64,000 nucleotides of DNA from Taibaiella koreensis (GTDB lineage: Bacteria > Bacteroidota > Bacteroidia > Chitinophagales > Chitinophagaceae). The stretch's first letter is position 1, and each line of letters begins with the position of its first letter. The stretch spans positions 682,001-746,000 of the forward strand of contig NZ_QVNU01000001.1 in the NCBI RefSeq assembly GCF_003545715.1, read 5' to 3'. This document shows, piece by piece, positions 1 to 64,000 of this stretch. The position numbers and the translations under genes were made by a program. Under the pieces are notes generated by a model. It was not told the origin of the DNA. It made no database searches and was given only the letters and a program-made list of their open reading frames with translations.

Positions 1-675
1 TACCCGCAATTCTTCCTGTTGCAGGTCGTGCTCCCGGCAAATGAGTGCGATACGGTATAGTAGGTTATTTACATGGTCCATTTCCATCACCTGGTGCAGG
101 AGCAGCCGGCCATTGCTGCTTACCGTGAGCAATACCTTCGCATCCAGGAAAACGAGATCGGCATAGTATTGCTCAGGCGTCATTTCCTGGCACAGGATCG
201 TTGCCGAAAGCGCTTCAATACGGCCTTCAGCAAAATATTTCTGCGCCAGCTGCACCAGCTTCTCGGGTGCGGGATAGCTTATGGTCGCCGGTAGTACGCG
301 GGATACCGGTGTCGCCCTTACCTGCTCTCCGGCTTCGATAAAATAAAAGCGGCGTAGCCAGGAAGCAGCCGCTTCTTTTTCGAAAAGTGGCTGAGGGATG
401 ATCTGGCTTCTTTCATCTGCGATCCAGATATGTGTGACCAGCTGCGGACCCGCCACCAGCGGCTCGTTGACAAAAATAGATTCGATAGCAGCCATATTCC
501 AGGAGGCGTAATGGTATACTTTCGTCGTGAGCACATTGCTGTCCCGGCCGTAGCCCGCTATACACAGGCCTTTGTCCCAAACGATCAGGTGCAGGGTCTC
601 TATATTGGTAAGGGGATCGTCGTGCATATTGAAATGCCGGACGGGCTGCAATATCTCGTGCTTGATAAGGGACAT
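1..675 (-). CDS. DUF3822 family protein, 3' end beyond the window
   Basis: The reverse strand is open for 225 codons from an ATG at 673-675 and runs off the left edge, so the C-terminus is missing. The protein starts MSLIKHEILQPVRHFNM and has the look of the Bacteroidota DUF3822 family, a cytosolic protein with an actin/ATPase-like fold of unknown function; it has no signal peptide or membrane segment. It is divergent from the MATE gene, with about 100 bp of AT-rich DNA between them. A second in-frame ATG lies 16 codons in. The family assignment is from overall sequence character, without a decisive motif. Confidence 0.7.
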   Translation of the reverse strand, partial: MSLIKHEILQPVRHFNMHDDPLTNIETLHLIVWDKGLCIAGYGRDSNVLTTKVYHYASWNMAAIESIFVNEPLVAGPQLVTHIWIADERSQIIPQPLFEKEAAASWLRRFYFIEAGEQVRATPVSRVLPATISYPAPEKLVQLAQKYFAEGRIEALSATILCQEMTPEQYYADLVFLDAKVLLTVSSNGRLLLHQVMEMDHVNNLLYRIALICREHDLQQEELRV

Positions 676-732
676 GGGCTGGTATATTGAAATATTTTCA
701 GAGCAAAAATGTGCTGCGCAAAATTAATAGAA

Positions 733-740
733 TAATTTTG
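733..740 (+). promoter_or_regulatory. -7 promoter element for the MATE gene
   Basis: TAATTTTG matches the Bacteroidota -7 consensus TAnnTTTG exactly and lies 35 bp before the ATG at 776, giving an expected leader of roughly 25-30 nt. Confidence 0.5.
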
Positions 741-775
741 TCTGTGGTTCAACCGACAACCACTGCTTTTGATTA

Positions 776-2107
776 ATGCAATTTACCGCCACGAGACGAC
801 AAATATTAAAGCTGGCTGCGCCTATTTCGCTGTCCCTGCTCATACCGCAGATCAGTTTTATGGCCAACGCCGTTTTTCTGGGACGATTGGGGCAGCTGGA
901 ACTGGTGGTGAACGGCCTGACCAGTATTTATTATCTGCTGCTCACCTATATCGGTTTCGGCCTCAGCAACGGGATCATGGTGCTGCTCTCGCGCAGGGCA
1001 GGTGAAAGTGATGAGCAGGGGCTTAGCCGCACCTTCACCAATGGATTGTTCCTGTCTGCCATGGGCTCGCTTTTGCTCATGATGCTTTCGTTCTGGTTTT
1101 CTCCACTGTTGTTTGGCTATACGCTCAAAGACGAGAATATCTTTTTCGCTACCATCGACTTTCTGTACCTGCGTATCTGGGGGCTGCCTTTCCTCATGTT
1201 CACGCAATTGATCAATGCCTTTTATATTGCTACCAATCGATCCCGCCTGCTGATTTACGGCGCAGTGCTGGCCAATCTTGTCAATGTAGGACTGGACTAC
1301 GGTCTTATTTTCGGCAACTGGGGATTGCCCCGTATGGGCCTGAAAGGCGCCGCGGTAGCCTCTATATCAGCAGAAGTGATCTTTTGCCTGGTTATGTACA
1401 GTCTTTTTTTTCTGAAAGGGCTGCACCGCAAGTATCCCATCCGCCGCTACCTGCAATTCGATACCCGCATATCGGCCCAAACACTTAAGGTAGCTGCTCC
1501 CCTCATCGTGCAATATGTTTTCAGCATTGGCGGCTGGCAGATCTTTTATATTTATGTCGAGCACCTGGGGGTCACTCAGCTGGCTACTTCGCATATCCTG
1601 CGCAGTGTGCTGGGCATTGTGAGCATCGGTACCTGGGCGCTGGCGTCTACCTGCAACACCATGGTGAGCAATATCATAGGGCAGGGACATACCGAAAAAG
1701 TAATTCCATTGGTAAAAAAGATTATCGGGATCAGCTTTTCCTATACTATTTTTATTTCCCTCTTTCTTTTTCTTTTTCCCAAAACGTTTCTGGGGGCCTA
1801 TTCCAGCGATACGGCGGTAGTAGCCATGGGTGTCAACAGCCTGCGGGTGCTGGCTATTTCGTCACTGGTAATGTGCATGGCCACCATTTGCTTCAATGCC
1901 GTTATCGGTACTGGCAATACGCTCATTAACCTGGGGATCGAAGTGCTCTGCGTTTGCGTCTATATCGTCTATATTACCATTGCGGTAGAACGGCTGCGGG
2001 CCTCACTGCATGTGGCCTGGGCTTCGGAATTCGTTTACTGGGGCTGTCTGCTGCTTACGGCAGGCGGTTACCTGTTCAGTGGTCGCTGGAAGGGAAAGAC
2101 GATCTGA
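776..2107 (+). CDS. MATE family efflux transporter
   Basis: A 443-residue integral membrane protein with about 12 hydrophobic segments and the typical N-terminus of the NorM/DinF-type MATE family (LKLAAPISLSLLIPQ, then FLGRLGQLELVVNGL). MATE proteins export cationic drugs or metabolites in exchange for Na+ or H+ across the inner membrane; the substrate here cannot be told. Length is normal for the family (about 440-460). The start ATG at 776 follows a -7 promoter element. The gene is alone on its strand and ends at a strong bidirectional hairpin shared with phoH. Confidence 0.93.
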   Translation: MQFTATRRQILKLAAPISLSLLIPQISFMANAVFLGRLGQLELVVNGLTSIYYLLLTYIGFGLSNGIMVLLSRRAGESDEQGLSRTFTNGLFLSAMGSLLLMMLSFWFSPLLFGYTLKDENIFFATIDFLYLRIWGLPFLMFTQLINAFYIATNRSRLLIYGAVLANLVNVGLDYGLIFGNWGLPRMGLKGAAVASISAEVIFCLVMYSLFFLKGLHRKYPIRRYLQFDTRISAQTLKVAAPLIVQYVFSIGGWQIFYIYVEHLGVTQLATSHILRSVLGIVSIGTWALASTCNTMVSNIIGQGHTEKVIPLVKKIIGISFSYTIFISLFLFLFPKTFLGAYSSDTAVVAMGVNSLRVLAISSLVMCMATICFNAVIGTGNTLINLGIEVLCVCVYIVYITIAVERLRASLHVAWASEFVYWGCLLLTAGGYLFSGRWKGKTI

Positions 2108-2111
2108 TGCA

Positions 2112-2150
2112 AAAAGAGAAGTCAAGTTTTCAAAACTTGACTTCTCTTTT
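2112..2150. terminator. Bidirectional intrinsic terminator
   Basis: A perfect inverted repeat (about 19 bp per arm, AAAAGAGAAGTCAAG facing CTTGACTTCTCTTTT) with A and T tracts on both sides lies between the convergent MATE and phoH genes and can stop transcription from each. Confidence 0.92.
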
Positions 2151-2167
2151 TGTAATTGACGTTTAGG

Positions 2168-3196
2168 TCAGGGTTGCTGCTCGGCCTTAAGGTTGGCTCT
2201 GCGCTCTTTGCGCATCTCTTCCAGTTCCTCTTCCCGCTCTGCTTCCTTGTCATAAGCAGCGATAACGGCCTTAACCAGCCTGTGACGCACCACATCGCTG
2301 CCGCTAAGCTCGATATGAGCGATACCGTTGACGTTCTTTAATATCCGCACGGCCTTACCCAGGCCCGATTTCTGATTTTTGGGCAGATCGACCTGGCTCA
2401 GGTCGCCGGTAATGATCGCTTTGGCTGAAGGCCCGATACGTGTCAGGAACATTTTCAGCTGCAGGTCGGTCGCGTTCTGCGCCTCATCGAGGATAATGAA
2501 AGCGTTGTCGAGCGTACGGCCGCGCATATAAGCCAGCGGAGCGATCTCGATCACGCGATTGGCCATGAAATAGCTGAGCTTGTCGCTGGGTATCATATCA
2601 TCCAGCGCATCGTACAAGGGTCTCAGGTAGGGATCGATCTTCTCTTTCAGGTCCCCGGGTAGGAAGCCCAGGCTCTCGCCGGCTTCTACGGCGGGGCGGG
2701 TAAGGATGATCTTTTTGATAGCCTTGTTCTTCAGGGCCCGTACGGCCAGAGCTACCGCGGTATAGGTCTTACCGGTACCTGCTGGTCCGATGGCGAAAAT
2801 GATGTCATTTTTTTCTGACACAGCAACCAGCTTTTTCTGGTTCTGCGTCTTGGCGCGGATCACTTTACCATTGGGACCGAAGACCAGGATGTCGTTGCCA
2901 TCGACGATATTGGCATTTTCGCCGGTACCGTCGCCGTCATCCTCGGCATCGCCCAGAATCTGTGCAAAGTAATTTTCGGAAAGATTGCCGTTACGTTCCA
3001 GGTATTTAATAATAAGATCGATCTTTTCGCGTGCGGTTTCCACTTCTTCCGGTTTGCCGGCAAGTTTTAGCTGTGTACCGCGCGATAATATTTTCAGGAG
3101 AGGGAATTTCTTCTTCAGGATGTCAAATTTGCTGTTGTTTACACCGAAGAATTCAATGGGGTTTACGGTCTCGAGATTGATGATGAGTTCTGTCAA
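2168..3196 (-). CDS. PhoH family ATPase (PhoH-like/YbeZ type)
   Basis: A 342-residue cytosolic P-loop protein. Walker A GPAGTGKT is at residues 137-144 and Walker B IILDEAQ at about 234-240, followed by the family block GPSAKAIITGDLSQVDLP. The N-terminal 70 residues form a KH-like region seen in PhoH/YbeZ proteins; the C-terminus is a charged helical tail rich in Glu, Arg and Lys. PhoH-like proteins are ATPases linked to RNA metabolism and often work with the endoribonuclease YbeY; ybeY is not in this window. The gene is monocistronic and divergent from the oxidoreductase at 3405. Confidence 0.95.
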   Translation of the reverse strand: MTELIINLETVNPIEFFGVNNSKFDILKKKFPLLKILSRGTQLKLAGKPEEVETAREKIDLIIKYLERNGNLSENYFAQILGDAEDDGDGTGENANIVDGNDILVFGPNGKVIRAKTQNQKKLVAVSEKNDIIFAIGPAGTGKTYTAVALAVRALKNKAIKKIILTRPAVEAGESLGFLPGDLKEKIDPYLRPLYDALDDMIPSDKLSYFMANRVIEIAPLAYMRGRTLDNAFIILDEAQNATDLQLKMFLTRIGPSAKAIITGDLSQVDLPKNQKSGLGKAVRILKNVNGIAHIELSGSDVVRHRLVKAVIAAYDKEAEREEELEEMRKERRANLKAEQQP

Positions 3197-3404
3197 AGTC
3201 TGTTAAATTTAATGTACGTAATAGTGGGACTGTTCGATCATAGGCCACGGGAGGCGCTATCGGCGTGGCGCGTTACTTAAAGTTATGTATAAATTGGAAT
3301 CCTTAAGCCATTATTTTATTGTTAGCCGGGGTTATCAACTTTCGCCGCTGGATATGTGGAAAAATAATTTAATCTTCGCATCTGATCGTTTTTGATTCAT
3401 AGCA

Positions 3405-4910
3405 GTGGCAATTTACGACGTCGTAATTATAGGTTCCGGGTTGGGCGGTTTGCTCAGCGCAGTTTTCCTGGCAAAGGAAGGGTTACGCGTTGCTGTAATA
3501 GAACAAAATAAACAGGTCGGCGGTTGTCTGCAAACCTTTTCTTTTGAAAAAAAGCTTTTTGACTCCTGCGTGCACTATATCGGCGCCCTGGAAGAGGGGC
3601 AAAGCCAGCATCGCGTGTTCCGCTATGCCGGTATCCTGGACGATCTCGGGCTCAGCCGGCTCGACGGGGATGGCTTCGATCGTATACTCCTGGGCGACGA
3701 TCCCGAAGATTACCCCCATGCGCAGGGCCTGGACCATTTTGCCGCATTGCTGAAACCTTATTTCAACCGGTCGGCCAAAGCGCTGGATGAATATGTACAA
3801 GTACTGCGGCAGGTGGGCGATAGCTTCCCGCTGTACAACCTCAGGAACGGCAATGCTCATGAGAAGGAGGCCGTAAGCCATTGGACCATGCACGATATTA
3901 TGCGACGGATCCCCGATGAAAAGCTGCAGCATGTGCTGATGGGGAATAACCTCCTCTACGCCGGCGCCCGCGACAAAACCCCCTTTTATGTGCATGGCCT
4001 GGTGACCAAAAGCTATATCGATAGCGCCTACAAGATCAAAGGCGGCAGCTCACAGGTATCTAAGCTGCTCTGGCGGCGGCTTCAGGAGCATGGCGGCGTC
4101 ATTTTCCGTAATGAAAAGGTGACCGGCCTCAGGGAAAAGAATGGCGCGATCCAAAGTGCGGTCACTGCTTCCGGCGCAGTATACGAAGGAAGGCAGTTTA
4201 TAGCCAATGTGCATCCGGCCGCGGCCCTCTCCTGGATCGACTGCAGCCTTATCAAACCGGTATACCGTAAACGTATCCTTGCCGCAGAAAATTCGATATC
4301 GGCTTTTATGGTCAATATTGTGTTACAGCCGGGAACAGTGCCGTACCGCAATCACAATATTTACTGGAACCGCAGCGCCGATGTATACGCGGCGGTTGCC
4401 TATACGCCCGGCGAATGGCCCGCTAACTATGCATTATATTTCGGCGCCGATACGCAATATCCGGGGTATGCCGATACCGTAGCTATATTAACGTATATGC
4501 ACGCCTCCGAACTCGATGAATGGCGTGATACCCGTAATATCACAGCAGCGCCTTCGGAGCGGGAGGCGGGTTACCACGCCTTTAAGGAAGAGAAGGCCGC
4601 ATTGCTCATCGATACGGTGGCAGCGCGTTATCCCGAGCTACGGCAGCATATGCTGGCGTTCAAGGTCGCGACGCCGCTCACCTTCCGCGATTACATGGGC
4701 ACGCCCGATGGTAGCATCTACGGTATCATGGCCGATGTGCAGAACCAGGCCGGCACCCGTATCCCCATCAGGACCAAAATACCCAACCTGCTCTTTACCG
4801 GCCAGAATATTGGCATCCACGGTGTGCTTGGCGTGAGCATCAATGCTGTAGCGGCCAGCGCCGAGCTGCTGGGGCTCGATTATCTATTGGAAAAGATACA
4901 TAAAGCTTGA
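3405..4910 (+). CDS. FAD-dependent oxidoreductase, carotenoid desaturase / retinol saturase-like
   Basis: A 501-residue flavoprotein. The dinucleotide-binding fingerprint GSGLGG lies at about residues 11-16 and the FAD ribose contact E33 follows the second strand (VAVIEQN). The C-terminal block TGQNIGIHGVLGVSINAVA closes the FAD site as in the CrtI/RetSat group (phytoene desaturases and all-trans-retinol 13,14-reductases). The substrate is not evident: no carotenoid or lipid cluster is nearby. The start is a GTG at 3405 (GTG GCA ATT TAC GAC), placing the fingerprint at the usual distance from the N-terminus. The stop at 4910 is followed after 5 bp by the MmcQ-like gene, suggesting co-transcription. 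Confidence 0.87.
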   Translation: MAIYDVVIIGSGLGGLLSAVFLAKEGLRVAVIEQNKQVGGCLQTFSFEKKLFDSCVHYIGALEEGQSQHRVFRYAGILDDLGLSRLDGDGFDRILLGDDPEDYPHAQGLDHFAALLKPYFNRSAKALDEYVQVLRQVGDSFPLYNLRNGNAHEKEAVSHWTMHDIMRRIPDEKLQHVLMGNNLLYAGARDKTPFYVHGLVTKSYIDSAYKIKGGSSQVSKLLWRRLQEHGGVIFRNEKVTGLREKNGAIQSAVTASGAVYEGRQFIANVHPAAALSWIDCSLIKPVYRKRILAAENSISAFMVNIVLQPGTVPYRNHNIYWNRSADVYAAVAYTPGEWPANYALYFGADTQYPGYADTVAILTYMHASELDEWRDTRNITAAPSEREAGYHAFKEEKAALLIDTVAARYPELRQHMLAFKVATPLTFRDYMGTPDGSIYGIMADVQNQAGTRIPIRTKIPNLLFTGQNIGIHGVLGVSINAVAASAELLGLDYLLEKIHKA

Positions 4911-4915
4911 AAAGC

Positions 4916-5248
4916 ATGAATGCAGAGTCTATAAGAACGTATTGCCTTGCCCGGGAGGGCGCCGAAGAAAGTTTTCCTTTTGGCGAAGGCGCCCTGGTGT
5001 TCAAAGTGGCGGGAAAAATGTTCCTGCTGCTCAGCCTCGACGCCGTGCCGCTATCCTTCAATGCCAAATGCGATCCCGACAGGGCGCAGGAGCTGAGAGA
5101 AACCTATAGTACGATTATTCCCGGTTACCATATGAACAAGAAACACTGGAATACCGTGATCGTCGATGGCAGCCTGGGCGATAAACTGATTAAAGAGCTG
5201 ATCGATCACTCTTACGATCTGGTAAAGCCGAAGACAAAGCGGAAGTGA
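4916..5248 (+). CDS. MmcQ/YjbR family protein
   Basis: A 110-residue cytosolic protein of the MmcQ/YjbR fold, which has a CyaY-like double-wing shape and is annotated as DNA-binding; its role is unknown. Family signs are the N-terminal RTYCLAREGAEESFPF, the central strands ALVFKVAGKMFLLL, and the C-terminal YHMNKKHWNTV block before a short Lys-rich tail. I chose ATG 4916 over the TTG at 4907 (which would overlap the previous stop) because homologues begin a few residues before this I-R-x-Y-C motif. Convergent with the HAD gene, only 19 bp apart, with no clear terminator between. Confidence 0.88.
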   Translation: MNAESIRTYCLAREGAEESFPFGEGALVFKVAGKMFLLLSLDAVPLSFNAKCDPDRAQELRETYSTIIPGYHMNKKHWNTVIVDGSLGDKLIKELIDHSYDLVKPKTKRK

Positions 5249-5267
5249 TTTTATGCTTCAGTCACAG

Positions 5268-5921
5268 CTATTGCAGCGATTGCCACACCTGTGCGTTGAA
5301 AGCTTCCAGGCTGGGCAACTTTACATCAGCCAGGCCGAAGCGCGCATCCTCGTATCGTGCCGGCTCGGGTACCACGATCACTTTCATACGGGCGGCTTTA
5401 GCCGATATCATCCCATTCACCGAATCTTCGAGCGCAATACAATTCCATGGCGATTCTGTAAGCGCATGGGCGCATTGAAGGTAAACTTCCGGATGCGGTT
5501 TCCCGAATAGAGCGGTATCTGCCGAGGTCATGGCAGCAAAGTAACCGGTAAGTCCGAAATGCCCGATCAGCTCGTTGAGCATACGGGTGGGTGAGGAGGT
5601 GGCCAGACCTGTTTTGGTCTTGTTGGCCTGCAGCCATTGAAGGCAAGCCTCTGCGCCGGGCATTACGCCGCCTTCTGCTTTGGATAGGGCGATAATGTCG
5701 TCCAGGATATCCTCGGCCAACTGCTTTGCCGTGACAGTGCCCGGCCATCCGAACTTCTCTTTCCAGAATTCGGTAACCTCGTATATTCTCAAACCAGTAG
5801 TGTACTTGAAGAAATCGGTGCCTACGGGCACCTGGTAATGCCGGGCTATTTTGAGCATGCTTACGCCCCATAACGGCTCTGTGTCGAGCAACAGGCCGTC
5901 CATATCGAAAATTGCTGCCAT
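5268..5921 (-). CDS. HAD superfamily phosphatase (HxpB / beta-phosphoglucomutase-like)
   Basis: A 217-residue HAD hydrolase with the four motifs in place: I, FDMDGLLLDTEP at 5-16 with nucleophile D7; II, the SS of LATSSP near 108; III, the Lys of GKPHPEVY near 142; IV, ALEDSVNG near 166. A helical cap between motifs I and II makes it a subfamily I (PGMB/HxpB-like) enzyme, expected to dephosphorylate sugar phosphates in the cytosol. The exact substrate cannot be read. It lies 40 bp downstream of the outer-membrane protein gene on the same strand and may be co-transcribed with it. Confidence 0.9.
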   Translation of the reverse strand: MAAIFDMDGLLLDTEPLWGVSMLKIARHYQVPVGTDFFKYTTGLRIYEVTEFWKEKFGWPGTVTAKQLAEDILDDIIALSKAEGGVMPGAEACLQWLQANKTKTGLATSSPTRMLNELIGHFGLTGYFAAMTSADTALFGKPHPEVYLQCAHALTESPWNCIALEDSVNGMISAKAARMKVIVVPEPARYEDARFGLADVKLPSLEAFNAQVWQSLQ

Positions 5922-5961
5922 TAAAATCGCGCTGAATTGAATTTGCGCCGCGAAGATACGT

Positions 5962-6831
5962 TTAATCCGGCTGCCATAGTCCTTCCAGGTGTGAAGGACA
6001 TTTGTAGGTTTTCAGCTGGAACGAGAGCGAAAATTGAACCATCAGGTATTGGTCCTTGCTGGCATTGTCGCCGCGCTGCTTGCCGGCACGGCCCAGCTTT
6101 TGCCCATCTACCGTAATCGAGCGGTCCTGGAGCTGAGACGCTACGCTGGGGTTCTTTGGATTGGCGAGAAAGCGGTCGGCGCCTACATAAGTATTGCTCA
6201 CATCGTCCATATAATCGGTAAAGGTAAAGCGATTGACGATCTCGGCGCTGAAGTTGACGCCTGGCCCCAGCCAGTATTTGATCCCTGCGCCCACCGGCAG
6301 ACAAATGCTGTAAGGTTTGTATTTGCGGTTTTTGAATTCTTCTGTATTCTGTCCTTCGGTACCCAGGGGTCTCAGGTTGTAGCGCCTGCCGTTCAGGTCG
6401 GTGTACGGCTCATAATAAAATGCGCCTATGCCGCCAGTAAGGTAAGGAGTGAAACGGTGTTGTGGATCGCCGGTAGAAAACCAGAAGAAATTAAATTCGG
6501 CCATTACGGTGGCCTCTACAATGTCGGACCGGAAGCTCAGGTTGCGCTGCTGCTGGTAAGGGTTGGAGGTAAATTGGTCATCGTAACCTACCTTGGTATA
6601 GTTAACAGCGCCACGCAGTGCGATATAGGGATTCAGGTGATAGCGCAGAAACAAGCCGCCTGCAGGTCTGATGTATTTTAAGCCGTAATTGGGATTAAGA
6701 TCGCCGAAATAAGTAGAGGCTCCCAGGAGCACACCGTATTCGGTAGATTGATAAAACTCCTGTGCCGAAGCTTTGAATATACCGGGTACGAAGAAGGCAA
6801 GCAGGAGGGCTCTCTTTATGGATAAAAACAT
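5962..6831 (-). CDS. DUF6089 family outer-membrane beta-barrel protein
   Basis: A 289-residue protein with an N-terminal signal peptide (cleavage probably after KASA, before QEFYQ) and alternating aromatic/polar strands typical of a small barrel: YGVLLGASTYFGDLNP, YIALRGAVNYTKVGYDD, FTPYLTGGIGAFYYEP, GAGIKYWLGPGVNFSAEI. The GDLNPNYG block and length match DUF6089 proteins of Bacteroidota, which are related to PorG-like barrels of the gliding/T9SS apparatus, but no T9SS core gene is adjacent. Role in the outer membrane unknown. Probably first gene of a two-gene unit with the HAD phosphatase. Confidence 0.82.
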   Translation of the reverse strand: MFLSIKRALLLAFFVPGIFKASAQEFYQSTEYGVLLGASTYFGDLNPNYGLKYIRPAGGLFLRYHLNPYIALRGAVNYTKVGYDDQFTSNPYQQQRNLSFRSDIVEATVMAEFNFFWFSTGDPQHRFTPYLTGGIGAFYYEPYTDLNGRRYNLRPLGTEGQNTEEFKNRKYKPYSICLPVGAGIKYWLGPGVNFSAEIVNRFTFTDYMDDVSNTYVGADRFLANPKNPSVASQLQDRSITVDGQKLGRAGKQRGDNASKDQYLMVQFSLSFQLKTYKCPSHLEGLWQPD

Positions 6832-6901
6832 GTCTTTTTTCGCTGCGATTCAATGATTAAACGCTAAAATAAGCTATTTTATTATAGCGGGGCGTTCCCC
6901 A

Positions 6902-6938
6902 AAACAAAATTTGACAAACCGGATAGTTTGTCAAATTC
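6902..6938 (-). terminator. Intrinsic terminator of pdhB
   Basis: A perfect 12-bp stem (AATTTGACAAAC with GTTTGTCAAATT, loop CGGATA), followed on the reverse strand by TTTTGTTTT, lies about 20 bp past the pdhB stop. Confidence 0.85.
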
Positions 6939-6957
6939 TGAGCAGGTATACGTTGTG

Positions 6958-7941
6958 TTATTTTTTGATGTACATCACCTCTTTCACCAGGTTCACCGTG
7001 CGCGGCACATCGGGCAGGTAAGCCGCCACCAGGTTGGGCGCATAGTGCATATTGGTATCGGCCGAGCAGATGCGGTGTATGGGGGCATCCAGGTAATCGA
7101 AGGCGTCTTTCTGCACCCGGTAGCTGATCTCGGAAGATACGGAGGCGAATGGCCACTGCTCTTCCACGATCACGAGACGATTGGTCTTTTTCACCGAATT
7201 GATAATGGTCTCACTATCCAGCGGGCGAATGGTGCGCAGGTCGATCACTTCGGCGCTGATACCTTCTTTGGCCAGCTCTTCCGCAGCGCCCATGGCTACT
7301 TTCATCATCTTGTTGAACGAAACGATCGTTACATCGGTGCCTTCTCTTTTTACAGCGGCCTTACCCAGAGGGATCAGGTACTCGCCATCGGGCACCTCGC
7401 CCATATCGCCGTACATGAGCTCCGACTCCAGGAAAACAACCGGATCATCATCGCGGATTGCGGATTTCAGCAGGCCCTTGGCATCGTATGGATTAGATAC
7501 CGATACCACCTTAAGTCCCGGAATATTGGCGTACCAGCTTTCAAAAGCGGAGGAGTGCTGGGCGCCGAGCTGTCCGGCCGAACCATTGGGTCCTCTGAAT
7601 ACGATGGGGCAGCCAAACTGGCCTGCGCTCATCGAGAGCATTTTGGAAGCGTGGTTCATGATCTGGTCCAGCGCCAGTACGGCAAAGTTCCAGGTCATAA
7701 ATTCCACTACAGGACGAAGACCGTTGGATGCAGCGCCCACTGCGATGGCGGTAAAACCCAGCTCTGCAATAGGCGTATCGATCACCCTGCGGGGGCCGAA
7801 CTCGTCGAGCATGCCCTGGCTTACCTTGTAGGCGCCATTGTACTGAGCTACTTCCTCACCCATCAAAAACACTCTTTCATCCCTGCGCATCTCTTCGCTG
7901 AGCGCTTCGCGCAGCGCCTGCCGGAAAGCTATTTCTGCCAT
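6958..7941 (-). CDS. pdhB: Pyruvate dehydrogenase E1 component, beta subunit
   Basis: A 327-residue transketolase-like beta subunit. Family blocks: MGEEVAQYNGAYKVSQGM near 27, ELGFTAIAVGAASNGLRPVVEFM near 60, FRGPNGSAGQLGAQHS near 114, IDLRTIRPLD near 229 and IVEEQWPFASVSSEI near 255. With the alpha subunit it forms the thiamine-diphosphate E1 heterotetramer that decarboxylates pyruvate and acetylates the E2 lipoyl domain. The genes for E1 alpha, E2 and E3 are not nearby, and this gene is flanked by its own terminator, so it is a separate unit. Branched-chain keto acid E1 beta is the alternative, but the YNGAYKVSQGM block favours pyruvate. Confidence 0.95.
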   Translation of the reverse strand: MAEIAFRQALREALSEEMRRDERVFLMGEEVAQYNGAYKVSQGMLDEFGPRRVIDTPIAELGFTAIAVGAASNGLRPVVEFMTWNFAVLALDQIMNHASKMLSMSAGQFGCPIVFRGPNGSAGQLGAQHSSAFESWYANIPGLKVVSVSNPYDAKGLLKSAIRDDDPVVFLESELMYGDMGEVPDGEYLIPLGKAAVKREGTDVTIVSFNKMMKVAMGAAEELAKEGISAEVIDLRTIRPLDSETIINSVKKTNRLVIVEEQWPFASVSSEISYRVQKDAFDYLDAPIHRICSADTNMHYAPNLVAAYLPDVPRTVNLVKEVMYIKK

Positions 7942-8002
7942 AAATTATTGATCTGATTTTAAGCGGGGGTAAAAATAGTTTATTCTACCGAATTATAAAA
8001 CG

Positions 8003-8036
8003 AAAACTACGCCTTCCGTTTACCGGGAGGCGTAGT
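8003..8036 (-). terminator. Intrinsic terminator of the lipoprotein gene
   Basis: ACTACGCC and GGCGTAGT pair around a weaker inner stem; on the reverse strand the hairpin is followed by TTTTCGTTTT. It sits about 25 bp past the stop of the gene at 8059. Confidence 0.75.
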
Positions 8037-8058
8037 CTGGTCTGAATCTTGACAAAAG

Positions 8059-8628
8059 TTATTTTTTCTCTTCAGCTTTCTTTTCTGTAGCCTTGCTTTC
8101 ACCGGCAGGTTTCAGGTTGATATACATCACCTGTTTTTCCTTACCTACTTTGAAGCGCATTTCGCTGCTGCTGATCTTTTCGATGTTGATGGTATCCGGC
8201 TTGCTGGGCATTCCGGCAGGAATATTTACCGGCTTTACGATCAGCTTTTTATCATCAGTCAGTGTATATTTCATAGAATCTTTCCGTCCGGCGCTGCCTT
8301 CCTCGTTGATCATATAACCGTCCTTGGTAAAGGTGAGGCGGCTTTCCTTCGCTGCTTTCTCATAGTCTTCCTTGGATTGCCTGATCTGTTTTTTGAGCAA
8401 CATCTTGAAGCTATCCACGTTGAAAGTACCTACATACATGGCCATATTGCTATCCACTACGGTAATGGTATCTATAGAATGCTCCTGTACCTTCAGCATA
8501 GAATCTCTGAAAGGACTTTCGAAGCTATCTATCTGCCATTTACGTACGATCTGGTCTTTGGGAGATTGGCAGGCTGCCAATAAAAGCAGGCAGCTGCCTG
8601 CAACGAATAAGCGGTTTTTTCGTGTCAT
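8059..8628 (-). CDS. Hypothetical lipoprotein
   Basis: About 189 residues. With the start at ATG 8628 the protein begins MTRKNRLFVAGSCLLLLAAC, a textbook lipoprotein signal ending in the lipobox LAAC with Cys20 as lipidation site. The rest is soluble, beta-rich and charged, with a region that reads like a lipocalin-type stress/turnover domain (IVRKWQIDSFE near the N-terminus) and a Lys/Glu-rich tail. I do not recognise the family with certainty. An in-frame ATG at 8655 would give nine extra residues before the signal peptide and is less likely, because a promoter element lies inside that extension (8634-8641). Confidence 0.8.
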   Translation of the reverse strand: MTRKNRLFVAGSCLLLLAACQSPKDQIVRKWQIDSFESPFRDSMLKVQEHSIDTITVVDSNMAMYVGTFNVDSFKMLLKKQIRQSKEDYEKAAKESRLTFTKDGYMINEEGSAGRKDSMKYTLTDDKKLIVKPVNIPAGMPSKPDTINIEKISSSEMRFKVGKEKQVMYINLKPAGESKATEKKAEEKK

Positions 8629-8633
8629 GGGCG

Positions 8634-8641
8634 CAAAGTTA
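8634..8641 (-). promoter_or_regulatory. -7 promoter element placed 5 nt before the start codon
   Basis: TAACTTTG (reverse strand) matches TAnnTTTG and is followed by only five bases before the ATG at 8628. If used, transcription would begin at or about the start codon. Confidence 0.5.
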
Positions 8642-8757
8642 TAGTTTTCAGCCATAACAAGAAGTTTTTTCCTATTTCTTTTCCCTGCATGTTTACAGCC
8701 GATTCCGGAGGGTATATATAGCTGCCATTTTCATGCACGCCATTATTAAAAAAAGGT

Positions 8758-8765
8758 TACCTTTA
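8758..8765 (+). promoter_or_regulatory. -7-like promoter element for the 3-hydroxyacyl-CoA dehydrogenase gene
   Basis: TACCTTTA, one base from the TAnnTTTG consensus, 30 bp before the ATG at 8796. Confidence 0.45.
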
Positions 8766-8795
8766 GGCGTTTTTAAAAAAAATTAATTATTAATC

Positions 8796-9785
8796 ATGTC
8801 TGAAGTTAAAGAACAAACAACAGCAGTGAACGCAGAAACATTAGGATTAGATGCGGCAGCCAAAGCACGCCTGGAGCAGATAAAAACAGTAACGGTAATT
8901 GGCGCCGGCACAATGGGCAATGGCATTTCCCATGTATTTGCGCAATACGGCTGTAAAGTGCACATGGTCGATATCTCCAGGGAAGCATTGGAAAAAGCGG
9001 TGGCCAAGATCGGCGCCAATATGGATCGCCAGGTGACCAAGAACCTGCTTACTGCCGAAGATAAAGAGGCGGCACTTTCCCGTATCGAGCTGTTTACCGA
9101 CATGGCCGAAGCCGTAGGGGATGCTGACCTCGTGGTAGAAGCTGCTTCCGAAAATATCGACCTTAAGATCAAGATCTTCCAGGAGCTCGATCGTCTTTGT
9201 CCCGAAAAGACTATCCTGGCCAGCAATACCTCTTCTATTTCCATTACTCGCATAGGCTCCTTTACTAAGCGTCCCGGCAAAGTGATCGGTATGCACTTTA
9301 TGAATCCCGTACCGGTAATGCGCCTGGTAGAGATCATTAACGGGTATGCTACAGACAAGGATGTGACCCAAACTGTATTTGATCTTACCAAAATGCTGAA
9401 TAAGGTTCCCTGTGTGGTGAACGATTATCCCGGCTTTATTTCCAACCGTATCCTGATGCCGCTGATCAATGAAGCGATCCTGGCCCTGCAAGAAGGTGTT
9501 GCCGGCGTGGAAGAGATCGATACCATTATGAAGCTGGGTATGGCGCATCCGATGGGTCCCCTGCAGCTGGCCGACTTTATAGGCCTCGATACCTGCTATT
9601 CTATCATGAATGTATTGCACATGGGCTTCGGCAACCAGAAGTATGCGCCGGCTACCCTGCTATGCAACATGGTTCAGGCGGGCTTCCTGGGCGCCAAGAG
9701 CGGGGAAGGCTTCTATAAGTATACCCCCGGCAGCAAAGAGCTGGTAGTAAGCGAGCGCTTTGCCGGTAAGCAATGGAAGATCTGA
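8796..9785 (+). CDS. 3-hydroxybutyryl/3-hydroxyacyl-CoA dehydrogenase
   Basis: A 329-residue cytosolic NAD-dependent dehydrogenase that interconverts 3-hydroxyacyl-CoA and 3-oxoacyl-CoA. The NAD fingerprint GAGTMG is at 36-41; catalytic His is H167 in GMHFMNPVP and its partner Glu is E115 in VVEAASEN. The C-terminal helical domain carries PGFISNRIL and DFIGLDTCYSIM. About 30 polar residues precede the Rossmann fold, longer than in the usual PaaH/Hbd enzyme (about 285 residues). A thiolase that could act in the same pathway is at 35367-36545, but the genes are not linked. Ends at a clear terminator. Confidence 0.94.
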   Translation: MSEVKEQTTAVNAETLGLDAAAKARLEQIKTVTVIGAGTMGNGISHVFAQYGCKVHMVDISREALEKAVAKIGANMDRQVTKNLLTAEDKEAALSRIELFTDMAEAVGDADLVVEAASENIDLKIKIFQELDRLCPEKTILASNTSSISITRIGSFTKRPGKVIGMHFMNPVPVMRLVEIINGYATDKDVTQTVFDLTKMLNKVPCVVNDYPGFISNRILMPLINEAILALQEGVAGVEEIDTIMKLGMAHPMGPLQLADFIGLDTCYSIMNVLHMGFGNQKYAPATLLCNMVQAGFLGAKSGEGFYKYTPGSKELVVSERFAGKQWKI

Positions 9786-9831
9786 TCTGATCAATAAAAC
9801 AAATGACCCCAGCGGAGGGCCATCAAAGATA

Positions 9832-9867
9832 AAAAGGCATTGCCCCGGTTGAGGGCAATGCTTTTTT
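9832..9867. terminator. Bidirectional intrinsic terminator
   Basis: Stem AAAGGCATTGCCC / GGGCAATGCTTTT with A and T tracts, between the convergent dehydrogenase and WbqC genes. Confidence 0.88.
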
Positions 9868-9887
9868 CTTGTATGCTCCTGGTTTTG

Positions 9888-10487
9888 CTATACTGTTTGC
9901 AGCAGCGCGGCAGCGTAGGGGCCTTCGCAAAACAGGAGGTCGAGTATGGAGCAATCGGTCAGGAAGCCCGTGCGATCGGTAAATACCTGGTGATAGGCCG
10001 GCAGGGCTACGGGTTGCTGAGGCGACAGGCTATGCCGCAGGTCGCAGGTGCCTTCGGGATAGTGCGCCACAAATTGCGTGGTCTCACCCAAAGCCAGGGG
10101 CAGCTTCAATAGCTGCGCCACCAGTAGTATGCCTGCTTTATTGAACGTATGCAGGAGCGGAAAATGCTGCCGGAACAAAGGCTCCAGCTGCGGCGCGAAA
10201 TATTCGAAAAAAGGAGAGCGGCCGTATAGCGACACGATCGTTTTCCAATGATTGTCCTGCCAGCTGGTGCAGTAAGACAGCTGCACTTCGCCTACGGGCA
10301 TCCTTTGGTTGCGGCCCTTTTCCAGCGGGAGACTCAGGAGCATCCTGCCCGAAGGCGCAGCGAGGTAATACCGGTTGCGGTAGCTCATTTTTTGGTAGTG
10401 CTCGGCCAGGTCAAAGGTGACCTGCTGCGCGGCACAGGCCTGTTGCCACCAGCTTATGGGTGGAAAGGGCAGGGAAGAAGAGATCAT
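9888..10487 (-). CDS. WbqC family protein
   Basis: A 199-residue cytosolic protein with the WbqC family features: an early FPPISWWQQ segment, a conserved YRNRYYLAAPSGRMLLSLPLEKG block near 36-58, and WKTIVSLYGRSPFFEYF near 81-97. WbqC-like proteins are found in O-antigen and glycan loci and are thought to be aminotransferase-pathway or acyl-transfer partners; no function is established, and here no glycan gene is adjacent. Starts 46 bp after the rel stop, so it may be read through from the rel transcript. Confidence 0.85.
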   Translation of the reverse strand: MISSSLPFPPISWWQQACAAQQVTFDLAEHYQKMSYRNRYYLAAPSGRMLLSLPLEKGRNQRMPVGEVQLSYCTSWQDNHWKTIVSLYGRSPFFEYFAPQLEPLFRQHFPLLHTFNKAGILLVAQLLKLPLALGETTQFVAHYPEGTCDLRHSLSPQQPVALPAYHQVFTDRTGFLTDCSILDLLFCEGPYAAALLQTV

Positions 10488-10533
10488 TCGTTAATGGAAG
10501 AAAAAAAGGAACAAACGGACCGGGGCAAAGATA

Positions 10534-12780
10534 CTATTCGCCGCTGGCCTCGACCCGCTCCACTTTGGTGATGCCTTTAATATTGCCCAGTCTGCGGCAT
10601 AGCTCATCCAGCTCTTCCCGGTCGTGCACAAAGACCATAATGGTGCCTTCGAATACGCCGTCTCTTGAGTCAATGCTGATCGAGCGCATGTTCATATGCA
10701 GCTCCCCGGTAATGACATTGGTAATGCCCTGTATGATGCCCACATCGTCTAGACCGGTAAGCTTGACGCCGGTAAGGAAAGATATTTCCTTGTTCTTTGC
10801 CCACTTGGTCTTCACGATACGGTGCGCGTAGTTGGCCATCAGCTGTGCAGCGTTGGGGCAGTCGGTGCGGTGCACCTTCAGCCCTTCTCCCGAAGTAATA
10901 AAGCCAAATACGTCGTCGCCCGGGATCGGCTGGCAGCATTGCGCCAGCTTGTACAGGATCTTGTCCGAGCTCTCGCCGAAGATAATGAGCTCTGCACCTT
11001 TGGCCGTCATTTCCTTCTCGTGCTCATGGTGCTGGACAGGCTTGGCCTCGGGCTTAGCCTCCTTCTGCGGCTGGAACAGCCTGTCGCCGGTAACCATAAA
11101 GGATTTCAGCGGCTTAAGGTCGATAGAGCCTACGGCAATGCCATAGTAAAGATCGAGTGGCGAAGGCAGCTTATAGTAAGCACAGATCTCGTTCAGATTC
11201 TGTATGGAGGGAGAAACGTGCATGTGGTCCAGCTTACGGTACAGTATCTCCTTACCGTCTTCGGCGATCCGTCTTTTTTCTTCCCTCAGGTAATACTTGA
11301 TCCTCGATTTGCCTTTCGCTGTAACCACGAAGTTGAGCCAGTCTTCCGAAGGCTTCTGCTTGGACGACGTGATAATCTCTACCTGGTCGCCGCTCTTCAG
11401 CTCCTGGCTGATCGGCATCAGCCGGTAGTTGATCTTGGCGCCGATGCAACGTGCACCCAGCTCGGAGTGAATGTCGAAAGCCAGATCCAGTGCGGTAGCA
11501 CCTTTGGGCAGCACACGCATGTCGCCTTTTGGGGTATATACATAGATTTCCTCGGTAAACAGATCGAGCTTGAAGTCCTGTACAAAATCCAGGGTATCGG
11601 TATCCGGATTGTTCAGCACCTCGCCTATATGTTTGAGCCATGCATCCAGCTTGCTTTCATTGTGCGTGCCTTCTTTGTATTTCCAGTGGGCGGCCAGGCC
11701 TTTTTCCGCGATCTCGTTCATACGTTGGGTACGGATCTGTACCTCCACCCAGCGTCCTCCCGGGCCCATTACTGTCGTATGCAGCGCCTCGTAGCCATTG
11801 CCCTTTGGCATGCTGAGCCAGTCGCGCAGCCGTTCGGGGCTGGGCTGGTAATAATTGGTAATGATGGAATAAACCTTCCAGCAATCTTCTTTTTCCCTTT
11901 CCCTGGGCGAGTTGAGGATTACCCTGATGGCAAACAGGTCATATACTTCGTTGAAGGAGACATGCTTGGTGCGCATCTTGTTCCAGATGGAATGAATGGA
12001 CTTGGGGCGGCCATAGATATCGAAATTGATGTCCTGCTTGCCCAGTTCTTCCTTGACAGGTTTGATGAACTCGTTAATATAACGGGTACGGTCTCTTTTG
12101 GTTTCCTTCAGCTTACGTACGATATCCAGGTACACATCGGGCTGGGTAAATTTCAGGGCAAGATCTTCCAGCTCGGTCTTGATCTCGTACAGTCCCAGCC
12201 GGTGGGCAAGCGGCGTAAAAATATAGGTTGTCTCTGAGGCGATCTTCAACTGCTTTTCCCGGCTCATACTATTGAGCGTACGCATATTGTGTAGGCGGTC
12301 GGCCAGCTTGATCAGGATCACGCGGGGGTCTTCGGCCAGCGTGAGCAGGATCTTACGGAAATTTTCGGCCTGCATGGAGGCCGAGGCCTTGATATCGACC
12401 ACATTGGATATCTTGGTGAGACCATCTATAATGCGGGCAAAATCGGTACCGAATTCGGCAGCAATATCCTCAAGGGTGATCTCGGTATCTTCCACCACAT
12501 CGTGCATCAGCGCGCAGCAGGCCGAGGTAACGCCCAGGCCTATTTCTTCTACCACAATGCGGGCTACGGCAAGCGGGTGCAGGATATAAGGCTCGCCCGA
12601 TTTACGACGGGTTTCCTTATGCGCGTCGGCAGCCAACTCGAAAGCGCGGCGTACGGTTTTACGGTCGCCCTTTTTGAGCCGTTGCTTCAGCGCACGTAAC
12701 AAGGCCCGGTACTCCCTGAGAATCAACTTTTTCTCCTGTTCTTCGTCGATGGCCTTTGTATATAAAAGCGGTGTGCTCAT
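10534..12780 (-). CDS. Bifunctional (p)ppGpp synthetase/hydrolase, RelA/SpoT family
   Basis: A 748-residue cytosolic enzyme controlling the stringent response. Domains: HD hydrolase (about 40-195; HD at 93-94 in ALMHDVVEDT, and DRLHNMRT near 161), synthetase (about 245-375; YGRPKSIHSIWNKM and NGYEALHTTVMGP), TGS (about 402-460), helical/zinc-finger-like region (QCCQPIPGDDVFG near 615) and C-terminal ACT (about 675-745). The synthetase signature reads RLRD before WLSMPKGNG, the basic RxKD-type form associated with bifunctional enzymes and unlike the EFDD of RelA. I use ATG 12780; a TTG ten codons upstream is unlikely. Operon partner downstream may be the WbqC gene. Confidence 0.95.
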   Translation of the reverse strand: MSTPLLYTKAIDEEQEKKLILREYRALLRALKQRLKKGDRKTVRRAFELAADAHKETRRKSGEPYILHPLAVARIVVEEIGLGVTSACCALMHDVVEDTEITLEDIAAEFGTDFARIIDGLTKISNVVDIKASASMQAENFRKILLTLAEDPRVILIKLADRLHNMRTLNSMSREKQLKIASETTYIFTPLAHRLGLYEIKTELEDLALKFTQPDVYLDIVRKLKETKRDRTRYINEFIKPVKEELGKQDINFDIYGRPKSIHSIWNKMRTKHVSFNEVYDLFAIRVILNSPREREKEDCWKVYSIITNYYQPSPERLRDWLSMPKGNGYEALHTTVMGPGGRWVEVQIRTQRMNEIAEKGLAAHWKYKEGTHNESKLDAWLKHIGEVLNNPDTDTLDFVQDFKLDLFTEEIYVYTPKGDMRVLPKGATALDLAFDIHSELGARCIGAKINYRLMPISQELKSGDQVEIITSSKQKPSEDWLNFVVTAKGKSRIKYYLREEKRRIAEDGKEILYRKLDHMHVSPSIQNLNEICAYYKLPSPLDLYYGIAVGSIDLKPLKSFMVTGDRLFQPQKEAKPEAKPVQHHEHEKEMTAKGAELIIFGESSDKILYKLAQCCQPIPGDDVFGFITSGEGLKVHRTDCPNAAQLMANYAHRIVKTKWAKNKEISFLTGVKLTGLDDVGIIQGITNVITGELHMNMRSISIDSRDGVFEGTIMVFVHDREELDELCRRLGNIKGITKVERVEASGE

Positions 12781-12810
12781 AAACGGGTATTCTATAATTC
12801 TAATATACAA

Positions 12811-12840
12811 ATAAAAACGGAAACCACCAGGGCTTCCGTT
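12811..12840 (-). terminator. Intrinsic terminator of the small T9SS-domain gene
   Basis: AACGGAA / TTCCGTT stem with an 11-nt loop, followed on the reverse strand by TTTTTAT. It lies between the gene at 12886 and rel. Confidence 0.7.
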
Positions 12841-12885
12841 CTAAAAATACGTTATTACAATCTTTCCGTACCGGAAGAGCCGGTT

Positions 12886-13260
12886 TTAACGGTTGATGAT
12901 CATTTTGGCTGACTGCACGATCTTGCCGCCTTTATCGCGGGCAACCACCATGTAAATGCCCTGGGGCATTTCGCTTAGGTTATTGAACGTAACGTCGGTA
13001 GTGCTTTTGTCGATAATCGTCTGCTCAGTAAGCTTACGGCCGATCAGGTTGATGATCTCTACTTTCTCTACGTCAGTCCTCAGGGAAGCCGATAAGCGTA
13101 CGTTCACGCTGCTGTTGGCAGGGATGGGGTACACCGTGATGGTCCTGTCCTGGTTGGTGATGGTGATTTTATCACTTCCTTGCGCAGCGGCATCTGTGGA
13201 ACGCAGGCCCACAAAGGCGATCAGGGTGAGCAAGAAAGAAAGCTTGTATACAAATTTCAT
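12886..13260 (-). CDS. Small secreted protein made of a T9SS type A sorting domain
   Basis: A 124-residue protein: an N-terminal signal peptide (MKFVYKLSFLLTLIAFVGL, cleavage probably after DAAAQ) followed almost at once by a complete T9SS type A (Por secretion) sorting domain from about residue 38: ITVYPIPANSSVNVRL, VEIINLIGRKL, LSEMPQGIYMVVARDKGGKIVQSAKMIINR. In normal cargo this 70-90-residue domain sits behind a large functional domain and directs secretion through the type IX system with surface anchoring. Here nothing precedes it except about 15 residues. It could be a stand-alone surface or competitor peptide, or the remnant of a larger cargo gene. Own promoter at 13328-13335 and own terminator. 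Confidence 0.85.
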   Translation of the reverse strand: MKFVYKLSFLLTLIAFVGLRSTDAAAQGSDKITITNQDRTITVYPIPANSSVNVRLSASLRTDVEKVEIINLIGRKLTEQTIIDKSTTDVTFNNLSEMPQGIYMVVARDKGGKIVQSAKMIINR

Positions 13261-13613
13261 AGTAATAACTATTGATAATGTTAGGGTTCAGATGGACTTT
13301 CGGCAATCAAAAGATCAATCTTATGTGCAAATATAATATACCGTTTGAGATTTTCAACATTTTCACCGGAAAAATTATAAAAAACCCTCATAGAGGTAAT
13401 CTATATCTGTAAGCCGGTGCTATTCTCAAAGATGATCTCTCTTCCTGAATATAGACAAAAGGCGTGCCAAAGTGTTTAACCCGATATTGTGTCAGATAAG
13501 TGAAAAAAGCGTTAAACTATTAACCCGATTATTGTCAGCTACCCGTATAAGACCATAGAACAGGCCATTACCCCTATTCGTGGTCAGGAAATATTGGCAG
13601 TCCTTTCATCACC
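13261..13613. other. 353-bp intergenic region
   Basis: AT-rich spacer between two leftward genes. It holds the -7 element of the downstream gene at 13328-13335. I see no further gene, repeat or strong hairpin. Confidence 0.5.
13328..13335 (-). promoter_or_regulatory. -7 promoter element for the small T9SS-domain gene
   Basis: TATATTTG on the reverse strand, exact match to TAnnTTTG, 67 bp upstream of the ATG at 13260. Confidence 0.6.
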
Positions 13614-14777
13614 TCATCGCTTGCCCCGCATCCTGCTTATCGCCGTATCGTAAACGGGATTTTCTTTTGCCGCTTTAGCCAGTTGGTATTGCCGCAGGGC
13701 ATCAGCGTATTTACCGCGCTCCTCGTAGATACGGCCTATATTATAGTAAGAACCGGCCTTCACTGTATTGGCCGTGGGGCCGCTGGCCAGCGCTATGGCT
13801 TTTCTGTTGGCCCAGATCGCTTCCGCATTCCGTCCCATTTTTTTATAAGCCAGACCCAGGTTGCCATAGGCCTGTCCGTATGCCGGATCCTCCTGGATGG
13901 CAGCTGTATAATAGCTTACCGCCGATTCATAGTTGCGGCTGTGATAGGCTGCCTCGCCGTTGGCATTGAGCGACTCCGCGGTCGAGGTATTGTAGTTGTT
14001 GCTGATGGTAACTGCATCGTGCGGGTTGAACATGATCCGGTTCACATCCTCGGAAGTACAATTGACACGGCTGATCGTGTTGATATCCTGCATTTCACCG
14101 TTTCCGTTGATCTTGAACACCGTCCACAGGTTGCCGGCCTGTCCGTTGGCCGGCAGGTAATAAGTACGTACCAGCGACTGGCCTATGTATACAAACACCT
14201 TAGCCTGGCTATAGCTAAGCCGGGTAGTATTGGGGTTGTCCCTGTCCGAAAAATCGTGGATAGCATATACATATTCTTCCCCATTGTTGCGCTGGCCTAT
14301 GGTGATGGTTTCCGGGCCATAGCTATCTGTATCATCTACATCCAGGTCGGCATTGCTGCCCAGCTTATGATTGTAGAAAATGTGTTTGCTGCCGTAGGCC
14401 AGGTGGGCATCCAGATCGGATGGGGTGGCGCCCCAGCTCAATACGATACGCATACCGTCAAGGTTCTCCATCACCGGGCTTATCGCATACGTAAGCTTGT
14501 CGCAGGGACACTTGGCGACAAGGGTGGAGTAACCCTCTTTTTTAATGATAACGGAAGTGCCCGGGTCATCGGCAAAGCCAGCATTGACCGTTACATTGCC
14601 GCTGGCATCGGTTCGCCCGCTTACCGACTGTTCTCCGTTTTTCTGGAAGATCACTTCTGCGCCTTCTATTCTTTTGTCCTTTATGGTAGCGCTGAGCACT
14701 TGTACAGATCGTTGCTGGGCGGAAATACTGGAGATGAGGGCGATCAGCAGCGCAACTGTAAGGGCGATTTTTTTCAT
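13614..14777 (-). CDS. Secreted YfaP-like (DUF2135) protein with C-terminal TPR repeats
   Basis: About 387 residues. From ATG 14777 the protein begins MKKIALTVALLIALISSISAQQ, a signal peptide. A carboxypeptidase-regulatory-like beta sandwich follows (about 25-100; IKDKRIEGAEVIFQ, SVSGRTDASGNVTV), then a YfaP/DUF2135-like domain (about 108-230) recognised from RIVLSWGATPSDLDAHL and the later DTDSYGPETITI. The C-terminal third holds about three TPR units (AAYHSRNYESAVSYYTAAIQ, YGNLGLAYKKMGRNAEAI, YYNIGRIYEERGKYADALRQY). Likely periplasmic or surface-exposed; function unknown. An upstream in-frame ATG at 14843 is not needed. The mix of sandwich, DUF2135 and TPR suggests a scaffold role, which is inference. 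Confidence 0.82.
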   Translation of the reverse strand: MKKIALTVALLIALISSISAQQRSVQVLSATIKDKRIEGAEVIFQKNGEQSVSGRTDASGNVTVNAGFADDPGTSVIIKKEGYSTLVAKCPCDKLTYAISPVMENLDGMRIVLSWGATPSDLDAHLAYGSKHIFYNHKLGSNADLDVDDTDSYGPETITIGQRNNGEEYVYAIHDFSDRDNPNTTRLSYSQAKVFVYIGQSLVRTYYLPANGQAGNLWTVFKINGNGEMQDINTISRVNCTSEDVNRIMFNPHDAVTISNNYNTSTAESLNANGEAAYHSRNYESAVSYYTAAIQEDPAYGQAYGNLGLAYKKMGRNAEAIWANRKAIALASGPTANTVKAGSYYNIGRIYEERGKYADALRQYQLAKAAKENPVYDTAISRMRGKR

Positions 14778-15024
14778 GTAGCCGGTGGTTTTCAGAAATA
14801 AGTCGATTGTAATGACGGGCGAAAGTAAAGGAATCGCCTGCAATGGAATACTTGCAATTCAAATCTGCCTCCCTTCCTTCAAGATTTGCAGGAGCGGCCC
14901 TTGTATCCGTCAGCATCCGGAGAGGCCTTCAGGAAACACAGTATGAGGCCGTAAGCCACTCCCGGTTTATAACAGAATGGGCTGCCTGGAATGCAGGCAG
15001 CCCATTATATTGCTTTTACGATGC

Positions 15025-16818
15025 TTAATAGATCTCGGGTATGAAAGGCATCATCATCCATACATGGTTCTTTTGCTGCTGCATGGTGCGCAGGATACGG
15101 AACCAACGGTATTCTTTGCCCATTTCCTGCTCCAGGAATTGTTCGGCCAGTATTTTCTCGCTGACGCTGCCTTGGGAGAACATGCGCATCAGGCGATCCA
15201 TCTTGTCTTCCGGCGCCGGACAGGTGATGGTGCGGTAGTCCTTGAGTTTTGCAAGGGCGGCGGCGCTCCTGATGGCACGATCCAGGTTGCCCAGCGCATC
15301 TACCAGGCCGTTCTTCAGGCCTGCAGTACCGGTCCATACCCTTCCCTGGCCTATGCTGTCTACGTAGTCGACGTTCATTTTACGTCCTGCAGCCACCCGG
15401 CTTTTAAAGGTCATATAAATCGTATCTACACCGTTCTGAATAAATTTCTTCTCCTGCTCGGTCATGGGGCGGTTCATGTTGGGGAAATCGGCATAGGGGG
15501 CATTTTTTTCGCCGTCGAAGGTAACGCCCAGCTTCTGGTTAAAGAAGGCCTGGGTGTTGAACATCATGCCAAAAACACCGATGCTGCCGGTAATGGTATT
15601 GGGCAGCGCAAAGATGCTGTCGGCCTGGCAGGAAATATAGTAGCCGCCGCTGGCCGCCAGGTCGCCCATCGACACTACGAGGGGCTTTTTCTTTTTGAGC
15701 AATTGCAGCTCACGCAGGATCACTTCGGAGGCCAGGGCGCTGCCGCCGGGCGAATTGACCCGCATCACTACTGCCTTTACTTTATCATTGTCCTTTACTT
15801 TGCGAATCTCCTTGATAAAGGTCTCTGAAGCGATCTGGTAAGAAGAGCCCTGCTTTTCGCCATCGACGATCTCGCCTTCAGCTACCAGTATCGCGATCTG
15901 GTTGTCGCTGGAAGGGTCGGTTACGTTTTTTACATAGTCACCGGCGGCAATGAAGCTGATCTTATCTCTTTCCGATTTACCCGTCTTGGACCGGAGCAAA
16001 GCTTCCACTTCATCTTTATAGCGTGTGCCGTCGGCAAGCTTGTAGTTGACCGCATCGCGTGCATTCTGTATGGCGCCGGTTTTGGCCCAGGTATTGACCG
16101 CTGCCGTATCGGCGTGCGTATGCTCGCTTACAGCCTGTAGCATCTCATTCCACATATCGCTTTGCAAGGCCGCGATCTGCTTGCGGTTCGGTTCACTCAT
16201 TTTATCCATACGGAAAGGCTCTGTAGCGCTTTTAAACTGCCCGCAGTAGAAGATCTCCGGCTGTACATTCAGCTTGTCGAGCGCACCTTTGAAGAATACC
16301 AGGTTGGAAGTAAGGCCCTTCAGCTCCACAGAGCCCAGAGGGTTGATGAAAATGCTGTCGGCAACAGAGGCAATATAATAGTCGGCCTGTGGCATAAAGT
16401 CGCCGTAGGCATAAATAAATTTACCACTTTGCTTGAAATCTTTCAGCGCCTGCCTTATCTGCTGCGCTGTTGCCTGGCCATTGGGCGAGCCGCCGGTTTT
16501 GATGTAGATGCCTTTGATCTTGTCGTCGGTCTTGGCATAAGCGATGCTCTTCATCAGGTCGTGCAGTCCGGCCGTTTGAGAGGAGCCACCGGTAAACAAG
16601 GCCAGGGTATTGCTTTCACCAAGCTCGTGGTATTGATCGGTAAGATCGATATAGAGGATAGAGTTGTCTTTTACCAGCGACTCGGCCTCCTTGGCGGCCG
16701 CTCCCGATACCGAACGGGATATAGACCCGATCACGATGAAGAAAACGGCGAAGAAAAGAATTCCGGCGACAACAAGCGCCAGGAAAGAGGCAAAGAAGAA
16801 CTTAAAGAATTGTTTCAT
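15025..16818 (-). CDS. sppA: Signal peptide peptidase SppA, 67K type
   Basis: A 597-residue membrane-bound serine protease that degrades cleaved signal peptides. It has an N-terminal transmembrane helix (about 8-32) and two tandem ClpP-like halves. The catalytic dyad of the long form is present: Lys196 in YCGQFKSATEP of the first half and Ser390 in GDLAASGGYYI of the second, close to K209/S409 of the E. coli enzyme. NSPGGSALASE near 355 shapes the oxyanion region. Monocistronic, with a -7 element at 16838-16845 just before the ATG. Confidence 0.95.
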   Translation of the reverse strand: MKQFFKFFFASFLALVVAGILFFAVFFIVIGSISRSVSGAAAKEAESLVKDNSILYIDLTDQYHELGESNTLALFTGGSSQTAGLHDLMKSIAYAKTDDKIKGIYIKTGGSPNGQATAQQIRQALKDFKQSGKFIYAYGDFMPQADYYIASVADSIFINPLGSVELKGLTSNLVFFKGALDKLNVQPEIFYCGQFKSATEPFRMDKMSEPNRKQIAALQSDMWNEMLQAVSEHTHADTAAVNTWAKTGAIQNARDAVNYKLADGTRYKDEVEALLRSKTGKSERDKISFIAAGDYVKNVTDPSSDNQIAILVAEGEIVDGEKQGSSYQIASETFIKEIRKVKDNDKVKAVVMRVNSPGGSALASEVILRELQLLKKKKPLVVSMGDLAASGGYYISCQADSIFALPNTITGSIGVFGMMFNTQAFFNQKLGVTFDGEKNAPYADFPNMNRPMTEQEKKFIQNGVDTIYMTFKSRVAAGRKMNVDYVDSIGQGRVWTGTAGLKNGLVDALGNLDRAIRSAAALAKLKDYRTITCPAPEDKMDRLMRMFSQGSVSEKILAEQFLEQEMGKEYRWFRILRTMQQQKNHVWMMMPFIPEIY

Positions 16819-16837
16819 CTCGGGGATACATTTTGGG

Positions 16838-16845
16838 CAAAGATA
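16838..16845 (-). promoter_or_regulatory. -7 promoter element for sppA
   Basis: TATCTTTG on the reverse strand, exact match to TAnnTTTG, 19 bp before the ATG at 16818. Confidence 0.6.
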
Positions 16846-16921
16846 AAACTCTGGTACATATATTTTTCCCCCCTTAGCGGTGGTTTATGAAAGGCTTATC
16901 TTAATTTGCGTTCTTTAAACA

Positions 16922-17410
16922 ATGGACACCTCCTTCTCTTTCCCATATCTGACCTTCGGGCAGCCCGGCGATCTTTCTGCCGGAGATGCAGCCTTGCTGG
17001 AGGCCGCCCGTGAAGCGACACAACTGGCTTATGCACCTTATTCCGGCTTTGAGGTAGGCGCGGCGCTGCTGCTGGACAACGGGGCCATCGTAAAGGGCGG
17101 CAACCAGGAAAATGCATCCTATCCCGCCGGTATCTGCGCTGAACGTGCAGCCCTGGCCACGCTTTCTTCTCTCTATGCCGGTATGGCTATTCATACCGTT
17201 GCTATTGCTTACCGGAACAAACGGCAACCGGAGCGAAATGAGCTGATCCTTTCACCCTGTGGCATTTGCCGGCAAAGCCTGCTGGAAGTAGCAAAGCGCC
17301 AGGATCATCCTATAAGGCTGATCATGAGCAATCCTGCGGGGGAGGGCCTTATCGTCGACAACATTATCAATATGTTGCCTTTTGCCTTTTCGGGCGATCA
17401 CCTGCATTAG
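16922..17410 (+). CDS. cdd: Cytidine deaminase
   Basis: A 162-residue cytosolic zinc enzyme converting cytidine/deoxycytidine to (deoxy)uridine in pyrimidine salvage. Zinc ligands and catalytic Glu are visible: C72-A-E74 in GICAERAAL and PCGIC with C113 and C116. The AYAPYSGFEVGAAL block (37-50) is the substrate-binding segment of the homotetrameric Cdd class. About 20 extra residues precede the fold. A near-consensus -7 box (TTAATTTG, 16901-16908) lies 13 bp before the start. Confidence 0.95.
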   Translation: MDTSFSFPYLTFGQPGDLSAGDAALLEAAREATQLAYAPYSGFEVGAALLLDNGAIVKGGNQENASYPAGICAERAALATLSSLYAGMAIHTVAIAYRNKRQPERNELILSPCGICRQSLLEVAKRQDHPIRLIMSNPAGEGLIVDNIINMLPFAFSGDHLH

Positions 17411-17550
17411 GAGCATACAAAGCGTATGCAAACTGCAGCGCAGCTTTCGGCGTATATTTCTTTTATGCAATCGTAGGGGAAAGCGGGCAAATGATTGTCA
17501 CATATTTGCAAGGAAACGTAATTTAATTGACAGTATCATCATTTTATAGT

Positions 17551-17558
17551 TATCTTTA
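17551..17558 (+). promoter_or_regulatory. -7-like promoter element for the desaturase gene
   Basis: TATCTTTA, one base from consensus, 55 bp before the ATG at 17614. Confidence 0.45.
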
Positions 17559-17613
17559 CCGCGATGGGGATCGTCTCATATGAAACTTATTCAATTATTC
17601 TAAAAAATCTTTA

Positions 17614-18711
17614 ATGGCATTATTTGATTATGTGCTGGAGCCGCCAAGTTATGGATGGCGTGATGAACAGGGAAATCTGGTGAAACCCACTCAGAAGCAG
17701 ATTTTTAAAGAATTTTTTTCAAGGCTGAATATTTTTAAATCCAGGAAGAACTGGATGACTTTCACGAGTTGGGTACAACTCTTTATGTTGCTTCCCTTCC
17801 TTATCTATTTCTTCTTCTTCGCCTTTAACTGGTGGTTTGTGCTGGCAGGCTTTGTATATAGCATGATCTTCATGGGTACGCATGGCACCATCTGGTATCA
17901 CCGCTATTGTACGCATGGCGCCTACACCTTTAAGAATAAGTTCTGGCGTTTCGTTACGCAGCACCTGGTGATCAAGACTGTGTTCGAAGAGATCTATGCC
18001 GTATCGCATCATGTTCACCACGCCAAATCTGACGAGCCGGGTGATCCCTATAATGCAAATGCCGGCTTCCTGTATTGTTTCCTGGCCGATGCCAATCACC
18101 AGCCGATCAACCGCAATCTTTCTGAAGAAGATTATCAACGCGTCGTGCACCTGATGCGGCATACCGGTGTAAAACCCAATACCTACGAGCAATACCGTAA
18201 ATGGGGCAGCATTGATAGCCCCGGCCGTGTGTTGCTGAGCTGGGCACTCAACTGGGGTTTCTGGTTTGCAGCCTTATACCTTACCGGTCAGTACCTGCTG
18301 GGCGGACAAGGACTTGGCCTGGCCTGCGCGATATTCGGTTCTGCCTTTGTATGGACAGCCGGTGTGCGTACCTTCAACTACGAAGGCCATGGCAAAGGAA
18401 AGGATAAGCGGGTAGACGGTATCGATTATAACCGTAAAGATCTTTCCATTAACCAGATATGGCCCGGCTATGTAGCAGGCGAATGGCACAATAACCATCA
18501 CCTGTACCCGGCCAGCGCACGTTCGGGATTCCTGAGCTACCAGGTTGATATGGCCTATGTCTATGTCCGTTTCCTGAGCCTGATCGGTGGCGTGGATACC
18601 TACCGTGATTCGAAAAAGCAATTCCTGGAACAATATCACTATCCTTATATCGCGCAGAAAAAGGCTGTGGCAGACGCCAAGAAGTTGAAGCTGCGGGAAC
18701 AGAATGCCTGA
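17614..18711 (+). CDS. Membrane fatty acid desaturase (acyl-CoA desaturase type)
   Basis: A 365-residue integral membrane di-iron enzyme. The three histidine boxes are intact: HRYCTH at 96-101, HHVHH at 132-136 and HNNHH at 292-296, in the order and spacing of stearoyl-CoA-type delta-9 desaturases. Four hydrophobic helices lie in two pairs (about 48-90 and 205-250). It would introduce a double bond into membrane acyl chains, using electrons from a ferredoxin or cytochrome b5-like donor not found nearby. The C-terminus is a Lys-rich cytoplasmic tail. Single-gene unit with its own promoter and terminator. Confidence 0.93.
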   Translation: MALFDYVLEPPSYGWRDEQGNLVKPTQKQIFKEFFSRLNIFKSRKNWMTFTSWVQLFMLLPFLIYFFFFAFNWWFVLAGFVYSMIFMGTHGTIWYHRYCTHGAYTFKNKFWRFVTQHLVIKTVFEEIYAVSHHVHHAKSDEPGDPYNANAGFLYCFLADANHQPINRNLSEEDYQRVVHLMRHTGVKPNTYEQYRKWGSIDSPGRVLLSWALNWGFWFAALYLTGQYLLGGQGLGLACAIFGSAFVWTAGVRTFNYEGHGKGKDKRVDGIDYNRKDLSINQIWPGYVAGEWHNNHHLYPASARSGFLSYQVDMAYVYVRFLSLIGGVDTYRDSKKQFLEQYHYPYIAQKKAVADAKKLKLREQNA

Positions 18712-18729
18712 TGTTTAGAAGTTTATATA

Positions 18730-18764
18730 AAAGCTGCCCGGCAATCATTGCCGGGCAGCTTTTG
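18730..18764. terminator. Bidirectional intrinsic terminator
   Basis: Perfect stem AGCTGCCCGGCAA / TTGCCGGGCAGCT with TCA loop, flanked by A and T tracts, between the convergent desaturase and substrate-binding protein genes. Confidence 0.93.
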
Positions 18765-18820
18765 TTTATACCTGTGACACCTGTCAGAAAATGGTTATGC
18801 CTGTTGTTAGCAGTGTACGG

Positions 18821-20122
18821 TTATTGCTGCTCTACCACATAGCCGCCATTCTGATAGTGGAGCATATACAGCTTGTTGTTTTCGAGGTAGAGAAAGTCGT
18901 TCTCCCTGGACCAGGCCGGCTCTATCTCGTAGCGGGTAAAGGGCGCCGCGCTCACATCGCCGATATCTTTATTGAACACCACGCCATGCTGCTCCAGGAG
19001 GTGGCTGAGCCAGTACAGAGATTCGTAGCCCCGGTAGACCATTTCAGATGGCGTGCCGCCATAGGTGGCTGTATATTGTGTAGTCACATATTTGCCTGCT
19101 GCAGTGGTAGGATCGTAGTAGAACGGCGTCGTGTAGTGAATGCTTAATCCCATGTAGGCGCTTTGCTGGCTAAGGCCCCGCAGTGATTTCCAGGAGGGCA
19201 TTCCGAATATCTGGAAGCGGTAGCTGCGCGGCATGGCGGCAAGGGTATTGAGTATTTGCTCTGCACTGCCGATATCGAGCACGCTAACGAAGACTACATT
19301 GACCTTAGTGCTGTCAAAAAGCCGGGACAGGGTATCTGTGGTCAGCTTCAGACGGGAGCAATCCACGATGCTGAGATCTTTCTCTTCAATAAGCGCGTCC
19401 CGAAGCTGGTTATAGGCTTCTTTTTCACCGCTGGTATTGTTATTGTGAAAAATGTATTTCGGATTTTTTCCGTATTTCTTGTCGGCATAAGCGATTAGCT
19501 GGCTGATATGGGTTTTCAGCGTTGGCTGGATCAGGATAAAGTAGGGATTGTCTTTGGTATTGGCATCGGCAGGGGAAAGCGCCGAAACAAAATTGATCTT
19601 TTTCTTTTTGGCATAGGCAGCCAGTGCCGGTATATCGTTAGATTGCACGCAGCCGATGATCAGATCTGTTTGCTCCATTTTTTTTCCTGTAGTCAGCTGC
19701 GCAATATTGTCGGCGGGATCAGTTATATCGTGCACGTACCATTCCAGCTTTACATCCTTGTTCTGCATGGCCTGGGCTGCAATGCCGAGGCCTTCGTAGA
19801 AGTTAATAGCAGATTGCAGATGATCCGGAGCTTTTTTATAAAGCGGTTTCCCGTTCTGCACCAGTGCGTTCAGGTTTAGCGGCAATAGTACATCTATACG
19901 GTAAACGTCTTTTTTTCCGGCGGCAGGATATTCGGGCGGTACTCTTTTTTTGAGTTTAGGCTCGTCTTTTTTAGCGACGGGCTTATTCTTGTCCGGGTTT
20001 TTCTTTACCGGCTTTTTAACCTCTTTTTTAAACAGCTTTTTCCAGAATTGCGCAGGGGAAGCAACGGGCGTAAGCAAGCTGCAGGCCACTACGAGAAAAA
20101 GGATCTTAAGGCATTTCTTCAT
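18821..20122 (-). CDS. Periplasmic ligand-binding protein, type 1 (Peripla_BP_6-like)
   Basis: About 433 residues. ATG 20122 gives MKKCLKILFLVVACSLL, a signal peptide. A basic, Pro-rich linker (about 25-65, many KKP repeats) follows, then a two-lobe type 1 periplasmic-binding fold: VYRIDVLLPLNLNAL, HLQSAINFYEGLGIAAQAM, LIIGCVQSNDIPALAAYAKKKKINFVSALSP, KYIFHNNN and SEMVYRGYESLYWLSHLLE. This is the Leu/Ile/Val-binding and LpoA-like superfamily. No ABC permease or ATPase is adjacent, so a sensing or peptidoglycan-related role is as likely as transport. The basic linker could touch the cell wall; that is inference. Confidence 0.78.
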   Translation of the reverse strand: MKKCLKILFLVVACSLLTPVASPAQFWKKLFKKEVKKPVKKNPDKNKPVAKKDEPKLKKRVPPEYPAAGKKDVYRIDVLLPLNLNALVQNGKPLYKKAPDHLQSAINFYEGLGIAAQAMQNKDVKLEWYVHDITDPADNIAQLTTGKKMEQTDLIIGCVQSNDIPALAAYAKKKKINFVSALSPADANTKDNPYFILIQPTLKTHISQLIAYADKKYGKNPKYIFHNNNTSGEKEAYNQLRDALIEEKDLSIVDCSRLKLTTDTLSRLFDSTKVNVVFVSVLDIGSAEQILNTLAAMPRSYRFQIFGMPSWKSLRGLSQQSAYMGLSIHYTTPFYYDPTTAAGKYVTTQYTATYGGTPSEMVYRGYESLYWLSHLLEQHGVVFNKDIGDVSAAPFTRYEIEPAWSRENDFLYLENNKLYMLHYQNGGYVVEQQ

Positions 20123-20201
20123 AGACAAAGGAAACAAAAGCATGCGAAACAAAGCAGCGCTCTTCCGGGAAAGAGCATTGCACACGGGATATGGTGAATT
20201 G

Positions 20202-20209
20202 CAAATCTA
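20202..20209 (-). promoter_or_regulatory. -7 promoter element for the ligand-binding protein gene
   Basis: TAGATTTG on the reverse strand, exact match to TAnnTTTG, about 80 bp before the ATG at 20122. Confidence 0.55.
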
Positions 20210-20379
20210 ACTAAATCTTAAAGAAGGCTTTCCTTTTAGCATTTTTTTAAACCTGTGATCCCATGGTTATCTGCAATTAACAGGTAGCTAAACGGTTTAT
20301 AGCAATTGCCTTCCGGGGCAAGCCATAGGCCTTCGGCACTGCTTTTGGATATGCCTGCGATTCTTGCTACTTTCGCCTT

Positions 20380-21057
20380 ATGCCCGAATTCAGCTTTACA
20401 GAGGAGAACTACCTTAAAGCCATCTACTACCTGCAGCAGGATAGCCCCAGCAAAGATGTATCGGTGAACGATATTGCGGAAAAAATGAATACCCGTCCTG
20501 CTACGGTAACGGATATGTTGCGCAAGCTCTCCGACAAAAAGTTGATCCATTATGAAAAATACAAAAAGACACAGCTGAGCAAGACGGGCATGTCCGTAGC
20601 CCTGCAGATCGTACGAAAGCACAGGCTTTGGGAGGTGTTCCTGCACGAAAAGCTGCATTTTTCCTGGGATGAGGTACATGAAGTTGCCGAAGAGCTGGAG
20701 CATATCCGCTCTGCAAAGCTGATCGAGCGGTTGGATGAGTTCCTGGATTTTCCCCGGTTCGACCCCCACGGCGATCCTATTCCTAACGCCGCAGGAGAGG
20801 TAAAGCCGGCGTCAAATACCACGCTGTCGCAAACAGAGGCCGGCAAAAAGCTTAAGCTCGTAGCAGTCAAAGATACTTCTTCCGCCTTTTTGCAGCACCT
20901 GGAACGTTTCGGCCTGCACATTGGCGTACAATTGATCGTCGATGAGTTTTTGCCCTTCGATCACAGTGTAATGGTCAGCATCGACCAGGCTCCCCCGGTA
21001 ATGCTTTCCGATAAGATCGCAGCCAACCTGCTGGTAGTTGATACCGGCAAAAAATAA
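20380..21057 (+). CDS. DtxR/MntR family metal-dependent transcriptional regulator
   Basis: A 225-residue repressor with the three DtxR parts: winged helix (about 5-65; FTEENYLKAIYYL, VSVNDIAEKMNTRPATVTDMLRKL, LIHYEKYKKTQLSKTG), metal-binding and dimerisation region (about 70-140; VRKHRLWEVFL, DEVHEVAEELEHI, FDPHGDPIP) and a C-terminal SH3-like FeoA domain (about 150-225). Such proteins bind DNA when loaded with Mn2+ or Fe2+ and control uptake genes. No metal transporter is next to it, so its targets are elsewhere. The ATG at 20380 places the helix-turn-helix at the usual distance. Confidence 0.93.
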   Translation: MPEFSFTEENYLKAIYYLQQDSPSKDVSVNDIAEKMNTRPATVTDMLRKLSDKKLIHYEKYKKTQLSKTGMSVALQIVRKHRLWEVFLHEKLHFSWDEVHEVAEELEHIRSAKLIERLDEFLDFPRFDPHGDPIPNAAGEVKPASNTTLSQTEAGKKLKLVAVKDTSSAFLQHLERFGLHIGVQLIVDEFLPFDHSVMVSIDQAPPVMLSDKIAANLLVVDTGKK

Positions 21058-21067
21058 TCTAATCTGA

Positions 21068-21190
21068 GTATCCGGATATAGGAAACAAAGGCGGTCCTTG
21101 AGCTTGTCGAAAGGACAACGATGGTGCTTCGACAAGCTCAGCAACCGTTATTTAGGAGCAAATTGTATCCCGTTTCCTATTTCCGGATAG
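21068..21190. repeat. Nested inverted-repeat element (REP/MITE-like)
   Basis: Outer arms of 19 bp (21068-21086 and 21172-21190) match in 17 positions as inverted repeats. Inside them, TGAGCTTGTCGAA (21099-21111) and TTCGACAAGCTCA (21128-21140) form a perfect 13-bp inverted repeat with a 16-nt loop. The element lies between the dtxR-like gene and the YggS gene and codes for nothing apparent. The CTTCGACAAGCTCAG core is of the kind seen as dispersed palindromic repeats in Bacteroidota genomes. Confidence 0.75.
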
Positions 21191-21218
21191 TCACTTAATT
21201 CTAAATATAATTACCTCA

Positions 21219-21893
21219 ATGATCACAGCAGAAGCTTTCGGGCAGCTGACCCATACCTTGCAGGAAACCCAAGCGACATTGATCGCTGTATCCAAACTTA
21301 AGCCGGTTTCAGATATTGAAGCGTTGTACCGGCTTGGTCAGCGGGATTTCGGCGAGAACTACGTGCAGGAGCTTGTAGAAAAGCAGGCGCAGCTACCGGC
21401 CGATATCCGATGGCATTTTATAGGGCACCTGCAATCCAATAAGGTAAAATATATCGCACCTTTCGTGCACCTGATACACGGTGTAGACAGCTTCCGGCTA
21501 CTGAGCGAGATCAATAAGCAAGGCGAAAAATACGACCGGCAGATACCCTGCCTCCTGCAGCTTCATATTGCGGGGGAAGAAACCAAGTTTGGGCTGGACG
21601 AGAAGGAAATGATTGACCTGCTGGAACACTATGAAGTGCAGCGGGCGCAGCTGCGCTATGTGCGTATCGACGGGCTGATGGGCATGGCCTCTTTCACGGC
21701 AGACAAGGCGCAGGTTGCCGCCGAGTTCCGTAACCTGAAGGCAATGTTCCAGCTGGCCCGCCAGAGTTACTTTTTAGGACAGGAGCATTTCCATATCCTG
21801 TCGATGGGAATGAGCGGCGATTATGAGACAGCCATTGCTGAAGGCAGCACTCATGTACGTATTGGTAGCCTGCTTTTCGGACAACGGCAATAA
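21219..21893 (+). CDS. YggS/PROSC family pyridoxal phosphate homeostasis protein
   Basis: A 224-residue cytosolic protein with the YggS TIM-barrel signatures: the PLP lysine K26 in LIAVSKLKP, FGENYVQELVEK near 44, WHFIGHLQSNKVKYI near 65-79, and the closing LSMGMSGDYETAIAEGSTHVRIGSLLFG. The family binds PLP without a known catalytic role and keeps vitamin B6 and amino acid pools in balance. Followed after 80 bp by the adaptor gene. No strong -7 element is seen before it; the repeat element at 21068-21190 occupies most of the upstream DNA. Confidence 0.95.
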   Translation: MITAEAFGQLTHTLQETQATLIAVSKLKPVSDIEALYRLGQRDFGENYVQELVEKQAQLPADIRWHFIGHLQSNKVKYIAPFVHLIHGVDSFRLLSEINKQGEKYDRQIPCLLQLHIAGEETKFGLDEKEMIDLLEHYEVQRAQLRYVRIDGLMGMASFTADKAQVAAEFRNLKAMFQLARQSYFLGQEHFHILSMGMSGDYETAIAEGSTHVRIGSLLFGQRQ

Positions 21894-21973
21894 AATATTT
21901 TACCGGGTTTTAAACCGGGGAGGATTTAAATAGTCCTAATCCGCCGGAAACCGGCGATCACCCTTTTTTAATT

Positions 21974-23083
21974 ATGCAGCAAACATCTGTACCAGGCCCG
22001 GGGTCGCGTTTTTATCTTCAATGCAATCGGAATAGCGGATTAACGAAAATATTGGCCGCATGGCTCCTGTTGGCTGCCGCCGGTTGTCATTCCGGCAAAG
22101 AAAAGAAACCAAAGGATAAAGGCCCACAGGGGCTTAGGGCAGAAGCAGTAGTGGTGCAGCCTACTACGCTGGATGCGGTATATGAAAGCAGCGGGAACCT
22201 GCTGGCCAATGAAGCGATCAACGTTTACCCGGAAGTTTCGGGGCGCATTACGGCCATTCATTTCAGAGAAGGCGCGCCTGTGCACAAAGGCGATCTGCTG
22301 ATACAGCTTTACGATGGCGACATCAGAGCGCAGATACAGAAATTAAAAGTGCAACGCCAGCTGCAGGTCATTACCAAAGAACGGCAGGATGAGCTGCTCG
22401 CCATCAACGGCATCAGCAAGCAGGAATACGACAATACGGTGGCCCAGATCGCTTCTATCGATGCCGATGTGGAATATAATGAGGCCTTATTGCGGCGCCT
22501 GCAGATCAAGGCTTCATTCGATGGTATTATCGGGTTGCGTAATGTGAGCGTGGGCGCAGTCGTTACGCCCACTACACTCGTTACCATCATCCAGCAGGTG
22601 AATCCCTTAAAGCTGGACTTTCCAATACCGGAGCAGTATAAAGGCGTGATCCGTACGGGTAATGTAGTACGCTTTACGGTAACGGGCAGCCGTGATACCA
22701 TGAGCGGCCAGATCGTAGCCATACAGCCCGGCGCCGACGCTACTACCCGTACCATTATGATGCGGGCACTGGTACCCAATGCTGCCAACAAGCTGGTGCC
22801 AGGCGCTTTTGCCAATGTATACCTCACGCTTGACCGGAACAGTGGCGCCATCATGGTCCCTTCTCAAAGCATTATTCCTACGACACGGGATAAGAAGGTG
22901 GCCGTACTGCGCGGCGGTAAAGCAGAGCTGGTCACAGTCACAACGGGCATGCGGGAAGTTGAGGACGTGGAAATATTGCATGGGTTGACGCCCGGCGATA
23001 CCGTACTGACCACCGGTATTATGCAGGTGAAACCCGGTGTGGAAGTGAAGGTGACCAAAATAAAGCAAAACACCGCCAGATAA
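21974..23083 (+). CDS. RND efflux periplasmic adaptor (membrane fusion protein), lipoprotein
   Basis: A 369-residue HlyD/AcrA-type adaptor. The N-terminus ends in a lipobox-like LLLAAAGC with Cys38 after an unusually long 25-residue n-region, so the true start could be later, but no other ATG exists before the Cys. Then come the lipoyl halves (about 75-110, YPEVSGRITAIHFREGAPVHKGDLLIQ; about 165-195, LQIKASFDGIIGLRNVSVGAVV), a short coiled-coil hairpin between them, and beta-barrel and membrane-proximal domains (about 205-365). Adaptors of this class link an RND pump to an outer-membrane channel. No pump or channel gene follows; a terminator does. Confidence 0.9.
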   Translation: MQQTSVPGPGSRFYLQCNRNSGLTKILAAWLLLAAAGCHSGKEKKPKDKGPQGLRAEAVVVQPTTLDAVYESSGNLLANEAINVYPEVSGRITAIHFREGAPVHKGDLLIQLYDGDIRAQIQKLKVQRQLQVITKERQDELLAINGISKQEYDNTVAQIASIDADVEYNEALLRRLQIKASFDGIIGLRNVSVGAVVTPTTLVTIIQQVNPLKLDFPIPEQYKGVIRTGNVVRFTVTGSRDTMSGQIVAIQPGADATTRTIMMRALVPNAANKLVPGAFANVYLTLDRNSGAIMVPSQSIIPTTRDKKVAVLRGGKAELVTVTTGMREVEDVEILHGLTPGDTVLTTGIMQVKPGVEVKVTKIKQNTAR

Positions 23084-23097
23084 TCGTATAGGATAAG

Positions 23098-23137
23098 AAC
23101 AAGGGGCATTGCTGTAACACAATGCCCCTTGTTCTTT
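23098..23137. terminator. Bidirectional intrinsic terminator
   Basis: Perfect 14-bp stem AACAAGGGGCATTG / CAATGCCCCTTGTT with an 8-nt loop, between the adaptor gene and convergent thiL. Confidence 0.9.
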
Positions 23138-23158
23138 ATATCGTCCTGGGTCGGTCGT

Positions 23159-24190
23159 TTACTGAAAAGCTACCCAGCCCTGGGCAACCAGCTCATGCTT
23201 GTTGCCTTTGCGTGTAATGAGATTACGGCCTTCTTCCGGCGGCGTCATATGCCCAATCACGCTGATCAGCTCCTGCATACGCAGCTTATCGTAATCTTCC
23301 TGTTTAATGGTGAATAGCAGCTCGTAATCCTCGCCGCCGCTGAGCGCGCAGGCCGTGGGATCGATGTCGAATTTATAAGCCACTTCGCGTGTCTCGTCGT
23401 GGAAGGGTATCTTGTCTTCATACAGCACGCAGCCGGTGTTGCTTTGCCGGCACAGGTGCAGGATCTCGGAGCTCAGGCCATCGCTCACGTCCATCATTGC
23501 GGTGGGCATGATCTCCTGTTCTGCCAGCCATTCCACGATATCGAGCCGGGCCTCGGGCTTCAGCAGCCGGCCGGTCACGTAGGCGCGTCCTTCCAGGTCG
23601 GGTGTTACCCCGGGGTTTTCGAGAAAGATCTTCTTTTCCCTTTCGAGTAGCTGTAAGCCCAGGTAAGCCGCTCCCAGGTCGCCTGTAACGCACAGCAGAT
23701 CATTGGGGCCGGCGCCGCTACGGGTAACGAATTTGTTGGGCGTTACCTCACCGATAGCGGTAATGCTGATAAGCAATCCTCTTTGCGAGCTGATGGTATC
23801 GCCACCTATCAGGTCTACATTATAATGCCGGCAAGCTGCATATACGCCCTCGTAAAATTCGTCCAGGGCTTCCACCGAAAAGCGGTTGCTGATGCCTATA
23901 TTCAAGGTGATGTGCGTAGGGATAGCGTTCATGGCGCAGATGTCGGAAAGGTTGACCACGACAGATTTGTACCCAAGGTGCTTCAATGGCGTATACATCA
24001 GGTCGAAGTGCACACCCTCTACCAGCATATCGCTGGAGATTACGGTTTGCTTGCCAAACTGGTCGATGACTGCGGCATCATCGCCGATGCTGAGGATGGT
24101 GCTGGCCTGCCGGGTCTCATTGTTGCGGGTCAGGTGGTCGATAAGTCCAAATTCTCCAAGGCTGGCTATTTCTGTACGTTCTTCACTCAT
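23159..24190 (-). CDS. thiL: Thiamine-monophosphate kinase
   Basis: A 343-residue cytosolic ATP-dependent kinase making thiamine diphosphate from thiamine monophosphate. PurM-like ATP-binding signatures: SIGDDAAVI near 34, ISSDMLVEGVHFDL near 51, NLSDICAMNAIP near 79, LIGGDTISSQ near 124, MDVSDGLSSEI near 225 and SGGEDYELLFT near 277. Length is typical. It is divergent from the lipoprotein gene at 24260. Other thiamine genes are absent from the window. Confidence 0.95.
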   Translation of the reverse strand: MSEERTEIASLGEFGLIDHLTRNNETRQASTILSIGDDAAVIDQFGKQTVISSDMLVEGVHFDLMYTPLKHLGYKSVVVNLSDICAMNAIPTHITLNIGISNRFSVEALDEFYEGVYAACRHYNVDLIGGDTISSQRGLLISITAIGEVTPNKFVTRSGAGPNDLLCVTGDLGAAYLGLQLLEREKKIFLENPGVTPDLEGRAYVTGRLLKPEARLDIVEWLAEQEIMPTAMMDVSDGLSSEILHLCRQSNTGCVLYEDKIPFHDETREVAYKFDIDPTACALSGGEDYELLFTIKQEDYDKLRMQELISVIGHMTPPEEGRNLITRKGNKHELVAQGWVAFQ

Positions 24191-24239
24191 ATTGTTGCTT
24201 TTGACCGGGGCGGCGATTAGGAAAAAAGGGCAGGTTTAT

Positions 24240-24247
24240 TACATTTG
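24240..24247 (+). promoter_or_regulatory. -7 promoter element for the lipoprotein-rsmE-DUF4159-yraN operon
   Basis: TACATTTG matches the consensus exactly and ends 12 bp before the ATG at 24260, so the leader would be very short. Confidence 0.6.
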
Positions 24248-24259
24248 CGTACTAAAGCA

Positions 24260-24880
24260 ATGCTGATGCGCTTACGATCTCTATTACCCGTGGTTTTTTG
24301 CTGCGCCTTATTCGCCTGCAAAGAAAAGCAAAATTCCGCTTCCACTGAAGAAAAAGCGACCACCGGCCAGGAGCCGCCGCAGAAGACGGGCGATACCACC
24401 GAGACTTATTTTTCTATCACTGATTATTTTAACGACCAGTGGAAAAACCGGAATGGAGATCCTTATACGCTATTGAAGATCGTGGAGACAAACGGCCGGC
24501 GCGACAGCGCTTACGTGCCACTCGACGGCGTATTGTGGGGGCGGCTCCGCGCCTACTTTGATGCCGCAGATATCAGCGATAAAAAATACCTGGGCTGGTA
24601 CAAATTTGATATGTTTACCGACGAGACCACGGAGACCACGCACTTGCATTACGAAGCTGTAGCGGCCGATCTGTTCCTGCGTAAAATGGATATTTCGGCA
24701 GATATGGTCACCAACCTGGTCAAATCGATCTATATGGAGACCAGCAGGCAGCAGGATGGTCGCCTGGTGCGCCAGAAGCTGCAGTATATGCCCGACCGCA
24801 TTTTCCAGATCCAGATCCTCGGATCGGAAAAGGGCAATATAACTAAGGATACCTTGCTGGAATACCGTTTTAAATACTGA
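24260..24880 (+). CDS. Hypothetical lipoprotein
   Basis: About 206 residues. The N-terminus MLMRLRSLLPVVFCCALFAC is a lipoprotein-type signal with the lipid Cys at about residue 20, followed by a low-complexity Ser/Thr/Glu/Pro linker (about 25-50) and a soluble domain (ITDYFNDQWKNRNGDPYTLLK onward) rich in charged residues. I do not recognise the family. A second ATG two codons later is an equal alternative start; the TTG at 24245 lies inside the promoter element and is ruled out. First gene of an operon: its stop is 4 bp before the rsmE start. Confidence 0.78.
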   Translation: MLMRLRSLLPVVFCCALFACKEKQNSASTEEKATTGQEPPQKTGDTTETYFSITDYFNDQWKNRNGDPYTLLKIVETNGRRDSAYVPLDGVLWGRLRAYFDAADISDKKYLGWYKFDMFTDETTETTHLHYEAVAADLFLRKMDISADMVTNLVKSIYMETSRQQDGRLVRQKLQYMPDRIFQIQILGSEKGNITKDTLLEYRFKY

Positions 24881-24884
24881 CCCC

Positions 24885-25595
24885 ATGCTGCCTTATTTTT
24901 ACCATGAAGCGCTTGTTGCAGGCCAACAGGTATTTACACTTGATGAAGCCACCTCCAAGCATTGTATACAGGTATTGCGTATGCAGGAGGGCGAGCATAT
25001 GCTGCTGACGAACGGGAAAGGGCTGCGCGCGCGGGTAAGCATTGTCGCAGCCGAACGCAAACGTTGCGGGGTACAGGTGGTAACCCTGGAAACCCTTACA
25101 GAAAGGCCCTATGCGCTGTCGTTGGGTATTGCCTTTACCAAGAACAACAGCCGTAATGAGTGGCTGCTGGAGAAGGCTACGGAGATGGGCATCGAGCACA
25201 TTTATCCTTTGACGGTGCAGCGTAGCGAAAAAGAGAAGTTCAATGCCGAAAGACTGAAGCTGATATTAATATCGGCAATGCTGCAATCGCAGCAATGCTT
25301 CCTGCCCCGACTACATGAACCCCAGCCGTTGAAACAGCTGATGACCGCAGCGGCGGAGCAGAAGCTGCTGGCCCATTGCCTGAGCGGCGAGCCGCGCCAT
25401 TCGTTGCTGCAGGCCATGCAGCCATCCAGAAGCACATTGGTGCTTATAGGGCCTGAAGGCGACTTTACCAGGGAAGAAGTATCTTTATGCCTGGAGCAGG
25501 GTTTCAGCCCGGTTTCACTGGGCGCCAACCGCCTGCGCACCGAGACTGCAGGGCTGTATGCCTGTACCGTTTTTAATGCTCTGAACTATGCGTAA
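24885..25595 (+). CDS. rsmE: 16S rRNA (uracil(1498)-N(3))-methyltransferase
   Basis: A 236-residue SPOUT-class enzyme that methylates N3 of U1498 in 16S rRNA with S-adenosylmethionine. N-terminal PUA-like domain (about 1-70; HCIQVLRMQEGEHMLLTNGKG), then the knotted methyltransferase domain with GIAFTKNNSRNEWLLEKATEMG near 86, IGPEGDFTREE near 186 and LGANRLRTETAGLYA near 213. It overlaps the next gene by 8 bp, so the two are translationally coupled. Confidence 0.96.
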   Translation: MLPYFYHEALVAGQQVFTLDEATSKHCIQVLRMQEGEHMLLTNGKGLRARVSIVAAERKRCGVQVVTLETLTERPYALSLGIAFTKNNSRNEWLLEKATEMGIEHIYPLTVQRSEKEKFNAERLKLILISAMLQSQQCFLPRLHEPQPLKQLMTAAAEQKLLAHCLSGEPRHSLLQAMQPSRSTLVLIGPEGDFTREEVSLCLEQGFSPVSLGANRLRTETAGLYACTVFNALNYA

Positions 25596-26250
25596 ACTGC
25601 TTTGCAGCCTGTTGCTGATCCTGATGATACCTGCTGTGCATGCGCAGCAAATAAAGCTTGCCTTGCTGGTTTACGGCGGTGGTGGAGACTGGTATGCCAA
25701 TCCAACAGCTTTAAAGAACCTGGCACAATTCTGCAACCAGAACCTGCATACGGCATTTGCTGCCACAGAAGCCCAGGTGGAGGCCGGCAGTGCCGACCTG
25801 TTCAACTATCCCTTTGTGCATGCAACCGGCCATGGTCGTATTTCCTTTAGCGATGCAGAAGCCAAAAACCTGCGGTTGTACCTGGAAAGCGGCGGCTTCC
25901 TGCATATCGACGACAACTTCGGCATAGATCCCTATGTACGGCCCGAGATGAAGAAGGTGTTTCCCGAACTGGATTTTGTCGAGCTGCCTTTCTCGCATCC
26001 TGTTTATCATCAGCAATACAATTTTCCCAACGGCTTGCCAAAGATCCATGAGCACGATGGTAAGCAGCCCCATGGCTACGGCCTTATTTATAAAGGACGG
26101 CTGGTATGCTTTTACACTTTCGACTGCGATATCGGTGATGGCTGGGAAGATCCTGAAGTACATAACGATGGACCCGAAAAGCGGCAGCAGGCCTTGCAGA
26201 TGGGCGCCAACATCATCCGGTATGTATTTACCGGTAATGCTAAATCTTAA
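25588..26250 (+). CDS. Secreted DUF4159 domain protein
   Basis: A 220-residue protein with a signal peptide (MRKLLCSLLLILMIPAVHAQ) followed by a DUF4159 domain, a class I glutamine-amidotransferase-like fold. Visible blocks: LALLVYGGGGDWYANPTAL, FNYPFVHATGHGRISFS, LRLYLESGGFLHIDDNFG and FSHPVYHQQYNFPNGLPKIHEHDG. The function is unknown; the family occurs in Bacteroidota, often beside BatA/MoxR-type gene sets, which are absent here. Starts 8 bp inside rsmE and is followed by yraN after 43 bp. Confidence 0.9.
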   Translation: MRKLLCSLLLILMIPAVHAQQIKLALLVYGGGGDWYANPTALKNLAQFCNQNLHTAFAATEAQVEAGSADLFNYPFVHATGHGRISFSDAEAKNLRLYLESGGFLHIDDNFGIDPYVRPEMKKVFPELDFVELPFSHPVYHQQYNFPNGLPKIHEHDGKQPHGYGLIYKGRLVCFYTFDCDIGDGWEDPEVHNDGPEKRQQALQMGANIIRYVFTGNAKS

Positions 26251-26293
26251 GGGCGCACCGGCCTTTTCTATTATCTTAAAAAAAGCGAGTGCC

Positions 26294-26650
26294 ATGAGCA
26301 AGCATCTTGAACTGGGTAAAGCCGGTGAGGAGCAGGCGCATGCCTACCTGCGCGGCAAAGGCCATGTGCTGCTGGAGATCAATTACCGCTTCGGGCATAA
26401 AGAGGTCGATGTGATCTCCTTATCGGGCGATATACTTGTGTTTACCGAGATCAAGACCCGGAGCAGCTATGCGCTGGGCTTTCCCGAGGAGGCCGTACAT
26501 GAGCGCAAGCAGCAATGGCTGAAGGCGACCGCCGAACATTATTGCCTGCAATATCCTTCCTATGAAAAGCTTCGCTTCGATGTGATCAGCATCCTGTTGC
26601 AGCATGGACGGGTTATCGAGCTGCTTCATTTTGAAGATGCGTTCTATTGA
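26294..26650 (+). CDS. YraN family (UPF0102) endonuclease-like protein
   Basis: A 118-residue cytosolic protein. It starts MSKHLELGKAGEEQAHAYL and carries the restriction-endonuclease-like core: E in GKAGEEQA, HKEVDVISLSGDILVFTEIKTR (D and ExK of the PD-(D/E)xK site near 40-57) and Q in ERKQQWL. The YraN family resembles Holliday-junction resolvases, but its activity is unproven. Last gene of the operon. Its final 38 bp overlap the 3' end of the convergent PAP2 gene. Confidence 0.93.
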   Translation: MSKHLELGKAGEEQAHAYLRGKGHVLLEINYRFGHKEVDVISLSGDILVFTEIKTRSSYALGFPEEAVHERKQQWLKATAEHYCLQYPSYEKLRFDVISILLQHGRVIELLHFEDAFY

Positions 26651-27314
26651 TCTCTGCATCTTTGAAAGGATTGATGATGGCAAAAGAAATAAGGCAGCAC
26701 AGCGTGCCGATCACGCTGCCCGTATACACGTCGGCATAAAAGTGCTGCGACAGGTACATTCTTGAATAAACTACCGATAGGGCAATAAGGAAAAAGACGG
26801 CGCCCAGGTAGCGGTAGCGTGCAGGTAGCAGCAGCGACAGGAAGCACAGGAAGGCAAACGACCCTTCGCTATGCCCGGAAGGAAAGCTGAAATCGTAGTT
26901 GAGTGGCTGCCCAGGCACGCGATGGATCCAGGCTGCTTCTGCAAAGTATTTCAACGGCCGGGGCGCATTCACCAGGCCCTTGATCGCCTGTGTGAGCAGG
27001 AAGGGGCTCAGGTTGCATACCATCAGGGCCAGGGTAAACTTCCAGGTACGCAGGCGCGGAATGAGCAGCAGCAACAACAATATCGTAATGATCACCGGCC
27101 CCTCGCCGATATGGGTGATCCAGGGAAACAGCGTATCGCCCAAAGGGCTGTAGTGCCCGTTGATAGTACGGTAGACCCAGCGCTCCTGTTCCCACAGCAG
27201 CAGCATGCATCCCAGCAGCAGCCATATCATGAACAGCAGGATAAAGTAGCGGGCGCCGTCCAGCGGCTGCATATATCTTGAGCGGTACATATTGTCGAAG
27301 CGTGTCATTGGCAT
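26613..27314 (-). CDS. PAP2 family phosphatase
   Basis: A 233-residue membrane protein with about six helices and the three PAP2 motifs: KGLVNAPRP (KxxxxxxRP) near 113-121, PSGH near 145-148 and SRMYLSQHFYADV (SRxxxxxHxxxD) near 184-196, with catalytic His in motif 3. Such enzymes dephosphorylate phosphatidic acid, undecaprenyl diphosphate or related lipids at the inner membrane. It starts 18 bp after the LptF/G-family gene and is probably co-transcribed with it, consistent with an envelope-lipid role (inference). The start could be ATG 27314 or 27308. Confidence 0.92.
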   Translation of the reverse strand: MPMTRFDNMYRSRYMQPLDGARYFILLFMIWLLLGCMLLLWEQERWVYRTINGHYSPLGDTLFPWITHIGEGPVIITILLLLLLIPRLRTWKFTLALMVCNLSPFLLTQAIKGLVNAPRPLKYFAEAAWIHRVPGQPLNYDFSFPSGHSEGSFAFLCFLSLLLPARYRYLGAVFFLIALSVVYSRMYLSQHFYADVYTGSVIGTLCCLISFAIINPFKDAEINRTHLQNEAAR

Positions 27315-27332
27315 GGGTTTCGCTGTTGCGGC

Positions 27333-28811
27333 TCAGGCCGCCGTTTTGTTTTTCTTTCTTCCTGTAAGCCCGCCCAGGAAGGTTTTAAATTTAAGCCAGC
27401 CTCTCTGGTACCATTCTTTGTTGAACAGGCCCGAATCGTTGCGCGCGGCGGCCATAATCACGAAGGCTATGGGCAGCAACACGCCGGTGGCCAGCCACAT
27501 ACCGTACCAGGGCGCTACGGCGCTTTGCTGTGCCAGCTTTTCCCCGGTACTTGAAATGATAAAGTAGATAATGAAAAAGGCAATGGCAATAATTACAGGC
27601 ATACCCAGCCCGCCCTTCCGGATAATAGCCCCGAGCGGTGCGCCAATAAGGAACAACAGCATACAGGCAAACGAGAGCGTGTACTTTTTATGCCAGGCGA
27701 TCTCAAATTGATTGATGCTCTCTTTGCGAAGCTTCACATCGCTGGAAACGATCGTTACCAGGCGCTGCATGCTCCTGACATTGGATTCTGTGGTCTGGAT
27801 CACCCGCCTGCGGGAAGAGTCGGGCACAAGGTCGAAGAAGCTTCGTTTATAGCTGCTGATCTTGCCTTCGCCTTTGCTCACGCGCCGGAAGGTAAGCGAA
27901 TCTTCCTTGCGTTTCTGGTAGAGCGAAAAGTACGGATCGAGATAGCGGTCGAGGTCTTTGGCCGATAAGTCCAGCTTCTTGTTCATGCTGTCGATATTGT
28001 CGTTCAGCTGGCTTACGTTCATCATCTCATTGTTGCCCTTAAAAAGCTCTTCTTTGGTACGGCTAAAGGCAAACTTGGAAAGATCGAACACTTTATACCA
28101 TTTGCCGAATTCCATGCGGGTCTGCGCGTGGTTGTTCTTGGTGTTGTCTTCTTCATAGCGGCAACCGTCGATCAGCTCAAATATGAGGTAGCGCTTATCT
28201 TTAGAAGGATACATACGGCCATTCCTGGCCAGCACCAGTTTGTCGCTGCCCCGGCCTGATGTGTGGTCATAGATCACGATATCGTGGATGGTTTGTCCGT
28301 CCTTTTCTTTTTTACCCACCCTTATCGCAAAGCCATCGATGTCTTTGTTGAAGAAACCCTCGCGTATGTTCATAGCAGGCTTCTGGTTGCGCATATCGTA
28401 CAGCAGGGAATAGGATTTGAGGTTGGTGACCGGTATCACATAGTTATTGAAGAAGAAGGCCAGTACCGAGATGATACCGATAAATATGATCAGCGGCCGC
28501 ATGAAACGGTACAGCGATATCCCGGCCGATTTAATAGCCACCAGCTCAAAGTTCTCCCCCAGGCTGCCGAAGGTCATGATGGAAGCCAGCAGGATACCCA
28601 GGGGCAGGGCAATAGGGAAGAGGGTAGTGGACATGTACAGCATTAGCTGCATGGTCATGAGCACACCAAAACCCTTGCCGATCAGCTCATCCATATACAG
28701 CCAATAGAACTGCATGGCCAGTGTGAACAAGACAATGAAGAAGGTTACCACAAAGGGGCCCATGAAGCTGCGCAGTATCAGTAGGTCCAGTTTTTTCAGG
28801 CGTACATTCAT
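27333..28811 (-). CDS. LptF/LptG family permease
   Basis: About 492 residues. The start ATG at 28811 gives MNVRLKKLDLLILRSFMGPF, the usual N-terminus of this family; an upstream extension in the same frame is not conserved in style. Six transmembrane helices are arranged three plus three (about 15-35, 60-90, 105-125 and about 390-410, 425-445, 450-470) around a large periplasmic beta-jellyroll (about 130-370), as expected for the LptF/LptG subunits that pull lipopolysaccharide from the inner membrane. It contains a long, charged coiled-coil insert near 250-330. The matching ATPase LptB is not nearby. Confidence 0.92.
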   Translation of the reverse strand: MNVRLKKLDLLILRSFMGPFVVTFFIVLFTLAMQFYWLYMDELIGKGFGVLMTMQLMLYMSTTLFPIALPLGILLASIMTFGSLGENFELVAIKSAGISLYRFMRPLIIFIGIISVLAFFFNNYVIPVTNLKSYSLLYDMRNQKPAMNIREGFFNKDIDGFAIRVGKKEKDGQTIHDIVIYDHTSGRGSDKLVLARNGRMYPSKDKRYLIFELIDGCRYEEDNTKNNHAQTRMEFGKWYKVFDLSKFAFSRTKEELFKGNNEMMNVSQLNDNIDSMNKKLDLSAKDLDRYLDPYFSLYQKRKEDSLTFRRVSKGEGKISSYKRSFFDLVPDSSRRRVIQTTESNVRSMQRLVTIVSSDVKLRKESINQFEIAWHKKYTLSFACMLLFLIGAPLGAIIRKGGLGMPVIIAIAFFIIYFIISSTGEKLAQQSAVAPWYGMWLATGVLLPIAFVIMAAARNDSGLFNKEWYQRGWLKFKTFLGGLTGRKKNKTAA

Positions 28812-28921
28812 CGGGAAACAATAGGCCGTCAAGTATCGTCCGGCGCTGCAAAAATAAAGAAGCTGCCTTAAAGGTCGCACGAAAACTATGCTTCCGGGAA
28901 AAAACGCTTCTCAGCAATGGG

Positions 28922-28956
28922 AAAAAAGAAGCTGTCCGGGTTAAGGACAGCTTTCT
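28922..28956 (-). terminator. Intrinsic terminator of the START-like gene
   Basis: AGAAGCTGTCC / GGACAGCTTTCT stem, followed on the reverse strand by CTTTTTT, located between the START-like gene and the LptF/G gene. Confidence 0.83.
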
Positions 28957-29003
28957 CTATCTTTTAACGTGGCCGAAGCGTTTTTAGTATCTGGTGCTTT
29001 AGC

Positions 29004-29387
29004 TCAACTGCCTATCCGGTGTTTCAGGTCGTTGATCTGTGTGTTCCACAGCTGTTGCTGGTCTTTGATCTCGCCTTTGTCTGCAAAGTCGGTGATCTGT
29101 AAAATGGTCTCGTTCGTTACAGGGCTTTGCGCGATCCTGAATTCGAAAAATTCCTCGTCATCATAGTATTCCCAGCGATAACGTACAAATTCATTCTCTT
29201 CAAAACTGACCCGGTCCGCTTCATCAGTAGCATTGTTCCAGCTGAAAAAGAAAGTATCCTCCCTTTGATCCACTTTGTCTGCAAACCATTCCTGTAAGCC
29301 GTTTGGAGTAGAAAGAAATTCGTAGAGTATTGTAGGGGAGCATCTGATAGGGAACTCAACCGTAAACATTGATTTTTTACTCTTCAT
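29004..29387 (-). CDS. START-like (SRPBCC) domain protein
   Basis: A 127-residue cytosolic protein beginning MKSKKSMFTVEFPIRCSPTILYEFLSTP, the recognisable opening of the Bacteroidota START-like/AHSA1-related family. The helix-grip fold continues with GLQEWFADKVD, FVRYRWEYYDDEEFFEFRI and a C-terminal helix ending HRIGS. Ligand and role are unknown; the family member beside rpoD is common in this phylum. ATG 29387 is preferred; an in-frame ATG 12 codons upstream adds residues not typical of the family. Divergent from rpoD across an AT-rich 250-bp region. Confidence 0.87.
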   Translation of the reverse strand: MKSKKSMFTVEFPIRCSPTILYEFLSTPNGLQEWFADKVDQREDTFFFSWNNATDEADRVSFEENEFVRYRWEYYDDEEFFEFRIAQSPVTNETILQITDFADKGEIKDQQQLWNTQINDLKHRIGS

Positions 29388-29533
29388 ATAATAAAGCGAT
29401 CTTGGTGATTCATCGTGTTGCAATAATAGAAAAAGCCCAGAATAATCAAAGCATTTTCCTTTTTTTATTTTATTCTCATTTATAAACGGCTTGAAACCCT
29501 TGCCTAATGCGTGTTAATGTTTGTTTAATTTTT

Positions 29534-29565
29534 TTTGGATTCGTAGCGCCGAATCCTTAGCTTTG
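29534..29565 (+). promoter_or_regulatory. Full -33/-7 promoter of the sigma factor gene
   Basis: TTTG at 29534-29537, 20 bp, then TAGCTTTG at 29558-29565: both boxes and the spacing match the Bacteroidota housekeeping promoter. The start codon is about 75 bp further on. Confidence 0.7.
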
Positions 29566-29639
29566 TTTACATGTTGCCTAATTGTTAATCGATAAAAATT
29601 ATCTCATTTGTAACCAAAAATTTACACACACTCATGTCA

Positions 29640-30506
29640 ATGCGTCAATTGAAAATCACAAAGTCAATTACCAACCGGGAGAGCCAGTCATTGGAAAAAT
29701 ACCTCCAGGAAATCGGTAAGGTTGACCTTATTACTCCGGAAGAGGAGGTTCAACTTGCAATAAGAATCAAGCAGGGTGATCAGAAAGCATTGGAGAAATT
29801 GACGAATGCCAATTTACGTTTCGTGGTCTCTGTAGCAAAGCAATACCAAAACCAGGGCCTGTCGTTAAGCGACCTGATCAATGAAGGCAATCTGGGGCTG
29901 ATCAAAGCAGCGCAACGCTTTGACGAGACACGTGGTTTTAAATTTATTTCTTACGCCGTATGGTGGATACGCCAATCGATATTGCAGGCGCTGGCTGAAC
30001 AAAGCCGTATCGTGCGTCTGCCGCTCAATAAAGTAGGACTGACCAACAAGATCAGCAAAGCGTATTCTATGTTGGAGCAGGAATACGAGCGCGAACCTTC
30101 TTCAGAGGAGCTGGCTAGCCTATTGGAGATCGGACTGGAAGAAGTGGAAACAACATTGGGAGTGGCGGCTCGCCATGTGAGCATGGACGCCCCCTTTATC
30201 GACGGCGAGGACAACACTTTGCTGGATGTGCTGGAAAATGCCAACGCGCTGAAGGCCGATCGCGAGATCGAGCACAGCGATTCACTACGCATGGAAGTGG
30301 CGCGCTCGCTCAGCACCCTTACCGACCGCCAGCGCGATGTGCTCACCTTGTATTTCGGTATCGGTGTGGAGCATCCCGTATCTCTTGAAGATATTGGCGA
30401 ACGCTTCGGGCTCACCCGTGAAAGAGTGCGGCAGATCAAGGACAAGGCCATCACCAAACTACGTACGACCAATCGTTGCAAGCTGCTGAAATCTTATCTT
30501 GGATAG
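29640..30506 (+). CDS. rpoD: RNA polymerase primary sigma factor (RpoD/SigA)
   Basis: A 288-residue sigma-70 protein. It starts [15 protein letters not shown] as in other Bacteroidota; an ATG two codons earlier (29634) is also possible. Regions: 1.2 ([19 protein letters not shown], about 17-35), 2 (about 55-125, [34 protein letters not shown]), 3 (about 130-200) and 4 (about 215-285, [29 protein letters not shown]). Region 1.1 is missing, which is normal for the phylum, whose sigma factor reads TTTG/TAnnTTTG promoters like those noted here. Own promoter; terminator at 30551-30581. Confidence 0.96.
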
Positions 30507-30550
30507 CATACCCCCCCAACAAAAAAACAAACAGACAACATAAGAAATGG

Positions 30551-30581
30551 AAAAAGAGCGTCCTGCACAGGGCGCTTTTTT
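30551..30581 (+). terminator. Intrinsic terminator of rpoD
   Basis: AAAAAGAGCGTCC pairs, with wobble, to GGGCGCTTTTTT around a TGCACA loop, 45 bp past the rpoD stop. Confidence 0.82.
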
Positions 30582-30597
30582 CGTGTGTATTTAAGTC

Positions 30598-30720
30598 AGG
30601 TATCAGGTATCAAGTATCAAAGTATCTCAATACCCAATACTCACTACTCAATACCCAATACCCAATACTCAATACCCAATACTCAATACTCAATACTCAA
30701 CCTCTCAATACTCAACCTCT
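30598..30720. repeat. Two adjoining heptamer tandem-repeat arrays
   Basis: First about four units of GGTATCA/AGTATCA (30599-30626), then about 12 units of the 7-bp motif CYCAATA (30627-30720, with variants CTCACTA and CTCAACCT). The array runs directly into the stop codon of the leftward spermidine-synthase-like gene, whose stop triplet lies at 30712-30714. Confidence 0.9.
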
Positions 30721-31380
30721 CACAATCAGGATGCGGTTCTGCTCTTTTTCGATCACATCCACATCGCTGAAAATGCTTTTGACATTGCTGAGGTACTGGT
30801 ACAGCTCCACTTCATCGTTGACGATATAATTCATGATCCAGATGCCGCCTGGCTTCAGCAAGCGCCTGGTTTGCACCAGGAATTCCTTTTCGGTAAAGAG
30901 TGAAGGCACCTCGCGTCCGTTGAAAATATCGATGCATAGCAGATCGTATTGCCCTTTGTCTTTCTTTACAAAATCGGCTGCGTTGATGCAATGCGGGTCG
31001 AGGTTATGAACGCCCAGGGCCGAAAGGTTTTCCAGTGCCCATTTGAGGATCTGCTCGTCATATTCCACCAGGGTAAACCTGGGGTTGTGCTTGTATTTTT
31101 CCTTCAATATCTGGGCAATGCTGCCCAGGCCCGTACCCAATATAAGGCAATGCGATAAGGCTGTGAGCTTGTCTTTGGGAACGTTCCGGAAAGCGATGCG
31201 AAAGGGCTGGTAGCGGGTGCCATCGGAGTATAAGGCTTCTTCCGTAGCCAGTTGCCACTGGTTGCGGTAAAGTATGAATTCGAGAAATTTATTTTTGCTG
31301 CCCGGGGTGCTGGCAATGGTAACCGGTATCAGGTAGCTTAATACTCTTTTTACAGGTGAAACTTTAAAAAAAGGGTGCAC
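30712..31380 (-). CDS. Spermidine synthase-like SAM-fold methyltransferase
   Basis: A 222-residue cytosolic protein of the spermidine synthase/class I methyltransferase fold: YRNQWQLATEEALYSDGTRYQPF near 39, nucleotide motif LILGTGLGSIAQILKEKY near 78-95, acidic ribose contact VEYDEQILKWA near 104, and DLLCIDIFNGREVP near 145 with a gate-keeping Asp. It is shorter than true spermidine synthases (about 280) and lacks an obvious polyamine-binding N-terminal tetramer domain, so the substrate is uncertain. Starts 4 bp after the M48 protease stop (same operon). Its last codons and stop lie inside the heptamer repeat array, so the C-terminus may vary between strains. Confidence 0.82.
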   Translation of the reverse strand: MHPFFKVSPVKRVLSYLIPVTIASTPGSKNKFLEFILYRNQWQLATEEALYSDGTRYQPFRIAFRNVPKDKLTALSHCLILGTGLGSIAQILKEKYKHNPRFTLVEYDEQILKWALENLSALGVHNLDPHCINAADFVKKDKGQYDLLCIDIFNGREVPSLFTEKEFLVQTRRLLKPGGIWIMNYIVNDEVELYQYLSNVKSIFSDVDVIEKEQNRILIVRG

Positions 31381-31384
31381 AAGG

Positions 31385-32197
31385 TTATGGTTTTTTATAG
31401 TACTGCATCGCTTTCGGTATCTGACTTTTGATACTGTTGATGCGGGTTTGGTCGCTGGGATGTGTGCTCAGCATCTCTGGTGGTTTGGCGCCGCCCTGGG
31501 CTGCCATGCGCTGCCAGAAGCTTACTGCTTCATTGGGATCGTAGCCGGCCATGGCCATAAAGATAAGTCCCATTTCATCGGCCTCGCTCTCATGCTTCCG
31601 GGAAAAGGGGAGGATGCCGCCAACATTGGATGCCACTCCATAAGCCGAGGTGTAGAGCGCCTGAGTTTCGGCAGGCTTGCTCGATACGGCTACAGCCACT
31701 GCGACACCGCCAAGCTGCTGCACCAGCCCCTGGCTCATGCGCTCGGCACCGTGCTTGGCAATCGCGTGGGCAATCTCGTGTCCCATGACCACCGCCAGGC
31801 CTGCCTCTGTTTTGGTGACCGGTAATATGCCCGAGTAGACCACCACTTTACCACCAGGCATGCACCAGGCATTTACTTCCTTGGAGTTAACCAGGTTAAA
31901 TTCCCATTTATAGCCGGCCAGCACTTTGCTTTGTCCTTTGCCTGCAAAATACTGATTAATGGCGGTAGCCAGCTTATTGCCTACGCGCTTTACCATTTCG
32001 GCATCATTGCCGCCTATGGGCTTGTTCTGGGTCAGGAAGGTGCTGTATTGCTGGGCGGAAAGGCTATTGATGGTGCCGTCGTCGACCAGGTTAAGGGAAG
32101 AACGGCCGGTAACGGGATTCTTATAGCAGCTTTCCAGCGCCGGAAGCACGAGAAGGCCTGATAAGGCAGCGGTGAATAAAAGGTTGTTGCGCTTCAT
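31385..32197 (-). CDS. M48 family metalloprotease, lipoprotein
   Basis: A 270-residue zinc protease. From ATG 32197 the protein starts MKRNNLLFTAALSGLLVLPA and has Cys24 in ALESC as likely lipid site, followed by the NPVTGRSSLNLV block typical of secreted M48 lipoproteins. Zinc site: HEIAH at 140-144 and third ligand Glu in HESEADEMG (about 203-205). It resembles the Oma1/BepA/LoiP group, which works in envelope protein quality control. A longer in-frame upstream extension with a hydrophobic stretch exists but would hide the lipoprotein signal. Operon with the following spermidine-synthase-like gene. Confidence 0.93.
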   Translation of the reverse strand: MKRNNLLFTAALSGLLVLPALESCYKNPVTGRSSLNLVDDGTINSLSAQQYSTFLTQNKPIGGNDAEMVKRVGNKLATAINQYFAGKGQSKVLAGYKWEFNLVNSKEVNAWCMPGGKVVVYSGILPVTKTEAGLAVVMGHEIAHAIAKHGAERMSQGLVQQLGGVAVAVAVSSKPAETQALYTSAYGVASNVGGILPFSRKHESEADEMGLIFMAMAGYDPNEAVSFWQRMAAQGGAKPPEMLSTHPSDQTRINSIKSQIPKAMQYYKKP

Positions 32198-32420
32198 TTT
32201 GCCATGTTTTGCCGGACTGTCAACATTTTGAGCAGTATATAGGTTCAAAATAAAGGGATAGGACAGAGCCAAAGTAAGAAAAATAAATGAAACCAGTGTA
32301 TAAACAATAGGTAACAGGATGGCGCAGCGTCCAAAACGGCGGCAATCATGCATTGAAGCGCTGGTATTTTTTGTTGTCTCCCACGTTCTGACTATCTTGG
32401 GAGATATTTGAACCCAACAT

Positions 32421-32765
32421 ATGAAAAAATTAATCCTTCTTGCCGGTATTTTTTGTTTTGCCTATTCGGCCCGGGCCGAAAATAAGACGGCGAAGATCAA
32501 GGTTAAGGCCTCTATCTACTGCGACCATTGCCAGCAGTGCGAAAGCTGTGGCAAACGCCTGGAAAATGCCATATACAAGGTTAAAGGCGTAAAGCGGATG
32601 GACCTTGACGTCAGGAGTGAAACCGTGGACATAGTATATAATGCTGCCAAAACCACGCCGGAACAAATAAGGACGGCCATTACGGAAGCTGGTTTCGATG
32701 CCGACGGACTGAAAGGAAATGCAAAAGCCTATGAGCAATGGGATAATTGCTGCAAAAGGCAATAA
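32421..32765 (+). CDS. Secreted heavy-metal-associated (HMA) domain protein
   Basis: A 114-residue protein with a signal peptide (MKKLILLAGIFCFAYSARAE) followed by one ferredoxin-like HMA fold. The metal loop is enlarged to C34-DH-C37-QQ-C40-ES-C43, four cysteines in CxxCxxCxxC spacing rather than the single CxxC. The rest (VKGVKRMDLDVRSETVDIVY, TTPEQIRTAITEAGFDAD) is a normal HMA core; a further CC pair sits near the C-terminus. Likely a periplasmic copper or other soft-metal carrier. No transporter ATPase is next to it. Ends at a clear terminator. Confidence 0.9.
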   Translation: MKKLILLAGIFCFAYSARAENKTAKIKVKASIYCDHCQQCESCGKRLENAIYKVKGVKRMDLDVRSETVDIVYNAAKTTPEQIRTAITEAGFDADGLKGNAKAYEQWDNCCKRQ

Positions 32766-32816
32766 AGCCTGCTCCCTAAAGAGCCTGGCTACTTAGCTAT
32801 AAGGATGGTCATTAAG

Positions 32817-32846
32817 AAAAAAGCTTTCCCAGGGGAAAGCTTTTTT
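32817..32846. terminator. Bidirectional intrinsic terminator
   Basis: AAAAAAGCTTTCC / GGAAAGCTTTTTT around CAGG, between the convergent HMA and plsY genes. Confidence 0.9.
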
Positions 32847-32880
32847 ATCGTATCTCGATACAGGGTGTAAAATAAACAAC

Positions 32881-33510
32881 CTATTTGTCACGTTTGATCA
32901 GTTTTACCTTGCTTTCATTACCGGCGATAAGTCTGCTGATATTCTTATGATGCGTGAGCACCACCATACAGGCCGTGGCTATGGCAAAGAGCTTATAGGA
33001 CATCTCGGGTGCTTTGTCTTTAAAGATGAACAGGATAAGCACCGGGAAGGCTACGCTGGCGACCATCGAGCTCAGCGATACATAGCGTGTGAGGAACAGC
33101 ATCACCAGGAATACAATCACCAGGCTCCCGGCAACGATAGGGTGTATCGCCAGGATCATACCAAAAAGGGTGGCAATACCCTTGCCGCCCCTGAAGCCGG
33201 CCCAGATAGGGAATATATGGCCTACTACGGCGCAAAGTCCCAGCCCAACCTGCAGATTGGTCATTTGCTCGGAGCCCGGACTGTGCATGGAAAGGTAAGA
33301 AAGATATACTGCGGCAAAACCTTTCAGCATGTCGACCAGCATCACGCCGATGCCTGCCTTTTTGCCCAATACCCTGAACGTATTGGTAGCACCCGCATTC
33401 CCGCTGCCATGATCTCTGATATCTAATCCATAAATCCGTTTACTCACCCAAACTGCGGTAGGAATTGACCCGATCAAATATGCAAGCGTTAATAGGAATA
33501 TGATATTCAT
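32881..33510 (-). CDS. plsY: Glycerol-3-phosphate acyltransferase PlsY
   Basis: A 209-residue inner-membrane enzyme that transfers acyl from acyl-phosphate to glycerol 3-phosphate, the first step of phospholipid synthesis. About five to seven helices and the three PlsY motifs: YLIGSIPTAVW near 11 with HGSGNAGATNTFRVLG near 34, FRGGKGIATLFG near 107 and THHKNISRLIAGNESK near 187. Length is normal. Its start lies within 100 bp of the divergent DUF1345 gene. Confidence 0.96.
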   Translation of the reverse strand: MNIIFLLTLAYLIGSIPTAVWVSKRIYGLDIRDHGSGNAGATNTFRVLGKKAGIGVMLVDMLKGFAAVYLSYLSMHSPGSEQMTNLQVGLGLCAVVGHIFPIWAGFRGGKGIATLFGMILAIHPIVAGSLVIVFLVMLFLTRYVSLSSMVASVAFPVLILFIFKDKAPEMSYKLFAIATACMVVLTHHKNISRLIAGNESKVKLIKRDK

Positions 33511-33610
33511 TTACCGTTATGTCATTATTGGAAGCGGCAAATATAAGAAACTATTTCAGCAATTCCGCGTATTCCCCAAAATGATTACCTTGGGATTACA
33601 ATTCGTCCGC

Positions 33611-34273
33611 ATGTCCCCGATTAACCGGCTTAGCGCCGTCAAAAAGCTGATCATCAGCCTCTTCGCAGGCGTAGCCTGCTACGGCCTGCTGATGCTTTAT
33701 CCGCAACGCATACTGCTGCATTTCCTGGCATCCTGGGATACTTTCTGTGCCTGTTTCCTGGCCTTGAACTGGATCACATTTTTCACCATAGCACCGCGGG
33801 AAATAAGGAAGGAGGCCCGCAGCCAGGATGAAGGCCGCATTGTCGTCTTTATCATTGCCCTTGTAGCCACCCTGGCGGCTTTCATGGCGGTGGTATTGCT
33901 GGTCCTTAACCGTAAGGCGGGCGGAGAGGCGGCCATCCTTTCCCTGGTTATTGCTTTTGCCGGTATGATCCTGTCCTGGGCTTTGGTCCATACGGTATTT
34001 GCCGGCCGGTATGCCCATATTTACTACGCCGATCATGAGGAAGACAAGAGCCGGCATGCGGGAGGACTGGACTTTCCGGGCGATCAGCTACCCGATTTTC
34101 TGGATTTTGCTTACTTCTCCTTCGTGCTCGGTATGACCTTCCAGGTGTCGGATGTGGCCATCAGCGCCCGCCGCCTGCGTCGCCTGGCTTTGTTACACAG
34201 TCTTATGGCGTTCGCCTTCAATACCGTTATCGTAGCACTCACGATCAATGTGATCGCCGGGTTGTCGGATTGA
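33611..34273 (+). CDS. DUF1345 domain membrane protein
   Basis: About 220 residues with five or six transmembrane helices: AVKKLIISLFAGVACYGLLM, LASWDTFCACFLALNWITFF, VVFIIALVATLAAFMAVVLL, LSLVIAFAGMILSWALVHTVF and the C-terminal HSLMAFAFNTVIVALTINVIAGL. The segment DFLDFAYFSFVLGMTFQVSDVAIS is the hallmark of DUF1345, a family of unknown function. The start is uncertain: ATG 33611 is used here, ATG 33581 is equally open, and a longer frame reaches back to 33500 and would overlap plsY. Confidence 0.85.
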   Translation: MSPINRLSAVKKLIISLFAGVACYGLLMLYPQRILLHFLASWDTFCACFLALNWITFFTIAPREIRKEARSQDEGRIVVFIIALVATLAAFMAVVLLVLNRKAGGEAAILSLVIAFAGMILSWALVHTVFAGRYAHIYYADHEEDKSRHAGGLDFPGDQLPDFLDFAYFSFVLGMTFQVSDVAISARRLRRLALLHSLMAFAFNTVIVALTINVIAGLSD

Positions 34274-34335
34274 GGCCAGAATAGCCCGGCAGATGTATCA
34301 GCTACAGCCGCCGGGCCGCTGACCAACAGGGGTTG

Positions 34336-35043
34336 TCAGTATTTCTTGAAAAAATAGATGGCATTGTGCTCATCTTCCAGCAAGAGCTCGGCAGGGCTTT
34401 GCTTCAGCACTTTAAAGCTTTGCGGCTGGTTGAGGGTGGTGAGCACCCTGATCTCAGATCCTTTGAACTCTTTTATCTTGTACTCGAGATTGTTGACCGT
34501 AAGCAATGTGCCGCGAATACCTTTCAGGGGCTTGCTGTAGATGTGGAGCTTTTTAGGATACTGGATCTTGCTGAGCTCCGCAGTGGCGCCTTCGCGCAGT
34601 GTCTTTTTGTATAAGCGCCACACACCCGGGAGCTGCTTTGCGTTGATCTTCGTAACGGGCCCGGCAGGGATGCTGTTCTCCGAAGCAAATACTTCGACAT
34701 CGGCGCCGGTCATATCTTTCAGGGCACGGGTAAAGATATGGGTCAGCTTACCAAATTGCAGCCGTATCTCTTCCGGCTCATTTTTTTCTACATAAAAGGT
34801 CCGCTTTTTAATGTCGAGGGAATCGCCGGCTACCGTACCGCGATAGGCGTAGCCACCGATCACGACGTCGATCATTTGCCGGTCGGTGGTATTGAGCCAT
34901 ACGGTATCGGTAAAATGGACTTCCTGTTTGTCGGTGTTTAAGCGGCTCGTTTCCCTCCAGCGGTTGGCTGAGTATTCCTGGGCGGTGGCGGAATGGACGT
35001 GAAGCAGCGCGCCCAGCAGGGCGATAGGGAGCAAAAATTGCAT
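34336..35043 (-). CDS. Hypothetical secreted protein
   Basis: A 235-residue protein with a signal peptide (MQFLLPIALLGALLHVHSATAQ). The mature part alternates short beta strands (VHFTDTVWLNTTDRQMIDVVIGGYAYRG, FYVEKNEPEEIRLQFGKL) and a second half (LPGVWRLYKKTLREG, KKLHIYSKPLKGIRGTLLTVNNLEYKI) that looks like a lipocalin-type turnover domain. I do not recognise the family. It has its own -7 element and no operon partner. Confidence 0.75.
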   Translation of the reverse strand: MQFLLPIALLGALLHVHSATAQEYSANRWRETSRLNTDKQEVHFTDTVWLNTTDRQMIDVVIGGYAYRGTVAGDSLDIKKRTFYVEKNEPEEIRLQFGKLTHIFTRALKDMTGADVEVFASENSIPAGPVTKINAKQLPGVWRLYKKTLREGATAELSKIQYPKKLHIYSKPLKGIRGTLLTVNNLEYKIKEFKGSEIRVLTTLNQPQSFKVLKQSPAELLLEDEHNAIYFFKKY

Positions 35044-35074
35044 AGATAGGGGAGGTTTTGGTTCAAAATTGGGG

Positions 35075-35082
35075 CAAATATA
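35075..35082 (-). promoter_or_regulatory. -7 promoter element for the secreted protein gene
   Basis: TATATTTG on the reverse strand, exact consensus match, 31 bp before the ATG at 35043. Confidence 0.6.
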
Positions 35083-35314
35083 AACGATGGCTTCCGTGTT
35101 TCAGCTAATGGTGGCCGATTTGATGCAAAGATAAAATGCTGCGGTTGTATGGCTTATGCTTGTAACGCTTCATTAGGGCAAAGATAGCAGGCCGCTCTGC
35201 CGCAATGGTGTTCCTTTGAGATATGCCTCAAAGCAATATAAATCCGCATGATGGTGTATCATATCCGCAAAAGCAGGGTGGGCATAACTGACGGGCATTG
35301 ATCGCCGTTAACAA

Positions 35315-35344
35315 CGAAAGCTGCCCTTCAAAAGGCAGCTTTCG
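35315..35344 (-). terminator. Intrinsic terminator of the thiolase gene
   Basis: Perfect CGAAAGCTGCC / GGCAGCTTTCG stem with an 8-nt loop, 22 bp past the thiolase stop; the T tract is short. Confidence 0.7.
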
Positions 35345-35366
35345 TATCTATATCAGATGTTGACGA

Positions 35367-36545
35367 TTACAGTCTTTCGATCACGACAGCGCTGGCGCCG
35401 CCACCGCCGTTGCAGATGCCTGCAGCGCCGATCTTAGCGTTCTTTTGTTCCAGCACATTCAATAGTGTAACGATAATACGGGCCCCGCTGGCGCCCAGGG
35501 GATGGCCCAGGGAAACAGCGCCGCCGTTCACATTCACCTGCTCCGGCTTCAGCTTCATCAGCTCGCAGTTGGCCAGGCCTACTACGCTGAAGGCTTCGTT
35601 GAGCTCAAAATATTCAACTTCTTCCATCTTCAGACCGGCCTTGGCTACAGCCTTAGGAACGGCTTTTGAAGGAGAAGTGGTGAACCATTCAGGCGCTTGC
35701 TCTGCATCGGCATAACCGCGAATCACGGCCAGGGGCTTCAGACCCAGGGCTTCGGCCTTTTCACGGCTCATGAGTACCACAGCAGCCGCGCCATCGTTCA
35801 TCGTAGAGGCATTGGCAGCGGTTACGGAACCACCTTTTACAAAGGCAGAATTCAATGTGGGGATCTTATCGAATTTCACGTTGAAGGGCTCTTCGTCTTT
35901 AGCAAAAACAACCGGATCACCTTTACGCTGAGGTATCTCAACCGGTACGATCTCGTTGGCAAAACGGCCTTCGTTTACGGAAGCCTGGCTGCGCTGGTAG
36001 CTCTGGATCGCAAAAGCGTCCTGGTCCTCGCGGCTGATCTTCATTTCGGCAGCCGTATTTTCTGCGGCATTGCCCATGGCATAATTATGATAAACATCGG
36101 TCAGGCCGTCTTTGGCCAGACCATCTATCAGCTTCACATCACCGTATTTGCTGCCCCAGCGCAGGTTGGGACTGTAAAAAGGCACATTGCTCATGCTTTC
36201 CATACCGCCAGCAACCACTACTTCGGCATCGCCCAGCATAATGGACTGCGCGCCCTGGGTGATCGCTTTCATACCGCTCGCGCACACTTTATTTACCGTG
36301 GTGCAATTCACATCATCGGGCAGGCCGGCAAATTTAGCTGCCTGGCGGGCCGGAGCCTGTCCGAGATTAGCCTGCATTACCGCACCCATCAATACGTCGT
36401 CTACTTCCTTAGGGTCCAGTTTAATTCTTTCCAAAGCACCTTTAATCGCTATAGCGCCTAGCTGTGTGGCCGAAAAATCCTTCAGAGAGCCGCCCCAGCT
36501 GCCAATAGGCGTCCGTACTGCGGATACGATAACTACTTCTTTCAT
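35367..36545 (-). CDS. Acetyl-CoA C-acetyltransferase / acyltransferase (thiolase)
   Basis: A 392-residue cytosolic thiolase. Catalytic residues are all visible: acyl-accepting Cys88 in NKVCASGMKA, His348 in SLGHPLGASGAR, and Cys378 in GICNGGGGAS, plus NEAFSVV near 314. Length and spacing fit the acetoacetyl-CoA thiolase (AtoB/PhaA) side better than the long-chain FadA side, but substrate range is not certain. It could work in sequence with the 3-hydroxyacyl-CoA dehydrogenase at 8796, although the genes are 26 kb apart. Own promoter and terminator. Confidence 0.94.
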   Translation of the reverse strand: MKEVVIVSAVRTPIGSWGGSLKDFSATQLGAIAIKGALERIKLDPKEVDDVLMGAVMQANLGQAPARQAAKFAGLPDDVNCTTVNKVCASGMKAITQGAQSIMLGDAEVVVAGGMESMSNVPFYSPNLRWGSKYGDVKLIDGLAKDGLTDVYHNYAMGNAAENTAAEMKISREDQDAFAIQSYQRSQASVNEGRFANEIVPVEIPQRKGDPVVFAKDEEPFNVKFDKIPTLNSAFVKGGSVTAANASTMNDGAAAVVLMSREKAEALGLKPLAVIRGYADAEQAPEWFTTSPSKAVPKAVAKAGLKMEEVEYFELNEAFSVVGLANCELMKLKPEQVNVNGGAVSLGHPLGASGARIIVTLLNVLEQKNAKIGAAGICNGGGGASAVVIERL

Positions 36546-36572
36546 TGTTGCGTTATTTTTTTAAAAACGGGA

Positions 36573-36580
36573 CAAATGTA
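36573..36580 (-). promoter_or_regulatory. -7 promoter element for the thiolase gene
   Basis: TACATTTG on the reverse strand, exact consensus match, 27 bp before the ATG at 36545. Confidence 0.6.
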
Positions 36581-36692
36581 GGTAATTTACTGAACTGTCA
36601 TTCACTAATTAGTGCAACAATGGTATCAATAAAATCACTATAGATAAGCATTGCAGGCTTGTTCACAGGCTTTTATAAGCATAGCGACATTG

Positions 36693-36723
36693 AAAAAGCG
36701 ATTGCCAGGAGACAATCGCTTTT
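36693..36723 (-). terminator. Intrinsic terminator of ffh
   Basis: AAAAAGCGATTG / CAATCGCTTTT with an 8-nt loop, about 50 bp past the ffh stop on the reverse strand. Confidence 0.85.
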
Positions 36724-36773
36724 GGTAATGAAAAAGTTGGTTACAGGCGCGAATGGCGCCATCACGCCTGCTT

Positions 36774-38126
36774 TTAGCGCTTGCCGCTAAATAGGTTAGG
36801 CATACCCATACCCGGCATACCCATACCGCCCATGCCCTTGAATTTGTTCATCTGCTTCATCATGCCGCGCATTTGCTCAAACTGCTTCATAAAGGCATTC
36901 ATTTCGGCGATATCCTTGCCGGCGCCTGTAGCAATGCGTTTGCGGCGGGCGGGGGTAATAATATCGGGATTACGTCGCTCGTCAGGTGTCATCGAATCGA
37001 TCATAGCTTCTATCCCCTTGAAGGCGTCGTCGCTGATGTCGATATCCTTAATCGCTTTGCCCACACCGGGTATCATGGCCAGCAGGTCTTTGATATTACC
37101 CATCTTTTTGATCTGGCCCAGCTGGGTTTTAAAGTCTTCAAAGTCAAATTTATTGGCCCTGATCTTCTTCTCTATCTTTTTAGCTTCTTCTTCGTCGAAT
37201 TGATCCTGCGCACGTTCTACCAGGGAGATAATATCGCCCATGCCCAGGATACGCTGCGCCATACGCTCGGGATAGAACACATCGAGCGTATCGAGCTTCT
37301 CGCCCATGCTCACAAACTTGATGGGCTTATCGACCGTGTATTTGATCGATAGTGCCGCACCGCCGCGGGTATCGCCGTCGAGCTTGGTGAGCACCACGCC
37401 GGTAAAGTCGAGGCGGTCGTTAAAGGCCTTGGCCGTATTAACGGCATCCTGGCCGGTCATGGAGTCTACCACGAAAAGGATCTCCGCGGGTTGCACTGCA
37501 GCCTTGAGGTTGGCGACCTCGGTCATCATGGCCTCATCTACCGCCAGGCGGCCGGCCGTATCGATGATCACCACGCCGTTACCATCCTGCTTCGCCTTTG
37601 CGATGGCGTTTTGTGCGATCTGTACTACATCTTTGTTCTCAGGCTCGCTGTACACCGGCACCTTGATCTGCTCGCCCAGCACATGCAGCTGGTTAATCGC
37701 TGCCGGACGATAGACGTCGCCTGCCACGAGCAGCGGCTTTTTGTGCTTTTTGCTGTTGAGGTAATTGGCCAGCTTGCCGGAGAAAGTCGTTTTACCGGAA
37801 CCTTGCAGGCCCGCGATAAGAATGATGGTGGGTTTGGTAGAAAGGTCCAGCTCTACCTCTGTACCGCCCATCAGCTCGGCCAGCTCGTCTTTCACGATCT
37901 TGACCATGAGCTGACCGGGAGAAACGGCGGTCAGCACTTTTTCACCCAGGGCCTTATCTTTTACCTTATCGGTAAATTCCTTGGCAATCTTATAGTTCAC
38001 GTCGGCATCGACCAATGCGCGGCGTATTTCTTTTACGGTGGTGGCTACATTGATCTCTGAAATGCGTCCTTCGCCTTTAAGAAGCTTAAACGCCGAGTCG
38101 AGCCGTTCACTGAGATTATCAAACAT
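36774..38126 (-). CDS. ffh: Signal recognition particle protein Ffh
   Basis: A 450-residue GTPase that, with 4.5S RNA, delivers nascent membrane proteins to FtsY. From ATG 38126: N domain (MFDNLSERLDSAFKLLKGEG), G domain with GLQGSGKTT at 106-114, DTAGRLA near 187, TKLDGDTRGG near 245, and an M domain rich in methionine (MKQFEQMRGMMKQMNKFKGMGGMG). The tail is a Gly/Met-rich GGMGMPGMGMPNLFSGKR, typical of Bacteroidota Ffh. An upstream in-frame ATG (38156) lies next to the promoter element and is not used. Confidence 0.97.
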   Translation of the reverse strand: MFDNLSERLDSAFKLLKGEGRISEINVATTVKEIRRALVDADVNYKIAKEFTDKVKDKALGEKVLTAVSPGQLMVKIVKDELAELMGGTEVELDLSTKPTIILIAGLQGSGKTTFSGKLANYLNSKKHKKPLLVAGDVYRPAAINQLHVLGEQIKVPVYSEPENKDVVQIAQNAIAKAKQDGNGVVIIDTAGRLAVDEAMMTEVANLKAAVQPAEILFVVDSMTGQDAVNTAKAFNDRLDFTGVVLTKLDGDTRGGAALSIKYTVDKPIKFVSMGEKLDTLDVFYPERMAQRILGMGDIISLVERAQDQFDEEEAKKIEKKIRANKFDFEDFKTQLGQIKKMGNIKDLLAMIPGVGKAIKDIDISDDAFKGIEAMIDSMTPDERRNPDIITPARRKRIATGAGKDIAEMNAFMKQFEQMRGMMKQMNKFKGMGGMGMPGMGMPNLFSGKR

Positions 38127-38153
38127 TTGCGGTGATCCTTTTTTTGAAGGATG

Positions 38154-38161
38154 CAAAGGTA
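38154..38161 (-). promoter_or_regulatory. -7 promoter element for ffh
   Basis: TACCTTTG on the reverse strand, exact consensus match, 27 bp before the ATG at 38126. It separates ffh from the RiPP operon upstream. Confidence 0.6.
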
Positions 38162-38245
38162 ATTAAATTGTCGTATTGTTTAATAAGGCATCTTTTCCCG
38201 TCTCCGGGTAGCAGGAGGCTTTGTGGCTGTTCCCCTGTCGCATCG

Positions 38246-38956
38246 TCAGATCAAAATTTCATCATCCACCAGCTCTTCGGGAATGTCTTCGACTGCCCGT
38301 CGTTCGAGCAAGGCCTCGGCTGTGGCGGCATCGACAGGGTAGCAGCGGAGCCTGCCGCTATAATACAGCACATAATATCCCGGTGCTACGGGCACATCGG
38401 GCGCAGGCTGCGCAGCATCGTAGGTGACCATGGCTTCCACCAGGGCAGTAGCATCATAAGTAAGATGCACTACCCGCGCAAGCGGATGCAGGGTGAAAAA
38501 ATCATCGTTGACATAGCTGGTCTCATCCTTGTCAAAACGAATGTCGTTGAGCGCATCGTCGATATTCAGCACATCTTCCAGGAAGGGCATGTCCAGCTGA
38601 CCTGCGGCGATCTTCTTTTTAAGGAAATCGCTGAAGAAGCCGATCTCGTCCTTGAACTGGAAAGATGTTCTGGGATAAGCTTTCCAGAACTCATGCAGCA
38701 GGGGCATCAGTTGCGGGTGTATGATCTTCAGCGTGTAGTTCATCAGCATAGTGAGCGGCGTGAGGCGGTTCATCTGGTACAGCATGTAATTGGCCTTCAT
38801 GCTTTTCTGCTGTATCATGCCCAGTAGCCGGTTCCGCTCTTTTTCTGTAAGGCTGTATTTCTGCTCCAGCGATGCGGGATCTTTATAATAGGCCTGGCCG
38901 ATGAGGGGGCTGGAGATGATCTCGGCCAGGGCTTCCTGAAACGACTTAAGCGACAT
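38246..38956 (-). CDS. MNIO partner protein (HvfC/BufC/ChrI-like role)
   Basis: A 236-residue cytosolic protein that begins inside the MNIO gene (ATG at 38954-38956, stop of the MNIO at 38946-38948: 11-bp overlap), so the two are translationally coupled. The first 55 residues (SFQEALAEIISSPLIGQAYY, DPASLEQKYSLTEKERNRLL) look like the small helical domain that opens many RiPP partner proteins; the middle is helical with aromatic residues, and the C-terminal 60 residues form a beta-rich piece (PGYYVLYYSGRLRCYPVD). In known MNIO systems the enzyme needs such a partner, which binds the leader peptide. Family membership is inferred mainly from context; I cannot assign it to DUF2063 with certainty. 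Confidence 0.72.
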   Translation of the reverse strand: MSLKSFQEALAEIISSPLIGQAYYKDPASLEQKYSLTEKERNRLLGMIQQKSMKANYMLYQMNRLTPLTMLMNYTLKIIHPQLMPLLHEFWKAYPRTSFQFKDEIGFFSDFLKKKIAAGQLDMPFLEDVLNIDDALNDIRFDKDETSYVNDDFFTLHPLARVVHLTYDATALVEAMVTYDAAQPAPDVPVAPGYYVLYYSGRLRCYPVDAATAEALLERRAVEDIPEELVDDEILI

Positions 38957-39839
38957 GTTGCGGTGTTTTGTGTTTATTCCAGATGTTCCTAGCTTTATTG
39001 AGCTGGTTGGCGACGCTCTCAAATCCTATTTCGGGAATATAGGATTCATCGACCTCGAAGGTAATACCCCTGATCTGGGTACAACGGGGCAGCACATGAT
39101 CCAGCATTTGCCATACTTCTTCAGGAACAGCACCGGAGTGCGAATCGAGGTACATGCCACCGGCTTCATTGCCACCGGCGATATGGATCTCCTGCACGGT
39201 ACCAAGATCGAGCGCATCGACGAAAGTGAAAGGGTCGAAGTTGAAGTTGCGGCTATTGACATAGACATTGTGCAGGTCCAGCAGCAGGCCGCAGCCAGCC
39301 TCCTGGCACAGGTTTTTGAGGAATTCGGGTTCGGTCAGCTCCTCATCCGGTATTTCGGCAAAGTACACATTGTTCTCGATGAAGAAAGGCGTGCCCACCT
39401 GCTCTTTGATCAACCGTATCTTGGCGGCGATCATGTCCAGCGATTCCTTATCGTAGGGTACAGGAAGGGCCAGGCAGGTATTGTATTCCGGGTCATCACC
39501 CTGTATCAATTTCGAATAAGAAAGGTGATCACTATGCCAGTGAAAGCCGAATTCGTCGTGCAGCTGCAGCACATTGTCGAGGTATTCCTTATCGAAGTAA
39601 TCGGCCGAGCCCAGCGAGAAGCCTATGTGGTGGGCTACCAGGGGCCAACGTTGCGCCAGGCCACGGATCATTTCCCATTCTTTGGCCACCTGTAAAAACC
39701 GTCCCGGCTGTCCCGGTCCCTGGTCCTGGATCAGGATATCGGGCGTAAGCTCTATATAGTCGAGGGTATGCGGGTATAGGTCGAAATAAGGATCCAACGC
39801 GATGTTGTAGATCATACCTATTCCTGTAGGCGTGTTCAT
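38946..39839 (-). CDS. DUF692 multinuclear non-heme iron oxidative enzyme (MNIO), RiPP maturase
   Basis: A 297-residue TIM-barrel protein of the DUF692 family (MbnB, TglH, ChrH, BufB/HvfB). The expected iron ligands can be read: H70/H71 in AHHIGFSLGS, WHSDHLSY at 101-108, E155 in PFFIENN, D188 and H190 in LLLDLHNVYVNS, H219 in EIHIAGG, D232 and H234 in LDSHSG, and E252 in FEVDES. Characterised members use two or three irons and O2 to rebuild cysteine residues of a precursor peptide (oxazolone/thioamide, beta-carbon excision, thiooxazole and similar). It lies downstream of two Cys-rich precursor genes, past a terminator and without a promoter of its own that I can see, and overlaps its partner gene. 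Confidence 0.9.
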   Translation of the reverse strand: MNTPTGIGMIYNIALDPYFDLYPHTLDYIELTPDILIQDQGPGQPGRFLQVAKEWEMIRGLAQRWPLVAHHIGFSLGSADYFDKEYLDNVLQLHDEFGFHWHSDHLSYSKLIQGDDPEYNTCLALPVPYDKESLDMIAAKIRLIKEQVGTPFFIENNVYFAEIPDEELTEPEFLKNLCQEAGCGLLLDLHNVYVNSRNFNFDPFTFVDALDLGTVQEIHIAGGNEAGGMYLDSHSGAVPEEVWQMLDHVLPRCTQIRGITFEVDESYIPEIGFESVANQLNKARNIWNKHKTPQHVA

Positions 39840-39901
39840 AGCAATGGTTTTTGTTTGGAAGAACTAATATACAAAAAAGGAACGGGGTTCCGGCAGCAGA
39901 T

Positions 39902-39939
39902 AAAAAAGGAGCCTGATACGGTATGCGATCAGGCTCCGG
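39902..39939 (-). terminator. Intrinsic terminator between precursor genes and MNIO gene
   Basis: Perfect 10-bp stem GGAGCCTGAT / ATCAGGCTCC, followed on the reverse strand by TTTTTT. It lies 13 bp past the second precursor's stop and 60 bp before the MNIO start, so the enzyme genes would be expressed by read-through. Confidence 0.88.
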
Positions 39940-39952
39940 TAATCGTTATTGC

Positions 39953-40261
39953 TTAGCCGATAGGAGTGAAGTCTCCGGGCTGCGCAGGTTCCAGATGACA
40001 GTCTACCGTCTGTGCGATCACAGTGCAGTATTTCTGGGCTACGGTATTGTTTGCGCCGGAGAGGCAGGCGGGACAGCAGGGCATAACCGTACCCTGAGTA
40101 TCGCAGTTCAGTCCTACACTCTTGGGGCAGTTAGCTGTTTGGGCAACAATGGTGCCGGTGCCGCCTACAGGTATCTGAGCGCCGCCTTTAACGGCTGACA
40201 TATTCATTACGGTGTCTTTTGCAAGCTTTAATTGTTTCAGTTGCAGATGTTTCTTTTTCAT
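39953..40261 (-). CDS. Cys-rich RiPP precursor peptide, second of the pair
   Basis: A 102-residue peptide. The leader MKKKHLQLKQLKLAKDTV ends at the double glycine G26-G27 and follows the Bacteroidota pattern MKKKxLxLxxLxLxKxT[VI]. The core has seven cysteines (45, 53, 62, 63, 66, 79, 88) with the central DTQGTVMPCCPACLSGANNT. It is a close paralogue of the peptide at 40325 (same leader, same Cys pattern; the C-terminal tail differs). A similar motif occurs twice in the core: GTIVAQTANC before and CTVIAQTVDC after the CCPAC centre. The substrate role for the adjacent MNIO is inferred from gene order and Cys content. Start chosen at the MKKK Met; an extension of 20 residues upstream is open but unlike the paralogue. 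Confidence 0.85.
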   Translation of the reverse strand: MKKKHLQLKQLKLAKDTVMNMSAVKGGAQIPVGGTGTIVAQTANCPKSVGLNCDTQGTVMPCCPACLSGANNTVAQKYCTVIAQTVDCHLEPAQPGDFTPIG

Positions 40262-40324
40262 AAAAAACTCATTTTGGGGGTTTTCGTTTGGTTGAAATGA
40301 AATGTGTTGTTTTTTACTCAAGGC

Positions 40325-40618
40325 TTAGGCCTGCGGCGGATCGACCGGAATCAGGGTGCAGTCCATAGTCTGTTCGATAATGGTGCAGAATTGCTTTACC
40401 ACGGTATTGTTGGCGCCGGAGCGGCAACCGGGACAGCAAGGCATTACGGTACCTTGTGTATCAACACAGGTCCGCTGCATTGTCCTGGCACAGTCGGCGG
40501 TCTGGGCAATGATGCTACCCGTATCGTTAATGGGTGCACCGCCTTTAACAGACGACATGTTCAGCACGGTTTCCTTGTTCAGCTTCAGTTGCTGGAGTTG
40601 CAGATGCTTTTTTTTCAT
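40325..40618 (-). CDS. Cys-rich RiPP precursor peptide, first of the pair
   Basis: A 97-residue peptide with leader MKKKHLQLQQLKLNKETV and double glycine G26-G27. Core cysteines are at 43, 51, 61, 62, 65, 78 and 87, all matching the paralogue at 39953, with the identical stretch DTQGTVMPCCP and then GCRSGANNTV. Flanking motifs GSIIAQTADC and CTIIEQTMDC repeat the same pattern either side of the centre. It is the first gene of the operon; a -7 element is at 40715-40722, giving a leader transcript of about 90 nt. Ser and Thr are also present, so lanthionine-type chemistry is not excluded by the sequence, but no lanthionine synthetase gene is here. Confidence 0.86.
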   Translation of the reverse strand: MKKKHLQLQQLKLNKETVLNMSSVKGGAPINDTGSIIAQTADCARTMQRTCVDTQGTVMPCCPGCRSGANNTVVKQFCTIIEQTMDCTLIPVDPPQA

Positions 40619-40714
40619 GCAGAAAAATAGTTTAGGGTGTTTAATAATGGTCTTACTCTTTTCATGGATTTTCAGTGCCTCCATTCCTGTAGAATGCGCA
40701 TTAAACAAGATAAA

Positions 40715-40722
40715 CAAATGTA
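40715..40722 (-). promoter_or_regulatory. -7 promoter element for the RiPP precursor operon
   Basis: TACATTTG on the reverse strand, exact consensus match, 97 bp before the precursor ATG. A second identical box 20 bp further upstream could be an alternative start point or a repeated regulatory site. Confidence 0.55.
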
Positions 40723-40894
40723 ATGTTTCGCTTTCAAATGTAGCGGCATTCCTACTACTATTTTATACATTTCTGTAAATTGGTATGTTTTTCCCGGTTG
40801 ACGCTATTCTCCGAGTAAATAAATAGTTAAAATTAACATGTTTTATGTGATGGAGCGCATAATTGCGACTGGTTTTTACCTGGAAGTAAAAAAT

Positions 40895-40941
40895 AAAGCC
40901 TGCTTTGCGACCTTTATTAAAAGTCGCAAAGCAGGCTTTTT
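40895..40941 (-). terminator. Intrinsic terminator of the outer-membrane protein gene
   Basis: Perfect 17-bp stem (AAAGCCTGCTTTGCGAC and its complement) with an 11-nt loop and T tract on the reverse strand, 17 bp past the stop at 40958. Confidence 0.92.
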
Positions 40942-40957
40942 CCCGGTGGCGGGTCGT

Positions 40958-41512
40958 TTATAGCCTAAAAGAAACCCCGAGATTCAACGGAAAAGCCAGG
41001 GCGTCGGTAGTATTGAAAATATAACGGGGCGAGAGGTTGCCAAACACGCCGATATGGTGGTTGAAATAATGTGTGACACCGGCATCTATACCTGCGCTGA
41101 AGCCGGGATGGCTGCTCTGGCCGAGCAGCACCGCCTTGTTGACACCGGTAACCATACCTGCATGGACGCCGATGGAAACATCCAGGGCCCTATGATGAAA
41201 TACTTTCGCGATAAAAGCCGAAAAGGAAAACGCCGGATCGTAATAGGCGAAGCGATCCTTGTACTCCTGGCCCGTGACATCTATGGTGGTCAGCTCGCTC
41301 TTAACCTGGAAGAGATCGGCCCGTACACCTGCTTTCAGGGCCCCGAAGCTGATCGCAGCAGAGAACATACCCGAAGGTGCGGCAAAAAGGTTGGAAGCGT
41401 AGCCATTGCCCGATAGTCCGGCAAGAGCCAATCCGCCGCCCATAGAGAAGCTTATTTCTCTGGCTTGACAAAAGACAGGTAACAGCAGGAAAAGTAACAA
41501 CAACTTTTTCAT
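40958..41512 (-). CDS. Small outer-membrane beta-barrel protein
   Basis: A 184-residue protein: signal peptide MKKLLLLFLLLPVFCQARE, then repeated amphipathic strands (ISFSMGGGLALAGLSG, GMFSAAISFGALKAGVRADLF, YDPAFSFSAFIAKVFHHRALDVSIGVHAGM, FSAGIDAGVTHYF, LNLGVSFRL ending in Leu at the C-terminus). This is a small eight-stranded-type barrel such as OMP_b-brl; no specific family can be given. It lies 85 bp behind the Fur-family gene on the same strand and may be in its operon. It precedes the RiPP genes but is cut off from them by a strong terminator. Confidence 0.77.
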   Translation of the reverse strand: MKKLLLLFLLLPVFCQAREISFSMGGGLALAGLSGNGYASNLFAAPSGMFSAAISFGALKAGVRADLFQVKSELTTIDVTGQEYKDRFAYYDPAFSFSAFIAKVFHHRALDVSIGVHAGMVTGVNKAVLLGQSSHPGFSAGIDAGVTHYFNHHIGVFGNLSPRYIFNTTDALAFPLNLGVSFRL

Positions 41513-41597
41513 ACCGGCAAAAATAAGGATGCCTCCTTTCCCTTAAGTTTAAAAGTTGACAAATACCGGTTTTCAGGTAGGCTAATACAATGCCAGG

Positions 41598-42023
41598 CTA
41601 ATGATGATTGCATTTGTTGCAAATGCCTTGTACCGTAAGGCTCATCTCTTCGGCAGTATAGGCCTCCGGCAGCTGTAACGCCGGTAGCACCGTGCTGGGC
41701 AGGCAAGTCGTTTCGTCACATTGACGGCAGTGAAAATGGATATGCAGGTCGTGATGTGGCGTGTCCGGCCGGCACTCCTCGGCACACAACGCATATTTGG
41801 TAGCACCGGTACCGTCTTCTATGCTGTGTACCAGGTGATGCTCCTCGAAGGTTTTTAAAGTACGGTATACGGTAATGCGATCGGTATGCGACAGGCCTTT
41901 TTCCACGTCGGCCAGGCTTACGGCAGCTTCCCGGGCCACAAGGTATTCCAGCACCCGCAGCCGCATGGCCGTGGGACTAATGCGCTTGGCAGCCAGGGTC
42001 CGTTCGAGGTTGTGTGTTTGCAT
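41598..42023 (-). CDS. Fur family transcriptional regulator
   Basis: A 141-residue metalloregulator. Winged helix (about 1-75): AKRISPTAMRLRVLEYLV, VSLADVEKGLSHTDRITVYRTLKTFEEHHLVHSI. Dimerisation domain with HHDLHIHFHCRQC (about 88-100) and a second CNKC at the C-terminus, giving the two CxxC pairs of the structural zinc site. Subtype (Fur, Zur, PerR) cannot be told. The ATG at 42023 gives a normal N-terminus; a longer frame overlaps the tsaE start. Divergent from tsaE with a 51-bp gap, upstream of a barrel protein and the RiPP genes. Confidence 0.93.
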   Translation of the reverse strand: MQTHNLERTLAAKRISPTAMRLRVLEYLVAREAAVSLADVEKGLSHTDRITVYRTLKTFEEHHLVHSIEDGTGATKYALCAEECRPDTPHHDLHIHFHCRQCDETTCLPSTVLPALQLPEAYTAEEMSLTVQGICNKCNHH

Positions 42024-42074
42024 AGCCGATATAGCCGGTATGGGCGGTGTAAATTTTGCTAATTTGCACCGGTT

Positions 42075-42506
42075 ATGCAAATTTCCTACACTTTATCCAA
42101 TATACAAGCCGCTGCGGATCAATTCTGGCAATATGCGCATCAATATCGTGTGATCACCTTCAATGGCGGCCTGGGCGCGGGTAAGACCACCTTTACCAGG
42201 GCGCTGTGCGCTTTGCTGGGCGTGGTCGATGTGGTGAGCAGCCCTACCTTTTCGCTCATCAACGAGTATCATTTCAAGGATGCCGAAGGCCATGACCGCC
42301 TTATCTATCATTCCGACTGGTACCGGCTGCGCGATGAAGAAGAGGCGATACAGGCCGGTATTGAGGATATGCTGTCGACAGCAGATTCCTGGTGCTTTAT
42401 CGAATGGGCCGAACGTGCGCCCGGTCTGCTGCCGCAACATTATCTCGAAGTGCATTTCAATGTCGCGGAAGACGATTCGCGTACATTGGTCTTAAAAAAG
42501 CACTAG
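42075..42506 (+). CDS. tsaE: tRNA threonylcarbamoyladenosine biosynthesis ATPase TsaE
   Basis: A 143-residue P-loop protein that works with TsaB and TsaD to make the t6A37 modification of ANN-decoding tRNAs. Walker A NGGLGAGKTTFTRAL at about 30-44, then VSSPTFSLINEY near 54, IYHSDWYRLRDEEE near 77 and CFIEWAERAPGLLP near 107: the full TsaE signature set. Length is normal. tsaB and tsaD are not in the window. Confidence 0.96.
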   Translation: MQISYTLSNIQAAADQFWQYAHQYRVITFNGGLGAGKTTFTRALCALLGVVDVVSSPTFSLINEYHFKDAEGHDRLIYHSDWYRLRDEEEAIQAGIEDMLSTADSWCFIEWAERAPGLLPQHYLEVHFNVAEDDSRTLVLKKH

Positions 42507-42544
42507 TTTGTCGAAAGGGCCGGCTCTTTTGCCCGTGTATCCGC

Positions 42545-42552
42545 TACTTTTA
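42545..42552 (+). promoter_or_regulatory. -7-like promoter element for the ABC transporter operon
   Basis: TACTTTTA, one base from consensus, 62 bp before the ATG at 42615. Confidence 0.4.
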
Positions 42553-42597
42553 CCAACGTACACAATAAGCCAATAACGAGAACATTTTTCATCAACA

Positions 42598-42604
42598 AAG
42601 GAGG
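42598..42604 (+). promoter_or_regulatory. Strong Shine-Dalgarno sequence
   Basis: AAGGAGG followed by 10 nt and the ATG at 42615. A full anti-16S match is unusual in this window, where most start codons have no such site. Confidence 0.7.
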
Positions 42605-42614
42605 TAAACCAATT

Positions 42615-43535
42615 ATGCTGCTTTCTGTAAAAAATCTAAAAAAGTACTATGCTACGCAAAAGGCTGTAGACGATATCAGCTTCGATATCGCCCAGGGGAG
42701 CATATTTGGACTGCTGGGGCCCAACGGCGCCGGCAAAAGCACCTTGCTGCGCATGGTCACGGGTATCTTTTATCCCGACTCGGGGCAGGTCCTGTTCAAC
42801 GGAGAGGCTTTCGACATGCTGAAGCATGTGGGCGAAATGGGGTATATGCCTGAAGAAAGAGGGCTTTACAAAAAAATGAAGATCGGGGAGCAGGCCCTGT
42901 ACCTGGCCCAGCTGCGCGGGCTGAGCCGTGCAGAAGCCGAAAAGCGCAGTAAAGATTGGTTTGCCCGTCTGGATATGAATAGCTGGTGGGATAAAAAGGT
43001 GGAAGACCTTAGTAAGGGTATGAGCCAGAAGCTGCAATTTGTCACTACCGTGATCCATAACCCGAAGCTACTGATCCTGGATGAGCCCTTCAGTGGTCTG
43101 GACCCCGTTAATGCCAATGTGCTGAAAGATGAGATCTTCCGCCTGGCGAAAGAAGGCACTACCGTTATTTTCAGCACGCATCGTATGGAACAGGTCGAAG
43201 AGATATGCGATCATATCATTCTCGTGAACCAGGGTAAAAAGATACTGGATGGTACCGTAAAGCAGGTGCGGCAGGATTTTAAAGAAAACGTTTTCAGCAT
43301 TACGCTCGAGCGGGCACCCACTGCCTTACCAGAGGGCATCGAAGTAATGAAGCAACAGGACAACACGCTCGTTTTTCACCTGAAAGAAGGCGAAAGTGCC
43401 AACGGTGTATTGCAGTATTTTATCGGGCAGGGCTATATGGTCGGCGCCTTTTCAGAAATACTCCCTTCCCTCAACGATATCTTCATTCGCCTGGTGCAGG
43501 GTACTGCAGCTGCGCGGGCTTTCCAGGAAGTATAA
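42615..43535 (+). CDS. ABC transporter ATP-binding protein (NatA-like)
   Basis: A 306-residue ABC ATPase: Walker A GLLGPNGAGKST at about 32-43, Q-loop region GYMPEERGLYKKM near 76, signature LSKGMSQKLQ near 133, Walker B LLILDEPFSGLDP near 152, and switch His in STHRMEQVEE near 184. The GYMPEERGLY block and the ~90-residue C-terminal DUF4162-type domain place it with NatA-type exporters. It pairs with the permease 46 bp downstream. A strong Shine-Dalgarno site precedes it. Substrate unknown; sodium or hydrophobic compounds are handled by characterised relatives. Confidence 0.94.
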   Translation: MLLSVKNLKKYYATQKAVDDISFDIAQGSIFGLLGPNGAGKSTLLRMVTGIFYPDSGQVLFNGEAFDMLKHVGEMGYMPEERGLYKKMKIGEQALYLAQLRGLSRAEAEKRSKDWFARLDMNSWWDKKVEDLSKGMSQKLQFVTTVIHNPKLLILDEPFSGLDPVNANVLKDEIFRLAKEGTTVIFSTHRMEQVEEICDHIILVNQGKKILDGTVKQVRQDFKENVFSITLERAPTALPEGIEVMKQQDNTLVFHLKEGESANGVLQYFIGQGYMVGAFSEILPSLNDIFIRLVQGTAAARAFQEV

Positions 43536-43581
43536 GCGTACGCCATTCCCGACCATATTTTAACCAAAAAATTTTTGATCT

Positions 43582-44886
43582 ATGAATAAAACTTTGATCA
43601 TTATCAAAAGAGAGTATCTGACCCGTGTCAGGAAACGCTCTTTCATTGTGCTTACCCTGCTGATCCCTTTCCTGTTCATCGGGTTGGCGGCGCTCACCGG
43701 TCTTATTGCTGTGGGCGGCTCCACCGGCGACAAAAAGATCGCTGTGCTTGACAATAGTGGGGGAGTGTTTGAAAAAAATCTGAAAGCTTCCAAGCATGTA
43801 CATTATGTGTTTATGCATGGAACACTGGATTCGCTGAAGCATAACCTGGATAAGAAAAAGTATGATGCCTTGCTCTATATCCCGGGTATCGATAAGGACT
43901 TGAATTTTCAGCTGCTGTACAACGAACAAATCGGCATTACTACAGAGGCTCGTATCACCGACGATTTGAACGATATAGTGCGCAACGAGCGTATGAAAGC
44001 GGCGGGCATCAGCAGTGAGCAATTGAAAGTGATCGAGGCAGAGAGCATTAGCCTTAAGGTGACCAATATCCAGGATGGCAAGGAATCGAGCAATGCAACG
44101 GCCATGATCATCGGCTACGCCTGCGGCTTCCTGCTGTATATGTTCATGTTGTTTTATGGTATGAGCGTAATGCGAAGTGTGATGGAGGAAAAGACCAACC
44201 GTATCGCGGAGATCATCGTGAGCTCGGTACGGCCCTTCCAATTGATGCTGGGCAAGATCATAGGCGTGGCCCTGGTCGGTCTTACTCAGGTGCTGATCTG
44301 GATCGTATTGTTCGGCCTGTTCGCGGCCATAGGTATCCCTATGATGACCGGCGGCATGGCTATGCAAGTGGACCCGGCGTCCATGAACGAGGCGGCTAGC
44401 CAGGCCACGGACAGCGCCAAGATGATGCAGATATTGCACGCGTTGCAGGGCACCAACTGGTGGCTGATCGCAATATGCTTCCTCTTCTATTTCCTGGGCG
44501 GTTATTTCCTGTATGCGGCCCTGTTTGCTGCGGTGGGCAGCCTGGTAAACGAAGACCCGCAGGAGTCGGGCCAGTACACCTTGCCCATTACAATACCTAT
44601 TATCCTGGGTTTTGTGATGATGTCTTCGGCCATTGGTAATCCCAACAGCGGTATCGCTATCTTCGGCAGCATTTTCCCGCTTACATCGCCTATCGTGATG
44701 ATGGCCCGGTTACCATTCGGCGTGGCAGCCGACCATCCCGAGCAGCTTATCGCATCGATGCTATGCCTTGTAGGCGGCTTTTTTGCCACCACCTGGATGG
44801 CGGGTAAGATCTATCGTACCGGCATTCTGATGTATGGTAAAAAGATCAGTCTGAAAGAAGCCGGTAAATGGCTGATGCGGAAATAA
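43582..44886 (+). CDS. ABC transporter permease (NatB-like, ABC-2 type)
   Basis: A 434-residue membrane protein. One N-terminal helix (TFLIIKRE-type start, then RSFIVLTLLIPFLFIGLAAL at about 19-38), a large extracytoplasmic domain (about 45-170), then five or six helices from about 172 (MIIGYACGFLLYMFMLFYGMS, VALVGLTQVLIWIVLFGLFA, LIAICFLFYFLGGYFLYAALFAAVG, TIPIILGFVMMSSA). EEKTNRIAEIIVSSVRPFQLMLGKIIG near 200 is the ABC-2/NatB coupling segment. Forms an exporter with the ATPase upstream. The palindromic array at 44906 follows and may end the transcript. Confidence 0.93.
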   Translation: MNKTLIIIKREYLTRVRKRSFIVLTLLIPFLFIGLAALTGLIAVGGSTGDKKIAVLDNSGGVFEKNLKASKHVHYVFMHGTLDSLKHNLDKKKYDALLYIPGIDKDLNFQLLYNEQIGITTEARITDDLNDIVRNERMKAAGISSEQLKVIEAESISLKVTNIQDGKESSNATAMIIGYACGFLLYMFMLFYGMSVMRSVMEEKTNRIAEIIVSSVRPFQLMLGKIIGVALVGLTQVLIWIVLFGLFAAIGIPMMTGGMAMQVDPASMNEAASQATDSAKMMQILHALQGTNWWLIAICFLFYFLGGYFLYAALFAAVGSLVNEDPQESGQYTLPITIPIILGFVMMSSAIGNPNSGIAIFGSIFPLTSPIVMMARLPFGVAADHPEQLIASMLCLVGGFFATTWMAGKIYRTGILMYGKKISLKEAGKWLMRK

Positions 44887-44905
44887 ATCGAATGTTTTTG
44901 TTGCT

Positions 44906-45029
44906 GTAAATGTGTAGAGACGTAGCATGCTACGTCTCTACACATTTACACATTTGCCATACTGCATGCTACGTCTCTACACATTTACACATTTACCATT
45001 ACGGCATGCTACGTCTCTACACATCTGGC
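44906..45029. repeat. Palindrome followed by direct repeats
   Basis: Positions 44906-44949 form a perfect 44-bp palindrome centred on GCATGC. The right arm (GCATGCTACGTCTCTACACA...) is then repeated at 44964 and 45004, giving three copies at 39-40 bp spacing; the third is cut short after TACACATCTGG. The array lies just past the ABC operon and is not coding. The first palindrome could also act as a factor-independent terminator. Confidence 0.93.
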
Positions 45030-45155
45030 AAGGGCACCCCAAGCAATCGGGTGTCTCGTATGTCCAAAATATTCCTGTTTCCCGGATAAAAGCCTTTGGT
45101 GTAATATAAGGTATGTTAATGGATGGGCCGGTGATTGCCGGAACCGGATAATATT

Positions 45156-45163
45156 TACCTTTG
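45156..45163 (+). promoter_or_regulatory. -7 promoter element for the gene at 45188
   Basis: TACCTTTG, exact consensus match, 24 bp before the ATG. Confidence 0.6.
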
Positions 45164-45187
45164 CGGCGTTTTAATCACGTGTAACTC

Positions 45188-46069
45188 ATGCACAAGCGCA
45201 TCATCAACCGCTCTTTCTTATGCTTGCTATTTACCGGTCTGGCATTGCAGCTGCAGGCCCAGGACAAAAAGAAAAGCTATCTTGGCTTTGTCGGTAACGG
45301 CAGTCTTTACTTCAGCTGGGGATATAATACCGAATGGTATACCGGCTCTACCGTTCATGTCAACCAGCCTTCGCTCAACAACGACTACCAACTGGTAGGT
45401 GTGAAGGCGCACGATCGCCGGGGCTGGGATGAAGATTTTTTCCATACGGCGCTTACGGTGCCGCAATACAATTACCGGCTGGGCTATTTCTTCAACGAAA
45501 AACAGGACTTTGCCATCGAGATCAATTTCGATCATACCAAATACATCATCACCGATGGGCAGCAGGCACACCTGAAAGGTAAGGTGAACGGTGAGCAGAC
45601 CGACCGGCATATCGATTATTCCGGCGCCAACGGTTTTTACTATTACCTGAACAACGGCGCCAATTTTCTGTTATTCAATCTGGTGAAGCGCTTCCAGGTG
45701 TACCATACCGACGACAAGAAGTTCAAGGTCGACCTGCTGGCCAAGGCCGGCGTGGGGCCCGTGATCCCGCATGTGGAGAATTCTTTTTTCGGTAAGGACA
45801 ACGATCCCGGTTTCCAGTTCGGAGGTTGGAATATGGGCGTGGAAACCGCGCTGCGCGTGACCGGTATGAAATACGTATACCTGGAGCTGGCGCAAAAGGT
45901 AGACTATGCCCGTTACAGCAATCTTAAGATCTACGAAGGAACCGCAAAACAATCGTTTGGCACCTATGAGCTCATCCTGAGCCTGGGTATCAATTTGCCT
46001 ACAGGTAAAAACAATCCGCAATATAAATCTAAAGCCTATATGCAATCCTTGCAGGAGGCGAAGCAATAG
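45188..46069 (+). CDS. Hypothetical outer-membrane barrel protein
   Basis: A 293-residue protein: signal peptide (HKRIINRSFLCLLFTGLALQLQAQ, cleavage before DKKKS), then strands with aromatic girdle residues (YLGFVGNGSLYFSWGYNTEWY, YNYRLGYFFNEKQDFAIEINFDHTKY, FYYYLNNGANFLLFNLVKRF, LLAKAGVGPVIP, TYELILSLGINLP). Likely a lipid A deacylase/porin-type barrel of about ten strands, without a motif that fixes the family. Followed after 46 bp by the FAH-family gene, which may share its transcript. Confidence 0.75.
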   Translation: MHKRIINRSFLCLLFTGLALQLQAQDKKKSYLGFVGNGSLYFSWGYNTEWYTGSTVHVNQPSLNNDYQLVGVKAHDRRGWDEDFFHTALTVPQYNYRLGYFFNEKQDFAIEINFDHTKYIITDGQQAHLKGKVNGEQTDRHIDYSGANGFYYYLNNGANFLLFNLVKRFQVYHTDDKKFKVDLLAKAGVGPVIPHVENSFFGKDNDPGFQFGGWNMGVETALRVTGMKYVYLELAQKVDYARYSNLKIYEGTAKQSFGTYELILSLGINLPTGKNNPQYKSKAYMQSLQEAKQ

Positions 46070-46115
46070 CCTATTGTTTAATTCTAAATCCAAATAGCGA
46101 AACTTATTCCCCGAT

Positions 46116-47117
46116 ATGAAACTCGTAACGTACAAGCACAACAATTGGGAACAGGTAGCCTTTTATATCAACGGCGACCTGTACAATATGGATGAGGCCG
46201 ATGCCCGGCTGCCCAAAACGATGAGCTCCCTACTGGAAGACTGGGAGCGACTTTCTCCTGTCGCACGCGAAGTAGAGGCCAATATCAAGAACGGAAGCCT
46301 GACTGTCAATTCCCGTGAATTCGGCAGTGTAGAAGTGCTGGCGCCTTTGCCACGGCCTACTTCCTGCCGCGACGGCTATGCCTTCAGGCAGCACGTGGCT
46401 GCAGCGCGCCGTAACCGTAAGGTAGATATGATACCTGAGTTTGACCAGTATCCGATCTTCTATTTTACCAATCATAATGCCATACAGGGCCCTGGCGATA
46501 TCGATTGCATGCCCGACCACTTCGAGAAGCTGGATTTTGAGTTGGAAGCAGCGATAATCGTTGGTAAAAAAGGGCGTAACATCAAGGCTGCAGAGGCCGA
46601 CAGCTATATTGCCGGCTATTGCATTATGAACGATATGAGCGCGCGCCGCCTGCAAATGGAGGAGATGCTGCTGAACCTGGGCCCGGCCAAAGGGAAAGAC
46701 TTTTCCACCGTGATCGGTCCCTGGATGGTAACGCCCGACGAGCTGGAAGCCTTCCGCATTCCCGCCAAGGATAACCATACCGGGGCCAGCTTTAACCTTA
46801 AGATGACTTGCACTGTGAACGGTGTAAAGGTAAGCGAGGGTAATATGGGCGACATGGACTGGACCTTTGCCGAAATACTGGAGCGATGCGCTTATGGCGC
46901 CGATATACTGCCCGGCGATGTGATCGGTAGCGGTACGGTAGGTACCGGCTGCTTCCTGGAGTTGAATGGCACCGGCAAGCTCAACGATCCCGGCTATCCC
47001 GAACAATGGCTGCAGCCGGGAGATATAGTAGAGATGGAGATAGAGGGCATGGGCAAGCTCAGCAATACAATACGAAAGGTCGATACCGATTTCTCGCTAT
47101 TAGCACTGAAGAAATAA
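46116..47117 (+). CDS. Fumarylacetoacetate hydrolase family protein
   Basis: A 333-residue cytosolic metal-dependent hydrolase or lyase. N-terminal domain about 1-75, then the FAH fold: DGYAFRQHV near 87, the metal ligands in DFELEAAIIVGKKGRNI near 145 (two acidic residues) and IMNDMSARRLQ near 173 (Asp), GPAKGKDFSTVIGPWMVTPDEL near 189, and ILPGDVIGSGTVGTGCFLELNG near 266. Two-domain members of this size include fumarylacetoacetase-like and 2-keto-3-deoxy sugar-acid enzymes. No tyrosine catabolism gene is nearby, so the substrate is open. Confidence 0.92.
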   Translation: MKLVTYKHNNWEQVAFYINGDLYNMDEADARLPKTMSSLLEDWERLSPVAREVEANIKNGSLTVNSREFGSVEVLAPLPRPTSCRDGYAFRQHVAAARRNRKVDMIPEFDQYPIFYFTNHNAIQGPGDIDCMPDHFEKLDFELEAAIIVGKKGRNIKAAEADSYIAGYCIMNDMSARRLQMEEMLLNLGPAKGKDFSTVIGPWMVTPDELEAFRIPAKDNHTGASFNLKMTCTVNGVKVSEGNMGDMDWTFAEILERCAYGADILPGDVIGSGTVGTGCFLELNGTGKLNDPGYPEQWLQPGDIVEMEIEGMGKLSNTIRKVDTDFSLLALKK

Positions 47118-47121
47118 AACA

Positions 47122-47155
47122 TTAAGAAACCGCGCAATACAGCGCGGTTTCTTAA
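47122..47155. terminator. Intrinsic terminator of the FAH-family gene
   Basis: Perfect TTAAGAAACCGCGC / GCGCGGTTTCTTAA stem with a 6-nt loop, 5 bp past the stop. Confidence 0.88.
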
Positions 47156-47160
47156 TATTG

Positions 47161-47168
47161 TACCTTTA
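47161..47168 (+). promoter_or_regulatory. -7-like promoter element for the flippase gene
   Basis: TACCTTTA, one base from consensus, 24 bp before the TTG start at 47192. Confidence 0.45.
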
Positions 47169-47191
47169 TACCATCGCTAATTCCGAGCTGC

Positions 47192-48637
47192 TTGCGCCGT
47201 TTCTTCGTCCAAAATATCTTTTTCCTTATCCTGGTCAATCTTATCGTAAAGCCTCTGTGGATTTTCGGTATCGATCGCAATGTGCAGCTGGCGGTAGGAC
47301 ACGATGCATATGGTCAATACCAGGCCCTGCTCAACTTCAGCGTTATTTTCCAGGTGTTGCTCGATTTCGGTCTGCAGAGCTACAATAACCGGGCCGTAGC
47401 GCAGGCGCCCCATACCCTGCGTACCTTATTCCCCAACATCCTGGTGGCCAAAGGCATCCTGTCTGCCTTTTATATGACCTTGATCGCTGTGCTGGGCGTT
47501 GCGCTGGGGTACAGGGGGCAGGCCTTTTACCTGCTCATGATTCTCGGGCTGGTGCAGGTGCTTAACTCACTGGTGCTTTACTTGCGGAGCAATGTATCGG
47601 CGCTGCACCGGTTCAAGACCGACGGCTTACTCTCAGTGCTGGACCGTCTGGTTATGATCCTCATTTGTTCGGTGCTGCTGTTCCGCGATACCTTCGCCGC
47701 TCATTTCCGCATCGAGTGGTTTATCTACGCCCAGATCGTTTCCTATGCCATTACATCGCTGGCGGGCTTTATTATTTGCGCCCGCTTCGATCGCATCGAC
47801 TGGAAGCACTACGACCTGCTTAAGGTATGGGTAATTTGCCGCAGCAGCGTACCTTATGCCGTCCTGGTTTTCCTGATGGCGATCTATATGCGTTCCGACA
47901 TGTCGTTGATGGAACGCCTGCTGACCAATGGCACCCACGAGGCCGGCGTATACGCTGCCGCCTATCGCCTGCTGGATGTAGCTAATAATGTGACCGGCGT
48001 TCTTTTTGCCGGTATGCTGCTGCCGATGTTCGGTAGTATGCTGGCACGCAGGGAACCGGTGCAGCAGCTGGTGCGGCTCAGCGTCGATCTTATCGTACCT
48101 GTGGCCATTACAGCGCTGGTAACCGCTTTGTTCCTGGGGCGGGAGATCATGATGCTGCAGATGAAAGGAATGGCCGGGGCGTATGAAGGTCGCTTATTCA
48201 CCGTACTGATGTTTGCCTTCCCTGCCTTCTGCATCAACTACGTATATGCAACGCTGCTTACTGCCAACGGTAACCTGAAGCCATTGATCGGTGTAGCCTC
48301 GGTGGCAGTGATCATTAACCTGGGGTCCAATCTTGTGCTTATGCCACACTATGGGGCATTGGGCGCGGCTGTCACCTGCTGTATTACGATGTATTTTGTT
48401 GCGGTGACCAATATTGTATTATCACAAAAGATCATCCGGCTCCAAACAGATGGTCGCTGGTTGCTCCGATACCTGTTATTTATTATATTGATCGGTGTAT
48501 CGGTAAAGGCAATGTTGCTCGTGCCTGCTAGCCTTATTACTCATCTTGCAGGCATTGGCCTGGCTGCCGGCCTGGCTATGCTGCTCTGCGGGTTTGTCCC
48601 TTTCCGGAAGATCGTGGAAGTATTCCGGAACAAATGA
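47192..48637 (+). CDS. Oligosaccharide flippase family protein (Wzx-like)
   Basis: A 481-residue membrane protein with about 12-14 helices and the polysaccharide-export (MVF/Wzx) character: MRRFFVQNIFFLILVNLIVKP at the N-terminus, FGLQSYNNRAVAQ near 59, MSLMERLL...AAAYRLLDVANN near 236 and a C-terminal pair of helices before FRKIVEVFRNK. It should flip lipid-linked glycans across the inner membrane. No glycosyltransferase is adjacent. The start is a TTG at 47192: the frame has no ATG for a long way, and the N-terminus from this codon matches the family length. Monocistronic. Confidence 0.88.
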   Translation: MRRFFVQNIFFLILVNLIVKPLWIFGIDRNVQLAVGHDAYGQYQALLNFSVIFQVLLDFGLQSYNNRAVAQAPHTLRTLFPNILVAKGILSAFYMTLIAVLGVALGYRGQAFYLLMILGLVQVLNSLVLYLRSNVSALHRFKTDGLLSVLDRLVMILICSVLLFRDTFAAHFRIEWFIYAQIVSYAITSLAGFIICARFDRIDWKHYDLLKVWVICRSSVPYAVLVFLMAIYMRSDMSLMERLLTNGTHEAGVYAAAYRLLDVANNVTGVLFAGMLLPMFGSMLARREPVQQLVRLSVDLIVPVAITALVTALFLGREIMMLQMKGMAGAYEGRLFTVLMFAFPAFCINYVYATLLTANGNLKPLIGVASVAVIINLGSNLVLMPHYGALGAAVTCCITMYFVAVTNIVLSQKIIRLQTDGRWLLRYLLFIILIGVSVKAMLLVPASLITHLAGIGLAAGLAMLLCGFVPFRKIVEVFRNK

Positions 48638-48782
48638 TATTTTTCCGCGATAAAACATTTTTCCAAATAAAAACGTAATCTTGCAGCGCTCCTGGTAAAA
48701 AAAAGATGATTTGCCGGGAGGGAAAAAGTTTTGTAAAAAGATAAAATACAGGGTCCGCTTTACAGGCCCCGATGAGTACAAA

Positions 48783-51401
48783 ATGGCTAAAAACCTTTTA
48801 ATAGTGGAGTCGCCTGCCAAGGCAAAGACCATCGAAAAGATACTGGGGAAAGACTTTGAGGTCAAATCAAGCTTCGGGCATATCAGGGATCTGGAGAAGG
48901 AGGGGATGGGTATCGATGTCGATAATGGGTTCCTGCCCAACTATATTATTTCGGATGATAAGAAGAAAGTAGTAGCAGAGCTGCGGTCGAAAGCGAAAAA
49001 TGCCGGTGAGGTATGGCTCGCAACAGATGAGGACCGGGAAGGAGAATCGATCAGTTGGCACCTGTGCGAGGTGCTGGGATTGAACCCGGCAACTACCAAG
49101 CGCATTGTCTTCCACGAGATTACCAAACCGGCTATACAAAAAGCAGTGGCACAGCCCAGGCTTGTCGATATGAACCTGGTGAATGCCCAGCAGGCCCGTC
49201 GCGTGCTGGACCGCCTGGTCGGATTTGAAATATCGCCGGTGCTGTGGCGTAAGCTTAGCGGTCGCGGCCTTTCGGCCGGCCGTGTACAATCGGTAGCGGT
49301 GAAACTGATCACCGAGCGGGAACGCGAGATCAACAATTTTAAAACCGAAAGCAGCTACCGTACCGAAGGTACTTTTGAAGCAAAAGATATCAGCGGCCGC
49401 AATGTGCACTTTAAGGCCGAAGGGCGCCGGTTTGAAGCCAGCGAGGGCGCCAGGGCTTTTCTCGACAAATGCGTGAACGCTACCTTTAAAGTGGATGATG
49501 TGCAGGTGAGGCCCGGTAAACGCTCGCCGGCAGCACCTTTCACCACATCTACCCTGCAGCAGGAAGCCAGCCGCAAACTGGGCTACTCTGTATCACGTAC
49601 CATGCGCCTGGCACAGCAGCTCTACGAAAATGGTCATATCACTTATATGCGTACCGATTCGGTGAACCTCTCCGAAACGGCACTTGAAAATGCTGAAGCA
49701 ACCATTGTGAGCCAATATGGCAATGACTACCATCAGCGCCGGCAATACCAGACCAAGAACCAATCGGCACAGGAAGCGCACGAGGCCATAAGACCCACAG
49801 AGATGCGCGTGAGCAGTATAGGCGATGCGGAAGGACAAAAGCTGTACGACCTGATATGGAAGCGTACAGTAGCCTCGCAAATGGCCGATGCCCGGCTGGA
49901 AAAGACCACAGCGAAGATCGGTATCTCTACCATGCCCGATCAGCTGACCGCTACCGGTGAAGTATTGAAGTTCGACGGATTCCTTAAAGTATATATCGAA
50001 GGCAAGGACGATGAAGATGAAGAAGAGAATGATGGCATGTTGCCGCCACTCACTGTGGGCCAGCAATTGCCGCTCGTAACGCTGAAGGCTACGGAACGCT
50101 TCAGCCGGCCTGCCCCGCGTTATACGGAGGCCTCGCTGGTAAAAAAGCTGGAGGAGCTGGGGATTGGCCGCCCGTCTACTTATGCGCCTACCATCAGCAC
50201 GGTGCAGCAGCGCGGGTACGTGGAAAAACGCGATAAGGAAGGCGTACAGCGCGATTACCACATCCTCATGCTGAAGGACAATCACATTACAGAGCAGAAA
50301 GCCCAGGAAAATACCGGCGCCGAAAAAGGCAAGCTATTCCCCACAGACCTGGGTATGGTCGTTACGGACTTTTTGAACGAGCATTTTACCCAGGTGATGG
50401 ACTATGGCTTTACCGCCAATATTGAGAATGAATTTGATCAGATCGCGGCAGGCAAGAAGCTCTGGAACCAGATGATCGGCAACTTCTATAATCCTTTCCA
50501 CAAAACAGTGGAAGATACGATGGAAAATGCGGAACGGGCCAAAGGCGAAAGAGTATTGGGAACCGATCCTGAAAGCGGCAAGCCCGTTGTAGCGCGCCTG
50601 GGACGCTTTGGCCCTATGGTGCAGATTGGCAGTGTGGAAGATGAAGAAAAGCCGCGCTTTGCCACCGTAAAATCCAACCAAAGCATTGAGACCATTACGC
50701 TGGAAGAAGCGCTGGACCTGTTCAAGTTGCCCTTTACACTGGGCGATCATGAGGACAAGGAAGTAAGCGTGGGGGCAGGCCGTTTCGGGCCCTATGTAAA
50801 ATGGGGCGAGCAGTTTATTTCTATCCCACGTGGTGAAGATCCGCTCACTGTCGATATGGAACGCGCCCTGGCCATTATCAGGGAAAAGCAGGAAGCCGAT
50901 GCGCCTATCGGTTACTACGAAGGCAAACCTGTGAGTAAGGGTAAAGGCCGTTTCGGTCCCTTTATTAAATGGGAAGACCTGTTTATCAACGTGCCCCGGG
51001 CATACGACTTCGACAACCTGAAACAGAGCGATATCGACGAGCTGGTGAGCAAAAAGCTGGATAAAGAGGCCAACCGCTACATACAGCAATGGCCCGAAGA
51101 AAAGATCATGATCGAAAATGGTCGCTGGGGTCCCTTTATCCGCTTCGGCAAGCAGATGCTGAAGCTGGGCCGTAAGGCCGATGGCGAAAAATATACCGCC
51201 GAAGACCTTACCGGTATTTCACTGGAAGAAGTGAAAAAGATGATTGAGGAGATAGACCCCACTGCTTTTGAAAAGAAGACCAAGAAAGCAGCTACCAAAA
51301 AAGCAGCAGCTAAGAAATCAACTGCTCTGAAAAAGACAACGGTAAAGAAGGCCGCGGCAAAAAAAGCGACGCCCCGGAAGGCAGCGGCGAAGAAGAAATA
51401 G
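48783..51401 (+). CDS. topA: DNA topoisomerase I
   Basis: An 872-residue type IA topoisomerase. From ATG 48783: TOPRIM domain (about 1-120; LLIVESPAKAKTIEKIL with catalytic Glu9, TDEDREGE at 81-88), then domains II-IV with active-site Tyr288 in ITYMRTDS and the EAHEAIRPT block. The C-terminal part has no cysteine zinc ribbons; instead four topoisomerase C-terminal repeats are visible (GRFGPMVQIG, GRFGPYVKWG, GRFGPFIKWE, GRWGPFIRFG). The last 40 residues are a Lys/Ala-rich tail (KKAATKKAAAKKST) like bacterial histone-H1-type tails. The longer frame from 48711 is not needed. Relaxes negatively supercoiled DNA. Confidence 0.97.
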   Translation: MAKNLLIVESPAKAKTIEKILGKDFEVKSSFGHIRDLEKEGMGIDVDNGFLPNYIISDDKKKVVAELRSKAKNAGEVWLATDEDREGESISWHLCEVLGLNPATTKRIVFHEITKPAIQKAVAQPRLVDMNLVNAQQARRVLDRLVGFEISPVLWRKLSGRGLSAGRVQSVAVKLITEREREINNFKTESSYRTEGTFEAKDISGRNVHFKAEGRRFEASEGARAFLDKCVNATFKVDDVQVRPGKRSPAAPFTTSTLQQEASRKLGYSVSRTMRLAQQLYENGHITYMRTDSVNLSETALENAEATIVSQYGNDYHQRRQYQTKNQSAQEAHEAIRPTEMRVSSIGDAEGQKLYDLIWKRTVASQMADARLEKTTAKIGISTMPDQLTATGEVLKFDGFLKVYIEGKDDEDEEENDGMLPPLTVGQQLPLVTLKATERFSRPAPRYTEASLVKKLEELGIGRPSTYAPTISTVQQRGYVEKRDKEGVQRDYHILMLKDNHITEQKAQENTGAEKGKLFPTDLGMVVTDFLNEHFTQVMDYGFTANIENEFDQIAAGKKLWNQMIGNFYNPFHKTVEDTMENAERAKGERVLGTDPESGKPVVARLGRFGPMVQIGSVEDEEKPRFATVKSNQSIETITLEEALDLFKLPFTLGDHEDKEVSVGAGRFGPYVKWGEQFISIPRGEDPLTVDMERALAIIREKQEADAPIGYYEGKPVSKGKGRFGPFIKWEDLFINVPRAYDFDNLKQSDIDELVSKKLDKEANRYIQQWPEEKIMIENGRWGPFIRFGKQMLKLGRKADGEKYTAEDLTGISLEEVKKMIEEIDPTAFEKKTKKAATKKAAAKKSTALKKTTVKKAAAKKATPRKAAAKKK

Positions 51402-51421
51402 CGATATTTGAACAAATAATG

Positions 51422-51452
51422 AAATGCGCCCCTGTAAATGGGGCGTTTTTTT
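51422..51452 (+). terminator. Intrinsic terminator of topA
   Basis: AATGCGCCCC / GGGGCGTTTTTTT with a 7-nt loop, 21 bp past the stop. Confidence 0.92.
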
Positions 51453-51745
51453 ATGGGTATAGTGGTACTCTTTGAACACCATTGCACTGCAGAGACGCGA
51501 TCAGGGCCATGTAATTCCCGTTCAGGATCTTGTGGGACTTGTCGTGAATCGGGTAACCATCTCTCACGGTCACCTTACCGTAATTACGCTGTTTGCAAAT
51601 AAAGCATATAATATGTTGTCTTTTGATGAGGTTGACACGCCTGTATTAGTCATTTTATTGTCTGTTTGTCAGTAGTTTGTGATATAATTGTAATGACATA
51701 GAAAATATTTTTCTCTATTAATACATTTTTTATGTTTTTTGTTAT

Positions 51746-51753
51746 TATCTTTG
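51746..51753 (+). promoter_or_regulatory. -7 promoter element for the Cys-rich peptide gene at 51823
   Basis: TATCTTTG, exact consensus match, 69 bp before the ATG, preceded by an AT-rich stretch. Confidence 0.6.
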
Positions 51754-51822
51754 TTTCAGGCCTACGCTGAATATTTGCCCTACAGCGGTAAGAGAAGGGC
51801 GTTTATCTGAAATTCAATTTCT

Positions 51823-52143
51823 ATGAAAAAAAAGCAATTGGCATTGTCCCGCAAGCTTATCCTGAAAAAGAATACAATCGCTGAACTGACCGGCCAGGGT
51901 AAGGAGCAGCTGCTGGGTGGTGCGCTCTCCGATGCCACTACTCCCTGTGGTGTATGCGCTCAAACACGCACGCCGACCTGCGATGCTACTCAGGCAACCC
52001 AGCCGGTCAATATGTGCAATTTTGCATTCTCAAAAATCCCGGGCGATTGTCATGCAACGGGTAATGTAGCCTGCCAAAGCATCAAAATAGGCGACTGTGG
52101 TACCGTAATTTCAAACGCCGGCGGCGGCTGCTGGGGCAATTAA
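51823..52143 (+). CDS. Cys-rich RiPP precursor-like peptide, stand-alone
   Basis: A 106-residue peptide. The leader MKKKQLALSRKLILKKNTIAEL ends in the double glycine G32-G33, following the same MKKKxLxLxxKLxLxKxTI pattern as the pair at 40 kb. The core has eight cysteines (42, 45, 53, 65, 76, 84, 92, 103), starting with TPCGVC and ending GGGCWGN, and many Thr and Ser residues. Core sequence is unlike the 40-kb pair. Class I lanthipeptide precursors of Bacteroidota carry such leaders, so lanthionine or MNIO chemistry are both possible; no maturase is adjacent. Own promoter and terminator; the convergent SusC-like gene follows. Confidence 0.83.
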   Translation: MKKKQLALSRKLILKKNTIAELTGQGKEQLLGGALSDATTPCGVCAQTRTPTCDATQATQPVNMCNFAFSKIPGDCHATGNVACQSIKIGDCGTVISNAGGGCWGN

Positions 52144-52170
52144 GTCCGATAGTTAAAATCTGATAAAGAG

Positions 52171-52205
52171 CAAAGCGTTTCCCTCATAGGGAGGCGCTTT
52201 GTTTT
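52171..52205 (+). terminator. Intrinsic terminator of the peptide gene at 51823
   Basis: CAAAGCG / CGCTTTG outer stem and CCCTC / GGGAGG inner stem, then GTTTT. It may also serve the SusC-like gene ending at 52242. Confidence 0.8.
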
Positions 52206-52241
52206 ATGGAAAGCTTATCTGCTTGTTCTGTGCAAAGGAAG

Positions 52242-54917
52242 CTATAGCCCGGCCTTGACGCCGAACATAACGGTACGTACAATAGGATAGGTGTAATTAT
52301 CTACGCCGGCAAAGGAGGCCTGGGGATTCATGCCGCGGACAGCTGAGAACAGCCACAGGTTCTCGCCGCTGAGGTAAAGCGTAAGCGATTTTAAATGTGC
52401 TTTCTTCAGCGTTTTTGTTTCGAATTGATAAGCCAGGTATACCTGCCGGATACTGAGATAGGAAGCGCTACGGATAAAACGGTCGCTCGGTGCATTGATA
52501 AACAGATCATCCGGTCTGATACCCGGAATCGTAGCCGAAGGATGATCGGGCGTCCAGCGGTCCAGGATATCTGTCGACCAGCTATACCCATTAATGCCAT
52601 CGCCCATCAATTCGGCATAGCCTATATCGTAACATTTGCCGCCCAGGCTGTAGTTGAGCTGCAGGTACAGTTCGAATTGCTTGTAACGGAAATTATTACT
52701 CAGGCCACCATAAAGGTAAGGGAAGGCGGAACCCTCGCCACGCCAGTCGTCGACACCCACCAATGAAATGTAGTCGGGGGTAGGGGTCTGGCCGCCCGCA
52801 GCTGCGTTTTTGTAATACAATGGTCGCCCCGATACAGGATCCACACCCGCGTATTGCGGCAGGTAGAAATCGTATGCCGATTGACCTTGTACAGCTCTGT
52901 AAAAGTTATCGATCGTCTGTGGCGTATTGGGCGGCATTTTGGCAATGCTGTTTCGGTTATGTGTCGCTGTCAGGTGTACTTCCCAATTAAAAGATACGTT
53001 CCGGAGTATTGAGGCGGTCGCTGCCAATTCCAGCCCTTTATTGTTCAATGGCATGAACACCGGGTCGGCAGTCGACTGTCTGGAATAGGCATCGAGATCG
53101 ACACTAAAACGGTTTGAATAGGTCATCAGGCTGATTCCGGCATTCGCCTGCCGGAAGGTACGACTGGATAAGGGGGAGAAAACAATGAAAGGTATTGGCT
53201 GGTCGAGGCCGGCATTGCCTTGCAGGCCATAGCTGGCGTGCAGCTTCAGCCCCCGGAGCCAGCTGTTCTTCATGAAGTTTTCCTTATCGATCCGGTAAGC
53301 AGCGCCTACCGACCAGTAGTTGCGGTCACGGGCCCCTGGAAAAAGATTGGTGGTCTGGTCGCGACGGAACACAGCTGAAAGCAGGTATTTTTCCTTGAAC
53401 TCGTAATTGCCTTTGATATAAACACCGGACAGCTTATGCTCCTGGAAAAAATAAGATTGCCCGCGGAAAAGAGGATCGGAGCCGGCAGCAAAGCTGGAAT
53501 CAAAATCCCTTGTCTGCCGGTAGTATTCGTAACCTGTTTTCAGTTGCAGGTAATGCTGGCCCAGGTAACGGTCCCAGCCCAGGGAAGTATGGAAGTTGTA
53601 AGCCTGTTGCTTCAGGTCGCTTCGTACGATAAAGCCGCCCAAGGCAGCGGCTCTGCCGAAATATGGATTTTGATCTTGCAGCGTCTTGTCGCTTTCAACA
53701 TCATATTGGAACACGGCTTCTAAGGTGAACTGTTTTAAAACCGTTGCTGAAATATAAGGGTTGAGCACCCAGCTCGACGAGCGGTTGCGCCAGGCATCCA
53801 GCAGTTGGGCGCCTGCAGCATTGCTGTTTGCAAAAGGCCGGCGGTCGGCGCCCCAATCGTAGCGGTCGCCGGTCAGCGGATCAGTTTCCCTGTTGCCGGC
53901 TGCATCGTAAACATATACCGGGTATATAGAAGGCATCATACGGGCCGCATATATGGGGTTGAGATACGAATCGCCCGGTACAATGCTATGTTGGCTACCG
54001 ATGGCGCCATTGGCGTTGATACCCGCCCTAAGCCAGGGCTTGGGCCGGAGTATACCATTGACCATGCCTGTCCAGCGCTCGAAGCCGGTGCTTTTGATCA
54101 GCCCGTTTTCCTTCAAATAACCAGAGGAAACGTATAAGATTCCCAGCTTGCCCTCGTTGGAAAAAGCAAGTTGATAATCCTGCTTGCTGCCCAGGCGTCG
54201 GGTTTGTTTTTGCCAGCTGTCATGGTATCGTAGGCTGGCATTAGGGTTTACCTTTCCGTCGGTGGTAAATAGCTGGTCATTGGGCACGTTATAGGCATTG
54301 TAGCCACCAAGCACCTGGTCAACGATCTGATCCGGTGGTACGATTCCCTTGGTCAAATCATAAACGGTCTCGTAGTACGCTTTTGGGTCCAGCTTTTTAT
54401 ATTCCCTCACACCGGAAGTAATGATCCCCGAGCGGGCATTGAGCGTAAGGTGGCTGCCGCTATTGTCGCAGCGTTTTCGGGTCACGATCTGTATCACACC
54501 ATTTGCGCCCCTGCTACCGTATTCGGCTGTTTCAGCAGCGTCTTTTAAAACAGTTATCGATGCAATATCATTGGTATTCAGCAAGGTGATGTCGCCGGTA
54601 TAGGGCATGTTGTTGAGCAATACCAAGGGCGCAGCGTTTTCCGACAGGGAGCCAAGGCCGCGGATCAGCAGTGATGGTGCAGAACCGGGCTGACCGGTAC
54701 GGCCGGCCTGCTGGACACCGGTAACCAGCCCGTCGAGCACACCTGTGATTTCGCCGGCAGATAGCAAGGTGATTTGCGGCGGCAGCTCCTTTACTGCCTT
54801 GTGGACTGGAAGCGTAAGATACGCGCTGTCTTCAGCTGAGATAAGGGTTGTGTCGGCCTGCTGCGCCATAGCGGGAGCGGCCAGCAGGAGCAGGCAGGCG
54901 GGTAGATATTTTTTCAT
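52242..54917 (-). CDS. SusC/RagA-like TonB-dependent outer-membrane protein, no SusD partner
   Basis: An 891-residue protein with signal peptide MKKYLPACLLLLAAPAMAQQ, a plug domain (about 45-150; GVLDGLVTGVQQAGRTGQPG, SLLIRGLGSLSENAAPLVLLNNMP, VLKDAAETAEYGSRGANGVIQIVT) and a long beta-barrel. The plug signatures are those of SusC/RagA proteins, but the N-terminal carboxypeptidase-like domain that normally precedes the plug is missing, no TonB box is obvious, and no SusD gene follows (next is a convergent peptide gene). It is shorter than typical SusC (about 1,000). It lies between two Cys-rich peptide genes. A transport or secretion role with these peptides is inference only. Confidence 0.92.
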   Translation of the reverse strand: MKKYLPACLLLLAAPAMAQQADTTLISAEDSAYLTLPVHKAVKELPPQITLLSAGEITGVLDGLVTGVQQAGRTGQPGSAPSLLIRGLGSLSENAAPLVLLNNMPYTGDITLLNTNDIASITVLKDAAETAEYGSRGANGVIQIVTRKRCDNSGSHLTLNARSGIITSGVREYKKLDPKAYYETVYDLTKGIVPPDQIVDQVLGGYNAYNVPNDQLFTTDGKVNPNASLRYHDSWQKQTRRLGSKQDYQLAFSNEGKLGILYVSSGYLKENGLIKSTGFERWTGMVNGILRPKPWLRAGINANGAIGSQHSIVPGDSYLNPIYAARMMPSIYPVYVYDAAGNRETDPLTGDRYDWGADRRPFANSNAAGAQLLDAWRNRSSSWVLNPYISATVLKQFTLEAVFQYDVESDKTLQDQNPYFGRAAALGGFIVRSDLKQQAYNFHTSLGWDRYLGQHYLQLKTGYEYYRQTRDFDSSFAAGSDPLFRGQSYFFQEHKLSGVYIKGNYEFKEKYLLSAVFRRDQTTNLFPGARDRNYWSVGAAYRIDKENFMKNSWLRGLKLHASYGLQGNAGLDQPIPFIVFSPLSSRTFRQANAGISLMTYSNRFSVDLDAYSRQSTADPVFMPLNNKGLELAATASILRNVSFNWEVHLTATHNRNSIAKMPPNTPQTIDNFYRAVQGQSAYDFYLPQYAGVDPVSGRPLYYKNAAAGGQTPTPDYISLVGVDDWRGEGSAFPYLYGGLSNNFRYKQFELYLQLNYSLGGKCYDIGYAELMGDGINGYSWSTDILDRWTPDHPSATIPGIRPDDLFINAPSDRFIRSASYLSIRQVYLAYQFETKTLKKAHLKSLTLYLSGENLWLFSAVRGMNPQASFAGVDNYTYPIVRTVMFGVKAGL

Positions 54918-54938
54918 AGCAAGATGTGAGGTCTGTCG

Positions 54939-54946
54939 TAAAGATA
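54939..54946 (-). promoter_or_regulatory. -7-like promoter element for the SusC-like gene
   Basis: TATCTTTA on the reverse strand, one base from consensus, 22 bp before the ATG at 54917. Confidence 0.45.
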
Positions 54947-55254
54947 AGGAACGATGCTCAGATCGTATACTTTACAACAGTATGCCTACGCGGCTACTAT
55001 ATGTTATGTTGTCTTAAATGGGGAAGGTTTGCTGCCCGTCCGGCACGACTTTAGCCATCAGTTCTGCCAGGGTTCAAAACCCTGTCAGCGGTGTTCAAAA
55101 GGATTCTGATAACGAAAGTCGGAAGCATTTATCCGCTTATCAACAAAATAATACCGCTTGTAAGGAAAAGGGGTAAGTAACTAAGGGTTAAGGCAAGACG
55201 ACTTCCTCTATACAAATGTGACATCGCCGTCATGACGATTGCCGGGTGCGTTCC

Positions 55255-55277
55255 CACTAATTTTTAGTGATTTTTTT
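55255..55277 (+). terminator. Terminator-like hairpin with no gene before it
   Basis: CACTAA / TTAGTG with a short T loop and then TTTTTTT. No protein gene on the plus strand ends here. Confidence 0.45.
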
Positions 55278-55663
55278 AAGGCGCTCATAAGAAAAAGAAA
55301 GGTCTTGCTATCAACAGGAACTGGTGGCCGAGCGAGCAATTATTGCGGGCTTAAACCACCTGGCTTGGGTACAGGGTGGCGTTGATCTGCCTTATCAATC
55401 GCTGCAATGTCCTTGATTGCGTTATACGGCTGTTTGATTCCAATGGTCGGTATATTCGTTGCCCGGAAGCACTGCTACCGTGTAAGGGATGTATTGCGGA
55501 AGAGAAGTCAGGTTCCCCTATAGTGTGCCCGCTAGCTCGGATAGCAATGAATTACACGCTCCAGGGTTGTCCTGTGGGTCGATGGCCTTCCGTTCCGTAT
55601 ACCTAATTGTTCTTTTGCTGTTATTTATTGATTCCATTCTCCACTTAAAAAATCATCTTTACT

Positions 55664-55957
55664 ATGAAAAAAAAGAATCCGGTGCTGTCTAAAAAACTGC
55701 TACTTGGCAAGCACGTGATCTGCAACCTGAAACAAGTTACTGGTGGCGATCTTACAGCTGGTCCCGAATGTATCCAACCCATTACTGCACCGATATCCTG
55801 CCATGCCGGCTGTGTAGAGCCTGTAGCTACCGCACAGGGCGGAACCATGTGTGGTACGATGAATCCCTCGCAGGTTTCCTGTGTGGTGGGCCCAGGCTGT
55901 GCTTCTGCTGCGGTAGCTTGTTCAGCCGTATCGCTTTGCAAATGCCCCGGTCATTAG
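55664..55957 (+). CDS. Cys-rich RiPP precursor-like peptide, stand-alone
   Basis: A 97-residue peptide. Leader MKKKNPVLSKKLLLGKHVI ends at G27-G28 (double glycine) and resembles the other three peptides, although a cysteine (C20) sits inside the leader. The core has nine cysteines (36, 46, 50, 63, 73, 79, 86, 92, 94), ending LCKCPGH, with few bulky residues and many Ala, Gly, Val and Pro. No maturase is adjacent. Flanked by the SusC-like gene upstream (divergent) and a terminator downstream. No exact -7 box is seen before it. It may share a maturase with the others (inference). Confidence 0.8.
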   Translation: MKKKNPVLSKKLLLGKHVICNLKQVTGGDLTAGPECIQPITAPISCHAGCVEPVATAQGGTMCGTMNPSQVSCVVGPGCASAAVACSAVSLCKCPGH

Positions 55958-55991
55958 GTATGCCGGACAAGGGCTAATGTCTCTAGCAGCA

Positions 55992-56042
55992 AAGAGGCTG
56001 TCTCTTACATTTGACAAGGCAAACATAGGAGACAGCCTCTTC
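55992..56042. terminator. Intrinsic terminator, long loop
   Basis: AAGAGGCTGTCTC / GAGACAGCCTCTT perfect 13-bp stem with a loop of about 25 nt, between the peptide gene and the convergent response regulator gene. Confidence 0.75.
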
Positions 56043-56099
56043 ATTTATTTACAAGCAGTCCGGTGGGTCCGAAATGGCTAACCAAACGCGAAGGAAAGG

Positions 56100-56741
56100 T
56101 CACACCTTCACAATGCCGTTCTTGATCGCATACATCACCAATCCTACGCGGGTCTTGAGCTGTAGTTTATCGCACATCTTTTCGCGGTGTCCTTCGATGG
56201 TCTTGGGGCTCAGGAACATTTTGTCGGCGATCTCCTTATAGGTGAGTTCGCTGGCCATGTATTGCAGCAACTCCATCTCCCTTTCTGTAAGTCCGGGCGT
56301 AGCTTTCTTATCACTTTCGGTATCATTGATCAGCGAGGCGATGTGCCGGGTTACCATAGGGGTATAGTAAAACCCGTTCTGGTGTGTTTCCTGTATGGCG
56401 CGGGTAAGCTCGGCGGGTTCTGCATCTTTAAGCAGGTAGCCCCTGGCGCCGCTGCGCAGCATGCGGATGATGCACTCCTCTCCATCGTACATCGATAGGG
56501 CAATCACCTTTACCTTAGGCTGATGCGTATGTAGCCAGCGGGTGGCCTCATAGCCATCCATCAGGGGCATATTGATATCCATGAGGATCACATCAGGCAC
56601 CTTTCCCGATTTAATTTTTTCCTGGAGGTCCAGTCCGTTATCCGCTTCAAACAGAACCTGGAAACCGGGATCGGTCTTGATGAAATTGCTTAATCCGCTA
56701 CGCAACAATTTATGGTCGTCTACCAGTGCTACTGAGATCAT
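56100..56741 (-). CDS. NarL/FixJ-type response regulator
   Basis: A 213-residue two-component regulator. Receiver domain about 1-120 with acidic pocket VDDH (D8, D9), phosphoacceptor D55 in ILMDINMP and Lys in YLLKDAEP near 105; LuxR-type helix-turn-helix about 150-210 (LTEREMELLQYMASELTYKEIADKMFLSPKTIEGHREKM). The ATG at 56741 starts 17 bp after the histidine kinase stop, so the pair is one operon. A frame extending 80 residues further upstream overlaps the kinase gene and is not coding. Targets unknown. Confidence 0.95.
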   Translation of the reverse strand: MISVALVDDHKLLRSGLSNFIKTDPGFQVLFEADNGLDLQEKIKSGKVPDVILMDINMPLMDGYEATRWLHTHQPKVKVIALSMYDGEECIIRMLRSGARGYLLKDAEPAELTRAIQETHQNGFYYTPMVTRHIASLINDTESDKKATPGLTEREMELLQYMASELTYKEIADKMFLSPKTIEGHREKMCDKLQLKTRVGLVMYAIKNGIVKV

Positions 56742-56758
56742 AAAATAAGTTAATGGTT

Positions 56759-57553
56759 TTAAGAACGCCCATTGTTCAGGCGATCTACTTTGATGGAAAC
56801 AGAAGTGCCCGATGCGATCGCGCTGTTGATCGTAACCGTACTCTCGATCATGGCAGCCCGATGGCTGATGTTGAGGAGGCCTACACCCTTGGGCGTAAGC
56901 GTGGTATCGAAGCCATGTCCGTTGTCGGTAATAGTGATGGTCAATGCTTCGGCGCCGTAGTCCAGCGTAACGCTGATGCATGTGGCGCCGGCATGCTTTA
57001 CAATATTGTTGAGGCTTTCCTGGACGATGCGGTAGAGGATGAGGCGCCGTTCGGGCGCCAGGAAAAATGGATTGCCTTTTACCGACATCTGCGCTTCGAA
57101 CTTCCGGGTCCTGCGCAGCATGCCCAGTTCCCTTTCTATGGATTCGGCCAGGTCTTTTTCCTTTACATAATCGGTATTAAGCGTCTTGGAAATATCGCGC
57201 AGATCATTAATGGCTGTATTGAGGAGGCTTTTGGTCTGCGAGATGCTTTCGTCGGAGGGGCCCTTGCTGTTGAGCTCGATCACCGACATGTTGAGCTTGG
57301 CGAGGCTAAGTACCTGGCCTATATTATCGTGCAATTCCTGGGAAAGGCTGTGGAACGTTTGCTCCTGGGTCTCCAGCTGGGCCTGCATCAATTCCTTTTT
57401 GAAATTTTCCTCCAGTAGGGTCTTTTGCTGGGAAAATTCCTGCTGCTTTTTGCGGTAAACGATAATAAGAAAGATCAGCGTAAAGCCGAGGAATAGCAGG
57501 ATGGCTGACCCGCCCAGTATGGTTATGAGGATATCACTGGCTTGCTGTGACAC
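56759..57553 (-). CDS. Sensor histidine kinase (HisKA_3/NarX-like)
   Basis: A 264-residue kinase with one N-terminal transmembrane helix (about 9-32, ILITILGGSAILLFLGFTLIFLIIV), a coiled-coil (about 35-70), a HisKA_3 dimerisation domain with phosphoacceptor H75 in SQELHDNIGQ, and an ATPase domain (VQESLNNIVKHA near 177, TDNGHGFD near 213, GVGLLNISHRA near 226). It has no extracellular sensor domain to speak of, so the signal probably arrives through the membrane or another protein, such as the upstream membrane protein. The start is GTG 57553. Partner of the response regulator downstream. Confidence 0.94.
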   Translation of the reverse strand: MSQQASDILITILGGSAILLFLGFTLIFLIIVYRKKQQEFSQQKTLLEENFKKELMQAQLETQEQTFHSLSQELHDNIGQVLSLAKLNMSVIELNSKGPSDESISQTKSLLNTAINDLRDISKTLNTDYVKEKDLAESIERELGMLRRTRKFEAQMSVKGNPFFLAPERRLILYRIVQESLNNIVKHAGATCISVTLDYGAEALTITITDNGHGFDTTLTPKGVGLLNISHRAAMIESTVTINSAIASGTSVSIKVDRLNNGRS

Positions 57554-57587
57554 GATGGCGCTGTTTATGCTACGGGAAATGCCCCTT

Positions 57588-58250
57588 TCAGGCGCCGATA
57601 TATAAGCGTGGACTGATCGGAATGGCTTGCTTCCGGTCCCTGCAAAAGGCGACGAGGTATAGGGCGTAAAGGGTCAAATTTAAGGCATAGTTGATCGATT
57701 TCAAACTTTGCCACAGCTCAGAGTTAATATGCTCCATATAATTACCCAGACCGAAAAGCAGCATGGTGCCGGGATAAAAAAGAATATTGCCGCAATTGGC
57801 CCAGAAGTTACCATCAGATTTGAGGCTATACTGAAGCGGTTTTTGGATGAGCTCGTAAAAAAACAGGCCGCACCACAACGTCATACATACGCCCAGATAA
57901 ACGCCGTCGAGGTAATTGCGTTCCCTGAAAAAATTGGGATTGACCTGCCAGGTGACGAAAAGCGCCGTGCCAAATACCGTAAGGCCGGCATAAAGAAAGC
58001 CCCTTTTTTTCTTGTCCAGCAGCAGGTAATAATAGGCAAACTGGAACAGTAGCTCTACGTTAAGATTGAGGTGCGTAAGCACGCCAGCTGTAGCCTTATC
58101 GGTATACTGCCGGAAAAGCTCGATGGTGAAGCCCCAGCAGAGCAGCAGGCACAGCGCTTTCATGGGCGGGCTCAACAGGCGCCAGCGCAGGAACCCCGCG
58201 GCCAGGTTGCAGCCGATGAGGAAAATATAAAGGTACCATAGTTGTGTCAC
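57588..58250 (-). CDS. Hypothetical multi-pass membrane protein
   Basis: About 220 residues and about seven helices: LWYLYIFLIGCNLAAGF, MKALCLLLCWGFTIELF, LFQFAYYYLLL, GFLYAGLTVFGTALFVTW, YLGVCMTLWCGLFFYELI, NILFYPGTMLLFGLGNYM and LNLTLYALYLVAFC. No family is recognised, but the seven-helix layout before a sensorless histidine kinase recalls 7TM signalling receptors. The start is uncertain: GTG 58250 (used here) or GTG 58295, which would overlap the previous gene. Operon with the kinase and regulator; a partner in signal reception is inference. Confidence 0.72.
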   Translation of the reverse strand: MTQLWYLYIFLIGCNLAAGFLRWRLLSPPMKALCLLLCWGFTIELFRQYTDKATAGVLTHLNLNVELLFQFAYYYLLLDKKKRGFLYAGLTVFGTALFVTWQVNPNFFRERNYLDGVYLGVCMTLWCGLFFYELIQKPLQYSLKSDGNFWANCGNILFYPGTMLLFGLGNYMEHINSELWQSLKSINYALNLTLYALYLVAFCRDRKQAIPISPRLYIGA

Positions 58251-58267
58251 GGTGTTGTGGCTTGGGA

Positions 58268-58744
58268 TTAACGGAGTAGGGTGTCCAGGTCGCACATCAT
58301 CGTGCGGTTGCCCCAGGATTGTTCACCGTAGATGTTGCCGGAAATGTGGCCGGGAAGAATGTTCAGGTCTTTGTCGGCGGCCAGTAGCGAAATGGTCAGC
58401 TGGTCTTTGCCATTGGGCGAAGTGTGTATGCCGGGGAAAGCGGCCATATAGCCATCCTGGGGTACGGAATTGAACAGCCTTCTTACCTTATCGCGGTCCA
58501 TATACACCATCAGCATCTCGTCTTTGGGGTCATCGGCTACAATGCCTTTTCCCGAAGCAATGAGCTTGTCGCGAAGACGCAGGCAATACTCTTTGATATT
58601 GGTATACGATTCGCCATCCGGCAAATTATTGTTAGCCTGGAGCTGCAGATCCAGGATATTCTTTACCGTCTGGAAAACGGAAGGGTCCACCTGGCCGGCG
58701 AGCAGGGCCAGTACCTGGGCAGCTTGAGAGGAGGTTAGCGCCAT
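58268..58744 (-). CDS. Hypothetical cytoplasmic protein
   Basis: A 158-residue soluble protein without signal peptide. The N-terminal half is helical (ALTSSQAAQVLALLAGQV, FQTVKNILDLQLQANNN); the C-terminal half has strands and a DKDLNILPGHISGNIYGEQSWGN segment. I do not recognise it. First gene of a four-gene leftward operon with a membrane protein, histidine kinase and response regulator; an exact -7 element lies 31 bp before the start. Confidence 0.75.
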   Translation of the reverse strand: MALTSSQAAQVLALLAGQVDPSVFQTVKNILDLQLQANNNLPDGESYTNIKEYCLRLRDKLIASGKGIVADDPKDEMLMVYMDRDKVRRLFNSVPQDGYMAAFPGIHTSPNGKDQLTISLLAADKDLNILPGHISGNIYGEQSWGNRTMMCDLDTLLR

Positions 58745-58774
58745 TGGAATATTGTTTTATCAGTTTAGAAAGTA

Positions 58775-58782
58775 CAAAAATA
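58775..58782 (-). promoter_or_regulatory. -7 promoter element for the two-component operon
   Basis: TATTTTTG on the reverse strand, exact consensus match, 31 bp before the ATG at 58744. Confidence 0.55.
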
Positions 58783-59133
58783 AATTTTTGATGTGGAGTT
58801 AGCGCAAGGGAATTTTACCCAAAATAAAAAGGGGAATTTTCCCCATGCAGATTCCGGTCATATCCTTTGTCTGCGGCCATATGCCACACTACCTTTGCCT
58901 TATCAAAACGAACCAATCCCGATATTCCTGAAAAAAATAAATCACGAACCACCCTCTATAACCCTTCAAGAACCACCCCTACCAGCCCCTATGCCTTGAA
59001 CCGTAATTAAGCCCCTATAACCCACTTATTACACCGGAGCCCTTAGCCCTAACTCATACCGGTTAATAAGACGCCCAATAGCCATGAAAACGTAAATTGG
59101 TTGCGCCCTCAACGGTTTATTTCGGTTAAATGT

Positions 59134-59163
59134 AAAGAGTCTGTCTCCCCGGCAGGCTCTTTT
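59134..59163 (-). terminator. Intrinsic terminator of the DMT transporter gene
   Basis: AAAGAGTCTG / CAGGCTCTTT (one wobble pair) with a 9-nt loop, about 80 bp past the stop on the reverse strand. Confidence 0.6.
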
Positions 59164-59241
59164 GCTTTGGATAGCGGCAGTGGGGATGCGCAGCAGCCTG
59201 AACGAAGGGCCGGTGTGATGCATGTTTTACCCTGATCGGGA

Positions 59242-60162
59242 TTATGCCGGATCAACGGGACGCCGGCGGCTCTTGCGCACCAGCAGCGCCACCTGTAGCA
59301 TGAGCGACGTGAAAATGAGCCCCATACCCAGGTAAAAGCCCAAACCCAGCTGGTTGTTTTCCTTAAAGATGAGAAAGGCAAGCATAATACCATATACAGG
59401 CTCGAGATTGACCGAAAGCGTTATGGTGAAAGCCGAAAGGTGTTTCAGCGCGCTCATAGCCAACGACTGTCCCCATACCGTGCAGCAATAGCTGAGCAGG
59501 AAGATCCACAGGTAATCCCATCCCTGGGGCAGCAGGACTTCGGTGGGTTGGTTTAAGATATAAACGGGCGCCAGCAAGCAAAGGAAAAGGAGACCGGTGC
59601 TCATTTCATGAAATACCAGTGTGCGGGGAGGATATTTCTCGGCAAGAGGCTTGTTCAATACCGTAAAGATAGCGCTGATAATGGAGGCGATAACGCCCAA
59701 TAGTACGCCCAGCTCAAAGTTGGCCATGGGATGAGCGGCATCCTGCTGCTTGGGCTGCAGGGCATAAATACAATAAACGCCGGCCACCGCCATAAAACTA
59801 AGCAGTATTTCGACCCGGTTAAAATTACCTTTGTTCAATAAGGGGTCCAGCAGGGCGGTGAATACGCTTGCGGTAGCCAGGCATACCATGGCGATGGAAG
59901 CATTGGCATATTTAATGGAAGCGTAAAAGGCCACCCAGTGCACGGCATACATAATGCCGATCCCGATAACACGGCGTAGATCAGGACGAGTAAACCGTAC
60001 CCACTCTTTCCGTTGGGTTACTATGAGTGCAAGAATAGCGGCGGTAATGATCATCCGGTACCATACCAGTACGGGGGCCGAAAGGGAGATCGCTTTTCCC
60101 AGCACCCCGGTAAATCCCCATAACAGCACGGCAAGATGGATCTGGGCAAAGGCACGTTTCAT
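59242..60162 (-). CDS. EamA/DMT superfamily transporter
   Basis: A 306-residue inner-membrane protein with ten helices in two EamA repeats (about 5-135 and 150-295). Family phrases: LAVLLWGFTGVLGKAI at the N-terminus, MYAVHWVAFYASIKYANASIAMVCLATASVFTALL near 71, and LSVNLEPVYGIMLAFLIFKENNQLGLGFYLGMGLIFTSL near 249. Metabolite exporters of the RhaT/YddG type belong here; substrate unknown. Single gene, with a short basic C-terminal tail. Confidence 0.94.
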   Translation of the reverse strand: MKRAFAQIHLAVLLWGFTGVLGKAISLSAPVLVWYRMIITAAILALIVTQRKEWVRFTRPDLRRVIGIGIMYAVHWVAFYASIKYANASIAMVCLATASVFTALLDPLLNKGNFNRVEILLSFMAVAGVYCIYALQPKQQDAAHPMANFELGVLLGVIASIISAIFTVLNKPLAEKYPPRTLVFHEMSTGLLFLCLLAPVYILNQPTEVLLPQGWDYLWIFLLSYCCTVWGQSLAMSALKHLSAFTITLSVNLEPVYGIMLAFLIFKENNQLGLGFYLGMGLIFTSLMLQVALLVRKSRRRPVDPA

Positions 60163-60349
60163 AAAATGGAATGCAAAGTGGCGGTGAGGCTGCGAAATTA
60201 GTGGCTTTTTAGAGGCGGTAGCAGATTATTTTTCTATCATGCCCTGATGTTTACATAATATCCTTTTCATGATCCGGTTAAAGAAATGCTTTAGTCATGG
60301 AAATGGCATGATTTTTGGTATTAGTTAAAGAAAAGTAAAAATCTGATCA

Positions 60350-60877
60350 ATGAGAAACGCACTTGTCCTGATCTGTATCGCGGCTGCGGCCCTTTCTTTT
60401 TCTTCCTGCAGCAAAACAAAGAAGCTGGCCAGGCAGCACAGCGAGCTTGAAGATACGTACCAGACCCTGAAACGGGATATGTCGGAAGCCGAGGTAACCC
60501 TGGAAGGTGAGAAAGTAAAGGTAGTGCTTCCTGAAGCAGTACTTTTTAATGTGAATTCTGCCGATATGAATGCCGAATATTTACCCATCCTGGCCAAGAT
60601 GGCGACCATTCTGAATAAATACGATAAGACCAGTGTGCTCATCACCGGCTATACCGATGTAACCGGGACCGAAAGCTATAACCTGGACCTGTCCAAAAAA
60701 CGGGCAGAAAGCGCCAAATCGGTACTGGTCAAAAATCAGGTGAACAGTGGCCGCATCTTTACCTGGGGGCTCGGCGATAAAAATCCGGTAGCCGATAATA
60801 AAACACTTGAAGGCCGTAAGCAGAACCGCCGGGTGGAATATGTGATCCTCTACGATTATAAGCCATCGAAGGAATAA
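60350..60877 (+). CDS. OmpA family lipoprotein
   Basis: A 175-residue outer-membrane lipoprotein. The signal ends in the lipobox SFSSC with the lipid Cys at 20; then a Lys-rich spacer, a short coiled coil (about 25-50), and an OmpA C-terminal peptidoglycan-binding domain (about 58-170) with the signatures LFNVNSADM, ITGYTDVTGTESYN, LSKKRAESAKSVL and EGRKQNRRVEYVI (the Asp and Arg that hold diaminopimelate). It would link the outer membrane to the cell wall, as Pal does. No Tol genes are adjacent. Confidence 0.94.
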   Translation: MRNALVLICIAAAALSFSSCSKTKKLARQHSELEDTYQTLKRDMSEAEVTLEGEKVKVVLPEAVLFNVNSADMNAEYLPILAKMATILNKYDKTSVLITGYTDVTGTESYNLDLSKKRAESAKSVLVKNQVNSGRIFTWGLGDKNPVADNKTLEGRKQNRRVEYVILYDYKPSKE

Positions 60878-60976
60878 AGATAGCTTTATTCAACCAGCCC
60901 CGGCCGCCCTTGCAGCCGGGGCATTTTAATTGGCCGGCGCGGGTAAAATTTACGGATGATTATCCCAAAGTACTTG

Positions 60977-60984
60977 TACATTTG
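60977..60984 (+). promoter_or_regulatory. -7 promoter element for the arginine decarboxylase gene
   Basis: TACATTTG, exact consensus match, 58 bp before the ATG at 61043. Confidence 0.6.
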
Positions 60985-61042
60985 CAACGCATTTAAAAAA
61001 TACGACAATATCTCTTTACATTCTTTTACTGCGGCGTAAAAA

Positions 61043-62455
61043 ATGAACAATACCTACAGCGATCTGGTCGACCAGACTTTTCACTTTCCCCAGGAGGGAT
61101 TCGACGTGGAAAATAACTATCTCCGCTTTAACGGAGTGGATATTAAGGGGCTTATCGATAAATACGGTACGCCTTTTAAACTGACCTATCTGCCTAAGAT
61201 AGGTCAGCAGGTGGCTAAAGCAAAAAAGATGTTCAACGATGCCATTAAAAAGCATCGCTACGACGGTAATTATTATTATTGCTACTGCACCAAGAGCTCA
61301 CATTTTTCGTTTATCGTCGAAGAAACGCTGAAGCAGAATGTTCACCTTGAGACATCATTTGCTTATGATATCGAGATCATCAAGCAGCTGTACAAACGTC
61401 GTAAGATCACCAAGGATACTTATATCATCTGCAATGGGTTTAAGACCAAGCCCTACACCCGTAATATTGCCCGGCTCATCAACGACGGATTCAAAAATGT
61501 GATTCCCATCCTGGACAATAAGAACGAATTTGACGATTATAAAAAGCTGATCAGGTCGAAGGATCCGGTGAAGATCGGTATCCGCATCGCGGCAGAAGAA
61601 GAGCCTGCTTTCGACTTTTATACCTCAAGGCTGGGCATTCGTAGCAGGGACATTCTTGAATTCTATATCGACAAGATCAAGGGTAATAATAAGTTTCAGC
61701 TGAAGATGCTGCATTTCTTCATGAATAAAGGCATCAAGGATGATGTATATTACTGGAGCGAGCTCAATAAAGTAGTCAACCTGTATTGCCAGTTGAAGAA
61801 AATATGTCCCGAACTGGACAGTGTGAATATCGGCGGTGGCTTTCCCATCAAGCATTCGCTGGGGTTTGAATACGATTATCAGTACATGGCCAACGAGATC
61901 GTAGCGACCATTAAAAAGGTTTGCAAGCAGCATAAAGTGCCGGTACCCGATATTTATACCGAGTTCGGATCCTTTACCGTAGGAGAAGCCGGCGCAGTAG
62001 TGTACAGCGTGCTCGATGAGAAAATGCAGAACGACCGTGAGATCTGGTACATGATCGACAGCTCCTTCATTACTACCTTGCCCGATACCTGGGGTATTGG
62101 TGAAAAATTCCTGATGCTGCCTATCAACCGCTGGGAAGAAGAATACCAGGAGGTGCACCTTGGCGGTCTTACCTGCGACAGTCACGATTTTTATACCTCA
62201 GAAGAGCATATCAATGCCGTGTTCCTGCCCAAGGCCAGCAAAGAAAAGAACGATGAGCCGCTTTATATCGGGTTTTTCCATACAGGCGCTTACCAGGACC
62301 AGTTGGCCGGCTATGGCGGTATCAAGCATTGCATGATCCCTTCGCCCAAGCATGTAGTGGTAGAATACAATAAGGAAGGGGAACTCGAAGACTGGCTCTA
62401 TGCCAAAGAACAGTCGCCGCAAAGCATGCTGAAGCTGCTCGGCTATATCAAGTAA
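61043..62455 (+). CDS. Arginine decarboxylase, PLP fold III type
   Basis: A 470-residue PLP enzyme of the alanine-racemase-fold (type III) decarboxylases: barrel domain with PLP lysine K84 in YCYCTKSSHFSF, VNIGGGFPIKHSLG near 272 (phosphate loop) and EFGSFTVGEAGAVVY near 313; beta domain with CDSHDF near 378 carrying the catalytic Cys/Asp and FHTGAYQDQLAGYGGIKHC near 416 with the active-site Tyr region. Bacteroidota proteins of this length are annotated as arginine decarboxylase, opening polyamine synthesis; ornithine or diaminopimelate enzymes are less similar. It could supply the pathway that the spermidine-synthase-like enzyme at 30712 belongs to, but the genes are unlinked. Confidence 0.87.
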   Translation: MNNTYSDLVDQTFHFPQEGFDVENNYLRFNGVDIKGLIDKYGTPFKLTYLPKIGQQVAKAKKMFNDAIKKHRYDGNYYYCYCTKSSHFSFIVEETLKQNVHLETSFAYDIEIIKQLYKRRKITKDTYIICNGFKTKPYTRNIARLINDGFKNVIPILDNKNEFDDYKKLIRSKDPVKIGIRIAAEEEPAFDFYTSRLGIRSRDILEFYIDKIKGNNKFQLKMLHFFMNKGIKDDVYYWSELNKVVNLYCQLKKICPELDSVNIGGGFPIKHSLGFEYDYQYMANEIVATIKKVCKQHKVPVPDIYTEFGSFTVGEAGAVVYSVLDEKMQNDREIWYMIDSSFITTLPDTWGIGEKFLMLPINRWEEEYQEVHLGGLTCDSHDFYTSEEHINAVFLPKASKEKNDEPLYIGFFHTGAYQDQLAGYGGIKHCMIPSPKHVVVEYNKEGELEDWLYAKEQSPQSMLKLLGYIK

Positions 62456-62475
62456 TTTTATACAACACCAAATTG

Positions 62476-62506
62476 AAAAGACTGTCTTCCGGGACAGTCT
62501 TTTTTG
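62476..62506 (+). terminator. Intrinsic terminator of the arginine decarboxylase gene
   Basis: AAAAGACTGTC / GACAGTCTTTTTT with a short loop, 20 bp past the stop. Confidence 0.9.
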
Positions 62507-62613
62507 TTATTGTTTAAACCCAGCTATCGCTATAGGGATGTATCATTTTTTCTATAGAAATGTCAGGCAATTGTCATATTTTAATGTCAGTAGTATATCT
62601 TGTTTGTATATAT

Positions 62614-62621
62614 TATATTTG
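62614..62621 (+). promoter_or_regulatory. -7 promoter element for the T9SS cargo gene
   Basis: TATATTTG, exact consensus match, 18 bp before the ATG at 62640. Confidence 0.6.
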
Positions 62622-62639
62622 TTCATAAATCCTTTTACT

Positions 62640-63560
62640 ATGAAAAAATATCTACTTATTTTATCTGCCTTATTGGCTACCATTACCGCAGTTGCCCAGA
62701 TGGGCGTACAACAGCAGTATTTTGATGGTGATGAAACTAATCCCGCTTCTGCTATCCGGATCACGATGGATACCAGCGCCGGTAATATCTGGCAGGTAGG
62801 GCCACCATCCAAGCAGCATTTTAATGCCGCATTTACCCTGCCCAATGCTTTGGTTACCGATACCATTAATCCCTGTCCCGCCCATAATATCTCGCGGTTT
62901 TATTTCAATTACGTGCCGGCTGTAGCATGGGGAGTAATCGCCTTGCGCTGGACGCAGCAGCTGGACCTGGAGCCCGGTCGCGAGGGTGCTATGATCGAAT
63001 ATTCCACGGACAAGGGCGCTACCTGGGAAAATGTATTCAACAACCCGCATGTCTATAATTTTTACGGGTTCAGCAGCAGCAACCGGGATACCTTGCCCGA
63101 TGGCGCTTTCGTCTTCAGCGGAAGCGATACTCAATGGAAGGACGTCTGGCTCTGTTTTGATATTTCCTGGTTGAACGCCACGACCGATACCTTATGGTTT
63201 CGCTACTCGCTCATTACCGATACGGTGGGCCACAACAGGGATGGCTGGATGATCGATAACCTGATGATACACCTCACCGGTCTTCACGCCTCAATACAGG
63301 ACCCTTATCAAACCCGGTATTTCGATGTTTATCCTAACCCCGTCGATAAGCGAATATACCTTTCCGGCGAAAGGCTGAACCAATTCCATATCATAGAGAA
63401 TATGCAGCTGATCAACGTGCAGGGCAGGGTTATAAAGCAATGGCAGAAGATTCCGGTGAAATTCTATTTTGATGTGGAGACCTTGCCGGCAGGTACCTAC
63501 TATCTGCGTATAAAGACCAACGTCAGAACAGAAACTTTCCCTGTCGTGATCCGGCATTGA
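62640..63560 (+). CDS. T9SS type A sorting domain-containing secreted protein
   Basis: A 306-residue protein: signal peptide MKKYLLILSALLATITAVAQ, a beta-sandwich domain of about 200 residues (FYFNYVPAVAWGVIALRWTQQL, AMIEYSTDKGATWENVF, DVWLCFDISWLN, RDGWMIDNLMIHLTG) that reads like a MAM/concanavalin-type fold common in Bacteroidota surface proteins, and a C-terminal T9SS type A sorting domain from about residue 222 (FDVYPNPVDKRIYLSG, MQLINVQGRVIKQW, LPAGTYYLRIKT). It should be exported by the type IX system and attached to the cell surface. A 34-codon upstream extension is not used because the promoter lies in it. Followed by the cytochrome peroxidase gene after 14 bp. Confidence 0.9.
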   Translation: MKKYLLILSALLATITAVAQMGVQQQYFDGDETNPASAIRITMDTSAGNIWQVGPPSKQHFNAAFTLPNALVTDTINPCPAHNISRFYFNYVPAVAWGVIALRWTQQLDLEPGREGAMIEYSTDKGATWENVFNNPHVYNFYGFSSSNRDTLPDGAFVFSGSDTQWKDVWLCFDISWLNATTDTLWFRYSLITDTVGHNRDGWMIDNLMIHLTGLHASIQDPYQTRYFDVYPNPVDKRIYLSGERLNQFHIIENMQLINVQGRVIKQWQKIPVKFYFDVETLPAGTYYLRIKTNVRTETFPVVIRH

Positions 63561-63574
63561 TAATATCGGCAGCG

Positions 63575-64000
63575 ATGAATAAAGTCATCATTACATTGCT
63601 GGTCTGCAGCTGCCTGTTGCTGCTTGCTGGAAGGAAAGACGCTCCTGAAGCTTATCGGTTCAGGAGCTTTCCCTTCTTTCCGGCCATGCCGGTCGATAGT
63701 ACAAACAAGGTTACGGATGCCGGCGCCCGTTTGGGGCGTTACCTGTTTTACGACACAATACTGAGCGCCCGTAAAAATATGTCCTGTGCCTCCTGTCATA
63801 AGCAGGCCGTGGCTTTCAGCGATGCATCCCTCCGGTTCAGCAAAGGTTCGGAAGGAGTATTGATGATAAGAAATACGCCTCCGTTGTTTAACCTGGCCTG
63901 GTATCCGGCTTTATTCTGGGACGGGCGGGCAGCAAGCATAGAGGCCCAGGTATCGCATCCGCTGACCGCCACGGATGAAATGAACCTTCAATGGCCATTG
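63575..64000 (+). CDS. Di-heme cytochrome c peroxidase / MauG family, 3' end beyond the window
   Basis: From ATG 63575 the frame is open for 142 codons to the right edge. N-terminal hydrophobic segment (VIITLLVCSCLLLLAG) acts as signal or lipoprotein sequence. The first heme motif CASCH is visible in KNMSCASCHKQAVAFSD, preceded by LGRYLFYDTILSARK and followed by RNTPPLFNLAWYPALFWDGRAASIEAQ, the standard opening of bacterial cytochrome c peroxidases that reduce hydrogen peroxide in the periplasm. The second heme site must lie beyond the edge. Probably co-transcribed with the T9SS cargo gene before it. Confidence 0.92.
   Translation, partial: MNKVIITLLVCSCLLLLAGRKDAPEAYRFRSFPFFPAMPVDSTNKVTDAGARLGRYLFYDTILSARKNMSCASCHKQAVAFSDASLRFSKGSEGVLMIRNTPPLFNLAWYPALFWDGRAASIEAQVSHPLTATDEMNLQWPL

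Follow-up and report, generated by a model that had tools for sequence, protein, structure and literature searches.

Two short cysteine-rich peptides are encoded beside an MNIO (DUF692) enzyme in Taibaiella koreensis, and the locus raises the question of what becomes of them and which of their features matters to the enzyme. The reactions that MNIO enzymes carry out on cysteine are unusual, and for many of these enzymes no substrate has been assigned (PMC12452194). The two peptides most likely serve as starting material from which a modified peptide is made; the genes quite probably form an MNIO-type unit for RiPP modification, in which the enzyme and a partner protein oxidize cysteine in a CxxCxSG motif. 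The following features were located in the window, that is, the whole stretch of 64,000 nucleotides that was analyzed.

40325..40618, minus strand: precursor peptide 1, 97 aa from ATG, 7 Cys, GG at leader residues 26-27
40415..40435, minus strand: CPGCRSG in precursor 1, read from sequence, candidate site of modification
39953..40261, minus strand: precursor peptide 2, 102 aa from ATG, 7 Cys, GG leader of the type seen in precursor 1
40055..40075, minus strand: CPACLSG motif of precursor 2, read from sequence
38946..39839, minus strand: MNIO (DUF692) enzyme, PF05114, 297 aa, 197.7 bits
38246..38956, minus strand: putative TglI-like (PME-type 2) partner protein, 236 aa, fold match to 8hi7, 8hci and 3dee
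40958..41512, minus strand: upstream protein of 184 aa, judged by eye to be of outer-membrane type, association uncertain
41598..42080, minus strand: Fur-family regulator (PF01475, 34.4 bits, cut-off 23.1), upstream, association uncertain

The sequence-only reading had described two precursors that have the same leader, a double glycine and seven cysteines in alignment, followed by an enzyme gene and an overlapping partner gene. This arrangement is present: the precursors are paralogous, with their cysteines in register behind a common leader, and the MNIO and partner genes have 11 bases in common. The mechanical open reading frames of the precursors are longer than the versions starting at ATG (130 aa for precursor 1 and 122 aa for precursor 2); in Taibaiella helva, however, one extra base lies just before ATGAAAAAA and the N-terminal extension of precursor 1 is out of frame, so that the ATG start is the better fit for this peptide. 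Judged from the coding sequences, both precursors are under purifying selection and represent more than chance reading frames: relative to T. helva, dN/dS is 0.077/0.693 (NG86) for precursor 1 and 0.093/1.985 (NG86) or 0.113/0.945 (YN00) for precursor 2, with the adjoining SRP-type gene, used as a yardstick, being more constrained (0.012/0.926).

The assignment of the enzyme to DUF692, with its iron-binding residues, was borne out. The PF05114 match lies far above the cut-off of 25, the best PDB match (phmmer) is TglH over the full length (E 2.6e-27), and all nine TglH ligands are identical (H70, H105, E155, D188, N191, H219, D232, H234 and E262, positions counted on an alignment to TglH, with the ligand list taken from an excerpt of PMC10880893) and invariant in the 16 aligned enzyme rows, window included. 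Among the NCBIfam models, BufB gives the highest score (170.8 bits, cut-off 310), followed by HvfB (153, cut-off 360); because even the top score is far below its cut-off, the reaction cannot be read off from it, and no family model lays claim to the RiPP unit. Enzymes of the window type form one group in the tree, with a support of only 72/77, outside the ChrH-like group (100/100); together with a ChrH model score of 70.4 bits against a cut-off of 600, this placement led us to reject membership in the ChrH family. Of the 17 enzymes from genus g6, the trees contain 12 and the enzyme alignment (A4) contains 11. Locus L049 is absent from both trees because no ORF of at least 240 aa spanned the match, and L058 was removed from the second because of its long branch (7.09); members like L058 were missed at the enzyme search thresholds of 1e-50 to 1e-60.

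The partner protein has no Pfam or NCBIfam match, and DUF2063 was matched in none of the 16 partner rows. A partner ORF adjoins the MNIO gene in all 22 loci with separate genes (21 plus T. helva). The three best PDB matches of its structure model are all MNIO partners, namely TglI 8hi7 (E 1.6e-4), 8hci (1.6e-3) and NGO1945 3dee (0.035), which supports the predicted fold; the confidence of the model is modest (pLDDT 66, three sequences), and a search of PDB sequences with the partner sequence profile found no MNIO partner. With modest confidence, therefore, the protein may be assigned to PME-type 2, being encoded after the MNIO, lacking the DUF2063 signature and having a predicted TglI/NGO1945 fold. 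According to an excerpt of PMC12452194, PME-type 2 partners accompany precursors without Sec signals, and no Sec signal is evident by eye in the precursors of the window. An extended enzyme at L058 is no more than suggestive of an enzyme-partner fusion: its C-terminal part scores a weak 7.6 bits against the partner profile (best of 200 shuffles, 5.1; whole protein, 2.1), and the hhalign comparison has an E-value of 0.0015 but a probability of just 17%.

The trio of enzyme, partner and precursor recurs in other Chitinophagaceae, where the two proteins and a short CxxCxSG segment stay together and the remainder of the peptide varies. A C..C.SG ORF lies directly upstream in 22/22 loci with separate genes and in the fused-type locus L058, against a background of two non-precursor matches among 2165 ORFs (13 wide loci). 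In a recount with the strict motif C[PQ][AG]C[RLH]SG, a short upstream ORF carrying it was found in 23/23 loci examined (these 22 plus L058), a figure that is partly so by construction because these loci also served to define the strict motif. The two cysteines, the serine and the glycine of the motif, with the start methionine, are invariant in 12/12 aligned precursors (of the 17 precursors from g6, alignment A5 holds five and A7 seven). By contrast, T. chishuiensis keeps only five of the seven cysteines, CPAC occurs twice in the g31 peptide and the g6 peptides have just two cysteines, so that seven cysteines were rejected as a defining feature and the CCPxC center proposed earlier gives way to the shorter motif. 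On the aligned sequences, this motif, rather than the cysteine number or the leader, is the constant element; it was not met in the literature searched.

Precursor and enzyme also share their distribution. Among the 79 genomes of genus g6, the 17 with strong precursor matches are exactly those with the MNIO, and the Taibaiella precursor type occurs in 3 of 195 genomes of the family, which are the three Taibaiella with the enzyme. The earlier reading had named precursors that usually occur without the MNIO as what would count against it; in the searched genomes the two co-occur. None of the 15 pattern matches on viral contigs encodes a relative, and 356 plasmid records contain distant MNIOs, all below 60% identity (15 of 356 listed); at E 0.01, neither the partner nor precursor 1 had a plasmid match.

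It is extremely improbable that the peptides are small non-RiPP cysteine proteins, zinc-binding or disulfide-forming, that happen to lie beside an enzyme with another substrate. The g31 peptide does show weak zinc-ribbon-like matches, all below cut-offs, but the strict motif is absent from all 22 examined loci of two other MNIO groups, and the enzyme has all its ligands and a low dN/dS. The precursor structure model is uninformative; its confidence is low throughout (pLDDT 48, five sequences) and therefore indicates no fold, which is weak evidence against such proteins. Rather unlikely, too, is a chemistry like that of ChrH, in which CxxCxSG would become a macrocycle with a hydantoin, convergent on the CPxCGxG-type substrate. 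The layout C-P-A-C-x-x-G is common to CPACGMG, and the T. koreensis genome has an additional ChrH-like locus for comparison (its enzyme scores 367.3 bits to the ChrH model, under the cut-off of 600). However, the window type of motif has R/L/H and S where that of ChrH has G5 and M6, the score and tree position of the window enzyme given above speak against it, and the partner here appears TglI-like, whereas ChrI is described as membrane-bound and DybH as needing no partner.

The pairing of this leader, of a type usually linked to lanthipeptides in Bacteroidota, with an MNIO was previously regarded as the unusual part of the locus. A resemblance to the lanthipeptide L1a leader does exist, at 15.8 and 8.0 bits for the two precursors and below the curated cut-off of 22, but in relatives the precursors either bear a different GG leader or lack one, and the kinds found around the motif are L1a-like with GG, IIGG and without GG. 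As the leader thus varies among relatives while the enzyme is the same, it resembles an exchangeable tag more than the defining oddity. The description of the locus as a complete minimal biosynthetic unit is valid, at best, for the modification step, since no C39 exporter adjoins it: neither such an exporter nor a LanB-sized ORF was found beside the Taibaiella genes (the LanB check covered ORFs overlapping 34-46 kb of the window), and G161 and the 8 of 17 g6 loci viewed widely likewise showed no adjoining C39 exporter. In a relative, G125 (genus g31), a C39 transporter adjoins the three genes. The only C39 transporter match in the T. koreensis genome at E 1e-60 or better lies on contig C16 beside a LanB; the GG leader in Taibaiella is probably cut by this exporter, encoded elsewhere next to the lanthipeptide dehydratase. 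It is very improbable that the peptides are lanthipeptide precursors placed by chance beside an MNIO, with their L1a-like leader read by the distant LanB. The genome does contain orphan peptides with such leaders in addition to this LanB and its exporter; nevertheless, at loci with a very different leader the motif still accompanies the MNIO, and the precursor type is restricted to the MNIO-carrying Taibaiella.

The upstream genes bear on another alternative, namely a bufferin-like role in metal buffering, in which several cysteines would become thiooxazoles and the product would bind copper or another metal under stress, under Fur-family control. The high rank of the BufB model, the seven cysteines in each of two precursors and the upstream Fur-family gene of both the window and T. 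helva make this possible, if unlikely. The Fur-family gene and that for the 184-aa protein, which has no Pfam match, occupy the same position in T. helva but are missing at the T. chishuiensis locus; thus, the regulator is unsupported as a system component beyond the window and T. helva. Relatives with as few as two cysteines, a partner without DUF2063, and precursors with a GG leader in which no Sec signal is apparent by eye also argue against a bufferin. All three Taibaiella have a transporter of the DrrA/ABC-2 type ~2 kb upstream, encoded on the opposite strand.

For the MNIO modification unit, the genes, the iron ligands, the conserved motif, the co-occurrence and the selection on the precursors can be read from sequence, and a model supports the partner fold; how the substrate binds, which cysteine reacts, what is made, how it is exported and what it does in the cell are inferred, along the following lines. 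The partner, with a helical N-terminal part and an RRE-like C-terminal part as in TglI, would deliver the precursor to the enzyme; the second cysteine of C[PQ][AG]C[RLH]SG would bind iron and, as a guess, undergo a four-electron oxidation with O2 (-4 Da); and the product may be a thiooxazole, as for BufB/HvfB, or a ring joining the two cysteines, as for ChrH. In Taibaiella, the GG leader would then be cut and the peptide exported by the C39 ABC transporter encoded elsewhere. It is also tempting to speculate, although we consider this distinctly improbable as a whole, that an undescribed MNIO family is involved, in which the enzyme and TglI-like partner read the motif independently of the leader, leaders are swapped around a fixed cassette, and the Taibaiella leader might also recruit the LanB and C39 exporter of the other contig to give a hybrid with MNIO-oxidized cysteines and dehydrated or lanthionine residues. 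The family defined by these loci is small and open to experiment. Its clear core motif, the leader exchanges that occur in nature and what may be a natural fusion could, in combination, reveal which part of the peptide MNIO partners recognize, core or leader; an enzyme that recognizes the core would be useful for installing oxidized cysteines in designed peptides.

Among known systems, TglH/TglI (pearlin, 3-thiaglutamate) resembles the window in full-length enzyme similarity, the nine iron ligands and the predicted partner fold. However, the C-terminal cysteine of TglA is added by the PEARL enzyme TglB, according to an excerpt of its description, whereas the cysteines of the window precursors are ribosomal and internal. 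Bufferins and oxazolins (BufB, HvfB) share the gene order precursor-MNIO-partner and give the highest NCBIfam scores, although these are far below the cut-offs, the partner lacks the DUF2063 signature and EGKCG is absent from the window precursors. Chryseobasin/DybA (ChrH) shares CxxC, often as CPAC, with a glycine three residues past the second cysteine, but differs in enzyme group, in partner type and in having a C-terminal CPxCGxG where the window has an internal CxxCxSG. Class I lanthipeptides with an L1a leader (Bacteroidota) resemble the window in a leader-like sequence and GG; here, by contrast, the modifying enzyme is an MNIO and the LanB is on contig C16. An excerpt of a paper on RREs (PMC12710340), in which MNIO is one marker domain, makes no mention of the window family. 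Adjamnio-7 (CxxC), whose named example is from Novilysobacter, and adjamnio-I, compared here by their main-text description (PMC12452194, figures excluded, which contains neither "Bacteroidota" nor "double glycine"), share with the window an MNIO and the lack of a Sec signal, and adjamnio-I has, in addition, a PME-type 2 partner, as the window is likely to have.

The trio of Cys-rich precursors, MNIO (DUF692, PF05114) and partner is arranged with its neighbours as follows (window positions).

40325-40618, minus: precursor 1, first in transcription order
39953-40261, minus: precursor 2, second
38946-39839, minus: MNIO, third
38246-38956, minus: partner gene, last, overlapping the MNIO gene by 11 bases
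40958-41512, minus, upstream of the precursors: 184-aa protein, outer-membrane type by eye, without Pfam match
41598-42080, minus, upstream of the precursors: Fur-family gene
42615-44886, other strand, about 2 kb upstream of the trio: DrrA-type ATPase and ABC-2 permease
Upstream beyond the Fur-family gene, other strand: TsaE
Downstream of the trio: SRP-type gene (by eye) and thiolase

The two like precursors described in the sequence-only reading were confirmed, with a common leader type, GG and seven Cys in register in both. The nearest named relatives by MNIO identity are T. helva (89%), in which the order of the Fur-family gene and the outer-membrane-type protein is kept, and T. chishuiensis (69%), from whose locus both are missing. 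The Bacteroidota -7 element is TAnnTTTG; the region 5′ of precursor 1 (40619-40860) is strongly conserved with T. helva and includes TACATTTG, which is similar to this element. For the window against T. helva, NG86 gives dN/dS of about 0.11 (precursor 1), 0.05 (precursor 2; YN00 gives 0.12), 0.05 (MNIO), 0.13 (partner) and 0.01 (SRP-type neighbor); these values are rough because dS is high.

The window MNIO matches PF05114 at 197.7 bits and falls far under the cut-offs of all five NCBIfam models (BufB, 170.8; HvfB, 153; ApyH, 97.3; ChrH, 70.4; MbnB, 38.9). The iron ligands reported for TglH, namely His71, His107, Glu151, Asp184, Asn187, His216, Asp229, His231 and Glu258 (PMC10880893), have their counterparts in H70, H105, E155, D188, N191, H219, D232, H234 and E262, as counted along a pairwise alignment. 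All nine positions are invariant in 16 aligned rows, the window included, in agreement with the iron-binding set noticed earlier.

A PF05114 search gave 28 matches in 23 of the 195 family genomes: five in the group of the window enzyme, nine HvfB/BufB-like, thirteen ChrH-like, and locus L058 of genome G103. The HvfB/BufB-like label follows from high scores, with one member scanned (L051; 360.9 bits to HvfB, cut-off 360), and the one ChrH-like member scanned, from the window's own genome, reached 367 bits to ChrH against a cut-off of 600. In a tree of 38 rows without L058, for which the program warned that long branches meet, the window group (17 rows) is set apart by a branch with support of 72/77, which is not strong, and the ChrH-like (13 rows) and Buf/Hvf-like (8 rows) groups stand at 100/100 and 100/99; when included, L058 fell into a set that also holds the window enzymes, at 82/90, with a branch length of 7.09.

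Every MNIO group carries its own motif. EGKCG occurs in four of the nine HvfB-like loci, and CPxCGxG in 12 of the 13 ChrH-like loci, the thirteenth having CLACGMG. All 22 separate-gene loci of the window group (three Taibaiella; G125, of genus g31; G161; and 17 of genus g6) have a short upstream ORF on the same strand with C..C.SG, and L058, the 23rd locus, has a 71-aa ORF with CPGCHSG (2279-2494), 19 bases upstream of the MNIO. C[PQ][AG]C[RLH]SG, the strict form and the proposed modification site, was drawn from the very loci recounted; it is present in 23/23 of these loci and in 0/22 loci of the two other groups in the family. Loose CxxC patterns have stray matches in an HvfB-like locus (L047, on the opposite strand) and in a ChrH-like one (L061, downstream). 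As background, C..C.SG matched 18 times in the 2165 ORFs (at least 30 aa) of 13 wide loci totalling 234,192 bases; 16 of these matches are in precursors, and neither of the other two meets the strict form.

In 12 aligned precursors (five of the 17 from g6 included), only the start Met and the two Cys, the S and the G of the motif are invariant. In Taibaiella, the precursor leader is L1a-like and has GG; it scores 15.8 and 8.0 bits in the window and 15.3 bits in T. chishuiensis, under the cut-off of 22. The G125 precursor (L015, 2461-2688) has another leader, ending in IIGG, and two tandem TCPACRSGF units, and is adjoined by a C39 ABC transporter. The g6, G161 and G103 peptides lack the GG pattern; in an alignment of nine of them (seven of the 17 from g6), an upstream P and, at and following the motif, G-C-x-x-C-x-S-G, F, I-R and E are invariant. 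Thus, the leader varies, and enzyme, partner and motif are constant.

The window enzyme matched ten of the 195 family genomes at E ≤ 1e-30, five closely (45-100% identity, own genome counted) and five at 29-32%. An enzyme profile (thresholds 1e-50 or 1e-60; overlapping samples) matched 3/4 genomes of Taibaiella, 17/79 of g6, 3/396 of the order and 1/395 of a phylum sample, namely the own genome. Over the order, the partner profile matched the same three genomes and a weak fourth (E 0.002), within a 1538-aa frame. The Taibaiella precursor profile matched the three MNIO-bearing Taibaiella among the 195 family genomes, all members of that profile, and additionally, weakly, a T. helva orphan peptide with the common leader. 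A g6 precursor profile, built with precursors from seven of the 17 genomes, matched 18/79 genomes at E 0.01: precisely the 17 MNIO-bearing ones (MNIO E ≤ 4.3e-40), plus a weak 18th (E 0.004) within a 751-aa frame containing a stop. The eight g6 loci (of 17) viewed in wide context have the trio flanked by the same genes, with an MFS transporter on one side; the trio therefore looks vertically inherited in g6.

Neither precursor nor partner matched an NCBIfam or Pfam model above cut-off, and a partner profile found no MNIO partner among PDB sequences, its three matches (E 0.04-0.07) being to a Mediator subunit. The partner model (AlphaFold2 from three sequences; pLDDT 66, pTM 0.52) is helical in its N-terminal part and combines three strands with helices in its C-terminal part. 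A Foldseek search of 350,542 PDB chains placed TglI in the top two positions (8hi7, E 1.6e-4; 8hci, 1.6e-3) and NGO1945 in the third (3dee, 0.035), with nothing else below E 0.3. TglI/NGO1945-like partners are described as PME-type 2, found with precursors without Sec signals (PMC12452194). The 488-aa MNIO of L058 (793-2259) has a C-terminal extension that is possibly partner-like, and this locus is possibly a natural enzyme-partner fusion.

The C39 transporter (Pfam-assigned) adjoining the G125 trio has one match in the window's own genome at E 1e-60 or better, the limit of that search; it is 49% identical, lies on contig C16 and adjoins LanB and an HlyD-type gene. A leader search of the own genome gave 12 more leader-like matches, most of them weak, and the surroundings of the six viewed revealed five complete orphan peptides whose leaders are L1a-like. 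These orphans (L082, L086, L087; contigs C21, C23) are Cys/Thr-rich and lie away from the C16 LanB locus. We infer that the MNIO precursors use the shared C16 transporter as putative exporter; a possible alternative is the DrrA/ABC-2 transporter, some 2 kb upstream, of a type retained close to the trio in each of the three Taibaiella.

A literature search of main texts, largely open-access ones, found no paper with any of six spelled forms of the motif and, in the passages covered, none describing the family of the trio; adjamnio-7 (CxxC), which appears in PMC12452194, could overlap with it. For ChrH, the second Cys of CPACGMG is the proposed starting point of the reaction, the ring being closed by the first (PMC10214503), and bufferin/oxazolin-type MNIOs are reported to form 5-thiooxazoles with the loss of four H per site (PMC12668002, PMC12636315). 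Our best guess is that the second Cys of the CxxCxSG motif would undergo a four-electron oxidation, with a thiooxazole somewhat favored over a ChrH-like ring as the predicted product. Outside the window, at contig C10, 767788-768396 (L002, L068), the own genome also has a ChrH-like locus, in which the two short peptides 5′ of the MNIO, which have a lipoprotein look by eye, like the DybA type, end in NCPPCGRG and NCPGCGMG. The window enzyme scores closer to BufB, the motif of the trio looks closer to the ChrH substrate motif, and the partner is TglI-like.
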